Shown: piece after piece, positions 1 through 45,658 of the stretch
How positions within the stretch are numbered: position 1 is the stretch's first letter
Layout of the letters: each line of letters starts with the position of its first letter
DNA from: a virus
IMG/VR virus record: IMGVR_UViG_3300050019_000121
Span: 1 to 45,658 of that record
Length of the DNA: 45,658 nucleotides
Strand: one strand, 5' to 3'
Made by a program: the position numbers and the translations under genes
The notes under the pieces: generated by a model
Told to the model about the DNA's origin: nothing
Databases searched by the model: none
Seen by the model: only the letters and a program-made list of their open reading frames with translations

Positions 1-127
1 CCAAACGCCCGCGCTGGCGATTTGGTCGGGGACAAAGCTATTGCTGTAAACGGCGGCGACCCGAACGCTCCGGCATCTGCTTTCACGAGTATGTGGGTTA
101 ATAAGTTTGAGCGCGGGGCACCTATTA
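1..127. repeat. Terminal direct repeat (left copy)
   Basis: These 127 bases are identical to 45532-45658. The reading frame of the gene starting at 44092 continues in phase across the joint, so the two ends are the same place on a circular or circularly permuted genome. An exact 127-base overlap is what a de Bruijn assembler with k=127 leaves on a closed circle, so this is probably an assembly overlap and not a true packaged terminal repeat. Confidence 0.93.
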
Positions 128-1803
128 ACGTCAATCATGTTGTTGCTCCATCGGCTAATGGTGGCCCAGGCTTTACGGTAGCCGACGCGCAGAAAAATCC
201 ATTTCTTATTTCGGCATATGTGAGAACGATTGCCGCGGACCCGGAGGGTAGAATTAACGCTGCAAAGCAAACGGCGTCCGCAATCAATACGGCCCTCGAT
301 AAGGGTATTCTGCCATCGGTGGATTCGGTTGCCTTAGTCGATCAGGCGGCAAGGCTTCACCCGGAAAGCATGGGCAATGCTTCTGATGACATTCATGGCA
401 GGCTACAAGGAAGTGCCGCAATGGAACTTCCAGAAGAGCAACGCAATACATATTTCAAATCTCTGAAAGAAGCGAGCCAAGGGCAAGACGTTCATCAAAC
501 CAATATAGCTGCCGCCGCATGGAAGCAGAAAACCGAGCAGGACAAGAATTTTCAAGAGCATCCCTACGATGAGAGTGCGCGGCGTCGTTGGACAGAACCG
601 GCAATGCCGATCGATCCGACGCAGCCGAATACGGTTGCTCCCGCGCTGGTGGACCGTGCGGCCAAAAGCGCGCGCATCGGCACCTTGAACCATACGCCGC
701 CGCCGCCCTTGCTCGACAAGGATGCAATGCCGAAGCTGCAAACTGCTTTGCAGGGACAGAACGCACCAGCCATTCTTGGCTCTATCTCGCAATCGCTACA
801 ACCTGACGAAATGCAAACGCTGCTGAAAGAGGAAGGTTTTCGCTCAAGCGTCACCGGCATGTCGCGTTCGGGCGATCCGGCAAAGATGAACGCCGCTTAT
901 TCATTCATGGACACGCAGCAGAAACAAAACCCTCTGGAATTTGAGAAGCAGTTTCCCGATGGTCTAAAAGACTTACGGGCGTGGCAAAGCAATTTGTCAT
1001 TCTATCCGCCTGACGAGGCGGCAAAGCGGCTGTTGCGGTCATACGACCCGGCTCAATCGGCGGCCCATGCGGCTTCCGATACTGTGGCGCACAAGCAACT
1101 TGAATCTGTTTCCGCCGATAATGTGGTGTCGAAGTTCTCGACTGGCATTGGTCCGATTGGAATTGGAGCGCGAGCGCCAGTTGGCGAGGATGCAGGTGTA
1201 GCCAAGGGCGCGCTGAAAGCCGATTACGACAAAAATTACAAGGATGGATTTGCCGCCACTGGCGATGCCACGATGGCCGACAAGTTTGCGATGGAAAAAC
1301 TCAATCTCAAATACGCTGTGTCGCCGACCAATGGCAATAAGGTCATGGCGAACGCCCCCGAGCGTTCTTATCCGATGGTTGGGGGATCATACGACTGGAT
1401 GGCAAATCAACTCGACGAGGCGGTTGCAAAGTCAGTTGGTGTAACGAAGGCAAGCGGAGCCTACGATAAAAACACGCCTGCTGGCGAATTGTACGGCACC
1501 GTTGCGCCCGGCGAAACCTTCGGCAACGAAACACCAGGTGAGCGCAGGTACGGTGCAAAACGGGCACTCGTATCCGATCAGACGACAGACCGAGACATAG
1601 CCAGCGGAAAACCGCCTAGCTATCAAGTCATCGTACAGGATACAAATGGCAGATGGTCGGCGCTGACTGGCGCGACCGTTGAAGGTTCAAATACACCGCA
1701 GCGGTTCCGCTTCGATCCGACCACACCGTTTGCCGAGCGTGCCGCATCAATGAATAAACTGCGCGAGATGGCGGCTGGCGTGACCTCAGAGCAGCAACCG
1801 TAA
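1..1803 (+). CDS. Internal virion protein with transglycosylase domain, C-terminal part (wraps from 44092)
   Basis: This is the C-terminal 600 residues of a 1,080-residue protein whose start lies at 44092. The frame is open from base 1 and stays in phase when the 127-base terminal overlap is collapsed, so the gene is cut only by where the circle was opened. The lytic transglycosylase domain is in the part at the other end of the window; this part is mostly hydrophilic and helical with no motif I recognise. By position after the tail tubular genes it corresponds to a T7 gp15/gp16-type ejected core protein, which helps DNA cross the cell envelope. Its stop (TAATG) overlaps the next start by one base. 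Confidence 0.85.
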   Translation, partial: PNARAGDLVGDKAIAVNGGDPNAPASAFTSMWVNKFERGAPINVNHVVAPSANGGPGFTVADAQKNPFLISAYVRTIAADPEGRINAAKQTASAINTALDKGILPSVDSVALVDQAARLHPESMGNASDDIHGRLQGSAAMELPEEQRNTYFKSLKEASQGQDVHQTNIAAAAWKQKTEQDKNFQEHPYDESARRRWTEPAMPIDPTQPNTVAPALVDRAAKSARIGTLNHTPPPPLLDKDAMPKLQTALQGQNAPAILGSISQSLQPDEMQTLLKEEGFRSSVTGMSRSGDPAKMNAAYSFMDTQQKQNPLEFEKQFPDGLKDLRAWQSNLSFYPPDEAAKRLLRSYDPAQSAAHAASDTVAHKQLESVSADNVVSKFSTGIGPIGIGARAPVGEDAGVAKGALKADYDKNYKDGFAATGDATMADKFAMEKLNLKYAVSPTNGNKVMANAPERSYPMVGGSYDWMANQLDEAVAKSVGVTKASGAYDKNTPAGELYGTVAPGETFGNETPGERRYGAKRALVSDQTTDRDIASGKPPSYQVIVQDTNGRWSALTGATVEGSNTPQRFRFDPTTPFAERAASMNKLREMAAGVTSEQQP

Positions 1804-4800
1804 TGCCCGCACAAATCTTCACCGAAGGCCAAGACCCGCTGGACACACAGGGCGTCAATCCGGCTGGCCGTATGCCGACCGGAACGCCAGCGCCCGATGC
1901 GTTCGCATATCCTACAGGCCCACAGGTTGTCGGCGCGGCGTTTCGGCAGAACAATCCTGTCGTATCGGTATTGGACGCGCTGAGCAAAGGCTCGCCCGAT
2001 ATGACGCCAGTGCCTGACTACAATCCGGTCAAACGGTTATCCGGCACGAAAGACGACGACCTAATTGAGCAATCATTGGCTGACGTTAATCCCGCGCAGA
2101 CCGACGCACGCATTGCCAAAAAGAATGCCGAGATCAAGGATCAGCAGACGCTATCGGCATCCGGTTGGTCCGGTACGGTTGCATCGATTGCGGCTGGCGC
2201 TACCGACCCTTCATGGTTCATTCCGATCTTGGGGGAGGCCCATGCCGCAGCAGGAGTTGGACTTGCCATGCGCATCGCCCGAGGCATGGGCGAGGGATTA
2301 GGAAAATCCGTCATTTCGGAAGCCGGTCTGCAATTGTCTCAAGTCACTCGCGCACCGCAAGCCAGCGCCGAAAATATAGCCACCAACACACTGCTGATGG
2401 GCTTGATCGGCGCCGGCTTGGGGATGCTATCGCCAGCCGAGCGTGTGGCGGCGCGGGATGGATTGGATGCAACGCGCAAGGATTTGTCGCCGGGTGCCGC
2501 AACCGAAGCTATGGCGACGGTCAAGGCCGGTGGTGAAGCGCCTGAATTGCCGCTGTACGATAAGGCGTCAATCGTCCCTGACGGCGTACCGGAACCGAAA
2601 ACACTAGCGACCGATTTGAGTGCCGCAAGTTCCGACACCCGCACTATGAAGCTTTCGCGCATTATGCTGCCAGACAATATGATGTCGGCGCTGAAACAGG
2701 TTCCCGGTGTCGGATCGGCGATTGATTGGACCGACAAAGTGCTGATGGGATTTTCCCCGACACTGCGGGTATTCTCATCGGACTCGCTGGTGGCCAAGCG
2801 CGCGATGGGCGATCTGGCCGAAACATCATTGAGGTTCACACAGGCCGACAGTGGCATCACCACGGCGCGCGGTGGCATTCCTCTTGATCGGCTTGTCAAA
2901 ATGCAAGCCCATGACGGCCAACTTACCGGCTCGCAAATCCTGCGCGATCAGTTCATTGCTTATCGTGGAATGACGGATGAAAAACTGCCTATGCAAAGGG
3001 CGATGCTGGCCGATGCACGAGGTAAATCTAACATGCTTTCATTCGATGATTTCAAAACAGAAGTGAGCGGCGCGATGACCAACGGCGATGTTCATGCCGT
3101 GCCGGAGGTCCAGACGGCAGCGCAACAAATCCGTTCACAGGTGCTCGACCCGGTAACACGGCTCGCACAGCGCACAATGGGGCCGGATGGAAAGCCGATG
3201 CTTGGTGAGGCGCTTGAACCACCGAAGGGCGACAAAAGTTTTTTCCCGCGCATCTGGAACAAGCAAGCCATCGCTGCCGGATACAACGACATAAAAAAGA
3301 CGTTCACCGATTGGCTCGAAAGCGAGCAGGGTATTAAGGCGGCGGCAAAGGACCGTATCACTGGCCATGCCGAGCGACTTGAAGCTTCCGAAAAGCGCAT
3401 CACCAACCTTGAGAAAAAGATTGAAGCTTATCCGGTCAACAATAAGGCTCGTGCAGATCACGAATATGAATTGAGACTAGAGAATGAAACTAACGCCGGC
3501 ATTCGGGCGGCGATTGAAAAGGAAATAAACGATTGGCATGGCGACAGCGTTACAGCCGCCAAGGCTGCGCTTAGGGCTCGTGCGAAAGCGGAAGTAGGAC
3601 GCGAGGCAGACAAGCCACGACTACGCGCTGCCGATCCAGAGGTTGACGCCGCTGTTCGCACAATCATGAAAACGCCGCGCGATCTATCGCGCCAGGAACT
3701 CGAAAGCCGCGCTGCCGAGATTGTGAACAGGATCAATACAGCGCCGGATGGTCGGCTACCTTATGACATTGCCAGCGGCGGCCCAATGATGGGGCCACCG
3801 GGTGAACATCAGCAAGTGCGTGGGTCGCTCAATTCACGCGACTTCGCCATCCCTACGTCGCTGGTAAAGGACTTCGTTAACACCGATACCGAACACGTTA
3901 TCTCATCGCATTTACGCACGGTGCTACCGGACATTCACCTGACCGACCGTTTTGGCGATGTCGAAATGACCGACGTGTTTAAGAAGATGAATGACGAATA
4001 CGATGCCAAGTTGGCAACCGCAAAAAGCGCCAAGCAACAGACCGCGCTCGACACCGAAAAAAAGGCGATGATGCGCGATATTGCCGCGACCAGAGATCGC
4101 GTGCGCAATACCTACGGATGGGAAATGGCAAGCACCCAACCTAATGCTGCACGCATCGCCAATGTAGCGCGTAATTACAATCTCATCGCCGATCTTGGCA
4201 CGTCTGTCTTTAACCGTTTGACGGATTCGACCAATGCGGTGTGGCGGCACGGCCTGATGAATGTCTTTGGAGACGGCTATTTCCCGTTTCTAAAATCGAT
4301 GCTCGGCATGGGCGACGGGTTTGCCACTACCGCGCGGCAGTCGATGAAGGATATGGGCGTTGGCATCGACTCGGCAATTGGCAATTTATCGCGCCAATGG
4401 GGCGATGTGATTGACAACAACATGCCGGGCTCGAAATTCGAGCGTGCATTGGCATGGTCGGCAAACAAATCGATGATGGTCAACCTGCACGGCCCTTGGA
4501 CAGACAGCATGAAAACGATGTCTGGGACCGTGGCCGCTGCGGACTTTTTACGTACAGCCGAACGGATCGCTGGCGGTACTCATACGCAGGCCGACATTCA
4601 ACGCATGGCGCAGGCTGGTATCGAGCCCGCGATGGCGACCCGCATCTGGAACGCATACAAAGACGGCGGCGGCAAGGAATTTGGCACCGGCACCCACATC
4701 GCCAATACGGCGGATTGGGCCGACACTCAGGCGCGCGATGTGTTCTCGTCGGCCATAGCTCGCGACGCCGATATGGCGGTGCTTACCCCCGGCATGGAAA

Positions 4801-5408
4801 AGCCGCTTTGGATGAGCAGCCCGATTGTCTCGCTGCTTGGGCAATTCAAATCCTTTGTGGCAGCGGCCCATGAAAAGGTGCTGATTTCAAACATGCAGCA
4901 GATGGACGCCCGTACCTTGCAGGGCCTAATCGCAAGCCTCGGCATGGGCATGATTTCCTATCGGGCATACACTCTTTGGAGCGGGGCGCCGGTCAGCGAT
5001 CGGCCGCAGGATTGGATCAAGGAAGGAATTTCCCGCTCGGTGATTATGGGATGGTTTTCCGAGATTAATTCGATGCAGGCCAAATTCAGCGGGGGAACCA
5101 CCGATATGTTCCGCGCCATCGGGGCCGATCATCCCCTGTCCAGGCGGCAGAGCAATAGCGCCTTATCTGAATTGTTGGGGCCAACCTATTCCCGGCTTGA
5201 GGGCATAGCGGGCGGCGTCAATGACGCCTTCCACGGCACATGGACGGCGATGGACACCCACAAGTTCCGGCAGGCTATTTTCCTGCAAAACCTGTTCGCG
5301 GTTCGGCGGTTGCTGGACAGCGTTGAGGACGGCGTAAATGAGCGCATGGGAATTCGCCCCCTGAACAGAGACCCTAGCCTATGGCCCGGCGCTGCCACGC
5401 GCCACTAG
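1803..5408 (+). CDS. Large internal virion (ejection) protein
   Basis: This 1,201-residue protein directly follows the transglycosylase-bearing virion protein and precedes the tail spike, the place of gp16-like internal core proteins in T7-type podoviruses. It has hydrophobic glycine/alanine-rich segments near residues 125-175 and 195-211 and another near 1035-1062, with a long charged coiled-coil-like middle (about 510-610). The segment near residue 1018 (QFKSFV) resembles the C-terminal region of many large internal virion proteins. The inferred role is forming part of an ejection channel in the cell envelope. No enzymatic motif is visible. The start at 1803 overlaps the previous stop by one base. 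Confidence 0.75.
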   Translation: MPAQIFTEGQDPLDTQGVNPAGRMPTGTPAPDAFAYPTGPQVVGAAFRQNNPVVSVLDALSKGSPDMTPVPDYNPVKRLSGTKDDDLIEQSLADVNPAQTDARIAKKNAEIKDQQTLSASGWSGTVASIAAGATDPSWFIPILGEAHAAAGVGLAMRIARGMGEGLGKSVISEAGLQLSQVTRAPQASAENIATNTLLMGLIGAGLGMLSPAERVAARDGLDATRKDLSPGAATEAMATVKAGGEAPELPLYDKASIVPDGVPEPKTLATDLSAASSDTRTMKLSRIMLPDNMMSALKQVPGVGSAIDWTDKVLMGFSPTLRVFSSDSLVAKRAMGDLAETSLRFTQADSGITTARGGIPLDRLVKMQAHDGQLTGSQILRDQFIAYRGMTDEKLPMQRAMLADARGKSNMLSFDDFKTEVSGAMTNGDVHAVPEVQTAAQQIRSQVLDPVTRLAQRTMGPDGKPMLGEALEPPKGDKSFFPRIWNKQAIAAGYNDIKKTFTDWLESEQGIKAAAKDRITGHAERLEASEKRITNLEKKIEAYPVNNKARADHEYELRLENETNAGIRAAIEKEINDWHGDSVTAAKAALRARAKAEVGREADKPRLRAADPEVDAAVRTIMKTPRDLSRQELESRAAEIVNRINTAPDGRLPYDIASGGPMMGPPGEHQQVRGSLNSRDFAIPTSLVKDFVNTDTEHVISSHLRTVLPDIHLTDRFGDVEMTDVFKKMNDEYDAKLATAKSAKQQTALDTEKKAMMRDIAATRDRVRNTYGWEMASTQPNAARIANVARNYNLIADLGTSVFNRLTDSTNAVWRHGLMNVFGDGYFPFLKSMLGMGDGFATTARQSMKDMGVGIDSAIGNLSRQWGDVIDNNMPGSKFERALAWSANKSMMVNLHGPWTDSMKTMSGTVAAADFLRTAERIAGGTHTQADIQRMAQAGIEPAMATRIWNAYKDGGGKEFGTGTHIANTADWADTQARDVFSSAIARDADMAVLTPGMEKPLWMSSPIVSLLGQFKSFVAAAHEKVLISNMQQMDARTLQGLIASLGMGMISYRAYTLWSGAPVSDRPQDWIKEGISRSVIMGWFSEINSMQAKFSGGTTDMFRAIGADHPLSRRQSNSALSELLGPTYSRLEGIAGGVNDAFHGTWTAMDTHKFRQAIFLQNLFAVRRLLDSVEDGVNERMGIRPLNRDPSLWPGAATRH

Positions 5409-5410
5409 GC

Positions 5411-5422
5411 CGGTGCGTTGCG
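5411..5422 (+). promoter_or_regulatory. 12-bp conserved motif, copy 1, within a small hairpin
   Basis: CGGTGCGTTGCG lies in the 45-base gap between the internal virion protein and the tail spike, 31 bases before the spike start. It is one of six perfect copies in the genome, all upstream of a gene read in the same direction. Here it sits inside a hairpin formed by GCCGGT (5409-5414) and ACCGGC (5427-5432). No U-run follows, so it is unlikely to be an ordinary terminator. Confidence 0.55.
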
Positions 5423-5453
5423 CGGAACCGGCTAAGCGTCATTCTGCCTCCCC

Positions 5454-7853
5454 ATGCAGGCCCTCCGTAGGCTGTTCTTTGCCGTCCTAATCGCCATTGG
5501 CGGGGTGCTGCCTGCGCTGGCGCAAGGGCCGCCGCCGGCCGTGCCGGTACTGCCAGACACCGAGCGGCGCACCACCTACACGCTGACGGCGCAGACCGGC
5601 CCGTTCCCGGTTAATTTTGCCATCTACGGCGACGGTTCCGACTATCAGGATTGGATCACGGTTTGGCTCAACGGCGCGCTGGTCGATCCATCGACCTACA
5701 CGTTCACGAGCTCGAGCGGCTCGCTGACCACGTTGCCGCGCCCGATCACCAACGCGCAGATCACTTTCAATAACTCAACCACCGGCACGGTGCAGATCGT
5801 CGGCGCCCGCCGCCCGCGCCGTACGTCGCAATTCACGCAGGGCAAGCCGGTTGCCGCGCGCGATCTCAACCAGATTTATACCGATATTGTCGCGGTCGAG
5901 CGCGAGATTTGGGACAAGACAAACGACACGACCGGCCGCATACTGCAATTTCCGGCTGGCGAAACATTCCCGTTAATGCCGAACGCGACCGGCCGCCTCA
6001 ACAGTTTACTCGGCTTCGACGCGGCGGGCTCTCCTTCGCTTTATCCAACCACTAGCTCACCTTTCTCGATTTACTTCCTGCAATCCGGCACCGGCGCGGT
6101 TAACCGCACGATGTTGGATAAATCGCGCGACACCATCAATGCGAAAGATTTCGGCGCGGTTTGTGATGGAACAACTAACGATGCGACGGCTATCCAAGCC
6201 GCTATCACGCAGGCGTCGTCGTCCTTATCGATTTCAAAGACTGTCGTTTTGCCCGCTGGCGTTTGTAAGCACAATAGCACGCTTACCATCGCGGCGAACG
6301 GTGTCACATTGCAAGGTGCGGGCAAAGGCTATCAAAATCTTTTCCCGACAGCGACCGGCGGAACGAAGCTGCTTTGGGGCGGCGGCGCATCGCCGCAAAT
6401 TATTTTTGGCCTCAATGCCGTTGGACAGCCGACCTTCGGCGGTGGGATCAAGGATGTTTCGTTTGATGGTGGTGCGGTTGCCACCTACGGCATCGAGATT
6501 AAGGATGCAACTTATTATTCAATCTCAAACGTCCAATTGCAGGGCCAAGTCACAGCATCGATCTGGCTAACAAACACAACGAATGCCGGTACTCAATTTC
6601 CAACAGCTCACGGCAGCCTTGATCGAATTTCAATCTCATTACGTGGCAACGGTACAGATAGCGCGCACGGTATTCTGTGCGACGGCGTAGGCTCTAGCGC
6701 GGAAGGTGTTACGCTTAGTAATTGGACTGAGATTTCAATTCAGCACGCCAATGGCGATGGTATCCATGTTGTTGAGCGGTGTGATGCGATTGAGTTGCGG
6801 GCCGTCCAAACGGCTCGCGCCAATAGCACCGAAACCGGCATTGGCCTTCATGCCGTTGGCGATGCTTCGGCAGCGGTATCAAAATGGCATATCGTAGGTG
6901 CAAATTTTGGATCAGGTGTTAAAGTTGATACCGCAGGCAGTGGGCCGGGGTATGGCGCATGGGGATGGATTATTGATGACCTTCCAGGTGCCGCCGATGT
7001 TAATTCCGGCATCACGCCAGCCAACTTAATCTCAGGTTCCGGTGACACTTATGTTGCTGCTATCGATGCCGATGGCAATCGTTATGGTCCGTTTACGTGG
7101 CAAGATTTTACGGGGAATTGGGACAGCAACACACGTGACGGCGTTCACATATTTTTTGACCCGGCTGCACATATTGGTAAGATTTGGTCAACTCAGAATG
7201 GAACGAGCTACCGCGATCTTTGGATTGACGGGGCGCTAATCTCTATCGGAGCCACCAACGGAACCGTTGGGATTGGAGTGTCCGCGGTCACATCGTCTTT
7301 TCTTAAGATTGCCGCCGGGACAACCGCAAAATCTCAGATCAGGCTAACGCCAGGTGTTGCACCAACGTCTCCGGTTGATGGCGATGTTTGGTATGACGGC
7401 ACGAATTATAATGTTCGGCAAAGCACAAACTCGCGCGTCGTCGCATTAAACGGTGTGGCAGCTACGACCGTCAATGGTCAGACTTGTACGCTTGGATCAA
7501 CCTGTCAAACTGGCGGCATCTATAGCGCCTCGGCCCCAACCATTGCATCCGGTTTTTGCTCAACAGGATCGCCGGTTACAACGGTATCTGCCAGCAATGG
7601 CACGGCAGCCTTTGACATTCTGATCGGCGCGGCTACCTGTGGCTCGACCGGCACGCTGACAATGCCAGCCGCGACGACCGGATGGGTTTGCAGCGCGACG
7701 GACGTAACTACGCCAGCGGGCCATAACGTAGTGCAGACCGGAACGAACGGTTCGACAACGGCAGTGGTCCTAACTGACTATTCCCGCACGGCCGGGACGG
7801 CGCAGAACTTCCTAGCTGCCGACCATATCCATGTGATGTGTTCGGGGTACTGA
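5454..7853 (+). CDS. Tail spike/fibre with T7-type anchor and pectate-lyase-like beta helix
   Basis: The 799-residue product has a T7 gp17-like tail fibre anchor at about residues 35-165 (YGDGSDYQDWITVWLNG and a conserved ARDLNQIYTDI stretch). From about residue 228 it has the KDFGAVCDGTTNDATAIQ signature that opens pectate-lyase-superfamily beta helices of phage tail spikes, followed by beta-rich repeats and a serine/threonine-rich end. Its role is host surface recognition, perhaps polysaccharide cleavage. The first 24 residues look like a Sec signal peptide (basic QALRR, hydrophobic core, ALA-Q cleavage site), which is unusual for a virion protein. There is no good ribosome binding site before the ATG; a GTG at residue 30 preceded by AAGGG would remove the signal. 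Confidence 0.85.
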   Translation: MQALRRLFFAVLIAIGGVLPALAQGPPPAVPVLPDTERRTTYTLTAQTGPFPVNFAIYGDGSDYQDWITVWLNGALVDPSTYTFTSSSGSLTTLPRPITNAQITFNNSTTGTVQIVGARRPRRTSQFTQGKPVAARDLNQIYTDIVAVEREIWDKTNDTTGRILQFPAGETFPLMPNATGRLNSLLGFDAAGSPSLYPTTSSPFSIYFLQSGTGAVNRTMLDKSRDTINAKDFGAVCDGTTNDATAIQAAITQASSSLSISKTVVLPAGVCKHNSTLTIAANGVTLQGAGKGYQNLFPTATGGTKLLWGGGASPQIIFGLNAVGQPTFGGGIKDVSFDGGAVATYGIEIKDATYYSISNVQLQGQVTASIWLTNTTNAGTQFPTAHGSLDRISISLRGNGTDSAHGILCDGVGSSAEGVTLSNWTEISIQHANGDGIHVVERCDAIELRAVQTARANSTETGIGLHAVGDASAAVSKWHIVGANFGSGVKVDTAGSGPGYGAWGWIIDDLPGAADVNSGITPANLISGSGDTYVAAIDADGNRYGPFTWQDFTGNWDSNTRDGVHIFFDPAAHIGKIWSTQNGTSYRDLWIDGALISIGATNGTVGIGVSAVTSSFLKIAAGTTAKSQIRLTPGVAPTSPVDGDVWYDGTNYNVRQSTNSRVVALNGVAATTVNGQTCTLGSTCQTGGIYSASAPTIASGFCSTGSPVTTVSASNGTAAFDILIGAATCGSTGTLTMPAATTGWVCSATDVTTPAGHNVVQTGTNGSTTAVVLTDYSRTAGTAQNFLAADHIHVMCSGY

Positions 7854-7854
7854 T

Positions 7855-8331
7855 ATGACCACTTGGCCACATGATGATACGGCATCAAAGAACGCCTTCT
7901 ATGGGAATTTTCAATCTCCCGGCTGGCAAGATTTGAACCTCACTCACTACATCCCTCCGTTCCAAATGTATTATGCGAAGCAGCCGATGAACCACGGCCT
8001 GCTGGTGCATCATCTAATCGTTCCCTCGCTCACTATTGTCTTTCAGGAAATCTGGGACGAGTGCAATCACGATCAGGCCGCAGTAGATACGCTGGGCGCC
8101 AGCGATTGGGGGGGGTGTTTTAATATTCGTAGTATTGCTGGCTCTGGCAATTGGTCCAATCACTCCTGGGCCTGTGCCGTAGATATATCTCCGACGACCA
8201 ATGGATTTAATACCGGGCACGGCACACAATCAAACACTGTCGTATCAGCGTTCAAGGACCAAGGCGCTCTGTGGGGTGGCGACTACCACGGTCGCACCGA
8301 TCCTATGCACTTTGAATTTGTTTCTCGATAG
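7855..8331 (+). CDS. Endolysin, M15-family peptidase
   Basis: The 158-residue protein carries the zinc-binding pattern of M15 peptidases (VanY/D-Ala-D-Ala carboxypeptidase and L-Ala-D-Glu endopeptidase types): SNHSWACAVD with His103 and Asp110, then PMHFEF with His152. An Arg-containing strand precedes them (NIRSIAG). The length is normal for a single-domain phage endolysin with no cell-wall-binding domain. There is no signal peptide, so it would need a holin for release. It starts one base after the tail spike stop and is followed by a holin-like gene, forming the first part of the lysis cassette. Confidence 0.85.
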   Translation: MTTWPHDDTASKNAFYGNFQSPGWQDLNLTHYIPPFQMYYAKQPMNHGLLVHHLIVPSLTIVFQEIWDECNHDQAAVDTLGASDWGGCFNIRSIAGSGNWSNHSWACAVDISPTTNGFNTGHGTQSNTVVSAFKDQGALWGGDYHGRTDPMHFEFVSR

Positions 8332-8343
8332 GAAGGATAGAAT

Positions 8344-8709
8344 ATGAATCTCACTATTGTTCAAAAGATTGCTTTAATAATCGGCGTACTAGGCTTCACG
8401 GCCACTGCCGGTACGCAACTCACCGATATATTCGCTCCATTCGGTTCGTATGCGCCACTGATAGTGAAGGAAATTGTGTCGGTTGCTGGATTTGCTTCAG
8501 GCGTCCTTGGCATCGTTTTGGCTTTCATCACTGGGCAGGCAAATGCTGTCAGGGTTGTTAAGGCTATGCCGGGAGTAGAAGGGATTACTGTTAATGCTCA
8601 GGCTAGTCAGGCTCTAGCCGCATTAGCAGTTGATCCTAATGAAGCTAAGATAAACATAGTTCCCGGCGCTCAGGACGCCGTCGCTCAAACCGCAAAAGGT
8701 GCATCATGA
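8344..8709 (+). CDS. Holin-like membrane protein
   Basis: The 121-residue protein has two hydrophobic segments near residues 8-28 and 40-64 and a soluble alanine/valine-rich tail. It lies 12 bases after the endolysin stop, with a purine-rich GGAAGG ribosome binding site. Its length and topology fit a class II holin, but the family cannot be fixed from sequence alone. The last four bases (ATGA) overlap the start of the lipoprotein gene, indicating translational coupling. Confidence 0.6.
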   Translation: MNLTIVQKIALIIGVLGFTATAGTQLTDIFAPFGSYAPLIVKEIVSVAGFASGVLGIVLAFITGQANAVRVVKAMPGVEGITVNAQASQALAALAVDPNEAKINIVPGAQDAVAQTAKGAS

Positions 8710-9095
8710 AAAAGCTTGTCCTAGGACTTGCGCTGGCACTTGGCCTAACGGCCTGTGCATCGCTACAGAATGATTGGGCTGTTCTTACTTCGTCGCAAGT
8801 TACGGTCACGACCGTTGCCGTCGCTGGCAATACCTTCGACGCCCTGGAGGCTACTGCTACGGCGTACCTTCGATTGCCTCGGTGCAGTGGCACAAACGGA
8901 CCCGCCTGCCGTAGCCCAAGCGCTACTGCGGCGATCATTCCCGCTGTCCGTTCGGGTAGGGTTGCAAGGAACAACTTGGAACAGTTCTTCACCGACCATC
9001 CAGGTCAGCTTGGACCGCAAGGCTTGTACGATGCTCTCCAAGCCTCAATAAGCACGCTGCAAGGCGTGATCGCGCAGTATCAGATCAAAGGATAA
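8706..9095 (+). CDS. Small lipoprotein
   Basis: The 129-residue protein begins with a lipoprotein signal: MKK, a hydrophobic stretch, and the lipobox LTAC with Cys17 as the lipidated residue. The mature part has two further cysteines (LPRCSGTNGPAC). In a lysis cassette it could be an outer-membrane spanin partner or a superinfection-exclusion lipoprotein, but it is longer than typical Rz1 proteins and not proline-rich. It overlaps the holin-like gene by ATGA. Confidence 0.7.
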   Translation: MKKLVLGLALALGLTACASLQNDWAVLTSSQVTVTTVAVAGNTFDALEATATAYLRLPRCSGTNGPACRSPSATAAIIPAVRSGRVARNNLEQFFTDHPGQLGPQGLYDALQASISTLQGVIAQYQIKG

Positions 9096-9101
9096 TCGAA
9101 C

Positions 9102-9398
9102 ATGATTGACACAATTATACTGGCCGCGATCAGCATGATGACTACATTTCTGCCGTTGATTAACAGTTCAACGCAGGTAGCGAAGTTCATCGAAATGTTG
9201 ATCCAGATATTGCCGGCGATCGAGAAGCTGGCGATGGACCTCGTGCAGCCGATAAAGAACATCATCAATTCGTTGAGCGCAAATCCCGCTACGGATGCGG
9301 TGCAGATGAAGGCGTTGCAGGATTTGGACACCCAATACGATCAGGCGTTTGAAGCTGTTGCCACCGCGGCGCAAGCGGAAGATGCCGCTAAGGCATAA
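9102..9398 (+). CDS. Small hydrophobic protein, function unknown
   Basis: This is a 98-residue protein with a hydrophobic N-terminal half (about residues 1-50) and an acidic, alanine-rich helical C-terminus. It sits between the lipoprotein and a single-pass membrane protein in the lysis region, spaced 6 bases from the previous stop. I do not recognise a family. Confidence 0.6.
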   Translation: MIDTIILAAISMMTTFLPLINSSTQVAKFIEMLIQILPAIEKLAMDLVQPIKNIINSLSANPATDAVQMKALQDLDTQYDQAFEAVATAAQAEDAAKA

Positions 9399-9399
9399 C

Positions 9400-9810
9400 A
9401 TGACACCTATCATCGTTGGTGGAGTTGTCGGAACGACATGGGGCACTTGGCGGCGCAAGACGGTCACAATCTGTGGCCTGATTGCCGCCGTGACCGGGGC
9501 CATCGTTGGTGTTGCAAAGGCCGCGCCGATTCTTGAGCCGTGGTTTTATACCAGTCACGGTTATGCTCGCGATGGCATTCATCATCCCCTGCTTAGCCGC
9601 ATTATTGAAGTTCAACTGGACCGCAACGCGGACAAGCGCCAGCGATTGCTCGATGAAGCACCAAAACGCGAACTGGAGCTGCAAAGTGAGCAGGCCCAGA
9701 AGCTCCCGCAGTATAAGGCACTTGTTCAAACCCGCGTTAATCGAATCAAGGATGAACTCAAATCCCTCGATGAGAAGGACAAGAGCCTGTTCGAGGAAAA
9801 ATCGAAGTGA
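9400..9810 (+). CDS. Single-pass membrane protein with coiled coil, spanin-like
   Basis: The 136-residue product (start ATG at 9400, one base after the previous stop) has a transmembrane segment at about residues 19-42. A charged, glutamine- and lysine-rich helical region follows (about 65-136). This topology, N-terminal membrane anchor and long periplasmic coil, resembles inner-membrane spanins (Rz) next to a lipoprotein. That is inference from layout; there is no diagnostic motif. It overlaps the next gene by GTGA. Confidence 0.6.
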   Translation: MTPIIVGGVVGTTWGTWRRKTVTICGLIAAVTGAIVGVAKAAPILEPWFYTSHGYARDGIHHPLLSRIIEVQLDRNADKRQRLLDEAPKRELELQSEQAQKLPQYKALVQTRVNRIKDELKSLDEKDKSLFEEKSK

Positions 9811-10229
9811 CGCGCGCGTTATCAGCCCATTGCCGGAATTGGTTATTCGAGTGGGTGATGACCATCACTATGCTCGGACTCGCGGTGGAGATTGCAATCT
9901 GGCCTGCGGCGGTCGGCTCTAGCTCGTTCCATTTTCTTCTCGTAATTATCGGTCCGCTGAACATTGGCATGTTTTTCATGGCATTCGGCTTGCTGCGCAT
10001 CGCGGCACTGATCGCGAATGGAAGCTGGCCTGAACATGGGCCGAGAATGCGCGCGATGGGGGCCGGCGCAGCTGCGCTAATGTGGGGGCAAATGTTCGTC
10101 GCGTTGCTGCTGCTGGCACCGCAGAATAATGGAATACCGTCGCCGGGGATTCCCCTGTATTTTTGCATCACAATAGGAGAACTACTCTCCGCTTACAGGG
10201 CTATCAGTGATGCAAGACCTGGGGATTAA
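9807..10229 (+). CDS. Multi-pass membrane protein, unknown
   Basis: The 140-residue protein starts at a GTG overlapping the previous stop. It has about four hydrophobic segments (near 13-37, 41-68, 83-105 and 112-132) connected by short loops. It is part of the run of small membrane proteins after the endolysin. I cannot assign a role; a holin or an immunity/exclusion protein are possible. Confidence 0.6.
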   Translation: MTRALSAHCRNWLFEWVMTITMLGLAVEIAIWPAAVGSSSFHFLLVIIGPLNIGMFFMAFGLLRIAALIANGSWPEHGPRMRAMGAGAAALMWGQMFVALLLLAPQNNGIPSPGIPLYFCITIGELLSAYRAISDARPGD

Positions 10230-10587
10230 CCAACTCGGTCCCTATCCGATTTTGCAAGGTGCTGGTGCGGTCGTCGTCCTCATGGGCCTCGCGCTCGCGG
10301 TTTATAGCGGAACTCGTGATCGCAAGCTTTCGGCCGATCAGCAAGAAGTTCCCGGTAGAGTTCGCTGGTATTTCGACGGGCCACTCAACGCTGCGTTAGA
10401 AACGTTGCGTGACATCTATCGAGTAATGAGTAGCATCGATAATCAGGTTGAGACGTTTGGAGAGCAATTCAGAACACACACGCGGTTGCTGGAAGAAATC
10501 AAACAAAAGCTGGTAGAAATAAAGGATGTGCAGATCGCGACGTTGGAAATTCTGCGGTCAGACCACGGAACCAAAGGCCGCCGCTGA
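10210..10587 (+). CDS. Membrane-anchored coiled-coil protein, unknown
   Basis: The 125-residue product has a transmembrane segment near residues 13-33, followed by a charged region and a predicted coiled coil to about residue 115 (heptad-like spacing in the TRLLEEIKQKLVEIK region). It overlaps the previous gene by 20 bases. A GTG directly before the ATG could add one residue. No family recognised. Confidence 0.55.
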   Translation: MQDLGINQLGPYPILQGAGAVVVLMGLALAVYSGTRDRKLSADQQEVPGRVRWYFDGPLNAALETLRDIYRVMSSIDNQVETFGEQFRTHTRLLEEIKQKLVEIKDVQIATLEILRSDHGTKGRR

Positions 10588-10716
10588 GAATTACAATTAA
10601 GCCAAAGTTTCCGCATGAGAAGTGAAACGATGCGCCGGATAATTGAGTTTCTAAAGCGTCAGTACGACACGACGCCCAAGTGGGCACTTACTATCATCGC
10701 AAACCAGGAGGCTATC

Positions 10717-10923
10717 ATGGCTGCTATCGACGACCTTAAGGCTGCGCTTGCCGACCTCGCTACCGAACTCGCGTCTAACAATGCGGAAATCGAAACGCTG
10801 TTGACCAAGATCACGGCACCAGGGACTTCCGATGCCGATGTGGCGGCGGCTGTCGCTTCTATTCGTGGGCTGATCTCGGACAACAAAACGGAAGTTGCCA
10901 AGGCGCAAGCTGCGGCCCCGTAA
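10717..10923 (+). CDS. Small alanine-rich helical protein
   Basis: This 68-residue acidic protein (MAAIDDLKAAL...) is preceded by AGGAGG at good spacing, which sets the start at 10717 although the frame is open further upstream with no ribosome binding site. Two helices are joined by a PGTSDAD turn, a pattern common in small phage structural or chaperone-like proteins. Function unknown. Confidence 0.6.
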   Translation: MAAIDDLKAALADLATELASNNAEIETLLTKITAPGTSDADVAAAVASIRGLISDNKTEVAKAQAAAP

Positions 10924-10950
10924 GCCACAGCAAACACACAGGAGATGGAA

Positions 10951-10983
10951 ATGTACAATACTCCAAAACCGCCTCCGAAGTAG
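10951..10983 (+). CDS. Possible 10-residue peptide
   Basis: An AGGAG site 7 bases upstream leads an ATG and the peptide MYNTPKPPPK. Its strong binding site and its place just before hairpins and the ATT-start membrane gene suggest a leader peptide, but a reading frame this short can occur by chance. Confidence 0.3.
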   Translation: MYNTPKPPPK

Positions 10984-10996
10984 ATAAGCATACCGG

Positions 10997-11039
10997 GCCG
11001 GGATAACCCCGGCTCGGCTCTCCTGCATAGGAGGCTCCT
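10997..11039 (+). promoter_or_regulatory. Hairpin and occluded ribosome binding site before the ATT-start gene
   Basis: A stem GCCGGG (10997-11002)/CCCGGC (11008-11013) with a 5-base loop is followed by CTCCT (11020-11024), AGGAGG (11029-11034) and CTCCT (11035-11039). The ribosome binding site is thus flanked on both sides by sequences that can pair with it. There is no U-run, so translational control is more likely than termination. Confidence 0.45.
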
Positions 11040-11288
11040 ATTTGCTTTTCACTCGCGTGGCTTGAACAGTTTCTGGTCTACTGCATCATAGTTGGTGCGG
11101 TTATCGCCATAATCCGGCTTATCGTGCCGTGGGTTCTAGCGCAGATTGGCATTCCACTTATCGCACAGGTCATCAATATTGTTCTGTGGGCTGTGGTCTG
11201 CATCTTCGTCATCTATATTGTTTTTGCGCTGCTCTCATGTCTGCTTGGCGGCGGCGGTGGTTTATCGATGCTACCTCCGCATCGCTAA
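11040..11288 (+). CDS. Holin-like two-TM protein with apparent ATT start
   Basis: The frame encodes an 82-residue hydrophobic protein starting with residues read as (M)CFSLAWLEQFLVYC. It has two transmembrane stretches (about 8-32 and 42-72) separated by PWVLAQIGIP. A TAG at 11028 closes the frame upstream, and no ATG, GTG or TTG lies before the first membrane segment. A perfect AGGAGG ends 5 bases before ATT at 11040, the only well-placed start. Proteins with this LAWLEQ...VGAV layout are, as far as I recall, common small proteins in Rhizobiales phages. A holin or regulator of lysis is likely; an ATT start would keep expression low. Confidence 0.6.
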   Translation: MCFSLAWLEQFLVYCIIVGAVIAIIRLIVPWVLAQIGIPLIAQVINIVLWAVVCIFVIYIVFALLSCLLGGGGGLSMLPPHR

Positions 11289-11305
11289 CGAACATTCAAC
11301 GCCAA

Positions 11306-11340
11306 GCCGCTTGCAGAAATGCAGGCGGCCTTTCCTGATT
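11306..11340. terminator. Hairpin terminator between convergent genes
   Basis: A 10-bp stem (11306-11315 with 11320-11329, one G-T pair) closes on a GAAA tetraloop and is followed by CTTTCCTGATT. It separates the plus-strand membrane gene ending at 11288 from the minus-strand gene ending at 11339, where a bidirectional terminator is expected. Confidence 0.6.
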
Positions 11341-11524
11341 ACCAACGCTCGTTCCATCCCATGCGGTCGTCTAGCCGCTCATGGGCTTCCTCACGCTCGG
11401 CTCGGCGGGCGTCATGGGCCGCTCGGATGCATTCCGATTTGCCGCAGTCATCGAGTGGATCGTAGTCGGCATAGACGCCCAATTCCTCGCCGCAGTTAAA
11501 GCAATGTCTCATTCGCGGTGCCAT
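11339..11524 (-). CDS. Small zinc-finger-like protein
   Basis: The 61-residue protein has CFNCG near the N-terminus and DDCGKSEC in the middle, giving four cysteines that could bind one zinc ion, followed by a highly charged arginine/glutamate helix. It is the last of four small minus-strand genes. Function unknown. Confidence 0.6.
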   Translation of the reverse strand: MAPRMRHCFNCGEELGVYADYDPLDDCGKSECIRAAHDARRAEREEAHERLDDRMGWNERW

Positions 11525-11542
11525 TTGCGGGCCTTTATTGTT

Positions 11543-11662
11543 TCAAATCCAAGTCAATCGCCAAGCAAACTCGGCTGCCAAGTATGGCGCAATTCCGAGA
11601 CGACGATATTCTCGATAGTGCAGCCAAAGCCTCTTATACCAAATGCGTTTCTTTAGCTGCAT
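11543..11662 (-). CDS. Small basic protein
   Basis: A 39-residue basic frame (MQLKKRIWYKRLWLHYREYR...) starts at 11662 with AAAGG about 7 bases upstream. The arginine/tyrosine-rich pattern followed by an alanine-rich LAAEFAWRL helix resembles small proteins seen in several phages and prophages. It fits between its two minus-strand neighbours without overlap. Confidence 0.5.
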   Translation of the reverse strand: MQLKKRIWYKRLWLHYREYRRLGIAPYLAAEFAWRLTWI

Positions 11663-11674
11663 TGGTGGCCTTTC

Positions 11675-11929
11675 TTAGACCGTTGGGGGTGCGGGTAATG
11701 GCATCCAGTGTGTAGGTTCACACCAAGCTGGTCGCAGATCGGCCTCAACGCCAAGCCACCCGTTCCCTACGTGATACCATCGCCCCTTTTTGAACCTGCC
11801 TGCGTCGTCTCTCTCTTCATCGCGCCAGTGCATACCCATGACAACGGGGCCAGTTTCTAGCTGCTGATCCGGCACGAAAAGCAATACAAACCTTTCGTCC
11901 CTCGGAGCTGTTTCTATTGGCTGCCACAC
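11675..11929 (-). CDS. DUF551-type protein
   Basis: The 84-residue protein starts at GTG (WQPIETAPRDERFVLLF) and ends with PTHWMPLPAPP. These two blocks are the hallmark of the DUF551 family, small phage and prophage proteins of unknown function. It lies 9 bases after the preceding minus-strand gene and belongs to the same transcript. Confidence 0.75.
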   Translation of the reverse strand: MWQPIETAPRDERFVLLFVPDQQLETGPVVMGMHWRDEERDDAGRFKKGRWYHVGNGWLGVEADLRPAWCEPTHWMPLPAPPTV

Positions 11930-11938
11930 TGATCCGGC

Positions 11939-12121
11939 CTATTCCGTTCGTTTGAGTTTACGGATATGTTTTGCTTCCTCAATCATGCTATCAGCCGCAG
12001 GCCACACCCATGCTTCGCTTTCACCGTTAGCTGATCGCATGGCCAAGGCCATCCGCTCACAGTCTTTGGCGGCAGCTTCAATAGCTGTATTCCATTCAAT
12101 GTCTAGGATTGCGAGCGGCAT
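11939..12121 (-). CDS. Small protein, unknown; first gene of minus-strand group
   Basis: This 60-residue protein (MPLAILDIEWNTAIEAA...) is mostly helical, with a charged C-terminus (EEAKHIRKLKRTE). The -10 element proposed at 12128-12133 puts the transcription start at about the ATG, so the message may be leaderless. No family recognised. Confidence 0.55.
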   Translation of the reverse strand: MPLAILDIEWNTAIEAAAKDCERMALAMRSANGESEAWVWPAADSMIEEAKHIRKLKRTE

Positions 12122-12127
12122 TCCGTT

Positions 12128-12173
12128 TATATGGCATACGCCACTTGACCCGTCAAGCGCAATAGGCGTATAG
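12128..12173. promoter_or_regulatory. Divergent promoters sharing a palindrome
   Basis: The palindrome CTTGAC-CC-GTCAAG (12144-12157) supplies a -35 element in each direction. Leftward, TTGACG is followed after 17 bases by CATATA (12133-12128). Rightward, TTGACC is followed after 17 bases by GTATAG (12168-12173). Both match the alphaproteobacterial housekeeping pattern. A symmetrical protein bound here would repress both the small-gene group and the recombinase. Confidence 0.55.
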
Positions 12174-12215
12174 GATATTGGAAATCAGCAGGCACAGGAA
12201 TTTGGTCAGCGAGCA

Positions 12216-12833
12216 ATGGGAAATGGCGAAACGCCCAAAGGAGAGTTTATCGGCTATGCCCGCGTCAGCACGGAAGATCAAAACCTCCGACTCCAAACGG
12301 ACGCGCTCAAAGCGGCGGGGTGCCTCAATATCTATGAGGAAAAGATCAGCGGTAGCGGCAAAAAGTCTCGACCGCAGCTCGATCTTGCCATTAAAGACTT
12401 GCGGCCCGGCGATACTCTCCTTGTATGGCGGATTGACCGTCTCGCAAGATCAGGCCGGGAACTTTATTCTAGGCTTGAACAAATCGAGCAGGCACAGGCG
12501 GGGTTCAAAAGCTTACAAGAGGGCTTTGATTTTAGCACTTCGACGGGCCGCTTTGTCCTCGGTATCCTTGGATTGGTTGCGGAGCTTGAACGCCAGATGA
12601 CCATTGAGCGCACCAAGGCCGGGATGGAGGCGCTTAGGGCGCGCGGGTTTACGCTGGGGCGCACAATAGAGTTTGACGCCAAGAAGCAGGCCAGGGCGCT
12701 AAAGATCGCCAAGGCCAAGAACTCGGTAGAGGGGGCGTGCAAGGTGGTGAAGGTTTCTAAGGCCACGTTCTACGGCAAGTTCAAAGTGAAACGCAAAGCG
12801 GGCAAGCTTATAATCACCCGCCGAAAAGCATAG
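12216..12833 (+). CDS. Small serine recombinase (resolvase/invertase family)
   Basis: The 205-residue protein has the resolvase N-terminal domain: GYARVSTEDQNLRLQ with catalytic Ser18, the LLVWRIDRLARSGREL motif with its conserved arginines, and the LAELERQMTIERTKAGMEALRARG segment leading to the E helix. A C-terminal helix-turn-helix follows (about 150-185, VEGACKVVKVSKATFYGKF). Length and order are those of Tn3 resolvase/Gin-like enzymes, which cut and rejoin DNA as dimers or tetramers. It is the only site-specific recombinase recognised here, so it may resolve multimers, invert DNA or contribute to integration. Confidence 0.9.
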   Translation: MGNGETPKGEFIGYARVSTEDQNLRLQTDALKAAGCLNIYEEKISGSGKKSRPQLDLAIKDLRPGDTLLVWRIDRLARSGRELYSRLEQIEQAQAGFKSLQEGFDFSTSTGRFVLGILGLVAELERQMTIERTKAGMEALRARGFTLGRTIEFDAKKQARALKIAKAKNSVEGACKVVKVSKATFYGKFKVKRKAGKLIITRRKA

Positions 12834-12841
12834 GAGCGACC

Positions 12842-13204
12842 GTGCGCCGTATCGACAGCATCGAAGATCAAATGAAAGGTGTCGTTACCTATGAACTTGC
12901 CAACGGGCAGCGGGTCGCGATGGATGCTAATGTCGCGCGAGAGTTCGGCGCGGGGGCAATCTTGCGGGGCATGGGGTTAGGCGATCAAGTACCAACTGAG
13001 CGAGTTGTCGTCACGCAACACGGTCGCAAGGTCGGAACTGTGCCTGGCGACTTCGACCCTCTTGCGATCAAGAGCAAGGATTATTTTTACGACCCGCGCC
13101 CCGGCGATTTTGTCCGCGAATGTGATGCGTGGGTTGCCGGCAGAAAACTTGGACCCGGCGATCTTGAGGCGGTGCCGGGATTCTCATGGGACAGGGAACG
13201 ATAG
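12842..13204 (+). CDS. Hypothetical protein, 120 aa
   Basis: It starts at GTG 5 bases after an AGGAG that overlaps the recombinase stop codon. The sequence is mixed alpha/beta with no recognised motif. It opens a run of eight small accessory genes on the plus strand. Confidence 0.6.
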   Translation: MRRIDSIEDQMKGVVTYELANGQRVAMDANVAREFGAGAILRGMGLGDQVPTERVVVTQHGRKVGTVPGDFDPLAIKSKDYFYDPRPGDFVRECDAWVAGRKLGPGDLEAVPGFSWDRER

Positions 13205-13216
13205 AGGAGCCGGTTG

Positions 13217-13477
13217 ATGAAAGTAATTCTGGTGGCTGTGTTTTTGTTCTCACCCGCCTTGGCGAAGGCTGATTGTATGCAATGGGGGAAAGACGTTCAT
13301 GGCAACCGTGTCTGTATGCAAGATGATCTGGTGAACAGAAATCCGATCATTCCGCTGGACGGCGTAACTAATTCTGCCGTGCCGCAACTAAAGTGTGATG
13401 ACGGCGAAGCGCTGGTGACTTACCCAGGTGGGTCATATTTAATGTGCGCTAGTTCTCTCAAAGCCGCGCACAGATAG
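13217..13477 (+). CDS. Small secreted cysteine-containing protein
   Basis: The 86-residue protein begins with a clear signal peptide (MKVILVAVFLFSPALAKA, cleavage near AKA-D). Four cysteines follow in a mature domain of about 68 residues, consistent with two disulphides in the periplasm. The ATG at 13217 follows GAGGAG by 7 bases. It could alter the lysogenised host surface or periplasm; function unknown. Confidence 0.65.
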   Translation: MKVILVAVFLFSPALAKADCMQWGKDVHGNRVCMQDDLVNRNPIIPLDGVTNSAVPQLKCDDGEALVTYPGGSYLMCASSLKAAHR

Positions 13478-13488
13478 GGAGCCCGGCG

Positions 13489-13773
13489 ATGTGTCAAGGC
13501 TGTTACAATGAAGCCGGAAGCCCGCTACCTAACGAAGCGGCTAAAGAGCTTGGCATTCGTCTGCGTGACGTTGACGAGTTTGGTGGCTGTCACATCGTCG
13601 TAAGCGACTGGAATCTCGATGATGAAAATATTGATTTTTGCATCGGCTACGAAACTACGACCGAGGCTGAAAAGAAAATAATGTTGGAATTGAAAGCCCT
13701 CCCGGAAGATCAAAGATATGCGGCTATGGCCGTTGCCGATGGCTACCTTCCAACTCAACAGCAAGCATCATAG
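13489..13773 (+). CDS. Hypothetical acidic protein, 94 aa
   Basis: The protein starts with MCQGCYNEAG, a CxxC pair, and continues as an acidic mixed-fold domain ending in a helical LKALPEDQRYAAMAVADGY segment. A GGGAG site overlaps the previous stop (TAGGGAGC). No family recognised. Confidence 0.6.
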   Translation: MCQGCYNEAGSPLPNEAAKELGIRLRDVDEFGGCHIVVSDWNLDDENIDFCIGYETTTEAEKKIMLELKALPEDQRYAAMAVADGYLPTQQQAS

Positions 13774-13787
13774 GAGCCGAGCCAACC

Positions 13788-14231
13788 GTGAACGAAGCTG
13801 CCATCAGGGCGCTAGTGGATGAACAGGCCGAAGATGACGGCTTGTGGTTCCATGCTGAGACGGCGGCAGAGGCTTACGTTCAACAAGCACTTCGGCGGCT
13901 TCACGCTGTTATGGAAGGAACCCCGCCGATGGCTGATGTCTTTGTGATGAAACGCAAGCCGCGACCGCTGCGCGCAACGTACCAGCCTGATGCTCCATAT
14001 GCGGTTACTCGCCAGGATCAGGAGGACGGCTCGATCAGCTACGAGATTTACGACGAGCGTCCGGACTCGTATCGCTTTGTCGGCGCAACATCAGACGACA
14101 TAGGCGGCAACGCTTACGCCAAGCACGACGCTGAGCAGATAGCACGCGGGTTAAATCTGCTGGTGCAATATGGCAAGGAAACTTTGCCGATTGTACGCGA
14201 TGACGTGCCCTGGTTCGACGAAACTGAATAG
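13788..14231 (+). CDS. Hypothetical protein, 147 aa
   Basis: GTG start after TAGGAGC. The N-terminal 45 residues (IRALVDEQAEDDGLWF...QQALRRLHAVMEG) form a charged helix of a type often seen at the N-terminus of phage accessory proteins. The rest is a beta-rich domain of about 90 residues (ISYEIYDERPDSYRFVG). Function unknown. Confidence 0.6.
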   Translation: MNEAAIRALVDEQAEDDGLWFHAETAAEAYVQQALRRLHAVMEGTPPMADVFVMKRKPRPLRATYQPDAPYAVTRQDQEDGSISYEIYDERPDSYRFVGATSDDIGGNAYAKHDAEQIARGLNLLVQYGKETLPIVRDDVPWFDETE

Positions 14232-14246
14232 CGCGGGAGACGTAGC

Positions 14247-14504
14247 ATGGCCGAGGTAGATACCGATTCCACGAAAGCATTTATTCGCGATCTGAAGGTT
14301 CAGATTGATGATCGTATGCAGGAACTTTGCGACAAGATCACGCGCATTCGTGATGACGCTAAATGCTACGAACGCGACGCGGTTGAACGAGCATATGCCG
14401 AGATCGAACCAATGCGTCGTCAGATGGAGGCAATGATACTAACCCTGGCCGACTACGAAAGTCTGCGAGCACCACCGCCGATTCTAATCGAACAGCAGAT
14501 ATAA
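14247..14504 (+). CDS. Small coiled-coil protein
   Basis: The 85-residue protein is strongly charged and helical (RMQELCDKITRIRDDAKCYERDAVER), ending in a short proline-rich tail. It follows a GGGAG site. No family recognised. Confidence 0.55.
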   Translation: MAEVDTDSTKAFIRDLKVQIDDRMQELCDKITRIRDDAKCYERDAVERAYAEIEPMRRQMEAMILTLADYESLRAPPPILIEQQI

Positions 14505-14519
14505 ATGGAGCGCAGTCCA

Positions 14520-14870
14520 ATGGGCATCTTTGATAGCGTTTGGGTGACGTGCCCCGGCTGCGGAAAGCCGATGGAATTTCAGAGCAAGGCGATGGACGAT
14601 GAGGCGTATCTGAGAAAGTTTACGCTCGAAAACGCGCCCGCCCCAATCCTTCACGACATCATCAATAGCCCGCGCTATCACGAAACCTGCGGAACTTGGG
14701 TTGCATTAACTGATCCAGAATACCCGCCTGGAGACTTGCCGCGCCCAAATCCATATCCGCAAAAAGTAAAACCACCGGCTGATCCAATGACCCACTTTCA
14801 AGGGTTCAAGTGGTGGCCGCAAGATCGACCGTTCACCTATGCCGATCTTCTCGAACCCGTTGACCCATAA
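14520..14870 (+). CDS. Zinc-ribbon-like protein, 116 aa
   Basis: VTCPGCGKPMEFQ near the N-terminus and a later YHETCGTW give three or four cysteine/histidine ligands for a zinc site. The C-terminal half is proline-rich and ends in FKWWPQDRPF. The start at 14520 follows GGAG by 9 bases; an ATG at 14505 abutting the previous stop has no binding site. Confidence 0.6.
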   Translation: MGIFDSVWVTCPGCGKPMEFQSKAMDDEAYLRKFTLENAPAPILHDIINSPRYHETCGTWVALTDPEYPPGDLPRPNPYPQKVKPPADPMTHFQGFKWWPQDRPFTYADLLEPVDP

Positions 14871-14882
14871 TAGGAGCGTGGC

Positions 14883-15032
14883 GTGCCACATTGGCTACAA
14901 TCCATCTTCATCCGCAGCCAGTTATTGCAGCGTGGTCTATATCTAGTCCGCTGCCCAGGCGGTGGCCGATGGGCGCGGCAATGTGTGAAGCGCGGTGAGT
15001 GCGGCTGTTCCAATCAACGCTGGTATAAGTAG
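14883..15032 (+). CDS. Small cysteine-containing basic protein
   Basis: A 49-residue frame starts at GTG, 6 bases after AGGAG that overlaps the previous stop. It reads PHWLQSIF..., is basic, and has four cysteines (VRCPGGGRWARQC and ECGC), possibly a zinc site. Spacing and binding site match its neighbours, which supports it as a real gene. Confidence 0.5.
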   Translation: MPHWLQSIFIRSQLLQRGLYLVRCPGGGRWARQCVKRGECGCSNQRWYK

Positions 15033-15041
15033 GGAGCTACC

Positions 15042-15218
15042 GTGGGCATCAAGATTGAAAGCGTGTTTGAGCCAAGCGAGCGCATCGTTTCGATGGTCGA
15101 GCATCGAGGCGAGGTCTATGTTGCCACCGAGCGCCGCGTGTATCGAATGAGGAAAGACGACTTCACTGACACCGTGGCTTTCGATCCGGTGATATTCCAT
15201 CAAGCAGTTGAGCAATAG
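15042..15218 (+). CDS. Small hypothetical protein, 58 aa
   Basis: The frame starts at GTG behind GGAG and reads GIKIESVFEPSERIVSMV, then EVYVATERRVYRMRKD. The pattern of a short beta repeat around YVAT resembles small phage proteins of unknown role. It is the last plus-strand gene before the attP-like site. Confidence 0.5.
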   Translation: MGIKIESVFEPSERIVSMVEHRGEVYVATERRVYRMRKDDFTDTVAFDPVIFHQAVEQ

Positions 15219-15342
15219 AGGGGCCGGAAAGGGAAGAACATCCGGCGAACGAAGTTCAACGTTTTCTCAATGTTGCTTGCGTCATGTTCCGGTATCGTTC
15301 GGTCACGAGTTGCATCGAACTGCCGAGATTAACCTTTAAAAG
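15219..15342. other. Intergenic region beside the attP-like site
   Basis: These 124 bases between the last accessory gene and the tRNA-like sequence have no credible gene. Short inverted repeats occur (GAACAT and ATGTTC; CCGGAA and TTCCGG) that could be arm sites for a recombinase, but they are weak. Confidence 0.3.
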
Positions 15343-15375
15343 TGGTGCTGCCGGAGTGGATTGAACACTCGACCT
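15343..15375 (-). other. attP-like site: 3' end of a tRNA gene (probably tRNA-Thr)
   Basis: On the minus strand these 33 bases read as a tRNA 3' end. There is a T-stem/loop GAGTG-TTCAATC-CACTC with a perfect 5-bp stem and a consensus loop, then an acceptor strand CGGCAGC, discriminator A and encoded CCA, preceded by AGGTC. The matching 5' half (which should begin GCTGCCG) is absent, so this is not a tRNA gene. From memory the sequence resembles the 3' end of Rhizobiales tRNA-Thr(GGT). A copied tRNA 3' end next to early recombination genes is the classic form of a temperate phage attachment site. Confidence 0.7.
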
Positions 15376-15397
15376 AGTCCGCGCCGCGTTGTGGGTG

Positions 15398-16333
15398 TCA
15401 TACATCGGCCCCTTCTTTGGCATCGGCAAATTGAGCGGCCGGCTTGTAAATTGTATCAAGCCGTGATTTTAGCGCGTGTTGTTCGATCGGGTCGAGATTG
15501 CGCCATGCCGTATTGAGCATCCCCATGCCTTTCTTCGCCGCAGCGGCCAGTGAGTCGTCGGCCAACTGTATCGCGTCGGATAGCTCAGCCGGCCCATCAG
15601 CCTTCCGAGGGTTAGAGGGGGTTTCCGATGGACCGGCCGGCTGCGCCGCGGAGCTTCCCGTTCGCGGCGAAGCTTGATCGATAATCTCGCCAGTTCCTTC
15701 ATCGTGCAGAGGGAGCATCACATTGGGCGCCGCAACTGGGCGCTTGGGTTCCGTGCTCGTTGCCTGATCCATTTCATCATTTGTGTAGAGGCCGGATAAC
15801 TCTTGCGGAAACGCTTTGCGAAGTGCCAGAGCCTCGGCACATTTTGCGATCATCACATCTGACATAGTGGACCACATGCGGGTCAACTCGCCTTCTTTCT
15901 TCCGCTGCGCGTAAGAATTAAATCGCGCCACACCCCAACATGGCTCCTTAAAATCTGTGCGTAGCACACCAACCTTGGCGGCTACCGGAGGTTCATCAGC
16001 AACCCATACGTCATACCACTGACCATCTTTCCCACACCAAAATGGCCCGACTTGGCCCGCATATTTTTCAGTGCGCTCGGCAATCAGCCGCAGTCCATCG
16101 ATCGAGGTTTGTATGCCCATTACTTCGCGTTTTTGGGCTCCGTCCCACCGTTTGATTGCATAGATTTGCCGCGCCAGCGGATCGAGTCCAGTGCGTTCGG
16201 CCTGATACATGAACAGCTTTAGTTCATCATCGGTTGATCCCTTACAGATTGTACGCTTGATAAGGTCAACCTGATCCGGCGCAAACACGCGCATTCTTGT
16301 TTCCTGCTGCGGAATTGTTGCGACGGCTTTCAT
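15398..16333 (-). CDS. bet: Bet-type single-strand annealing recombinase (RecT/Redbeta family)
   Basis: The 311-residue protein matches phage lambda Bet family sequences along its first 200 residues: [57 protein letters not shown], and [23 protein letters not shown]. It binds single strands made by the exonuclease and anneals them to complementary DNA. The C-terminal 110 residues are less conserved. The ATG at 16333 follows AAGGAAAG and overlaps the exonuclease stop by ATGA. It is the last gene of the minus-strand operon. Confidence 0.93.
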
Positions 16334-17121
16334 GTTGCTTTCCTTAGACTGAGGCGACCTGCGCGATCGCGTGTGATTTGAATTGAATGGCCATGGCATT
16401 TTTTTGCATCTTCCGGCACGAGTGATTTCAGAATTTTTTCTGCATTTTTACATTCGTCAGCGGCTTCTTTCGTATCGAGCCAAGTTAATGCCGAGTCCGC
16501 CCAGGCGTTGTTGCCTTGCATGTCATAAACTTTGCTGGCGTCGATCGGTGCCGCAATCGGCGGGAGCGCAACGGGCGGCTTGCGCTGGGCTACGCAATCC
16601 ATAAATTGCTTGCCGCGCTCAATCATTATGCCGATATATTCCTGATCGCGCGGGATGAAATCGATGGTCGGCTCGCTGGCACCCATGATGACCGACAACG
16701 CGCATTGCGTTGCATCGGTGATGAACATTTGCCACTGCATCTGCGGCTGGTAGCGTTCGATCACAATTTCAAGAGGTTCGCGTCCGCCGACATGCTTTGC
16801 CTCAATTGGGCATTGCAAATCATCGATCCAGGCATCGAGTGTGGCCGCTGCCCACGGATAGCGATGATGAATGGCAACCTCGCCATGCCGCGACAGGCCA
16901 CCATTTTTTTCGGAATACCACGACAGATTTAATTGTTCGGTGGCCTCGCCAAGGCGGACAGGCCACACATGAGACAAATCATCCGGCACGAAAGCCGGAT
17001 CACCGATCATTTCCTGATAAAGCCGCATAATGCCTTCCTCATCGCCCTTCATCAGGACGGAAACGCGCGATGCGGTCAGCTTGCCTTTGCGGGCTTTCAG
17101 TTGTTCAATTGACAGGCTCAT
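16330..17121 (-). CDS. YqaJ-type (lambda Exo-like) recombination exonuclease
   Basis: The 263-residue protein has the YqaJ viral recombinase layout: [10 protein letters not shown] near residue 17, Glu59 in GEATEQ, Asp96 in ATLDAW, Glu107-Ala-Lys109 (PIEAKH) and YQPQMQWQM at 124-132. Asp96 with the ExK pair forms the PD-(D/E)XK nuclease core. It should digest 5' ends of duplex DNA to expose single strands for the Bet protein encoded next. It overlaps Bet and the upstream small gene by ATGA on both sides. Confidence 0.9.
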
Positions 17122-17300
17122 TCTGTTTTTTCCTCAAAACAATCGGCACAAAGCAGGAGTGTTGCGTAGGTTGTCGCCCGCAGCCCGATAAATTCCGCTT
17201 GCCAACTAATCTCTTCGTGTTGCTCGTTCGTGAGCGTTACCGTGAGCGGCTTATGTCGCTTGCGATATGGTGCGATGTATCCTGGCTGATCGCGTCTCAC
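17118..17300 (-). CDS. Small protein, possibly ribbon-helix-helix-like
   Basis: The 60-residue protein has a basic N-terminus, a strand-like KPLTVTLTNEQHEEI, and helices WQAEFIGLRATTYATLLL. This beta-alpha-alpha order resembles ribbon-helix-helix DNA-binding proteins, although the match is weak. It overlaps the exonuclease by ATGA. Confidence 0.55.
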   Translation of the reverse strand: MRRDQPGYIAPYRKRHKPLTVTLTNEQHEEISWQAEFIGLRATTYATLLLCADCFEEKTE

Positions 17301-17548
17301 TGCACCGCCGCCTTTGCGAGCGCGATTAGCGCCCTGGCGCTGTAGCCCTTGGCTTTGCCGTCATGTGACCGCCAATAGCCGGTTGCTGGCCAGAATGTGA
17401 AGCCGCCCGCGACGTGGAAATGGCCCTCCGTGATTTCCTCGAAATGCAGGCCGCTCTTGCTGAGCAGCGAAAGCGATGCGGCGCTGACCTGTGCCGCGCG
17501 CGTAGGGCTTGGGATATTTGCGCGGGAGCCGAAGTGAACCAAACTCAT
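17297..17548 (-). CDS. Hypothetical protein, 83 aa
   Basis: It starts at MSLVHFGSRA after a GAGG site. The middle (GLHFEEITEGHFHVAGGFTFWPATGYWRS) looks like a small beta domain and the C-terminus is an alanine-rich helix. Function unknown. It overlaps both neighbours by ATGA. Confidence 0.55.
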   Translation of the reverse strand: MSLVHFGSRANIPSPTRAAQVSAASLSLLSKSGLHFEEITEGHFHVAGGFTFWPATGYWRSHDGKAKGYSARALIALAKAAVQ

Positions 17549-17772
17549 TTTGTATCCTCTTCCGCGCGTGCAACATGACTGCGGACAAGCCGCGCGAGCC
17601 ATGTAAATTGTGCGGATTCTTCGGGATAGCCTTGCTCGGTGAGCCGGGCGGCTTCGTCGAGTTTGATCGCGCAGCGCAACATCAGCGGCAGCGGATTGAC
17701 CGGGCGCCGCGGTTGGCCGGCACGCGCAAGCGTCGTGATAAGAGCCCCGTAAAGTGGGTGAACTTTGCTCAT
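17545..17772 (-). CDS. Hypothetical protein, 75 aa
   Basis: A mostly helical, arginine-rich protein (LPLMLRCAIKLDEAARL, FTWLARLVRSHVARAEED). Both ends overlap neighbours by ATGA, placing it in the recombination operon. No family recognised. Confidence 0.55.
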   Translation of the reverse strand: MSKVHPLYGALITTLARAGQPRRPVNPLPLMLRCAIKLDEAARLTEQGYPEESAQFTWLARLVRSHVARAEEDTK

Positions 17773-18044
17773 GCTGGCACCTTTGCCGCGTCGGTGGCTT
17801 TTTTCAGAACTTCCTCACAGATTTCCATTATTTCGACGGTCATGGTCTGACCTTTGCCGAGCGAGAAGCCGCGCCGCGGAAAGCCGGTGGCGAGCAGCGC
17901 CGCCTCAAAAGCGAGTGGCTGGCGGATTTTTTCCAGGCCGACAAGGCGGCGATCTTGGCGCACCTCTATCGTTGCCTTTGCGAGAGCAGCATCAAATTTT
18001 TCGTCGCCGATCGTTTCAATGTGCAGTTCTTCATCCTTTTTCAT
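17769..18044 (-). CDS. Hypothetical protein, 91 aa
   Basis: A charged protein beginning MKKDEELHIETIGDEKFDAAL and ending in a helix (VEIMEICEEVLKKATDAAK). It overlaps both neighbours by ATGA. No family recognised. Confidence 0.55.
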   Translation of the reverse strand: MKKDEELHIETIGDEKFDAALAKATIEVRQDRRLVGLEKIRQPLAFEAALLATGFPRRGFSLGKGQTMTVEIMEICEEVLKKATDAAKVPA

Positions 18045-18265
18045 TTGACCTCCTGCGTTTCAAAAATGACTTCGCCGAGGGCGCCATATCCGCCATCGAT
18101 GCGGCATGGCCCGATAAAGTTTGAAAAGCCGCCGAGTTTGTCGATTGGCCTCGTGATAACGTCGATCGCGTCCTGCACGGCGACGGCATTGCTGCCAGTT
18201 ATGCGGTAAGCCACGCGCCCAGGATGGCGCAGATCGGCCTCGCTCTCGACGGTGGCGATTGTCAT
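18041..18265 (-). CDS. Hypothetical protein, 74 aa
   Basis: It starts at MTIATVESEADLRHPG, chosen because this ATG overlaps the stop of the upstream peptide gene by ATGA, like every other junction in the operon. The sequence is a small mixed alpha/beta domain. Function unknown. Confidence 0.55.
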   Translation of the reverse strand: MTIATVESEADLRHPGRVAYRITGSNAVAVQDAIDVITRPIDKLGGFSNFIGPCRIDGGYGALGEVIFETQEVK

Positions 18266-18339
18266 GTCCGCACCAGCAGGGCGACAATCGCCATATCGAT
18301 CAGGAACCAGATCGCCAGCGTGTGTTGCCACCAGCTCAT
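18262..18339 (-). CDS. 25-residue single-pass membrane peptide
   Basis: MSWWQHTLAIWFLIDMAIVA... is a single hydrophobic helix of 25 residues. Its start and stop each overlap neighbours by exactly ATGA, which continues the pattern of the operon and supports it as a translated gene. Confidence 0.5.
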   Translation of the reverse strand: MSWWQHTLAIWFLIDMAIVALLVRT

Positions 18340-18545
18340 CGGTGCCACCGCGAAAAGTCGCCGTAATCGCGGGCGGTAGCCGGGTTGGCGTTGGCGTCGA
18401 GGACGGCCGGCGCGGGCGGAACGGACTGAGCCCGTAGGGCGGCCACGGAGACGACCAGCGCGGCGCTGAGGCACGCGAGGACCAAGAGTTGCAGCGGATA
18501 GCTGTAGCGCCTGCGCTGCAAGCCTGTGGGGCGATATGGGAGCAT
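18336..18545 (-). CDS. Small membrane-anchored protein, first gene of recombination operon
   Basis: The 69-residue protein has a basic N-terminus (MLPYRPTGLQRRRYSYP), a transmembrane segment at about 20-42 and a short outer tail. A GGAGGG site lies before the ATG at 18545. The proposed leftward promoter at 18572-18600 places it at the head of the nine-gene operon. Function unknown. Confidence 0.55.
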   Translation of the reverse strand: MLPYRPTGLQRRRYSYPLQLLVLACLSAALVVSVAALRAQSVPPAPAVLDANANPATARDYGDFSRWHR

Positions 18546-18571
18546 GGGAAACCCTCCGAACTCTCGAAGGG

Positions 18572-18609
18572 ATGAAAGCATAGCTTTAATTGATAGTCAA
18601 GTGTTGCTT
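18572..18609 (-). promoter_or_regulatory. Leftward early promoter with two repressor sites (PL/OL-like)
   Basis: On the minus strand TTGACT (18600-18595), a 17-base spacer and TTTCAT (18577-18572) form a promoter. A perfect AAGC-ATA-GCTT operator lies in the spacer (18576-18586). A second site with one mismatch (AAGT-GTT-GCTT, 18599-18609) overlaps the -35, centred 23 bases away. The same arrangement and an 18-base identity recur at the rightward promoter before Cro. Confidence 0.7.
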
Positions 18610-18632
18610 TAGTTCAAAATACGATTTAATTG

Positions 18633-18950
18633 TTAATTGGAGTTTTCGGCGGTCTGGTCGACTAGGGTTTTTAGCAGGCCACTAGCCAATGGCCTCTGGG
18701 CGGCGCTCAGGAGCTTCCACAGTGACCAAGGGCCCTCTGGGTCTAATGCAGCCTCATGACCGGTTAGAAGCCAGTCTACGGACACCTCAAGAATTTGAGC
18801 TAATTTAGGGAGTTTTTCGATATCTGGTCGATCTTCACCTTTTTCCCATTGAGAGACGGCTTGGGGACTAATACCAAAATGAGCGCCCAACTGGCTCTGT
18901 GTCATATTGAGCCGCTCGCGCGCCTTTTTGATGTTCTTTCCTAAAGTCAT
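18633..18950 (-). CDS. CI-like XRE-family repressor (short form)
   Basis: The 105-residue protein (start MTLGKNIKKAR) is an XRE helix-turn-helix domain at about residues 4-62 (LNMTQSQLGAHFGISPQAVSQWEKGEDRPDIEKLPKLAQIL). A short tail of 40 residues follows with no LexA-type self-cleavage domain. It lies divergent from the Cro-like gene, with three operators between them. No ribosome binding site is seen. A promoter (TTGTTT, 17 bases, ATGATG) would start transcription at the ATG, so the message is probably leaderless, as for lambda cI from PRM. Another ATG six codons upstream is possible. Confidence 0.85.
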   Translation of the reverse strand: MTLGKNIKKARERLNMTQSQLGAHFGISPQAVSQWEKGEDRPDIEKLPKLAQILEVSVDWLLTGHEAALDPEGPWSLWKLLSAAQRPLASGLLKTLVDQTAENSN

Positions 18951-18955
18951 ATCAA

Positions 18956-19024
18956 CATCATAAAGCACCGCTTTACATAAACAATGAAGCAGGGCTTGAT
19001 TTGTTCATCAAGCTATGCTTTCAT
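18956..19024. promoter_or_regulatory. Immunity switch: three operators and divergent promoters (PRM/PR-like)
   Basis: Three AAGC-N3-GCTT palindromes lie at 18963-18973, 18987-18997 and 19010-19020, with centres 24 and 23 bases apart. The leftward promoter for the repressor is TTGTTT (18984-18979), 17 bases, ATGATG (18961-18956), with the first operator in its spacer. The rightward promoter for the Cro-like gene is TTGATT (18996-19001), 17 bases, TTTCAT (19019-19024), with the third operator in its spacer and the second touching its -35. This matches the logic of lambda OR. Confidence 0.75.
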
Positions 19025-19030
19025 CCCCCT

Positions 19031-19267
19031 ATGAGCGATCCTAATGAGGCCCTTAAACGGGCGATCAAAGCAATAGGCTCGGCCGGCGAGTTTGCCGCTC
19101 ATCTGGGCATCACTGCTCAGGCTATTTCCCAATGGGATCAAGTTCCGCCGCTCAGAGTGCTTGAAGTTGAGCGCATTTCTGGCGTCTCCCGCCATGAATT
19201 GCGGCCCGATATCTATCCTGCGTCCGACCAAAACATAACTCAAGAGACGGGAGCCGTAGCGATCTAA
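19031..19267 (+). CDS. Cro-like regulator of the YdaS family
   Basis: The 78-residue protein has the YdaS/Cro pattern: LKRAIKAIGSAGEFAAHLGITAQAISQWDQVPPLRVLEVE, then the very characteristic SRHELRPDIYP. It should bind the AAGC-N3-GCTT operators and oppose the CI-like repressor. The ATG at 19031 sits where transcription from the proposed promoter would begin and has no ribosome binding site, suggesting a leaderless message. Confidence 0.85.
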   Translation: MSDPNEALKRAIKAIGSAGEFAAHLGITAQAISQWDQVPPLRVLEVERISGVSRHELRPDIYPASDQNITQETGAVAI

Positions 19268-19318
19268 GCGCTCGGCAATCCTCGTCCGTTATCTCAGGGC
19301 AGCGTCAGTCTGTGCGTT

Positions 19319-19352
19319 TCGACCGTCAGTTGGGCGGCGTGGTCGATTTTTT
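19319..19352 (+). terminator. Probable terminator after the Cro-like gene (tR1-like)
   Basis: TCGACC (19319-19324) pairs with GGTCGA (19341-19346) and is followed by six T. The stem is short and the loop is 16 bases, so termination may be partial. Its place 50 bases after the Cro stop is that of lambda tR1. Confidence 0.5.
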
Positions 19353-19507
19353 GCGCGAGGCTGGTTGATGCGGCTCTGGATTACCGAATGCTTATCGGAA
19401 TTTTGCCGCTGGCGTGCGCGGTCTGCGGCGGTGCGCGTCCGCCGTTCATTGGCCTCTGCGAACGGATGGCTAGAGATCGAATCACAACTCATCAGGAGGA
19501 TGGAAAA

Positions 19508-19894
19508 ATGGGACGCAAGCGACGAAATAGCGACGACATCGAACCTAAAATCGGAGCCGATGGCGCTGCCCTCACCGCCGATCGTCAAAAGCAACTGGCC
19601 GGCTACATAAGCGAAATCGAGCGCTGGGAAGGCGAGAAGGCCACAATCCAGGCCGATATCGATCAGATTTTTTTGGCGGCGAAAGAGACGGGCTTCGACA
19701 CGAAGGCGATGCGCGTCGTCATCAAGGACCGCAAGAAATCCAAGACGGAACGCGAGGCATTCGACGGTGTTCGCGACGCCTATCGGCATTTGCTCGGAAT
19801 GCTTGACGGAACACCACTCGGCGAAGCCGCCGTCGCGCGCGATCTGGCACCGCAGGGACCATCGGACACCAGCAGCCCACCTTTCGCCTCCTAA
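19508..19894 (+). CDS. DUF2312 / GapR-like DNA-binding protein
   Basis: The 128-residue protein contains the DUF2312 pattern: LAGYISEIERWEGEKATIQADIDQIFLAAKETGFDTKAMRVVIKDRKK, followed by a helical stretch. The family includes GapR of Caulobacter, a small protein that binds overtwisted DNA ahead of replication and transcription. A phage copy may act on replicating phage DNA or on host chromosome structure. AGGAGG at 19496-19501 fixes the start at 19508. The basic N-terminus (MGRKRRN) and extended C-terminus add to the core domain. Confidence 0.85.
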   Translation: MGRKRRNSDDIEPKIGADGAALTADRQKQLAGYISEIERWEGEKATIQADIDQIFLAAKETGFDTKAMRVVIKDRKKSKTEREAFDGVRDAYRHLLGMLDGTPLGEAAVARDLAPQGPSDTSSPPFAS

Positions 19895-19977
19895 TTCCGG
19901 GGACCACACAGGGGCGCGGACTCCTGACCCAAAGCGACCGGCTGGCCCCGGAATACGCCCAATCACCGGCCGGTCGC
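19894..19977. other. Interleaved 9-bp inverted repeats (pseudoknot-like)
   Basis: ATTCCGGGG (19894-19902) is repeated inverted at 19946-19954, and GCGACCGGC (19934-19942) is repeated inverted at 19969-19977. The arms alternate (1-2-1'-2'), the topology of an H-type pseudoknot in RNA. A 10-bp palindrome ACCGGCCGGT lies at 19965-19974. The block fills the gap between the DUF2312 and nuclease genes. It could be a structured RNA, an operator or part of an origin. Confidence 0.5.
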
Positions 19978-19996
19978 AACCTAATCGGATAGCGGA

Positions 19997-20350
19997 ATGC
20001 AACGACCTGAACAGCAAATTCAAAAGGCCGTGCTCGCGCATCTAAAAACGCGCGGCGTGCCGAGCATTCTATATTTTCATGTTCCATCAGGGGGATATCG
20101 GCGCCCGATTGAAGCGGCAATTTTTACATCGCTCGGCGCGATCCCCGGCATTCCAGACCTCATCATCATCAAAGCCGGCCACTGCTTCGCGCTCGAATTG
20201 AAGGCCGAGAAGGGTCGGCTGTCCGACAATCAGAATTTGGTTTTGGCGCGGCTTAAGGAATGCGGCGCAACGTGCGCAGTTGCGTACGGCCTCGATGCAG
20301 CCATAAAAACCCTTGAAAATTGGGCACTTTTGCGGGGTAAGGCGGCATGA
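19997..20350 (+). CDS. VRR-NUC domain nuclease
   Basis: The 117-residue protein is a single VRR-NUC domain: Glu5 in EQQIQKAVLAHL, HVPSGGYRRP, GIPDL with Asp54, ELKAEKGRLSDNQ with Glu67 and Lys69, and Gln79. Together these form the PD-(D/E)XK active site. Phage members are thought to be Holliday-junction or structure-specific nucleases in replication or recombination. It overlaps the next gene by ATGA. Confidence 0.9.
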   Translation: MQRPEQQIQKAVLAHLKTRGVPSILYFHVPSGGYRRPIEAAIFTSLGAIPGIPDLIIIKAGHCFALELKAEKGRLSDNQNLVLARLKECGATCAVAYGLDAAIKTLENWALLRGKAA

Positions 20351-20589
20351 CCGGCGCACCCTTTACCGACATAGCGCGGGCACTGAAAAAGCAAGCGGAC
20401 ATACTCGCCGAGAATGCCGCGGACGTTGAACATCGTGCGGCAGCGATAGGACTGAGCGCCGGCGCAACGGGGCGCGTTATTTTTGAATCCCGCCGGCAAG
20501 CGGAACTCATCAGCGAGGCGCACCACATTTTCAAGTCACTATTGCCAGTTGAAGCGACGGTGCGCGCCATCATCGCGGAGGCGGCATGA
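20347..20589 (+). CDS. Small helical protein, unknown
   Basis: This 80-residue protein is almost entirely helical (DIARALKKQADILAENAADVEHRAAAIG). It lies between the nuclease and GcrA genes, overlapping each by ATGA. No family recognised. Confidence 0.6.
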   Translation: MTGAPFTDIARALKKQADILAENAADVEHRAAAIGLSAGATGRVIFESRRQAELISEAHHIFKSLLPVEATVRAIIAEAA

Positions 20590-21161
20590 ACTTTCACTTG
20601 AATATCGTATCCGGTTGGACCGATGAGCGTGTGGCGCGGCTGAAAGTGCTGCAAGACGAAGGATTAAGCGCCGCGCAGATAGCAGCCGATCTCGGCGGTA
20701 TCAGCCGCAATGCCGTAATCGGAAAACTCACACGGATGGGGCTCTCAAACGGGATCAAGACAGGGCCGCGCGTCAATCGCGAAGGGCGCCGCGTGCCGGG
20801 CAGTAATATCAAACCACGCATGGGCGGCCTGCGCAGCCTACGATTTGAGGTTGAACCACCCACGCCACCAGCACCAGCACCGCCCGCACCAAACAACGCA
20901 AAGACGCGCGCTGATCGCATAGGTCAGGTGGTCAATAAACGCGATGAGATTGCCGATCTCGACGCTAACAAATTAACCGATCTGCCGCCGGAGGACGCCA
21001 GCAAAACGGTGAAATTCATGGCGCTCAGTTCCATAACATGCCGCTGGCCGATCGGCGACCCACGATCAATCGACACGATCCGGTTTTGCGGCGACCTGCC
21101 GCAGCCTGATCGACCGTATTGCGATCGGCATTGGCGCATGGCGCATTGGCGGAGGACCTAA
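20586..21161 (+). CDS. gcrA: GcrA-family cell cycle regulator
   Basis: The 191-residue protein has both conserved ends of GcrA: an N-terminal helix-turn-helix (GWTDERVARLKVLQDEGLSAAQIAADLGG, then SRNAVIGKLTRMGLS) and a C-terminal CRWPIGDP...FCG...YCDRHW block that contacts sigma-70. GcrA activates transcription at promoters with methylated GANTC sites in alphaproteobacteria. A phage copy could redirect host transcription or time phage genes with the cell cycle. The middle is proline-rich, typical of the family. Confidence 0.93.
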   Translation: MNFHLNIVSGWTDERVARLKVLQDEGLSAAQIAADLGGISRNAVIGKLTRMGLSNGIKTGPRVNREGRRVPGSNIKPRMGGLRSLRFEVEPPTPPAPAPPAPNNAKTRADRIGQVVNKRDEIADLDANKLTDLPPEDASKTVKFMALSSITCRWPIGDPRSIDTIRFCGDLPQPDRPYCDRHWRMAHWRRT

Positions 21162-21375
21162 ACCAAAAAAGAGGTTTGCGCTGGGCGGTAGACGCTGGCG
21201 GCGCAAGCGACAAGGCACACCAGGGGGTTCGATCAAGTGCAAGCCCGGTCCGAAAGGCGCGAGGGCGATCGACGGGGAGGGATGATCCCCGAAAGTTGGC
21301 GCTAATCCAATCCGCTCTCCCGCGCGATTGGGGTCCGAAGCGACGGCCTGGCTCCAAACGGCAGATCGCAAGGGC
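21162..21375. other. 214-bp region before the replication genes
   Basis: No gene is convincing here. Overlapping open frames exist but lack ribosome binding sites and read as arginine/glycine-rich shadow translations. A hairpin CGGGGA (21273-21278)/TCCCCG (21286-21291) and a CCAATCCG/CGATTGG inverted pair (about 21307-21331) suggest a structured leader or origin DNA. Confidence 0.35.
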
Positions 21376-22041
21376 ATGGACCAACCTCAGCAGATAGCTG
21401 GGGTTGGACTTCCTGTGTCCTTCGCTCAGACCTTCACCAAACGGCAGATAAATACTATCGGACAAAAAATCGCGCACATGAAAATAAACATGCCCTTGAT
21501 TGAGAAAATGGTGGAGGCGGGAGCGAGCGGAGCCGTTGTTTTGGCCTACTTGCAAATGTTGCACGTGAAACATGAGCCAAGGAAAGCTGCGGATCGCGTG
21601 CGGAAACGTGCGGAAAAAGTGCGGAAACCGACGGAAAGAGACAGACAAGAAGCAACATTGATCGATACCCCGCGCGCAAGAATGTTCCGTGAGGCAAAGG
21701 GCGCTCTGCTCACGATGAATATATCAGCGACCCGAGCCGGTGCGCTGATTGTCGAATGGCTCAAGCTTACACATGACGACGAGCAATTAGTTTTAGCCTC
21801 AATTCTGAAAGCTCAAAGCCTCGCCGTAGCGGAAGCACCTAGTTGGATACTCGCAACCCTGAGAGAGAAAACAAATGGACAAAGAGGATCGAGAACACTT
21901 CAAGACGATAAGCTCAGCATTACCGGCGCCATCAATAGGCTCAGCGAGCAGGTTGAACAGGGTAGCCTCACATTCGCCCCTCGACCCAGCTTATTGCCTA
22001 ACGAAAGCGAAGATGATCGCCGGCTGCTATCGAAGGGATGA
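21376..22041 (+). CDS. Probable phage replication protein (O-like position)
   Basis: This 221-residue product has a conserved-looking first part (TFTKRQINTIGQKIAHMKINMPLIEKMVEAGASGAVVLAYL), a lysine/arginine-rich linker with KVRKP-type repeats and a helical second half (ISATRAGALIVEWLKLTHDDEQ). The layout, a basic linker between two helical domains upstream of a small acidic partner, resembles phage replication initiators, but I see no diagnostic motif. An in-frame TTG at 21328 and a GTG at about 21418 are alternative starts; no ribosome binding site is strong. Confidence 0.5.
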   Translation: MDQPQQIAGVGLPVSFAQTFTKRQINTIGQKIAHMKINMPLIEKMVEAGASGAVVLAYLQMLHVKHEPRKAADRVRKRAEKVRKPTERDRQEATLIDTPRARMFREAKGALLTMNISATRAGALIVEWLKLTHDDEQLVLASILKAQSLAVAEAPSWILATLREKTNGQRGSRTLQDDKLSITGAINRLSEQVEQGSLTFAPRPSLLPNESEDDRRLLSKG

Positions 22042-22390
22042 GGCTCAAAACCCGGAAGCCTTTGCCGCCGCGCTTGCTCTTGTCCTTGGGGATTATCCGC
22101 GCGGAGTAGTCGATTACATCGCAGACCCACGGACTGGCGTTATTACAGAATTTCCAATGGGCTTGCCAAATATAGGCCAAATACAGGGCTTTTGCGATCG
22201 TACCGTCAAACGATTTGAACTGATGGCGAAGCCCCGCGCCGTAGCTGTGCCGTATATCCCACCGCCAGTGTTGCCGAGCCAGATTGACAGCAATGAATTC
22301 GCGCGCCGCATTGCAGCCGGCGAAATCAAGATGCGGCCTATCGGTCGTTTTGAACAGGCGGGCGACGAATGGAACAAGGGAATCCGATGA
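21875..22390 (+). CDS. Probable replication accessory protein
   Basis: The 171-residue protein contains AKMIAGCYRRDEAQNPEAFAAALALVLGDYPRGVVDYIADPRTG, a block I associate with conserved proteins beside replication genes in Rhizobiales phages. The position fits a helicase-loader-like partner (lambda P place). If it starts at ATG 21875 it overlaps the preceding gene by 167 bases in another frame; a start at ATG 22013 would reduce this, but the segment PAYCLTKAK before it looks coding. It overlaps the next gene by ATGA. Confidence 0.55.
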   Translation: MDKEDREHFKTISSALPAPSIGSASRLNRVASHSPLDPAYCLTKAKMIAGCYRRDEAQNPEAFAAALALVLGDYPRGVVDYIADPRTGVITEFPMGLPNIGQIQGFCDRTVKRFELMAKPRAVAVPYIPPPVLPSQIDSNEFARRIAAGEIKMRPIGRFEQAGDEWNKGIR

Positions 22391-22647
22391 ACCTGAAAGA
22401 ATGGTCCGAGGCGGAGTTAGCTCGGCTCAATGATTTGCATAAGCCGCGCACGCCCGTCGTCACTGACCGCACGCTGCCGCAAAACTTGCATACCCAGGTG
22501 CCGGGGCAGGTGTTCCTCGACTTCGATTATGAAGCGCGGCGCCGCGGACTCGCAAAATCGATGTTGCTTAAACGCATTGTCGAAGCAGCGACCAAAAAGC
22601 CGCGTGTCCTAGAAAAACTCATCGGAAAGCACCGGCCGCTAGTATGA
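22387..22647 (+). CDS. Hypothetical protein, 86 aa
   Basis: Starts at an ATG overlapping the previous stop by ATGA. The C-terminal half (VFLDFDYEARRRGLAKSMLLKRIVEAATKKPRVL) has a strand followed by two helices, a ribbon-helix-helix-like pattern, so a DNA-binding role is possible. Confidence 0.6.
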   Translation: MNLKEWSEAELARLNDLHKPRTPVVTDRTLPQNLHTQVPGQVFLDFDYEARRRGLAKSMLLKRIVEAATKKPRVLEKLIGKHRPLV

Positions 22648-23108
22648 GTGAAATGCGCGTCATTGCAGAATTGGGAAACTATGACGCAATGATCGCGGCT
22701 CTGAGCGCGCGCGCTGCGGCGCTGGGAGTCAGCCAAACGGTACTCGATGAGTTGGCTGGATTATCGGCCGGCTACACTGGGCAGGTGTTTGGCGGATCGC
22801 AAACCAAGAGGCTAGGCTGGCTCACAACTTGGCTGATGCTGCCAGTGCTCGGTGCGCGGCTAGTGCTGATCGAGGATGCGGCGGCGCGCACAATGATGGA
22901 AAAACACTACGGCGAACGGCGCGCAAATCAGGCAAGGAAAGGGAACTATGCGTCCCCTGTAAGTAAGCACGTTTTGTCGCGCGCGAATCGGCATTTTTCG
23001 CGCCTCGGCAATAAAGCGCGCTGGCGCGGGACGACCAAGGAAGAACGCTCGGAACATGGGAGAAAGATGGCAATGGCGCGCTGGAAACGGCGAGAGCGTG
23101 GACGATGA
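22644..23108 (+). CDS. Helix-turn-helix-like protein, 154 aa
   Basis: The N-terminal part (NYDAMIAALSARAAALGVSQTVLDELAGLSAGYTGQVF) looks like a degenerate XRE-type helix-turn-helix. A region rich in glycine and leucine and then a very basic C-terminus (RWKRRERGR) follow. A DNA-binding regulator is likely. ATGA overlaps occur at both ends. Confidence 0.6.
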   Translation: MSEMRVIAELGNYDAMIAALSARAAALGVSQTVLDELAGLSAGYTGQVFGGSQTKRLGWLTTWLMLPVLGARLVLIEDAAARTMMEKHYGERRANQARKGNYASPVSKHVLSRANRHFSRLGNKARWRGTTKEERSEHGRKMAMARWKRRERGR

Positions 23109-23644
23109 CAATTAAGCTATGTAAGATTTGTTTGGTGAGGCTGGTGGTGGCACCGGCAAAACGTTGCGATTATTGTGGGATGAAAAGAAGAAATGCAAGA
23201 GAGCGGCTATTGCGCCAGAAGCGAGTACGAACATGTGCGGATTGTGGTGGTCCCATTACAGATAGATACGCGCGCCATTGCCTTCCTTGTCAAATAAAGC
23301 GGTTTTCCGCAAGCGTAGAACGCCAGCGAGATCGTCAAGCGTCACGGATGAAAAAGCTACGTTTAGACCCAACCTATGTGGCAAAGGAAAAAATACGCCA
23401 GCGCGAGAGGTTAAGCAACTCGCGGGCGGCGAGGAGAATTGCTGGATGTTGCCCTGGCTGCGGCGGTAAACCGAAGTCCGGTAATCTCTATTGTTCAAAA
23501 TGCTCTGGTGGTGGCCGTTACAAAAAAGTGGTCCACTCAAAGAAAGCGCGCAAGATGGAGAGAGCTTGGAAAAAGCGTCGCGCTAAGCTTCAGGCGCGGG
23601 CCGGCCATGCCGCAAATACATCGCGAGCAGTAGCGCGAGCGTAG
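23105..23644 (+). CDS. Basic multi-zinc-ribbon protein
   Basis: The 179-residue protein has four CxxC-type pairs in its first 60 residues (CKIC, CDYC, CADC, CLPC) and two more near 117-137 (CCPGC, CSKC). Long arginine/lysine-rich helices separate them. It should bind several zinc ions and nucleic acid. It uses fewer G/C bases than its neighbours. It is the last gene of the rightward early run and overlaps the convergent helix-turn-helix gene by 62 bases. Confidence 0.6.
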   Translation: MTIKLCKICLVRLVVAPAKRCDYCGMKRRNARERLLRQKRVRTCADCGGPITDRYARHCLPCQIKRFSASVERQRDRQASRMKKLRLDPTYVAKEKIRQRERLSNSRAARRIAGCCPGCGGKPKSGNLYCSKCSGGGRYKKVVHSKKARKMERAWKKRRAKLQARAGHAANTSRAVARA

Positions 23645-23777
23645 GCGGTACGGGCGATGCGCCGGCTGCAATGCGCTGGCACTGGCGCAGGGATAGGCCG
23701 AGGGCGGCTGCGGTTGCCTGTGCGGACGTGGTAAGGCCTAGCTTATTGAGCGCGGCGAGGTATTGTTTAGTTGTCAT
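23583..23777 (-). CDS. Small helix-turn-helix protein
   Basis: The 64-residue protein (MTTKQYLAALNKLGLTTSAQATAAALGLSLRQCQRIAAG, then VPPTLALLLAMYLRHG) has the pattern of a minimal XRE-like DNA-binding domain found in many Bradyrhizobium proteins. The start at 23777 is preferred to one five codons upstream. Its 3' end overlaps the convergent zinc-ribbon gene. Confidence 0.6.
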   Translation of the reverse strand: MTTKQYLAALNKLGLTTSAQATAAALGLSLRQCQRIAAGASPVPPTLALLLAMYLRHGRPAPEA

Positions 23778-23872
23778 CGTCTTATGCTCCATATGCCCTC
23801 ACTGGTATGTTGAGCGAAGGTGGTGAAAGTGGCCGGCGGTCCCGCCAAGGATCGCCGGCTGCGCATTTCAAT

Positions 23873-24010
23873 TCAATCCATGAACATTTCGATCAAGTCG
23901 AGTTGGTTTGCGTCATCGCTGAATAGGCCGTGGTCGCAAGGGGCTTGGATAACTGGGCGCAACTCGCGTTTTTCGGTCCCAACTTTCCAGGGATATGGCT
24001 GCGGTCCCAT
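23873..24010 (-). CDS. Small or truncated reading frame beside the mobile element
   Basis: On the minus strand a frame running from the edge of the element to 23873 reads AYLIWLNSDRMGPQPYPWKVG and ends in LIEMFMD. It looks like coding sequence, with the first ATG at 24010. The frame is closed by a TGA just inside the element, so this may be the 3' end of a gene cut off by the insertion. Confidence 0.35.
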   Translation of the reverse strand: MGPQPYPWKVGTEKRELRPVIQAPCDHGLFSDDANQLDLIEMFMD

Positions 24011-24043
24011 TCGATCCGAATTAAGCCAAATCAGATAGGCGTT

Positions 24044-24069
24044 TCATGCTTATCCGCTTGACACATGCA
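24044..24069 (+). repeat. Left terminal inverted repeat
   Basis: 26 bases starting TCATGCTTATCCGCTT. It matches the reverse complement of 26044-26069 at 23 positions; the three differences are adjacent (positions 17-19). Confidence 0.8.
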
Positions 24070-24128
24070 CCCACTATTGCTATATAGATGGCAGAGGTCG
24101 AAAGGCCCATAGTTAACGGGAGTTGAAC

Positions 24129-24461
24129 ATGAAGGACACAAAAGGACACGGCTCTAACCGGCGCGGGGCAGCCCACAGCGAGGGCATCATGTCGATAGCT
24201 GCCAAATTGCAAAGTTCGTCGTTTGGAGCGCACCTGACACAGTTCCCACGCGGAAAGTTTGGGTTTACGGGCCAAATCCCCGATGAACTGGCTTTTGAGG
24301 CATCCAACCCAAAGTACATTCAGGACGCCAAGAACCACGGGGCCGGATTGGTCGCCAAAGTGGCAGCGAATGAAGGCGGATACCTCCGCACCCGAACATG
24401 GGCCACGCGGGAAGCCGCGCAAGCCGCACAGGATGCGTACAACAAAAAGACGGGAGCCTAG
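24129..24461 (+). CDS. Passenger protein 1, unknown
   Basis: The 110-residue protein starts at ATG 24129 behind GGGAG. It is basic at the N-terminus (MKDTKGHGSNRRG) with a mixed C-terminal half (GFTGQIPDELAFEAS...YLRTRTWATREAAQ). It lies inside the IS1595-like element directly after the left repeat, so it is a passenger and not part of transposition. Not recognised. Confidence 0.55.
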   Translation: MKDTKGHGSNRRGAAHSEGIMSIAAKLQSSSFGAHLTQFPRGKFGFTGQIPDELAFEASNPKYIQDAKNHGAGLVAKVAANEGGYLRTRTWATREAAQAAQDAYNKKTGA

Positions 24462-24464
24462 ATC

Positions 24465-24692
24465 ATGCATAAGTGCTTTGCATGTGATCGGAAATTGGGG
24501 CGCAACCCCTGTCTCGCTGACACAAGAGACGCCCAAATCGTCTATGTTGGCAGTGAATGTTTCAAACTGATTAAGGCTGCTGGCGAGGTAGGATACCAGC
24601 CCCCCAAAGGCGGCCCCCGCCTCTATCTGATCCCCTCTAACCTGACTCAATCCGAGTTGGATGACCTTCATACCGGAGCGGGAAGGGCCTGA
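24465..24692 (+). CDS. Passenger protein 2, small zinc-binding type
   Basis: The 75-residue protein begins MHKCFACDRKLG and has GSECFKLI further on, four cysteines fitting one zinc site, followed by a helical end. It is spaced 3 bases from its neighbours within the mobile element. Function unknown. Confidence 0.55.
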   Translation: MHKCFACDRKLGRNPCLADTRDAQIVYVGSECFKLIKAAGEVGYQPPKGGPRLYLIPSNLTQSELDDLHTGAGRA

Positions 24693-24695
24693 GCC

Positions 24696-24968
24696 ATGAA
24701 CCTCAAAAATCAGCCACCTATCTACATTCCTGACGAACATCGGGCCGAAATCGAAAATCTTTCTAAGGCTGCCTTGATGGACATGGTTTGGGACTGCGCC
24801 ATGCAGATCGCGGGCGTGACTGACCACGCTTTCGACACAGAAAGAAAAACTATCACTGAGTTCCGCAGGCGGCGCGAAATCATCTTGGTTTCGAGACGAC
24901 GGCAATTGGAACTGGAAAGAAAATTGCGCAACCGCGCACTGGAAATGCTTGAAAAAGTACGGGGTTAG
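24696..24968 (+). CDS. Passenger protein 3, coiled coil
   Basis: The 90-residue protein is helical and strongly charged, with RRRREIILVSRRRQLELERKLRNRALEML at the C-terminus. It lies 3 bases before the transposase remnant, in the same transcript. Function unknown. Confidence 0.55.
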   Translation: MNLKNQPPIYIPDEHRAEIENLSKAALMDMVWDCAMQIAGVTDHAFDTERKTITEFRRRREIILVSRRRQLELERKLRNRALEMLEKVRG

Positions 24969-24971
24969 GTC

Positions 24972-25427
24972 ATGGCTCACGACGTTCATCAATGGGAAAA
25001 ACTGCCATTCCCCAAGTCCCTGCCGCAGTTTCAAAAGCTGTTCCCGGATGACGCGGCCTGCGCCCGCTATCTTGAAGGCGCAAAATGGCCTGACGGCTTC
25101 CAATGTCCGCACTGCAAAGCCCGTGGCGAGCCTGTACGCATTGCCAAACGCCCGCTTGTGCTGGCCTGCCGCAAGTGCCGCCTGCAAACGTCCCTGACGG
25201 TCGGCACGGTCATGGAGCGTACCCATACGCCGCTCACGACTTGGTTTTGGGGCGCTTACCTCATTTCCAGCATGACTCCCGGCCTGTCCGCCGTTCAATT
25301 CCAGCGCCAGCTTGGCCTTACCCGGTACGCCACGGCGCATGAAATTTACCGGCAACTCGCATTGATGCCGGTGACAGGTGTGTGTGAATGGAGTATACTC
25401 CGAAACATCCTTATAGGAGTGTCTCCC
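24972..25427 (+). pseudogene. IS1595-family transposase, N-terminal part only
   Basis: Residues 11-130 match the N-terminal region of IS1595-family transposases: FPKSLPQFQKLFPDDAACARY, a zinc ribbon (Cys45, Cys48, Cys66, Cys69), VGTVMERTHTPLTTWFWGAYL and LGLTRYATAHEIYRQL. In family members a DDE/N core of about 150 residues follows; here the match stops after EIYRQLALM at about 25365. The frame has no stop and runs on into the HNH gene, so a 305-residue fusion is possible. It retains target or end recognition at most, not catalysis. Confidence 0.75.
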
Positions 25428-25889
25428 ATGAAGCCCGGCCCGAAACCCAAGTCCGTCGCCAAACGCTTTGAGCGATTTGTCAACTTCAATGGTCCCGTTC
25501 CGGCCCATCGTCCCGAACTTGGTCCTTGCCATATATGGATAGGTGCCAAAAGAGCGGATGGCTATGGTGCAATCACTGTCGCCGGCAAAGTCGAACAAGC
25601 GCACCGCGTGGCTTTCAAACTGGCTGAGGGACGCTGGCCTGATCCATGCGCGCTGCATCATTGCGACACCCGCATATGCGTCAGGCGGTCCCATCTGTTC
25701 GAAGGAACCAAATCCGAGAACACAGCCGACATGGTAAGCAAAAGGCGGGGCACTTCCCGAACACTGACGGCGGCGCAGACCGCTAATATCATCGCCCGCA
25801 AAGCCAAGGGCGAGACACAGATGTCCATTGCGCGGTCGCTCAACGTCAGTGAATCTCTTATATCGCTGACGCTCAGGAGGGCTTCATGA
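25428..25889 (+). CDS. HNH homing-type endonuclease
   Basis: The 153-residue protein has a phage HNH domain: CHIWIGAKRADGYGAITVAG, AHRVAFKLAEG, LHHCDTRICVRRSHLFEGT (His77, His78, Asp80, His89), and NTADMVSKRR. A C-terminal helix-turn-helix follows (AAQTANIIARKAKGETQMSIARSL). The order, nuclease then DNA-binding module, is that of free-standing phage homing endonucleases. It has its own AGGAG and ATG at 25428 but is also in frame with the transposase remnant. It ends with ATGA overlapping the transposase tail. Confidence 0.88.
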   Translation: MKPGPKPKSVAKRFERFVNFNGPVPAHRPELGPCHIWIGAKRADGYGAITVAGKVEQAHRVAFKLAEGRWPDPCALHHCDTRICVRRSHLFEGTKSENTADMVSKRRGTSRTLTAAQTANIIARKAKGETQMSIARSLNVSESLISLTLRRAS

Positions 25890-26053
25890 CCTTTCGCTTC
25901 AATCGCCGCTTCTACCCGTTCAACGCCTTCCGCTCGCTCTTGGGCATCGGCGCAAACGGCGAAAGCCCGACCTATGACGGGCTTTACAGTGGCGAGTGGA
26001 CGCACCCAAACGTCAGTCATGGCACACATCAACCCCTAGAGCCTGCATGTTGA
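25886..26053 (+). pseudogene. IS1595-family transposase, C-terminal tail
   Basis: The 55-residue frame reads MTFRFNRRFYPFNAFRSLLG, then SPTYDGLYSGEWTHP. This is the ending of IS1595-family transposases, where FRFNRR follows the last catalytic segment. It starts at ATGA overlapping the HNH stop, and its own stop lies within the right terminal repeat. It is in a different frame from the N-terminal piece, so the two cannot rejoin by simple readthrough. Confidence 0.7.
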
Positions 26054-26069
26054 AAGCGGATAAGCATGA
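26044..26069 (-). repeat. Right terminal inverted repeat
   Basis: 26 bases whose reverse complement starts TCATGCTTATCCGCTT; partner of 24044-24069. It includes the last codons and stop of the transposase tail. Confidence 0.8.
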
Positions 26070-26070
26070 T

Positions 26071-26346
26071 TCATTGATGATGCGACGCTCCTCGGCCAAT
26101 GCCGAGCGTCCTTGTTCGCGTCTTTTCTGTCTCGACCAATCGCGGGCCACGTTTTATCTCCTTTCGCCATGCGTCAGACAAACGACGTGATCTTACTCGT
26201 TCCCAATCAATTCCGCTGCGCCGCAGCCAATAAGTGATCACCCGTCGCGTTACGCCAGCAAGCTGCGCTGCCTCACCGGGGCGGATTACCCCACGAGCCA
26301 GCATAGCTAAGGCTGCTCGCCTAGCCTCCTGATCGACGCATTTCAT
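26071..26346 (-). CDS. Helix-turn-helix protein, 91 aa
   Basis: The N-terminal half (ALAMLARGVIRPGEAAQLAGVTRRVITYWLRRSGIDWERVR) is a clear helix-turn-helix of the kind seen in small regulators beside terminase genes of Rhizobiales phages. Its stop lies 2 bases from the end of the mobile element. A copy of the 12-bp motif lies 33 bases upstream in the same orientation. Confidence 0.65.
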   Translation of the reverse strand: MKCVDQEARRAALAMLARGVIRPGEAAQLAGVTRRVITYWLRRSGIDWERVRSRRLSDAWRKEIKRGPRLVETEKTRTRTLGIGRGASHHQ

Positions 26347-26379
26347 TGAAGCGGACGTTACAATCCATTTCCAGAATCG

Positions 26380-26450
26380 CGCAACGCACCGACTTTATTT
26401 ACAACGCACAAAACCCAATGAATTAGCCATATCCCATGCGGTGCGTTGCG
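26380..26450. promoter_or_regulatory. Inverted pair of the 12-bp motif (copies 2 and 3)
   Basis: CGGTGCGTTGCG occurs on the minus strand at 26380-26391, facing the helix-turn-helix gene, and on the plus strand at 26439-26450, facing the packaging genes. A partial minus-strand copy (GTGCGTTG) lies at 26402-26409 between them. The 245-bp gap has no gene. It looks like a divergent control region for the late operon. Confidence 0.6.
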
Positions 26451-26591
26451 AGCAACAATGATCCAGGGCTAAACCCCTCGCGCGTCCCGCATCGCGCCCG
26501 CGCGTCTAAGAAATAAACCTTCTTGGCCACCCGCAGGCAAGCGCGACTAGCGCGTAGCCGAGGACCATGAGCGAAGGCGAAGCCAAGCGAC

Positions 26592-27068
26592 ATGCCAGCA
26601 ACAGCGCAAACGATCCTAACAGCATCACAAGCCAGCCCAGCACCCGCACAAGCAGACAAAACAGAAAAAAAAGGGCGCATATCCAAGCGCCTCTCCGATG
26701 CTATCCGGCTAATATGCCGAGGAGAGGTAGCAACATATAAGATCGCCGCAGAACGTGTAGGCATGAATTACACCCACCTGTGCGAGGCAATGAAGAAACC
26801 GCACATAAGGGTATTTATAGATCGCACGGTACGCGAAACCATCGCCAACGGACTGCCAAGAGCCGGCGCCAGGCTTATGGAGCTCGTTGATGCGTCATCC
26901 GAGCACGTTTCACTTGATGCATCACGTCACATGCTGGCAATCGCGGGCATCAAGCCTGCCGCTGATGCGCAAGTGTCTGTCAACATTGACATTAAAGCCG
27001 GCTATGTGATCGACATTAGCGACAAACCCAAGCCTGTGATTGACGTAACGCCGCTGCCTTCAGATTGA
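26592..27068 (+). CDS. terS: Terminase small subunit-like protein
   Basis: The 158-residue protein has an N-terminal linker, a helix-turn-helix (RLICRGEVATYKIAAERVGMNYTHLCEAMKKPHIR) and a conserved tail (HMLAIAGIKPAADAQVSVNIDIKAGYVIDI). This order and the position at the head of the packaging genes fit the small terminase, which recognises phage DNA and directs the large subunit. Confidence 0.65.
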   Translation: MPATAQTILTASQASPAPAQADKTEKKGRISKRLSDAIRLICRGEVATYKIAAERVGMNYTHLCEAMKKPHIRVFIDRTVRETIANGLPRAGARLMELVDASSEHVSLDASRHMLAIAGIKPAADAQVSVNIDIKAGYVIDISDKPKPVIDVTPLPSD

Positions 27069-27341
27069 AGAAACGTTGAACTCGATGCAGAACACGCATA
27101 AAGCCCAGCAAATACGGCTTAAGGCGCCCCCTTGCTCAGGGAGTATTGATCACACGCGGCTGATGAGGCGATTGTCGATCCGAAAAAGCAACCATTGCGC
27201 GAGGCCGGGGGGAAAAATCGGGCCGTGGTCGCGAACTCCCTTCCGCCTCTCTCTATTGACCTCCAAACCATTGGTTTCTGGTCCGGTATTTTTTTTGTTG
27301 CTCGAATGGCGTTGGGAATTTTATTCGAAGAGGGTTTTCTG
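27069..27341. other. 273-bp region without a clear gene
   Basis: Open frames cross this region but none has a good start. One in phase with the next gene reads a hydrophobic stretch (TIGFWSGIFFVARMALG) just before the ATG at 27342 and could represent an extended form from TTG at 27195, but no ribosome binding site supports it. Confidence 0.3.
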
Positions 27342-27524
27342 ATGCCGTGGTCATCGGCTGACGCTAGGCGGCATACGCATAAGGCGGATACGGCGGCGAA
27401 GGCTGCGGCGTGGGCGCATGTGGCTAATGCGACGTTGCGGCGGACGCAGGACGAGGGGCAGGCTGTTCGGGAGGCTAATGCGGTTGTGGAGCGGATTGGG
27501 AAGCACAGGAAGGTAGGGAAATGA
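27342..27524 (+). CDS. Small conserved phage protein
   Basis: The 60-residue protein MPWSSADARRHTHKADTAAKAAAWAHVANATLRR... resembles a small protein widespread near terminase genes and in prophages (pattern HTHKA...W..VAN..L). It is helical and basic; function unknown. GAGGG lies 8 bases before the ATG. It overlaps the next gene by ATGA. Confidence 0.65.
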   Translation: MPWSSADARRHTHKADTAAKAAAWAHVANATLRRTQDEGQAVREANAVVERIGKHRKVGK

Positions 27525-27745
27525 AAACTATTAAAAAACTTGAGGTTAATAAATCTTGGGAACCTGAACTTGGTCAGGTGGTCTTTTTGAACTCAGGAAG
27601 TCCGCCGCTTACGGTTGCTGCGATTTACGGTGACGAGGATATTTTTGTGCAGGTTTTCTGGATGGACGGAGCTTCGAAAGAGAGATGCGACCTGCCGCTT
27701 GAGTGTATTCGGGAGGATATGCCTATTTTTGGCGACCACCGATGA
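27521..27745 (+). CDS. DUF2158-like (YodC-type) small protein
   Basis: The 74-residue protein has the pattern GQVVFLNSGSPPLTVAAI...VFWMDGASKERCDLPLECI, close to DUF2158 proteins (xVVxLKSGGPxMTV, then a tryptophan/cysteine strand). It is a small beta domain of unknown role. ATGA overlaps at both ends. Confidence 0.6.
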   Translation: MKTIKKLEVNKSWEPELGQVVFLNSGSPPLTVAAIYGDEDIFVQVFWMDGASKERCDLPLECIREDMPIFGDHR

Positions 27746-27990
27746 GCGCGGACATTCACACACTTCCTGGTGTTGATCGGCATGATATTGGGCCGGAGGT
27801 ATCGGTTGCGCATATTTTGGGGCAGGCGATTGATCTTGAGACGGTTGTGGTGATTGGGTACGGGCCGCAGGGATGGTATTTGGCGTCGTCGTCGCCGGAC
27901 ATGGACCGGAACATTGGGATGGTAATGCGTGCGGTACACGACATGCTGCATACGGATACGGCGGAATTCATCAGCGGCGGGTCTGAATGA
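27742..27990 (+). CDS. Hypothetical protein, 82 aa
   Basis: Starts at ATG 27742, overlapping the previous stop by ATGA. The sequence MSADIHTLPGVDRHDIGPEVSVAHIL, then VVVIGYGPQGWYLASSSPDM has a mixed fold; no family recognised. It overlaps the large terminase by ATGA. Confidence 0.6.
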   Translation: MSADIHTLPGVDRHDIGPEVSVAHILGQAIDLETVVVIGYGPQGWYLASSSPDMDRNIGMVMRAVHDMLHTDTAEFISGGSE

Positions 27991-29528
27991 TTGAGCGCGA
28001 CCCGCAAACCGGGTTTCCGATTTTTCGACCAGACGGCAAGGTGCTGCGCGCTTTCATGCGGGATCGCACAAGCCGGGTGAAGATCATCCAGGGGCCGCAG
28101 GGGTCGGGAACCTCATCCGTTTGTTGCCTGCATATTTTCCAGCAGGCGCTTGAACAGCAGGTACAGGCGGACGGTAAGCAGCGATTTCGCGCCTATGTGT
28201 TCCGTGAGACCTACGCGAAGTTGGAAGAAACGGCGATCAAGACCTGGAAGGATTGGTTTCCGCCCGGCACTAGGCCAGGCGAGTTCGGGATTTTCTACGA
28301 GACGCGGCCTTATGTGCATGAGATCAGGGTTGGGCCGCTTGAACTCGATGTGACCTTCATGGCGATGGAGGACATCCGCGACGCCAGATCATATTTCATG
28401 TCGCTGGAACCGTCGCTGATGTGGTTCAACGAAGGCCAGTTTGCGCAATACGAGGTGATCAGGGAGGCGGTTGGCCGCGTGTCGCCGCCGCGGTTCCCTG
28501 CGATGAAGGACGGCGGCTGCGCCTGGGGCGGACTGATCATCGATACCAACGCGCCGCCGGCCGATCACTGGATACCGATCATGCGCGGCGATATGGCACC
28601 GCCGGACTGGATGAGCGAGGATCAACGCAAGGCGCTTGTGAAGCCGGCGAGCTGGGAGTTTTTTACGCAGCCGCCCGGCCTGATCGAGGAATTTGACGAC
28701 AAGGGAAAGCTGCTCGGCTATCGGCCCAATCCAGACGCCGAGAATTTAAAATACCTGCCGCCGAATTTCTACATGGAAAAGATCGGTGGCCAAACAAAAT
28801 CATGGATCGACGCCAATATCATGAACCGCTCGTCGGTGGTGGTGGATGGCCAGCCGGTCTATCCGCAGTTCCGCCGCGATGTGCATGTTTCCGATGCGCC
28901 CTTGGCTCCAATCGAGGGCGTTCCGCTGGTAGTGGGTCTGGACTTTGGCCGCCAGCCGGCGGCGCTGATGGGGCAAAATTTGCGCGGTGATTGGTTCGTG
29001 CAACGGGAATTCATCGGGCGCGACATATCGGCGGTGGAATTTGCCCCGGCTCTCAAGTCATATATAGCACAGCATTATCCAGGGTTTAGTGTTGTGTTTT
29101 GGGGCGACCCGGCCGGTGCCCAGCGCGGGCAGGCCACCGACAAGACGCCGTTTGATGTGTTCCGCGATCACCGCATGATTGTGTTGCCGGCACCCAACCC
29201 ACAGAACCAGCTTAGCGTGCGGCACGAAGCGGTCAATGCGGTGCTAATGCGCCGCGCGTCGTCGGGCCGCGCTTCGGCGCTGATCGTCGATCCGCGCTGC
29301 GTGACCTACATCACCGGCATGTCCGGCGGCTATTTCATGCGCCGCATCCGCGTTTCCGGCGAACGATATTCCGAGGACCCGGAAAAAAATCAATACAGCC
29401 ACATTTGTGAAGCCGGAGAAAATATGTTGTTGGGCGGTGGCGAAGGGCGCTCGGTTACTATGGGGCACGTTGTCTCCAAGCCGGTTCGCGTGTTCAAGCG
29501 CAGTAATGACATGCGCCGTGTGTCATGA
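27987..29528 (+). CDS. terL: Terminase large subunit
   Basis: The 513-residue protein has an N-terminal ATPase and a C-terminal RNase H-like nuclease. The P-loop reads GPQGSGTSS at residues 36-44, with Thr42 where lysine is expected. The Walker B region is SLMWFNEGQ near 145, with the catalytic glutamate. The nuclease acidic residues are in VVGLDFGRQPA (near 318) and FWGDPAGAQRG (near 375). It drives ATP-powered DNA packaging through the portal. The missing P-loop lysine is unusual. It overlaps both neighbours by ATGA. Confidence 0.85.
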   Translation: MIERDPQTGFPIFRPDGKVLRAFMRDRTSRVKIIQGPQGSGTSSVCCLHIFQQALEQQVQADGKQRFRAYVFRETYAKLEETAIKTWKDWFPPGTRPGEFGIFYETRPYVHEIRVGPLELDVTFMAMEDIRDARSYFMSLEPSLMWFNEGQFAQYEVIREAVGRVSPPRFPAMKDGGCAWGGLIIDTNAPPADHWIPIMRGDMAPPDWMSEDQRKALVKPASWEFFTQPPGLIEEFDDKGKLLGYRPNPDAENLKYLPPNFYMEKIGGQTKSWIDANIMNRSSVVVDGQPVYPQFRRDVHVSDAPLAPIEGVPLVVGLDFGRQPAALMGQNLRGDWFVQREFIGRDISAVEFAPALKSYIAQHYPGFSVVFWGDPAGAQRGQATDKTPFDVFRDHRMIVLPAPNPQNQLSVRHEAVNAVLMRRASSGRASALIVDPRCVTYITGMSGGYFMRRIRVSGERYSEDPEKNQYSHICEAGENMLLGGGEGRSVTMGHVVSKPVRVFKRSNDMRRVS

Positions 29529-30166
29529 TCCGCGTGCTGCCGACCGACGCCGCCGGAATGCCGACGCGATGGATTTTGGCGTTCCAACGCTCGTCGCCTT
29601 CGTGGTGGGTGCGCGCGCTTTCCTGCGGTCGCTACAAGCATGTTCGCGCTTTTGGCTACGTCGCCGATCTTGATGCGTGGCTGTTTTTCGATCTGCGCTT
29701 TCGCCAGATGGATATCTGGATTGCCCGCGGCGCGCACGCCCGCGCACTGATGGCGCGCTACATCGACGACTGCGATTTGATCGGAATGCCGGTGGTGAAC
29801 GAGGCCGGCACTACGTTCCGCGCCGGTTTTTGGTGCGTGCCGGCGATTAAGCATTTGATTGGCTTACGCAGCGGTGCGTTGCGGCCGGATACGCTTTTGC
29901 GCGATTGTCTGCGCAACGGGGCCGAAATCATAAGCGATGTCGAACCTATTTCCGAAACCAGATATGCCGCCGCCCGACCAGAACCTGCTATTGCAGGAAC
30001 AGCAGGCGCAGACCGACAAGATCAACGCAACAATGGATACAGCGCGGCAGGACACCGCATCGCTGATGGCGCGCTACGGATCGATCACCTCAATACTCGG
30101 CGGTGCTACCGCTGCAACCGCCTCATCCTCACCGATAGCAAGTGCCTTCCAGCCGTTATCCGGTAA
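29525..30166 (+). CDS. Conserved protein between terminase and portal genes
   Basis: The first 145 residues (FQRSSPSWWVRALSCGRYKHVRAFGYVADLDAWLFFD and FWCVPAIKHLIGLRSGALRPDTLLRDCLRNGAE) look well formed. They resemble small proteins near the terminase and portal genes of Rhizobiales phages. The last 77 residues, rich in arginine and alanine, overlap the next gene out of frame and look like a run-on after loss of the original stop. Confidence 0.55.
   Translation: MIRVLPTDAAGMPTRWILAFQRSSPSWWVRALSCGRYKHVRAFGYVADLDAWLFFDLRFRQMDIWIARGAHARALMARYIDDCDLIGMPVVNEAGTTFRAGFWCVPAIKHLIGLRSGALRPDTLLRDCLRNGAEIISDVEPISETRYAAARPEPAIAGTAGADRQDQRNNGYSAAGHRIADGALRIDHLNTRRCYRCNRLILTDSKCLPAVIR
29872..29883 (+). 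promoter_or_regulatory. 12-bp conserved motif, copy 4
   Basis: CGGTGCGTTGCG lies inside the preceding gene (encoding GALR), 53 bases before the start at 29937. It shares 18 bases with copy 6. Confidence 0.4.
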
Positions 30167-30176
30167 ATCACCGTGA
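29937..30176 (+). CDS. Small virion-associated protein
   Basis: The 79-residue protein MSNLFPKPDMPPPDQNLLLQEQQAQTDKINATMDTARQ has a proline-rich start, a glutamine-rich helix and an alanine/serine-rich end. It lies directly before the portal gene and overlaps it by GTGA. Similar small proteins sit at this place in related phages; function unknown. Confidence 0.6.
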   Translation: MSNLFPKPDMPPPDQNLLLQEQQAQTDKINATMDTARQDTASLMARYGSITSILGGATAATASSSPIASAFQPLSGKSP

Positions 30177-31759
30177 GCAAAAGACCGAAAAACGCGGCAC
30201 CGCCTCCGCACGAATGCGACGAAGAGGCCAACGACCGCTTGGATCAAGCGCGCACGCAAAAGGTGCCATTCGATCAGGACATTCGCGAGTCGTTGTTTTT
30301 CACCAGTACGTTGCTGCCGCGCCTCGCCACTTCGCAATCCCAACCGCCGAGCACGCCGCTGCACGATGACGGTTATCTGCAAACCAGCGTCGGCGCCGAA
30401 CTCTCGGCTGATTTTGTCACTGAGGTAACCAACACATTCCTGCCGCAGGGCGAACAATGGTGCGAGCGCCGGCCCGGCATGTTTGTGCCGGAGGCAAATT
30501 GGAAAGCAAAAGAAAAGAAGGTTCAGGACGACGACAAGACAATTTTTGAGACGATCAAAGCGTCAAACTTCTATCCTGAATTTGCCAAGGCGGCCGATCC
30601 ATATCTTGCCATCGGTACTATGGGATTATTCATCATCGACCCTCATCCGGCGCAGGCAATCCGCGCTATGGCGGTTCCACTGCACGAACTCGATCTCAAT
30701 CTCGGCCCCTATGGCGATCTCGACGACCGCTTCGCCACCCGCTTCACCAAAAACCGCTTCGTCAAGACGCTGTTGCCCGGCATCAATATTCCGGCCGATC
30801 TGATCGCCGACATCGAAAAAGGCCCCGAGAAAAAGACGGAAGTGCGCTGGGGTTATTGGCGGTTGTGGGATGAACTCGGCGACGAAACATGGATGCATGT
30901 CGCGATGATCAAAAATCGCGTGGTGCATTCCGCCAAGCTTATCGGCGAAGGCTGCTGCCCGCTTATCCCCATCCGTTTTGGTGCCACGGCGTCATGGGCA
31001 TTCGGGCTTGGGCCGACCATCAAAAACCTGCCGGAACTACGGCAAGTCGATGAACTTGAAGGGCAGAAAATATCGCATATCGAATTGAACCTGACGCCGC
31101 CGATGGGCTTCCCCGACGACAGCTTTGCGGCGATCGAACAGGGCCTTGAGCCCGGCATGGGATATCCAATCCGCGTTGGCTCGCAGGACGCGATCAAGAA
31201 GCTCTACGATCCCGGCACGCCGGAAGCCGGCATTTATGCGGTCGATGACAAAATCCGCCGGCTGCGCAAGCAATTCTATGTTGATTATCCCGAGCAACGC
31301 GGTGACACGCCGCCGACCCTCGGACAATGGATGGACGAACTAGCGCGCGCCCAGCGCCGCATCGGCACGCCCGGCTTGACGTTCTGGCAGGAAGGCCCGG
31401 CGCAGATTTTCTTGCGCTACAAATATCTGCTCGAAAAACGCGGCGTGATTCAGCCGATCCGCGTCGATGGCAATGTCGTTTCGTTGCGCCCTGTCAATCC
31501 GGCACAGCGCGCGGGCGAGCAACAGGAAATTGCTACCGCGGTACGCAATATTCAAATTCTGTCGCAGGCATTCCCCGAAGAGTTCAAGGCTTTCGTCGAT
31601 GGCAATGCGACGATCAAGGCATTCCTCGACAAGACGCGCGATCGCATGTTGCAGTTGCGTCCGGCCGATCAGGTCAACGCCGCCGTGGCGCAGATCGCGC
31701 AGCTCGTGAAAGGACACCTCGGCAACGTGCAGCCGCAACCCACAACGGCCGTTCAATGA
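30173..31759 (+). CDS. Portal (head-tail connector) protein
   Basis: The 528-residue protein matches podovirus head-tail connectors: YLQTSVGAELSADFVTEVTNTFLPQGEQWCE, an aromatic GTMGLFIIDP block, PLHELDLNLGPYGDLDDRF, and GPTIKNLPELRQVDELEGQKI in the middle. A GNVVSLRPVNPAQRA stretch near the end completes it. It forms the dodecameric ring through which DNA enters and leaves. Start is GTG, overlapping the previous stop; it overlaps the next gene by ATGA. Confidence 0.88.
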   Translation: MSKRPKNAAPPPHECDEEANDRLDQARTQKVPFDQDIRESLFFTSTLLPRLATSQSQPPSTPLHDDGYLQTSVGAELSADFVTEVTNTFLPQGEQWCERRPGMFVPEANWKAKEKKVQDDDKTIFETIKASNFYPEFAKAADPYLAIGTMGLFIIDPHPAQAIRAMAVPLHELDLNLGPYGDLDDRFATRFTKNRFVKTLLPGINIPADLIADIEKGPEKKTEVRWGYWRLWDELGDETWMHVAMIKNRVVHSAKLIGEGCCPLIPIRFGATASWAFGLGPTIKNLPELRQVDELEGQKISHIELNLTPPMGFPDDSFAAIEQGLEPGMGYPIRVGSQDAIKKLYDPGTPEAGIYAVDDKIRRLRKQFYVDYPEQRGDTPPTLGQWMDELARAQRRIGTPGLTFWQEGPAQIFLRYKYLLEKRGVIQPIRVDGNVVSLRPVNPAQRAGEQQEIATAVRNIQILSQAFPEEFKAFVDGNATIKAFLDKTRDRMLQLRPADQVNAAVAQIAQLVKGHLGNVQPQPTTAVQ

Positions 31760-32094
31760 TTGACGACAAGCTTTGCAACGAAGCCTTACAGCGTTTTGCG
31801 CGCACGCCGGACGGAGTGCTGTTTTACCTGAAATTGCAGAAGGTAGTGATGGGTTTGCCGACCGATTCCGAGGCCGGTGCGTTGCGAGAAAATTTTGGCC
31901 GCCGCAAGTTGGCCACAGAAATTATGGCCGTGATGGCCGAAGCAATGGTGGAGCCAGTAGGTGACGGATCAGACGACGCAAGGCGGAAACTCGCAGCAGG
32001 CGAGCGGCCAGTCATCTACCAGCACCAACAGCCAGTCCACATCGCAGGGCCAGCAGGCGCAAAAAGACGCGGCGGCCCAGCAGCAGACCGATAG
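31756..32094 (+). CDS. Small protein between portal and scaffold genes
   Basis: The 112-residue protein reads MIDDKLCNEALQRFARTPDGVLFYLKLQKVVMG...ALRENFGRRKLATEIMAVM. The first 70 residues are a helical domain resembling small proteins at this place in related phages. The last 45 residues overlap the scaffold gene out of frame. It overlaps the portal gene by ATGA. Confidence 0.6.
   Translation: MIDDKLCNEALQRFARTPDGVLFYLKLQKVVMGLPTDSEAGALRENFGRRKLATEIMAVMAEAMVEPVGDGSDDARRKLAAGERPVIYQHQQPVHIAGPAGAKRRGGPAADR
31875..31886 (+). promoter_or_regulatory. 12-bp conserved motif, copy 5
   Basis: CGGTGCGTTGCG inside the small gene (again encoding GALR), 74 bases before the scaffold start at 31961. It shares 15 bases with copy 1. 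Confidence 0.4.
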
Positions 32095-32788
32095 CGGTCA
32101 GCAGACCCAGCAACAGCAAGCGCCGCAGCGGCCGGAGTGGGTGCCCGAGAAATATTGGGACCCGGCGAAGAACGAACTCAAGGCTACCGATCTGCGCAAG
32201 GATTACGACTCGCTGAGCGCGTTCAAGGCCGAACAGGACATTCGCAAAAACTCGCTTCCGAAGGACGCTGCCGGCTACGAAGTCAAGCTTCCGGCCGGAT
32301 TTAAGCCACCGGAAGGCATGACCTTTGAATTTATCAAGGACGATCCCGGTCTCAAGCAGGCGGCGGAAATAGCGCACGCGCGCGGGCTCGATCAGGAAGC
32401 ATTCAGCGACATGCTAGGCGTCTATGCCGCGAACAAAATCTCGGAAGCGACAAAGGTTGCCACAGCGCGCACCGCCGAAATTGCCAAGCTTGGTGCCGCC
32501 GGCCCGCAGCGCATCGACAGCATCGACACTTGGCTGAAAGCCCGCGTCGGGCCAAAGGCCGATGTGCTGATCGCGCAACTCAAAGCTTACCCGGTCGCCT
32601 CGATGGTTGAAACTTTCGAGGAAGTGATCCGCCAGTTCTCCAACCAGGGCGGTGCCGGCTTCGATCAGCGCGGACGCCAGACACAAGCCGACCAGGGCAA
32701 AATACCGGGCTACGAAAACATGACCTTTGAGCAGCGCCGCGCTGCGCAGATGAACCAAAAAGCGAACGCCGCCAGCGGCGGTCGGTGA
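31961..32788 (+). CDS. Scaffolding (capsid assembly) protein
   Basis: The 275-residue protein has a glutamine/serine-rich disordered start (residues 1-55), then PEWVPEKYWDPAKNELKATDLRKDYDSLSAFK, a conserved opening of podovirus capsid assembly proteins. A helical body and a basic glutamine-rich end follow. It sits directly before the major capsid gene. It should guide capsid shell assembly and leave the finished head. Start is GTG behind GGAG. Confidence 0.8.
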   Translation: MTDQTTQGGNSQQASGQSSTSTNSQSTSQGQQAQKDAAAQQQTDSGQQTQQQQAPQRPEWVPEKYWDPAKNELKATDLRKDYDSLSAFKAEQDIRKNSLPKDAAGYEVKLPAGFKPPEGMTFEFIKDDPGLKQAAEIAHARGLDQEAFSDMLGVYAANKISEATKVATARTAEIAKLGAAGPQRIDSIDTWLKARVGPKADVLIAQLKAYPVASMVETFEEVIRQFSNQGGAGFDQRGRQTQADQGKIPGYENMTFEQRRAAQMNQKANAASGGR

Positions 32789-32802
32789 CAGGAGAGTAAG
32801 TT

Positions 32803-33765
32803 ATGACGATCAATATTTCCATCACCTCACCGATCACCCTAGGACAGTATGCGCAAACGCTGCCCGAGAATGATCCTACCCGCACTTTCGTTGAGAATAT
32901 GGTGCGCGAATCCGATGTGATGGCCGCGATCCCGATGTTGCCGGCGAGCATGGGCAAGCGGGCATTCATGGATATTTCCTCGCTTCCGAGTGTCGGTTTC
33001 CGCGCCATCAACTCAGCGGCCTCACAGACTTCCGGCACATTCAACTTGCGCGAGGAAGACACCTTCTTCATCGATGAATACATCACGGTTGATCGCGCCA
33101 TCGTTGATCGTCTCGGCATGGAACATCGCGCCAAGCAAGAAAAGCTTATGAGCATCGCGCTTGGCCAAATGTTTAGCCAGAACATTATCAAGAGCGATCG
33201 AAGTTCAAACGCGAGCGGCCCCGATGGTTTGCAAGCCCGCTGCACAACCCTCAACACGAACCTTATCAACAATTCGGCTTCGTCAGGCGGCGCCGCGCTT
33301 TCGCTCGCCAATCTCGATGCGGTGTATTGGCTGGTTAACAAGCCGACGCACTATATTTTCCCGCGCTCGCTCATGCCATTCATGGACGCCGCCGCGCGCA
33401 ACAATACGCTGGTCAACCAGACCGTATCATACGCAAAGGACGATTTCGGCCGGCGCATCATCAAATATAAAGACCTCCCCATCCTGTTCGGCTATGAGCC
33501 GGACGACACGCCGGACCTGTTGCCGATGACCGAAGTGGCATCGGGCGGTGGCTCGGCCGTTACGGGCTCAATCTACTGCGTCTCGTTCCGTGACGGTGGC
33601 CTGTACGGCATCGAGCAAACGGCGCTCTCCGTCATCGACGAAGGCTTGCTGGTCGGGCAACCGTTCTGGTCAACGCACGTAAAATGGGATTGGGGTATTG
33701 CCCGCGAGCATCCACGCGCGGCGGCGCGGCTTACCTCCATCACTGCCGCGGCGATCGTCGCCTAA
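32803..33765 (+). CDS. Major capsid protein
   Basis: The 320-residue protein follows the scaffold gene with a strong AGGAGAG ribosome binding site. Motifs such as FVENMVRESDVMAAIPMLPASMGKRAFMD, DEYITVDRAIVDRLG and GVARE-like ending segments match HK97-fold capsid proteins of podoviruses. The length is normal for this type. It forms the icosahedral shell. Confidence 0.85.
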   Translation: MTINISITSPITLGQYAQTLPENDPTRTFVENMVRESDVMAAIPMLPASMGKRAFMDISSLPSVGFRAINSAASQTSGTFNLREEDTFFIDEYITVDRAIVDRLGMEHRAKQEKLMSIALGQMFSQNIIKSDRSSNASGPDGLQARCTTLNTNLINNSASSGGAALSLANLDAVYWLVNKPTHYIFPRSLMPFMDAAARNNTLVNQTVSYAKDDFGRRIIKYKDLPILFGYEPDDTPDLLPMTEVASGGGSAVTGSIYCVSFRDGGLYGIEQTALSVIDEGLLVGQPFWSTHVKWDWGIAREHPRAAARLTSITAAAIVA

Positions 33766-33800
33766 CGGAAGGCGCAACAAGACCTGCTTAGGAGAATATC

Positions 33801-34307
33801 ATGGCTCTCACTGCGAACACCCTTCCGTCAATCCCGCCTAACTATGCGTTGCCAGTTGACGCAAGTATGCAATTTGCCGCAGCGCAAAGTCTGACGGCGA
33901 CGGGCTACGTTAACAACGTCAATGCCGTTGTCGATCTTGGCCCCGGCCGTTTCACCGGCATGTTGGCGCTCGATCTCAGCGTGCTCGATCAGACCACCGG
34001 CGACGAAACATATAAAATCCATCTGTTCGGGTCGAACGACTTGAACTTCGGTAACGGAAACGTCGAATCGCTCTACGGGCACGATTGGGGCGCCTCGGCC
34101 AACCGATCTGTGGCCACGATCCTAGGCTCCAATTATGCGGGTATCCCACCGACCAATCTGGCCGGTTATATCTTCGCGGCCCCCTTCACAAATTTTGTGG
34201 GTGGCATCGTGTATCGATACGCGAAGCTTTACCTAGTCGCCGCGGGGACAACGCCGATCTTCACTGTTCTCAATGCCTGGATTTCGCCGATCGAAATGAA
34301 GGTCTGA
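33801..34307 (+). CDS. Head decoration or structural protein
   Basis: The 168-residue beta-rich protein (MALTANTLPSIPPNYALPVDASMQF) follows the capsid gene behind AGGAGAATATC. The middle and end are strand-rich (GRFTGMLALDLSVL, IYVRYAKLYLV-like). Position and composition suggest a capsid decoration protein. Confidence 0.6.
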   Translation: MALTANTLPSIPPNYALPVDASMQFAAAQSLTATGYVNNVNAVVDLGPGRFTGMLALDLSVLDQTTGDETYKIHLFGSNDLNFGNGNVESLYGHDWGASANRSVATILGSNYAGIPPTNLAGYIFAAPFTNFVGGIVYRYAKLYLVAAGTTPIFTVLNAWISPIEMKV

Positions 34308-34346
34308 TCGCCAGCAATACGCGGCGATAACGCAAGGAGTTAGGCT

Positions 34347-34907
34347 ATGGCCATCAGCAAGAGTGCTGTGCGGACAATCTATCACGTCGAGGATGGCCCA
34401 CAGTCGATGTATGAGATCGACGCCCGCCATGCGCTCCGGTTCAAGGACCAATGGAGCGAGACACCTTTTGCACAGGACGGCAAACCGGCCGCGCCGGTTA
34501 TTGAAATTTCGTCCGAGTGGCAAGACCTCAAGCCGAGCGAGCGCATCGCACTCGCCATGAAGTTTGGCCATGAGCGCAAGGGCATGACCGCCGCGAAGGC
34601 CGATGAGGTTATTTTCGCCGAGGTCGAACGCCGATTGGCAAACCCGGAACCAGAGCCGACGCTCCAACCGAAATCAGGCAGAGGGCAAGTATCAATTCCG
34701 GATGATTGGCGAGCGCGGAATGAGGGCGACCGCATCAACATGGCCGTGTCACTCGGTGCACAGCGCAACGGGCTCACGCCGACTAGCGCCGATAGCTCGA
34801 TCCAGGCTGAACTCGATCGTCGCGCGTCAGCGCCAACGCCGAAGCCGGTGCCCATGCAACCAGCACCGCCGTATTCGCCGCCACTAAAGCCCTTGCCCCA
34901 GTCTTAG
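34347..34907 (+). CDS. Structural-region protein with an internal duplication
   Basis: The 186-residue protein carries two related blocks of about 42 residues: EWQDLKPSERIALAMKFGHE...AEVERRLA and DDWRARNEGDRINMAVSLGAQ...AELDRRAS. Each ends before a proline-rich linker. The C-terminus is proline-rich. Function unknown; position suggests a virion or assembly protein. AAGGAG lies before the ATG. Confidence 0.6.
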   Translation: MAISKSAVRTIYHVEDGPQSMYEIDARHALRFKDQWSETPFAQDGKPAAPVIEISSEWQDLKPSERIALAMKFGHERKGMTAAKADEVIFAEVERRLANPEPEPTLQPKSGRGQVSIPDDWRARNEGDRINMAVSLGAQRNGLTPTSADSSIQAELDRRASAPTPKPVPMQPAPPYSPPLKPLPQS

Positions 34908-34963
34908 GAGAATAAGCGGCCAGAATTGGAGCGGCGGCTAAGACGAGCATAGAGGATTTAACA

Positions 34964-35347
34964 ATGCCGCCGTTCGACACAGGTTTTCCGACAACCCAAT
35001 ATAACAAAGTTCAAACTGGCGCGGAACGCGACGATGGAGCAGTCGTAAGCGGAACAGTCAATTTTGATTATCTGGATGGATCAAAGCAAAAGCTGACGGT
35101 CGGCGGCAATCTCGCTGTCCTATTTACGGGTTGGCCGAAAACTGGAACTTACGGTGAGATTGAGATCGAGCTAGTCAACGGTTCCGCTCACACGATTACT
35201 TGGCCGACCGTGAATTGGCTCAAGGGCGACGGCACAAGCAGCACAACGTTTTCCGACATGGGCGTTACGCTCGCATCGTCTGGCACAAACTTTGTTGTTG
35301 TCTGGACGACAAACGGGGGGACGACGCTCTACGGGAGCGCCGCCTGA
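34964..35347 (+). CDS. Beta-rich structural protein
   Basis: The 127-residue protein (TVNFDYLDGSKQKLTVGGNLAVLF, WPKTGTYGEIEIELVNGS) is nearly all strands, like small tail or fibre domains. It is followed by a one-base overlap (TGATG) with the next gene. Function unknown. Confidence 0.6.
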   Translation: MPPFDTGFPTTQYNKVQTGAERDDGAVVSGTVNFDYLDGSKQKLTVGGNLAVLFTGWPKTGTYGEIEIELVNGSAHTITWPTVNWLKGDGTSSTTFSDMGVTLASSGTNFVVVWTTNGGTTLYGSAA

Positions 35348-35478
35348 TGAGCAAGTTAGCTATATTATGGGCGCGCATTCGCTCCAGCGCCGTTGTTCTC
35401 ACCAACTACGTCCTCCGCGAAGATGGCAGCCACGTCTTAAGGGAGGACGGATCGAAAGTGGTCCGTGAAACCTTTTGA
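35347..35478 (+). CDS. Small protein with a repeated LREDGS segment
   Basis: The 43-residue product reads MSKLAILWARIRSSAV and ends with the tandem segments VLREDGSHVLREDGSKVVRE. Start and stop fit the tight packing of this region. The repeat is of the type found in small phage tail-associated proteins. Confidence 0.55.
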   Translation: MSKLAILWARIRSSAVVLTNYVLREDGSHVLREDGSKVVRETF

Positions 35479-35554
35479 CCTTGGCAATGTACTCACAGAT
35501 GGATCGGGCAATGCACTTACCGATGGTTCCGGTAATAATTTAACGACTGGATAG
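35465..35554 (+). CDS. 29-residue repeat peptide
   Basis: From GTG 35465 a frame encodes MKPFDLGNVLTDGSGNALTDGSGNNLTTG, in effect three LTDGSGN-like repeats. It fills the gap between two structural genes with a short overlap. The repeat resembles that of the preceding gene, which supports it being translated. Confidence 0.45.
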   Translation: MKPFDLGNVLTDGSGNALTDGSGNNLTTG

Positions 35555-35557
35555 GCA

Positions 35558-36442
35558 ATGGCCGACACAAAAATATCTAACGAATCTGCCGCTACTACGC
35601 TCGACGGGACCGAGATTGTTGTGGGCGTGCAGTCTGGCGGCAACGTCAAGATCACCCCCGCTCAGATCAAGACGTACACGAGCGCAAGCCCGACGCTTGT
35701 TACGCCTGCGCTTGGAACTCCAGCGAGCGGTACGCTTACGAGTTGCACTGGCCTTCCTGCGGCAGGTGTTGTGGGTACAGCTTTGGTTACAAGTGGAGCA
35801 CTGGGCACACCAGCTAGCGGAACGCTGACAAGCTGCACGGGGTTGCCTATTGCCGGCACGACCGGATGGGGAACGGGCGTGGCGACCGCTCTGGCATCGA
35901 CACTTAATGGTTCAGGGGCCATCGCGGCTACGACCTCCCCAACGTTTGTTACGCCTATCCTCGGTGTTGCTGCGGCCACCTCTATCAATAAGATGGCGAT
36001 TACTGCGCCGGGGACATCTTCGACATTGGCCGTTGCTGATGGAAAGACGCTGACGGCCAATAACTCGCTAACGCTTGCTGGCACCGACAGCACGACGATG
36101 ACCTTCCCGCCCGCATCGGCAAGCGTGGGCTATCTCGGCGTTCCACAGAACGCACAAAATTCTGGCTATACCTGTGTCCTTGGTGACGCCGGTAAGCATA
36201 TCCTGATGGGAACAGCCGGTACGTTTACAATTCCAGCAAATGCTTCGGTCGCCTATCCGCTCGGGACCGTGCTGACATTCATCAACAACACAACGTCAAG
36301 CACAATCCCAATCACCAGCGACACCATGACGCTTGCCGGAAGCGCAACAACCGGCACCCGAACACTTGCAGCTAACGGCATTGCCACGGCGATTAAAGTC
36401 GGCACAACCGCCTGGATTATTAGCGGGACGGGGCTGACATGA
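35558..36442 (+). CDS. Repetitive tail-fibre-like structural protein
   Basis: The 294-residue protein has a conserved start (MADTKISNESAATTLDGTEIV). Two identical 17-residue repeats (ALGTPASGTLTSCTGLP) lie at 51-67 and 81-97, with further threonine/serine/alanine-rich beta repeats. The C-terminal domain (YTCVLGDAGKHILMGTAGTFTIP) looks like a fibre head. A tail fibre or appendage subunit is likely. It overlaps the next gene by ATGA. Confidence 0.65.
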   Translation: MADTKISNESAATTLDGTEIVVGVQSGGNVKITPAQIKTYTSASPTLVTPALGTPASGTLTSCTGLPAAGVVGTALVTSGALGTPASGTLTSCTGLPIAGTTGWGTGVATALASTLNGSGAIAATTSPTFVTPILGVAAATSINKMAITAPGTSSTLAVADGKTLTANNSLTLAGTDSTTMTFPPASASVGYLGVPQNAQNSGYTCVLGDAGKHILMGTAGTFTIPANASVAYPLGTVLTFINNTTSSTIPITSDTMTLAGSATTGTRTLAANGIATAIKVGTTAWIISGTGLT

Positions 36443-37230
36443 GCGGCGCACTATCTTTGCTTGTGGCCGGCGGTGTGACACCAGTTACTTGGACTCCCGC
36501 ATCTCTCGGAGCAAATCTGATCGCTTGGTACAGGGCGGACACGCAAGTTTATAGCGATGCTGGAACTACACCGGCTACCAACAGCTCAACGGTCCAGCAG
36601 TGGAACGATCTGAGCGGCAACGGATATAATCTGTCGCAAGCAACCTCAGGCAAAAGGCCAACATTTTTATCAGCAGGATTTAACTCAAAGCCGACTGTGC
36701 AGTTTGCGCAGCCAAATGCGACAGGAATGACGAGTGGAAGTGCCGTAGCTCTCGGAACCGGCGCATTGGCGTCTGCTTTTGGCGTTGGGCAAATGTTGGC
36801 AAACACGGACGCCAATGGCATGTTCGTCTCATATTTGTCTCACGGGGATACACATGATTGGAATGAATCAACATCGGCTCAGTTAATCACCAATGCGGCT
36901 TCCGGTAATACCGGCATTTGGTCGCCACGAAACAGCACACACTATAGCTACTCTGGTGGTGGGACAGTATTGCTTTCCACAAATTATCGGCTGGGGTTTA
37001 TTTATAATGGAACTAACGGAAGCTCTTATGTGAATAATGTTGGCTATAACCCTGCTGCCTTCACGTTATCATTCGGGTCGCCAGGAACAATAGGCGTTGG
37101 GCAAAGTATTACCGATATAAATCAATGTTGGGACGGCCCAATTTCAGAAGTCGTCTTGACAAATTCTGCATTGTCTAGCGGCGATCGGACAAGTTTGGAT
37201 AATTATTTCAAAGCACATTGGGGGCTGTAA
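36439..37230 (+). CDS. LamG/concanavalin A-like lectin domain protein
   Basis: The 263-residue protein contains [32 protein letters not shown] and [10 protein letters not shown] at the start, the common opening of LamG-type jelly-roll domains. [28 protein letters not shown] at the end is the classic finish. Such domains bind carbohydrates and may anchor the phage to host polysaccharide. It lies between two fibre-like genes and overlaps the next by TAATG. Confidence 0.8.
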
Positions 37231-40200
37231 TGACAACAGCATTCTCCGCTTACGCTGTTACGTCTGCCGGTGAAGCAGCCATCCAATCGGCATTCACTCA
37301 AATTACTTTACCAACAGCTACAGGTGCGGCATCGGCAAACATTCCAAATTCAGTTGATTATATCAACACCCTAGGGTTCGCTGCACCGGGAGACGGCGGG
37401 GCAGCTACTTATGTACGATCGGACAAATATTCCGCCTATAATCCAGGTTTCATGACAGGTGGGATATTTACGACGAATGACACATTCGTTAATACAAATT
37501 CTTCGGGAGTTCTCACTCTAACATCCCCTCTCGGCCCCGGTTTTGTAGCTTTAATAGTTGGCATCGTTCCTGAAGATTCACCAACTATATCGTCTATCAC
37601 AGATAGTGCCGGTAATACTTATACAATTGCCGTTCAGAGTTCTGCATCAGGAACAGAACGTGGCTGTGCCGTCGCGTATTGTTCAAACGCGATTGTAGTT
37701 CCGATTGGCGGAACAGTTACAGTTCGTTGGGATTCCGACCTGCTCGGCTACAATTCGGTGGCAGTCCTTGGAATTACTATTCCCAGCGCGAGTGGAGCGA
37801 CACTTGACCAGACCAATTCTGTTTCCCAGACGGACGGAGTACATAGTGGATTTTCCTTATCAACTGGAGGGCTGGCGTCAGCAAATGAAATAGCTCTCGC
37901 TATGTATGTCGTCTCTGGTGCTGATCCTTATATTTCCCCGTATGCCATTCAAGACTGGAATTTTATTGCTGGAGACAACTCTACATTTCCAGGCACGGCT
38001 GCCATCCTGTTGCCAAATAGTACGGGAGCAATTGCTTTTGCACCACAATGGGCACCGGCAAATCAAGCCTATACAAGTGTTATTGCTACGTTTCACCTGC
38101 CGTCGAATACTAACTTATCCAATTGGAATTACGTTCCGAACGGTCCCCTTCATGTTACTCAAGTTGGATTGGTTGGGGATGGCATCACAGATAACACCTT
38201 AGCTCCCGCACCTGGATTGGGTGTCTCAACTTCTCTTAAGATGTTGAGTAACTATCTTCCAATCATGGCTCCGGCGAGCGATATTCCTACAGTATGTACA
38301 ATTTCAATTGCAAATCCATGCGTCATAACTTCTACGGCGCATGGTTTACATTCAGATCAATTGATTAGATTTTCTAGCACTGGAGCATTACCCACCGGAA
38401 TTATTGCAGGGCAATTGTATTATGTGCTCTATGGCTCAGTCACTGCAAACACTTTTAAAATTGCAGCAACCAGTACCAGAAATGGGACATACGTTGGAGC
38501 AGCCGGTCTTGCTGGAGTTCCAATTGTTACGAGTGGAAGTCAGTCCGGCACGCAGTCGTATGTCGTGCATGGAACATCTTGGGTGGATGTTGTTTTTGAT
38601 CCTGGCGTCTACTACTTTGCGGGAGTGAGTTTACCAGAAGGCCTCGGTGCAATGTGTGCCGCTGGTATTAAAAAATTGCGTATATCCGGTAAGGGCGCAA
38701 CATTAAATCATGATATTGGTTTTATAGGCGAGTCGCTCAATGACTTGAATAATGTTGGTGGCTATGGATATACCGCTACATTTGCAGATTCGACATCTTC
38801 CTTTCCCCAAAATTCCATAACTTTAACTACACCGGCGGATGCTGCTAATTTTAGAGTCAATAGCTGGGTCATGCTCTCCGCTTTGGACATGCAGGGGTTT
38901 GGTGGTTCGCCGCCAAATTATTTTTATTTTGAATATGCAAAAATTGTGTCTGCAAATTCTAGTACTGGGGTTATAACTTTTGACGACACTCTTGAAAATT
39001 ATTATCTGTCAACTTTTCCATCCTTTCAATCAAACACCGGCTGGCCGGTCGCTGGCCCCGCCACCATATGGCAATTAAGCGACGCTTTCGACCAAGAGGT
39101 TGAAATTCGTGATCTAACCGTCAACTTGGGCACTGTTGCCGAATTGGGTGCTGGTGGAGTCAGATCAATTAAATTTGTTGACTGCGAATTTCCTGCATCG
39201 GGCTCAGTCGGAGTTGGACCAACTCCTACCATAACTAAAACTTTTACAGCGGAGCGTTGCCATTTCCATAATAACACTTGGCAGATAGACAAGCTTATTG
39301 GATTAGCGAAGTACCTTGATTGCACCTTTGAGGGTGGATCAGAAATATGGGTGCCGAGTGCTTCATGCGCCCTGGTAATTGAACGGTGCCAGGGCGTAAG
39401 ACTAGGTGGAACGGCCAGAACAGCTATCATCAGAGATAGCGTCCTAGAGCAATTAGGGCCAGGGGTAACTCTTGGGTTTACGGAAAGCTTATTGATTGAG
39501 AATTCTAAGATTAGCGAACTTGATATAGGCATATTGGCTGCGTCTACTACAGTGCCATTTTCCGGAATAACTTTTTCGAGTGGAACTATAAAACTACCCT
39601 ATCTTGGAACTAACAGCGCATGTCCAGCTGTTTGGGCTATCCCCGGCTCTAAAGGATGGGTTGCTGCTACGCCAGGTGGCGGAAACGGCGCTACCGCCAT
39701 AGGTTCTCCGTTTACAGTTCTCGATGTTTACGTCACCGGAGGGGACACGTTTTGCATTGATACTACCATTGGTGCGCTACCAACTTGTACCGTTCAATTT
39801 ACAGGTAGTATTTCCGGAACCACCATGACGGTGACTGCAATTCTTACAACGGGTGGAGTCCTGGGAGTCCCTGGTCAAATTATTTCAGGTAGTGGTGTAA
39901 CCGCAAACACGAAGATCACGGGCGGCTCTGGGGGAACTGGTACATACACTGTTGATCATTCTCAAACCGTTGGAAGCACCACACTCACCGCTACTACACC
40001 GTTATCAATTTTTCCGTGTGTATGTTCCAAGGTGACTGTGATAAATTCAACAGGTTGCCAACAGATAAGTGATATTTCAGACGGTCCCGCCGGACTACCA
40101 TTCTACAGTTATTTTAAGCGCACATTCTCTGGATTTCAGCCCGGTCAATACCAGCAGTTATGGTCGGTTGGCAATTTGAAGAGCTGGACCATTGAGGTAA

Positions 40201-40592
40201 TAAAACCTTATACCGGAAGCTTAGGGGCGTTCACTTGTAGTTTTACAGTGACCGGAAATAACAACTCTAGTTCTAATCTCTTTCCGATGTCGCAACTAGA
40301 AACGATAGATTGCAAAGTAGCAGGAACCAGAGTCATAACTGCGACAGGCGTTACTGGAGCAACCACTAGCGACGTACTCAGCTCAGTGCCGTTTTGGTTA
40401 AGTACCTCATGTGTCGTTTATTTTACGGCTCCCTCTGGGACTGATAAAATCTCTGATATGCCAATTGTTGTCATGACAGGATCGACAGATCAGGGTATTT
40501 CTTTGGGGTCGGTGATAGCTGGGAATGCAGCTCACCTACTTGCGCTCGCGGATAGCACGGTTATGCCATATAGCGTTGTTCAGAGGGACTAA
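37230..40592 (+). CDS. Large tail spike-like protein
   Basis: The 1,120-residue protein starts with a tailspike-type entry segment ([23 protein letters not shown]). It then has a beta-rich domain, a phage-type [12 protein letters not shown]...[13 protein letters not shown] module (about 350-420), and a right-handed beta-helix-like middle with [11 protein letters not shown] repeats. It is notably richer in A/T than the flanking genes, suggesting recent transfer. It is likely a receptor-binding spike, perhaps with depolymerase activity; the catalytic residues are not obvious. The ATG at 37230 is preferred to one four codons upstream. Confidence 0.75.
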
Positions 40593-40681
40593 TTAAAAAA
40601 CTTTCCGCGACTGAGCACGCTGGCCCTGGCATAGCACGAGCGGATATTTAGCTTCTCCACCAGATAACAGCATTTGACGCT

Positions 40682-40748
40682 TCATAGGGCATTGAGCGGT
40701 GCGTTGCGGCCGTTAACCGCCGGGAGCACGTTGCACTATGCCCTATGA
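40682..40748 (+). promoter_or_regulatory. 12-bp motif copy 6 inside an 11-bp inverted repeat
   Basis: TCATAGGGCAT (40682-40692) and ATGCCCTATGA (40738-40748) are perfect inverted repeats, the second beginning at the start codon of the tail tubular gene. Between them lie CGGTGCGTTGCG (40697-40708) and the ribosome binding site GGGAG. The stem could hide the start codon in RNA, or the arms could be a protein site. Confidence 0.5.
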
Positions 40749-41364
40749 CAAGTTGAGCATAATCAACGACGAACTAGCCAAAACCGGCAATAATCTCGTC
40801 ACCGTCGAAGATGACGGTTCAGACGAATGGAACGTCTGCTCACCATCTTTCGATAACGCGGTAGACCTTACGATTGAGCGCCACGACTGGAATTTTGGCA
40901 CCAGGATATCGGTCCTGTCCCGCGTCGCGGCTTCACCAGACGATCTCTATCAGGACGCCTATCCGATGCCGAGCGGCAGCCTCGCTCTGGTATGGGTACG
41001 GCTGAACGATCAAACCGTCGATTACAAGATCATCGGCAACCAGATTTGCCTCACTGCGCACGGTCTCACGCCAACCGCCAAATACGTGATTGATCCCGGT
41101 GCCGCCAACTGGCCTCCGATCTTCGCCGCCATCATCCGGCTGCATGTTCGCGCCGGCATTTATCGTGGCATTGAAGAGGATGCCGCCAGCGCCGACAAGG
41201 AAGAGGAAAAGGCCGAACTGATGCTGCAAGAGGCACGCACGCGCATCGATCAGGAGTCTCCCAAGCGCGCGGTATTCAACTCGCGCGCGATAACTGCGCG
41301 CCGCGTGCGGCGTCCGTGGGTAAATTCGCCGGATGATTGGGGCGGCACGGGAGTTCCAGATTGA
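40738..41364 (+). CDS. Tail tubular protein A-like (gp11 type)
   Basis: The 208-residue protein (LSIINDELAKTGNNLVTVEDDGSDEWNVCSPSFDNAVDLTIERHDWNFGTR) matches T7 gp11-like tail tubular A proteins, which form the ring between portal and nozzle. The ELMLQEARTRIDQE helix and basic tail fit the family. Upstream is a 145-bp gap with the 12-bp motif. It overlaps the next gene by TTGA. Confidence 0.85.
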   Translation: MPYDKLSIINDELAKTGNNLVTVEDDGSDEWNVCSPSFDNAVDLTIERHDWNFGTRISVLSRVAASPDDLYQDAYPMPSGSLALVWVRLNDQTVDYKIIGNQICLTAHGLTPTAKYVIDPGAANWPPIFAAIIRLHVRAGIYRGIEEDAASADKEEEKAELMLQEARTRIDQESPKRAVFNSRAITARRVRRPWVNSPDDWGGTGVPD

Positions 41365-43580
41365 GCATCGCCAAACAAGTCACGACGCAACGGGACTGGT
41401 CATCGGGCGAACTCGATATCAGCATGAAGCGCGCCGACGACATGCCGGAAATGCGTGCCGGTGCGCGCCAGCTCAGTAATTGGCGCATCCTGAATTCGCG
41501 CGCCATCCAGAATCGTCCAGGCCGCAGCGCGGTCTTTCTTGAAAGTGGCCGCGTCGAGAAAGTTACCATGTCGCCGGGAAACACCTTCTATCTGGTGTTC
41601 GGTGCCGGCAAAATGCGCGTCTATACGCTGGCCGGAGCCAAGGTTTTTGACCAGAGCGGAATGCCGTGGGCGCTCAACACGGTTCAGAAAATCGTTTGGG
41701 ATATTTATAAACTCAACATCTACATCTTTTTTCCAGGCAATGTTCCGCAAATTTTGACATGGAATGGTGCGAGCACTTGGTCAATTGCAAACTATGCCGA
41801 GAGCGTGGTCGGGACCGGGCAGAAGCGGACGGCATTTTATCGCATTTCGCCGATCGGCATCACCATGCAGCCATCGGCCACGACCGGCAGCGTGACACTT
41901 ACATTTTCGTCCGGCATGGCTTTGACGAGTTCCTATATCGGAACGCGGATGCGTTTCGTAAACCACCAACTTTTGATAACGGCGGTTGCCGACGCGACGC
42001 ACGCCACCGCGACTGTCGAGGAATCACTTTTCCCCGGTGCCGTTATGACAGGCGGCTCCGGTGTCGATCTGACACAATTTTTCCAGATAGGTGATGTGGT
42101 CATTGGCGGAACCAATAATGCAAAAGGCGTCGTAACTTCTTTTGGAACCACCAGCACGCCGAACGATTCGATGACCGTGCAGCAGACAAACGGCACACAG
42201 TTTGGTGATGGAACGGTGCAGATAGTTGTCGGCCCGAATGGTTCCGTTCGGATACCGTCCGCGACGACGATTGTGCCACAGGCTTGCACTATATGGGACG
42301 ACGAGGTGATGAACTCGTTCCGTGGCTATCCAGCGTCTTGCTTCGTAGATCAGAACAGGCTTGGCCTGTGCAATTTCCCCGACGTGCCTGGGCTGGTCGC
42401 GTGGTCGGCTAATGGTCTGCTCACCGATCTTTATACCGATGTGAACAATGCTTCCCCGGCGAACGCCATTCTGGAAATTGTGCCGGGAAAATCGCAGGTG
42501 TTGTTCGTGGTAGCGGGACCGGAAAGTTCCGAGTTTGTGTTCTGCGACAACGCTATTTATTACATCCCGATCACGGCGCAAAATCCGCTCAAGCCCGGAT
42601 CGGTCGCCTTCAACCTACTATCGCGCGACGGCAATGCGACGAACGTGCAGCCGCGCGTGGTGCAGGAGGTGATACTGTTTCTCAATGCCGGCATGAACAG
42701 CATCATGTCGATCCTCGCGCCCGGCGCGTACTATCGGCCTTACGGGGTCAAAAACCTTTCGGAAAAACATGGGCACCTGATAAAATCTCCGGTCGCCTTT
42801 GCTATTCCGACCGCGAACGAAACTTCCGAGGAACGCTACGCCTATGTGCTCAATTCCGATGGCTCGCTGGCGGTCGGCAAATATGAGACAGAGAACGGCA
42901 TGATTAAAGGCATTATCGGATGGCTGCCGTGGTCGGGCGCGGGCACCGTTTCATGGATTTCGTCATTCATTGCCGATGTAGTGTTTACCACCACTTATGC
43001 TCCGAACGGCATAACGCCGGTATCGGTGGTCGAGGAACTCGACAACGCGCAATATCTCGACGCCGCGATTTCGGTGAATGCCGTACCGTCCGGCATTACA
43101 ACGCCCGGCGGCAAAGGGCCGCTGTGGTGGCTGGCGAGCGGCACGGTCTATCTGATCGATCAGGTCACGCGCTTCATGGGTACTTATCAGATCGATGCTA
43201 ACGGCTTCCTCGTGCCGCAGAATATCGACGGCGAAAATCTGGCGAGCGCGACGTTGGTCGCTGGCCAGGAATGGACCGCGATCTATGAGCCGTTCATTCC
43301 CGGCGCGCAGCCGGGGCAGGACGGCCAGCAGCGATTGCGCCGTCGCCGCATCAGCAAGACGATGATCACGGTGCAGAATTCAACCGGCTTCACCTATGGT
43401 CGGCGCGTCATCGCGGCGTGGAATATTGGCATGGACGATCCGGCGCAGCCAGCGCCCTTGCGCGAAGAGACTTATTTGTTTCGCCCGATCGGACGCTCCT
43501 ACGATCCGCGCATACCGCTGGTCAAGGACACGCCTGGACCGGAAACCATTGTCGAGGCGACTTTCGAGGTCACGGTGTAA
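41361..43580 (+). CDS. Tail tubular protein B-like (gp12 type)
   Basis: The 739-residue protein starts at TTG 41361 (reading SIAKQVTTQRDWSSGELDISMKRAD), overlapping the previous stop. It has the gp12-like opening (W..GELD...R.D...Y or M..G......N....P.G...R.G) and long strand-rich repeats. It forms the tail nozzle under the portal. The length is near the family norm. Confidence 0.85.
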   Translation: MSIAKQVTTQRDWSSGELDISMKRADDMPEMRAGARQLSNWRILNSRAIQNRPGRSAVFLESGRVEKVTMSPGNTFYLVFGAGKMRVYTLAGAKVFDQSGMPWALNTVQKIVWDIYKLNIYIFFPGNVPQILTWNGASTWSIANYAESVVGTGQKRTAFYRISPIGITMQPSATTGSVTLTFSSGMALTSSYIGTRMRFVNHQLLITAVADATHATATVEESLFPGAVMTGGSGVDLTQFFQIGDVVIGGTNNAKGVVTSFGTTSTPNDSMTVQQTNGTQFGDGTVQIVVGPNGSVRIPSATTIVPQACTIWDDEVMNSFRGYPASCFVDQNRLGLCNFPDVPGLVAWSANGLLTDLYTDVNNASPANAILEIVPGKSQVLFVVAGPESSEFVFCDNAIYYIPITAQNPLKPGSVAFNLLSRDGNATNVQPRVVQEVILFLNAGMNSIMSILAPGAYYRPYGVKNLSEKHGHLIKSPVAFAIPTANETSEERYAYVLNSDGSLAVGKYETENGMIKGIIGWLPWSGAGTVSWISSFIADVVFTTTYAPNGITPVSVVEELDNAQYLDAAISVNAVPSGITTPGGKGPLWWLASGTVYLIDQVTRFMGTYQIDANGFLVPQNIDGENLASATLVAGQEWTAIYEPFIPGAQPGQDGQQRLRRRRISKTMITVQNSTGFTYGRRVIAAWNIGMDDPAQPAPLREETYLFRPIGRSYDPRIPLVKDTPGPETIVEATFEVTV

Positions 43581-43582
43581 CC

Positions 43583-44092
43583 ATGGGTGGAGTCGCAGCC
43601 GTAGCATCGATTGCCAGTGTCGCCATGTCGGCCGGCGGCTCGATCATGAAGGGCATGGGCACCAACGCTGGCGATCAATATCAGGCAGCGCGATTGGAGC
43701 GCGCGGCTGAATACGGTCGCGTGTCGGCCGACCAGACCGACGCGCAAATGCGAGAGAACTTAAACGTCTCGCTCGGCAATATCGATGCAGTGCGCGCCGC
43801 CGCACATACTGATCCGAGTTCCCCGACCGGCGCTGCCATCGTTGACCGCACCGAAATGCTTGGCGACCGCGCACGCGGCATCAAGGTCGGCAACATATTG
43901 GCTCAAACGAACCAGGAACAGGCCGATGCTTCCTATCTCCAATCGGCTGGCAGCTTCGCGCAGACGATGGGATTCTTCGGCGCTGGCGCGGACGTTATGA
44001 AAGGCATCGGCAGCACCAATTTTGGCGCCTTTGGTGGTGGTGCGCCGCAGAGTTTCGGTGGAACCTATGGTTTTGCGCCGGATGATATCTGA
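43583..44092 (+). CDS. Internal virion protein B-like
   Basis: The 169-residue protein (MGGVAAVASIASVAMSAGGSIMKGMG) has a glycine/alanine-rich start, a long charged helix, and a glycine/phenylalanine-rich end. By position between the tail nozzle and the large internal proteins it matches T7 gp14-type core proteins that form the outer-membrane part of the ejection channel. Its stop overlaps the next start by one base. Confidence 0.7.
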   Translation: MGGVAAVASIASVAMSAGGSIMKGMGTNAGDQYQAARLERAAEYGRVSADQTDAQMRENLNVSLGNIDAVRAAAHTDPSSPTGAAIVDRTEMLGDRARGIKVGNILAQTNQEQADASYLQSAGSFAQTMGFFGAGADVMKGIGSTNFGAFGGGAPQSFGGTYGFAPDDI

Positions 44093-45658
44093 TGGACCTA
44101 ACCCCCACCAACCAGCAGGCGGCGGCTGAGGCCAGCGGCGTAGTTACCTCGCAGGCACCGACTTCGGCCGTGTCACCTGGGCAGGTCGCGCAGCCTTACA
44201 ACGAATTGTCCGACGCACTCGATAAGAGTGCCGACGCTCTTATGAAAGGTATCGCGGTTCCTGCCGCAAAACGTCAGGCTGCAAACGATCTCATAAATCA
44301 AAAAATTACCCGCAATGCTGACGGGTCGGTGACGGTAGAAAATCCGGCATCCGCTCCGCTACTCTTTGGGGCTGCTGCCGATGCTTATAAAGATGCGGTG
44401 ACGGTCGGAACGATTGCCCAGCACGGCAACGAATTGTCACAGAAATTTGCCGAACTGCACGCAAAATTTCCGACAGACCCGCAAGGATTTAAGACCGCGA
44501 GTGATGGCTATCTAACCCAGCGTGCCGGGCAACTGACCGGCCCAATGGGGGAAGCCGTACAGCGTGAAGGCGCGCAATTACAGACGCAACATTTGAATTC
44601 GATTACCTCTGCCACGGCATCAAACGATATTGAGAACCAGAAGAAGTCGGTTTTATCGCAGGCCGACGATCTAAAAAATACAATGGATGCCTTGGCGCGT
44701 CAGGGCGGAACAGATACGCCGGAATTCAAACAAGCCGCCGCAAAATATACCGCGTTGATGAATGCTCTTGCCAGCAATCCGCTGTTCAAGATGCCGCAGG
44801 AAATGATTGATCTTGATATCAAGCATACTGTTGCGCTCATGAAAGGTGAGGCGCTAAACTCAAGCATCGATGCCACGTTCAACAAGAAAAACGGTAAAGC
44901 CGAAGCGCAAAAACTTCTCACCGACCAAGTTCTAAATAATCCTGATTTAGAGATTAAGGACAAGAACCGTCTTTACACTCAAGGCATGGCGCGGCTGCAA
45001 TATCTTACTGCCGATGCCAAGGAGGGGATTGATGCTAATCGCAAGAACACCGAATTACTCGAAACAAATTTAGCCAACGGTAAGGTAAAGCCAGAAGACC
45101 CCGTGGTTGGGATGGCGATCCAACATGCGCTGGACATTGGCGATAGTGAAAGTGCGAAGCGGATAGGCGCGGCTTATCTAACTGCGCCGCACATGCGAGC
45201 GATCGATCCGCTTCCTGATTCTATCAAGTCTCAGGTTCTCGGTATTGCTTATTCCAACTATAAGCAGCGTGCCGCGCAGATAGAGACTGGATCAAATCCA
45301 GATCAGGTTAGTCCGACAGGTGCGGCAGGCAAATATCAGTTTGTGCCTTCGACGTGGGCAAAATATGGAGCCGGTAGAGATATTCACGGCGACCAAGAAG
45401 CAGCGATGGATCAGTTCACGGCTGATAACCAACAGTCCATGACCCACAGCCTTGGTCGCGCTCCAAGTCCAGGGGAACTTTACCTTGCTCATCAACAGGG
45501 TGCCAGTGGTGCTGCTAAGCTTCTAGCTAATCCAAACGCCCGCGCTGGCGATTTGGTCGGGGACAAAGCTATTGCTGTAAACGGCGGCGACCCGAACGCT
45601 CCGGCATCTGCTTTCACGAGTATGTGGGTTAATAAGTTTGAGCGCGGGGCACCTATTA
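44092..45658 (+). CDS. Internal virion protein with lytic transglycosylase domain, N-terminal part
   Basis: The first 480 residues of a 1,080-residue protein that continues at base 1. A helical N-terminal region of about 390 residues leads to an SLT-type transglycosylase domain: ETGSNPDQVSPTGAAGKYQFVPSTW with catalytic Glu398, and GELYLAHQQGASGAAKLL. It would cut peptidoglycan glycan strands locally so that phage DNA can enter, like T7 gp16. The last 127 bases repeat 1-127. The ATG at 44092 overlaps the previous stop (TGATG). Confidence 0.88.
   Translation, partial: MDLTPTNQQAAAEASGVVTSQAPTSAVSPGQVAQPYNELSDALDKSADALMKGIAVPAAKRQAANDLINQKITRNADGSVTVENPASAPLLFGAAADAYKDAVTVGTIAQHGNELSQKFAELHAKFPTDPQGFKTASDGYLTQRAGQLTGPMGEAVQREGAQLQTQHLNSITSATASNDIENQKKSVLSQADDLKNTMDALARQGGTDTPEFKQAAAKYTALMNALASNPLFKMPQEMIDLDIKHTVALMKGEALNSSIDATFNKKNGKAEAQKLLTDQVLNNPDLEIKDKNRLYTQGMARLQYLTADAKEGIDANRKNTELLETNLANGKVKPEDPVVGMAIQHALDIGDSESAKRIGAAYLTAPHMRAIDPLPDSIKSQVLGIAYSNYKQRAAQIETGSNPDQVSPTGAAGKYQFVPSTWAKYGAGRDIHGDQEAAMDQFTADNQQSMTHSLGRAPSPGELYLAHQQGASGAAKLLANPNARAGDLVGDKAIAVNGGDPNAPASAFTSMWVNKFERGAPI
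45532..45658. repeat. Terminal direct repeat (right copy)
   Basis: Identical to bases 1-127; see the left copy. The overlap closes the genome at 45,531 bp. Confidence 0.93.

Follow-up and report, generated by a model that had tools for sequence, protein, structure and literature searches.

A phage-borne IS1595-type element with an HNH nuclease gene in the position of the transposase DDE core

The window analysed here, an IMG/VR virus record of 45,658 bases, held one copy of an IS1595-type element in which an HNH nuclease gene occupied the place of the transposase core. Judged from sequence comparison, it is nearly certain that this element has kept the ends, the transposase N-terminus and the transposase tail of its family, and that a phage-type HNH gene with its own HTH has replaced the DDE core. 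We suggest, with a probability of roughly one half, that it is a non-autonomous, cargo-carrying IS1595-type element of soil phages, whose DDE core was exchanged for the HNH and which is moved in trans by intact siblings. The element was composed of the following features (handles beginning with L denote related loci in other records).

24045..24076, plus strand: left terminal inverted repeat, with the family start CATGCTTATCCGCTTGACACATGCAC; L002-L005 and L061 carry this end too, next to 8-bp target duplications
24123..24461, plus strand: cargo ORF A, no Pfam or PHROG match
24465..24692, plus strand: cargo ORF B, unknown, no Pfam or PHROG match
24696..24968, plus strand: cargo ORF C, unknown, no Pfam or PHROG match
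24972..25328, plus strand: N-terminal zinc ribbon and HTH region of an IS1595-type transposase (codons 1-119), 91% amino acid identity to intact L002 in the matched part
25329..25427, plus strand: 33-codon linker with no clear homology to intact transposases, holding the palindrome GGAGTATACTCC and a Shine-Dalgarno sequence for the HNH
25428..25889, plus strand: HNH_3 nuclease (HHCDTRICVRRSHL) with a C-terminal HTH, in frame with the N-terminal part and in the DDE core position
25886..26053, plus strand: transposase C-terminal tail ORF, in ATGA overlap with the HNH stop, with AGGAGG 5 nt upstream of its ATG
26037..26068, minus strand: right terminal inverted repeat

A recount of the inverted repeats (24044-24069 against 26044-26069) gave 23 identical positions out of 26, in agreement with the initial annotation. 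The element span given there, 24044-26069, was right as to the repeats but not as to the outermost base on each side. The family boundary is 24045..26068, one base further in per side, because the relatives begin at CATGCTTATCC, with their 8-bp duplications lying directly against this base. The 15-mer CATGCTTATCCGCTT occurred exactly twice in the window, at the two element ends and in inverted orientation, and was expected 0.14 times in shuffled sequence even with two mismatches allowed. The terminal inverted repeats of the window element were common to its relatives. No 8-bp target duplication was found at the window copy, and its flanks (AGGCGTTT and ATTCATTG) differ. A search for the empty site in phages lacking the insertion, which had been proposed earlier, did not recover the exact site among terminase relatives. 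Those without the element hold the neighbouring small gene and the HTH gene in other orders or with other genes between them (L125 and L138).

The fusion ORF encodes 305 amino acids, combining Zn_ribbon_IS1595 with HNH_3, and the tail ORF encodes 55. The zinc-ribbon start recognised in the initial annotation was recovered both by Pfam (Zn_ribbon_IS1595, PF12760, E 5.5e-11) and by the NCBIfam IS1595 transposase model (positions 1-48 of 215). The tail that it had described as ending in the right repeat shared 96-100% identity with the C-terminal end of transposases from intact IS1595-type elements, and both pieces flanking the nuclease are clearly of IS1595 type. The HNH gene, reported to lie in the same frame as the transposase start, does so and matched HNH_3 (E 8.7e-9) and the endonuclease family PHROG 1872 (3.7e-22). 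The proposal that the DDE core had given way to a DNA-cutting enzyme was borne out by comparison with intact L004. The L004 protein has a zinc ribbon and DDE_Tnp_IS1595 (6e-32), the latter at the position where the window has the HNH, and Pfam found no DDE core (PF12762) in the window fusion. The core was replaced, whereas a simple disruption, with an empty site inside the core, would have split it.

Clear transposase homology ended near codon 119 and not at the HNH start, the linker following next, and the tail ORF (25886-26053) lacked the NEF codons of the intact protein. The HNH has its own start (ATG at 25428), preceded by the Shine-Dalgarno sequence TAGGAG, and may also be made alone from this start. 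In the H-N-H motif both the window and the other HNH copy, L024, have R instead of the middle N, so cleavage activity is uncertain. The similarity in size between the nuclease and the core, pointed out earlier, holds as a measurement (530 against 516 nt), but it is probably a coincidence since element length varies widely. The palindrome in the linker, upstream of the HNH start, is perfect over 12 bp (25390-25401) and is possibly a regulatory site brought in with the HNH. A group I intron or other RNA element carrying the HNH was considered and rejected, as there was no Rfam match around the HNH gene in 23900-26200 up to E 0.1. A PDB sequence search with the fusion profile found no match, and the AlphaFold model of the fusion (mean pLDDT 42) was not used.

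A viral scan with the first 152 residues yielded 60 related loci. Nearly all of them encode a full transposase, with an N-terminal part to about residue 129, a DDE core of about 516 nt and the tail; the cargo that separates the transposase from the left end varies from element to element. Ends of the form CATGC(T/C)T(A/T)TCCGG.. were present in 42 related viral loci besides L024, a few near-duplicates included, as found by paired ends and flanking repeats; exact 8-bp duplications were present in 34. Within the IS1595 family, the IS1016 group is reported to make duplications of 8 bp (PMC10045372). The window copy is thus one of a large set of related IS1595-type elements carried by phages. Some phage contigs contained two IS1595-type elements each (L011, L025).

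Several loci were broken. Truncated transposases in two separate phages (L006:15-479 and L055:3608-4063) both end at the HKLRA codon near the HTH end. They were considered as further core swaps and rejected, being truncations without tail or right end. L062:5242-6390 has a left end, cargo and a DDE core fragment without the transposase N-terminus, ends near an inverted repeat copy, and is the reverse kind of mosaic. At L004:4430-4726 a second element has left a remnant directly next to an intact one; it consists of the tail and the right end, and a small ORF separates the tail from the repeat.

One of the 60 loci, L024, also had an HNH in place of the core. The initial annotation had recommended looking for the same repeat ends around HNH genes elsewhere, and L024 has both these ends and the same architecture: family ends, three other cargo ORFs unrelated to those of the window, a 307-amino-acid fusion and a tail ORF. 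Identity between the two elements was 67% in the zinc ribbon, 65% in the HNH and 77% in the tail, and the ATGA overlap of HNH stop and tail start was common to both. L024 lacked obvious counterparts of the window's HNH Shine-Dalgarno sequence and tail AGGAGG, so its expression may differ. It lay between two copies of ATCCAAAT, a perfect 8-bp target duplication, and a 75-codon phage ORF was restored when its flanks were joined. The L024 insertion was therefore made by a reaction of IS1595 character. This duplication could predate a core swap in place, the form that moved having been intact, or the HNH form itself could have moved; the single L024 copy is compatible with both. Because the same swap is found in L024, separately derived and with an insertion scar, hitch-hiking elements of this kind seem to recur and not to be a one-off accident.

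The window copy and L024 are the only HNH elements known. HNH-based scans of viral and genome contigs detected only L024 and distant free-standing HNH genes, and a DNA-pattern search for the ATGA-coupled tail returned nothing. None of the records among 50,697 phages and 72,556 plasmids covered 80% of the fusion, and HNH searches of 385 and 399 genomes found no close relative. Because these scans depended on exact matches to short peptides, their negative results elsewhere carry little weight.

The two HNH elements differed in their junctions. L024 followed L022-type intact DNA to about codon 142, with 97% amino acid identity to intact L022 up to that codon, and its tail resumed at AACGAGTTC. 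In the window, homology to L002 and L004 was clear to about codon 119 and resumed at ACCTTT. The right junctions were about four codons apart. Intact alleles exist, but since the junctions of the two HNH copies differ on both sides, the sequences do not reveal a fixed site of homing.

In the N-terminal tree the window clustered with L002-L005 and L061 (100/99) and L024 with L022 and its relatives (99/95). The HNH elements were thus placed inside different well-supported clades of otherwise intact elements, which forces two changes. In the HNH tree (a sample of 26) the window and L024 proteins formed one group (95/95) that also contained a single truncated row. Between the two elements, dN was 0.25 and dS 2.3 for the HNH, and dN 0.17 and dS 1.14 for the N-termini. 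The HNH divergence is far greater than that of each flank from its intact neighbours, and cores and flanks therefore have different histories. A recent transfer of the HNH from one element to the other appears unlikely, because the HNH proteins are more diverged than the N-termini. On these comparisons the swap would have occurred at least twice, with related HNH genes taken up on each occasion, or a single old HNH core would have passed between lineages through recombination with intact elements; either history yields a mosaic of young flanks and an old core.

The ratio of dN to dS between the HNH copies was about 0.11, with dS near saturation. Since its split from intact siblings, the window copy alone had accumulated four synonymous and two nonsynonymous changes in codons 1-119, and four and none in the tail. 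The L024-only changes were seven synonymous and two nonsynonymous (one at the junction) in the N-terminal part, and two and one in the tail. These counts favour continued function, short of proof because part of the elapsed time precedes the swap.

We suggest that the HNH gene would have been brought into a transposase gene by homing-like or illegitimate recombination. An intact sibling transposase would then recognise the same ends and move the HNH element in trans by the ordinary IS1595 reaction. The window element has intact ends and no transposase of its own, lacking the DDE core, and siblings with the same ends are present in other phages. Movement in trans fits because of the 8-bp duplication and because some contigs contain two elements, and it is probably the likelier half of the mechanism. 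The exact 8-bp duplication at L024 is of the kind that the DDE siblings produce, and this suggests that a DDE transposase acted either in trans or ahead of the swap. As a counterpoint, the window copy is without a target duplication, and its own transposition is thus not evident from the sequence. No helper transposase was found in the window contig or the L024 contig, both of which are possibly fragments.

A second, plausible half of the mechanism is HNH-driven conversion of intact siblings. The N-terminal and tail segments would serve as homology arms, and HNH cutting together with phage recombinases, in the window phage RecT and YqaJ, would convert intact siblings to HNH elements. The zinc-ribbon/HTH fused to the HNH may aim the nuclease at IS1595 elements or their ends. 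The earlier suggestion that a homing-type gene entered a transposase and eliminated its core agrees with the data and was correct about the core swap, while cutting as the driver is hypothetical. Pfam identified a RecT recombinase, a YqaJ exonuclease and a serine resolvase in the window phage (15401-17121, minus strand; 12216-12830, plus strand). The exonuclease listed in the initial annotation is this YqaJ, and the annealing protein that it had named Bet is a RecT by Pfam.

Alternatively, but doubtfully, phage IS1595 elements may often break and recombine, and a common selfish HNH gene may have filled a gap twice, leaving a mosaic with no function now. The other broken copies fit such decay: L006 and L055 stop at HKLRA and lose the right end, L062 retains a core fragment without the N-terminus, and L004 has a tail and right-end remnant beside an intact copy. 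The lack of a target duplication at the window copy also fits. Decay does not readily account for the complete ends, the open in-frame fusion and the open ATGA-coupled tail ORF in both HNH elements. Nor does it account for a window tail with a strong ribosome site (AGGAGG) and only synonymous changes of its own (four to none), or for related HNH genes at nearly the same place in two lineages.

It is unlikely that a zinc-ribbon/HTH-HNH lineage has taken over from the DDE enzyme, binding IS1595 ends or genes and spreading by HNH cleavage and phage recombination to new sites or through conversion of siblings. Slightly less probable still is a homing parasite of IS1595 that cuts the intact transposase gene near the HTH end, uses the N-terminal and tail homology to be copied in and thereby destroys the core; the IS ends would matter only as surroundings of the target, and the element would not be moved again. 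Several observations would suit homing: the HNH belongs to a family of free-standing phage genes, the swap is found in two clades at nearly the same place, the truncated L006 and L055 likewise end at the HKLRA codon, and RecT and the YqaJ exonuclease are encoded by the window phage. However, the left junctions lie at about codon 119 in the window and 142 in L024, the right junctions also differ, and the core was lost and not interrupted. That the HNH is itself the mobility enzyme, the zinc-ribbon/HTH binding the IS ends and the HNH nicking them in place of DDE chemistry, is very improbable: the retained DNA-binding part and ends, the constraint on the fused HNH (dN/dS about 0.11) and the exact duplication at L024 would agree with it, but such an 8-bp duplication is what DDE siblings make, no HNH nicking is known to yield one, the catalytic DDE residues are absent, the motif N has become R, and the scans did not find repeated HNH copies at different sites. 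HNH-driven transposition is thus unlikely, and the earlier idea of a unit moved by HNH cleavage and recombination gained no direct support, the L024 duplication being as from DDE siblings.

Among known systems, the IS1595 family (ZnR-DDE, PF12760 and PF12762; phage-borne L002-L061, ISAcr1-type) resembles the window element in its zinc ribbon, HTH start and C-terminal tail, and in having cargo ORFs before the transposase. The window's ends match those of the phage-borne relatives, and the 8-bp duplication of the family is seen in L024. Unlike these elements, which have the DDE core, the window has an HNH there and no target duplication. Free-standing phage HNH_3 proteins (such as Gordonia phage Bradissa gp60 and Mx9 Orf2) are of the same family, with a C-terminal HTH-like part and 36-39% identity, but they are encoded by separate genes, outside any transposase fusion flanked by IS ends. 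The idea of a nuclease aiding a transposon is most closely paralleled by the KolobokP transposons and the TnpB-bearing IS elements, both of which retain a transposase. KolobokP transposons of animals encode a DDD/E transposase and a His-Me finger homing endonuclease (PMC9587614). Like the window element they are DNA transposons with an acquired homing-type His-Me nuclease, and dual propagation has been proposed for them, but they are eukaryotic, have long terminal direct repeats and keep the DDD/E transposase (PMC9587614), whereas the window nuclease replaces the core. In IS200/IS605 elements TnpB acts as a gene drive, and here too an IS-encoded nuclease could favour the copies bearing the element (PMC11870625). 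TnpB is RNA-guided and accessory to TnpA (PMC11870625), whereas the window HNH is fused to a transposase DNA-binding domain, and Rfam found no known RNA family in the window element. No description of a transposase core replaced by an unrelated nuclease was found in the literature searched. If the fusion is active, it would be either a hyperparasite of IS elements, disarming them and travelling with them, or a step to a new mobility enzyme; because intact siblings share these ends, either reading can be tested.

The three passenger genes annotated earlier between the repeats were confirmed as the three cargo ORFs. None had a family match in Pfam or PHROG. The first ~25 codons of ORF A (leader MNMKDTKGHGSN..) are common to L005 and L062 and the remainder is unique. 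Antisense ORFs of about 550 amino acids in both HNH elements were rejected as genes, all sense ORFs lying in one frame of GC-rich DNA. In 37 of the 60 related loci the transposase start follows an upstream in-frame stop at a distance of 0 or 3 nt (TAAATG, TRANNNATG). The cargo ORFs of the window (junctions at 24459-24464, 24690-24695 and 24966-24971) and of L024 are joined likewise, in one frame. This spacing of stop and start at the cargo and transposase junctions looks as if it reflected either a rule by which cargo is exchanged or a tight coupling of translation.
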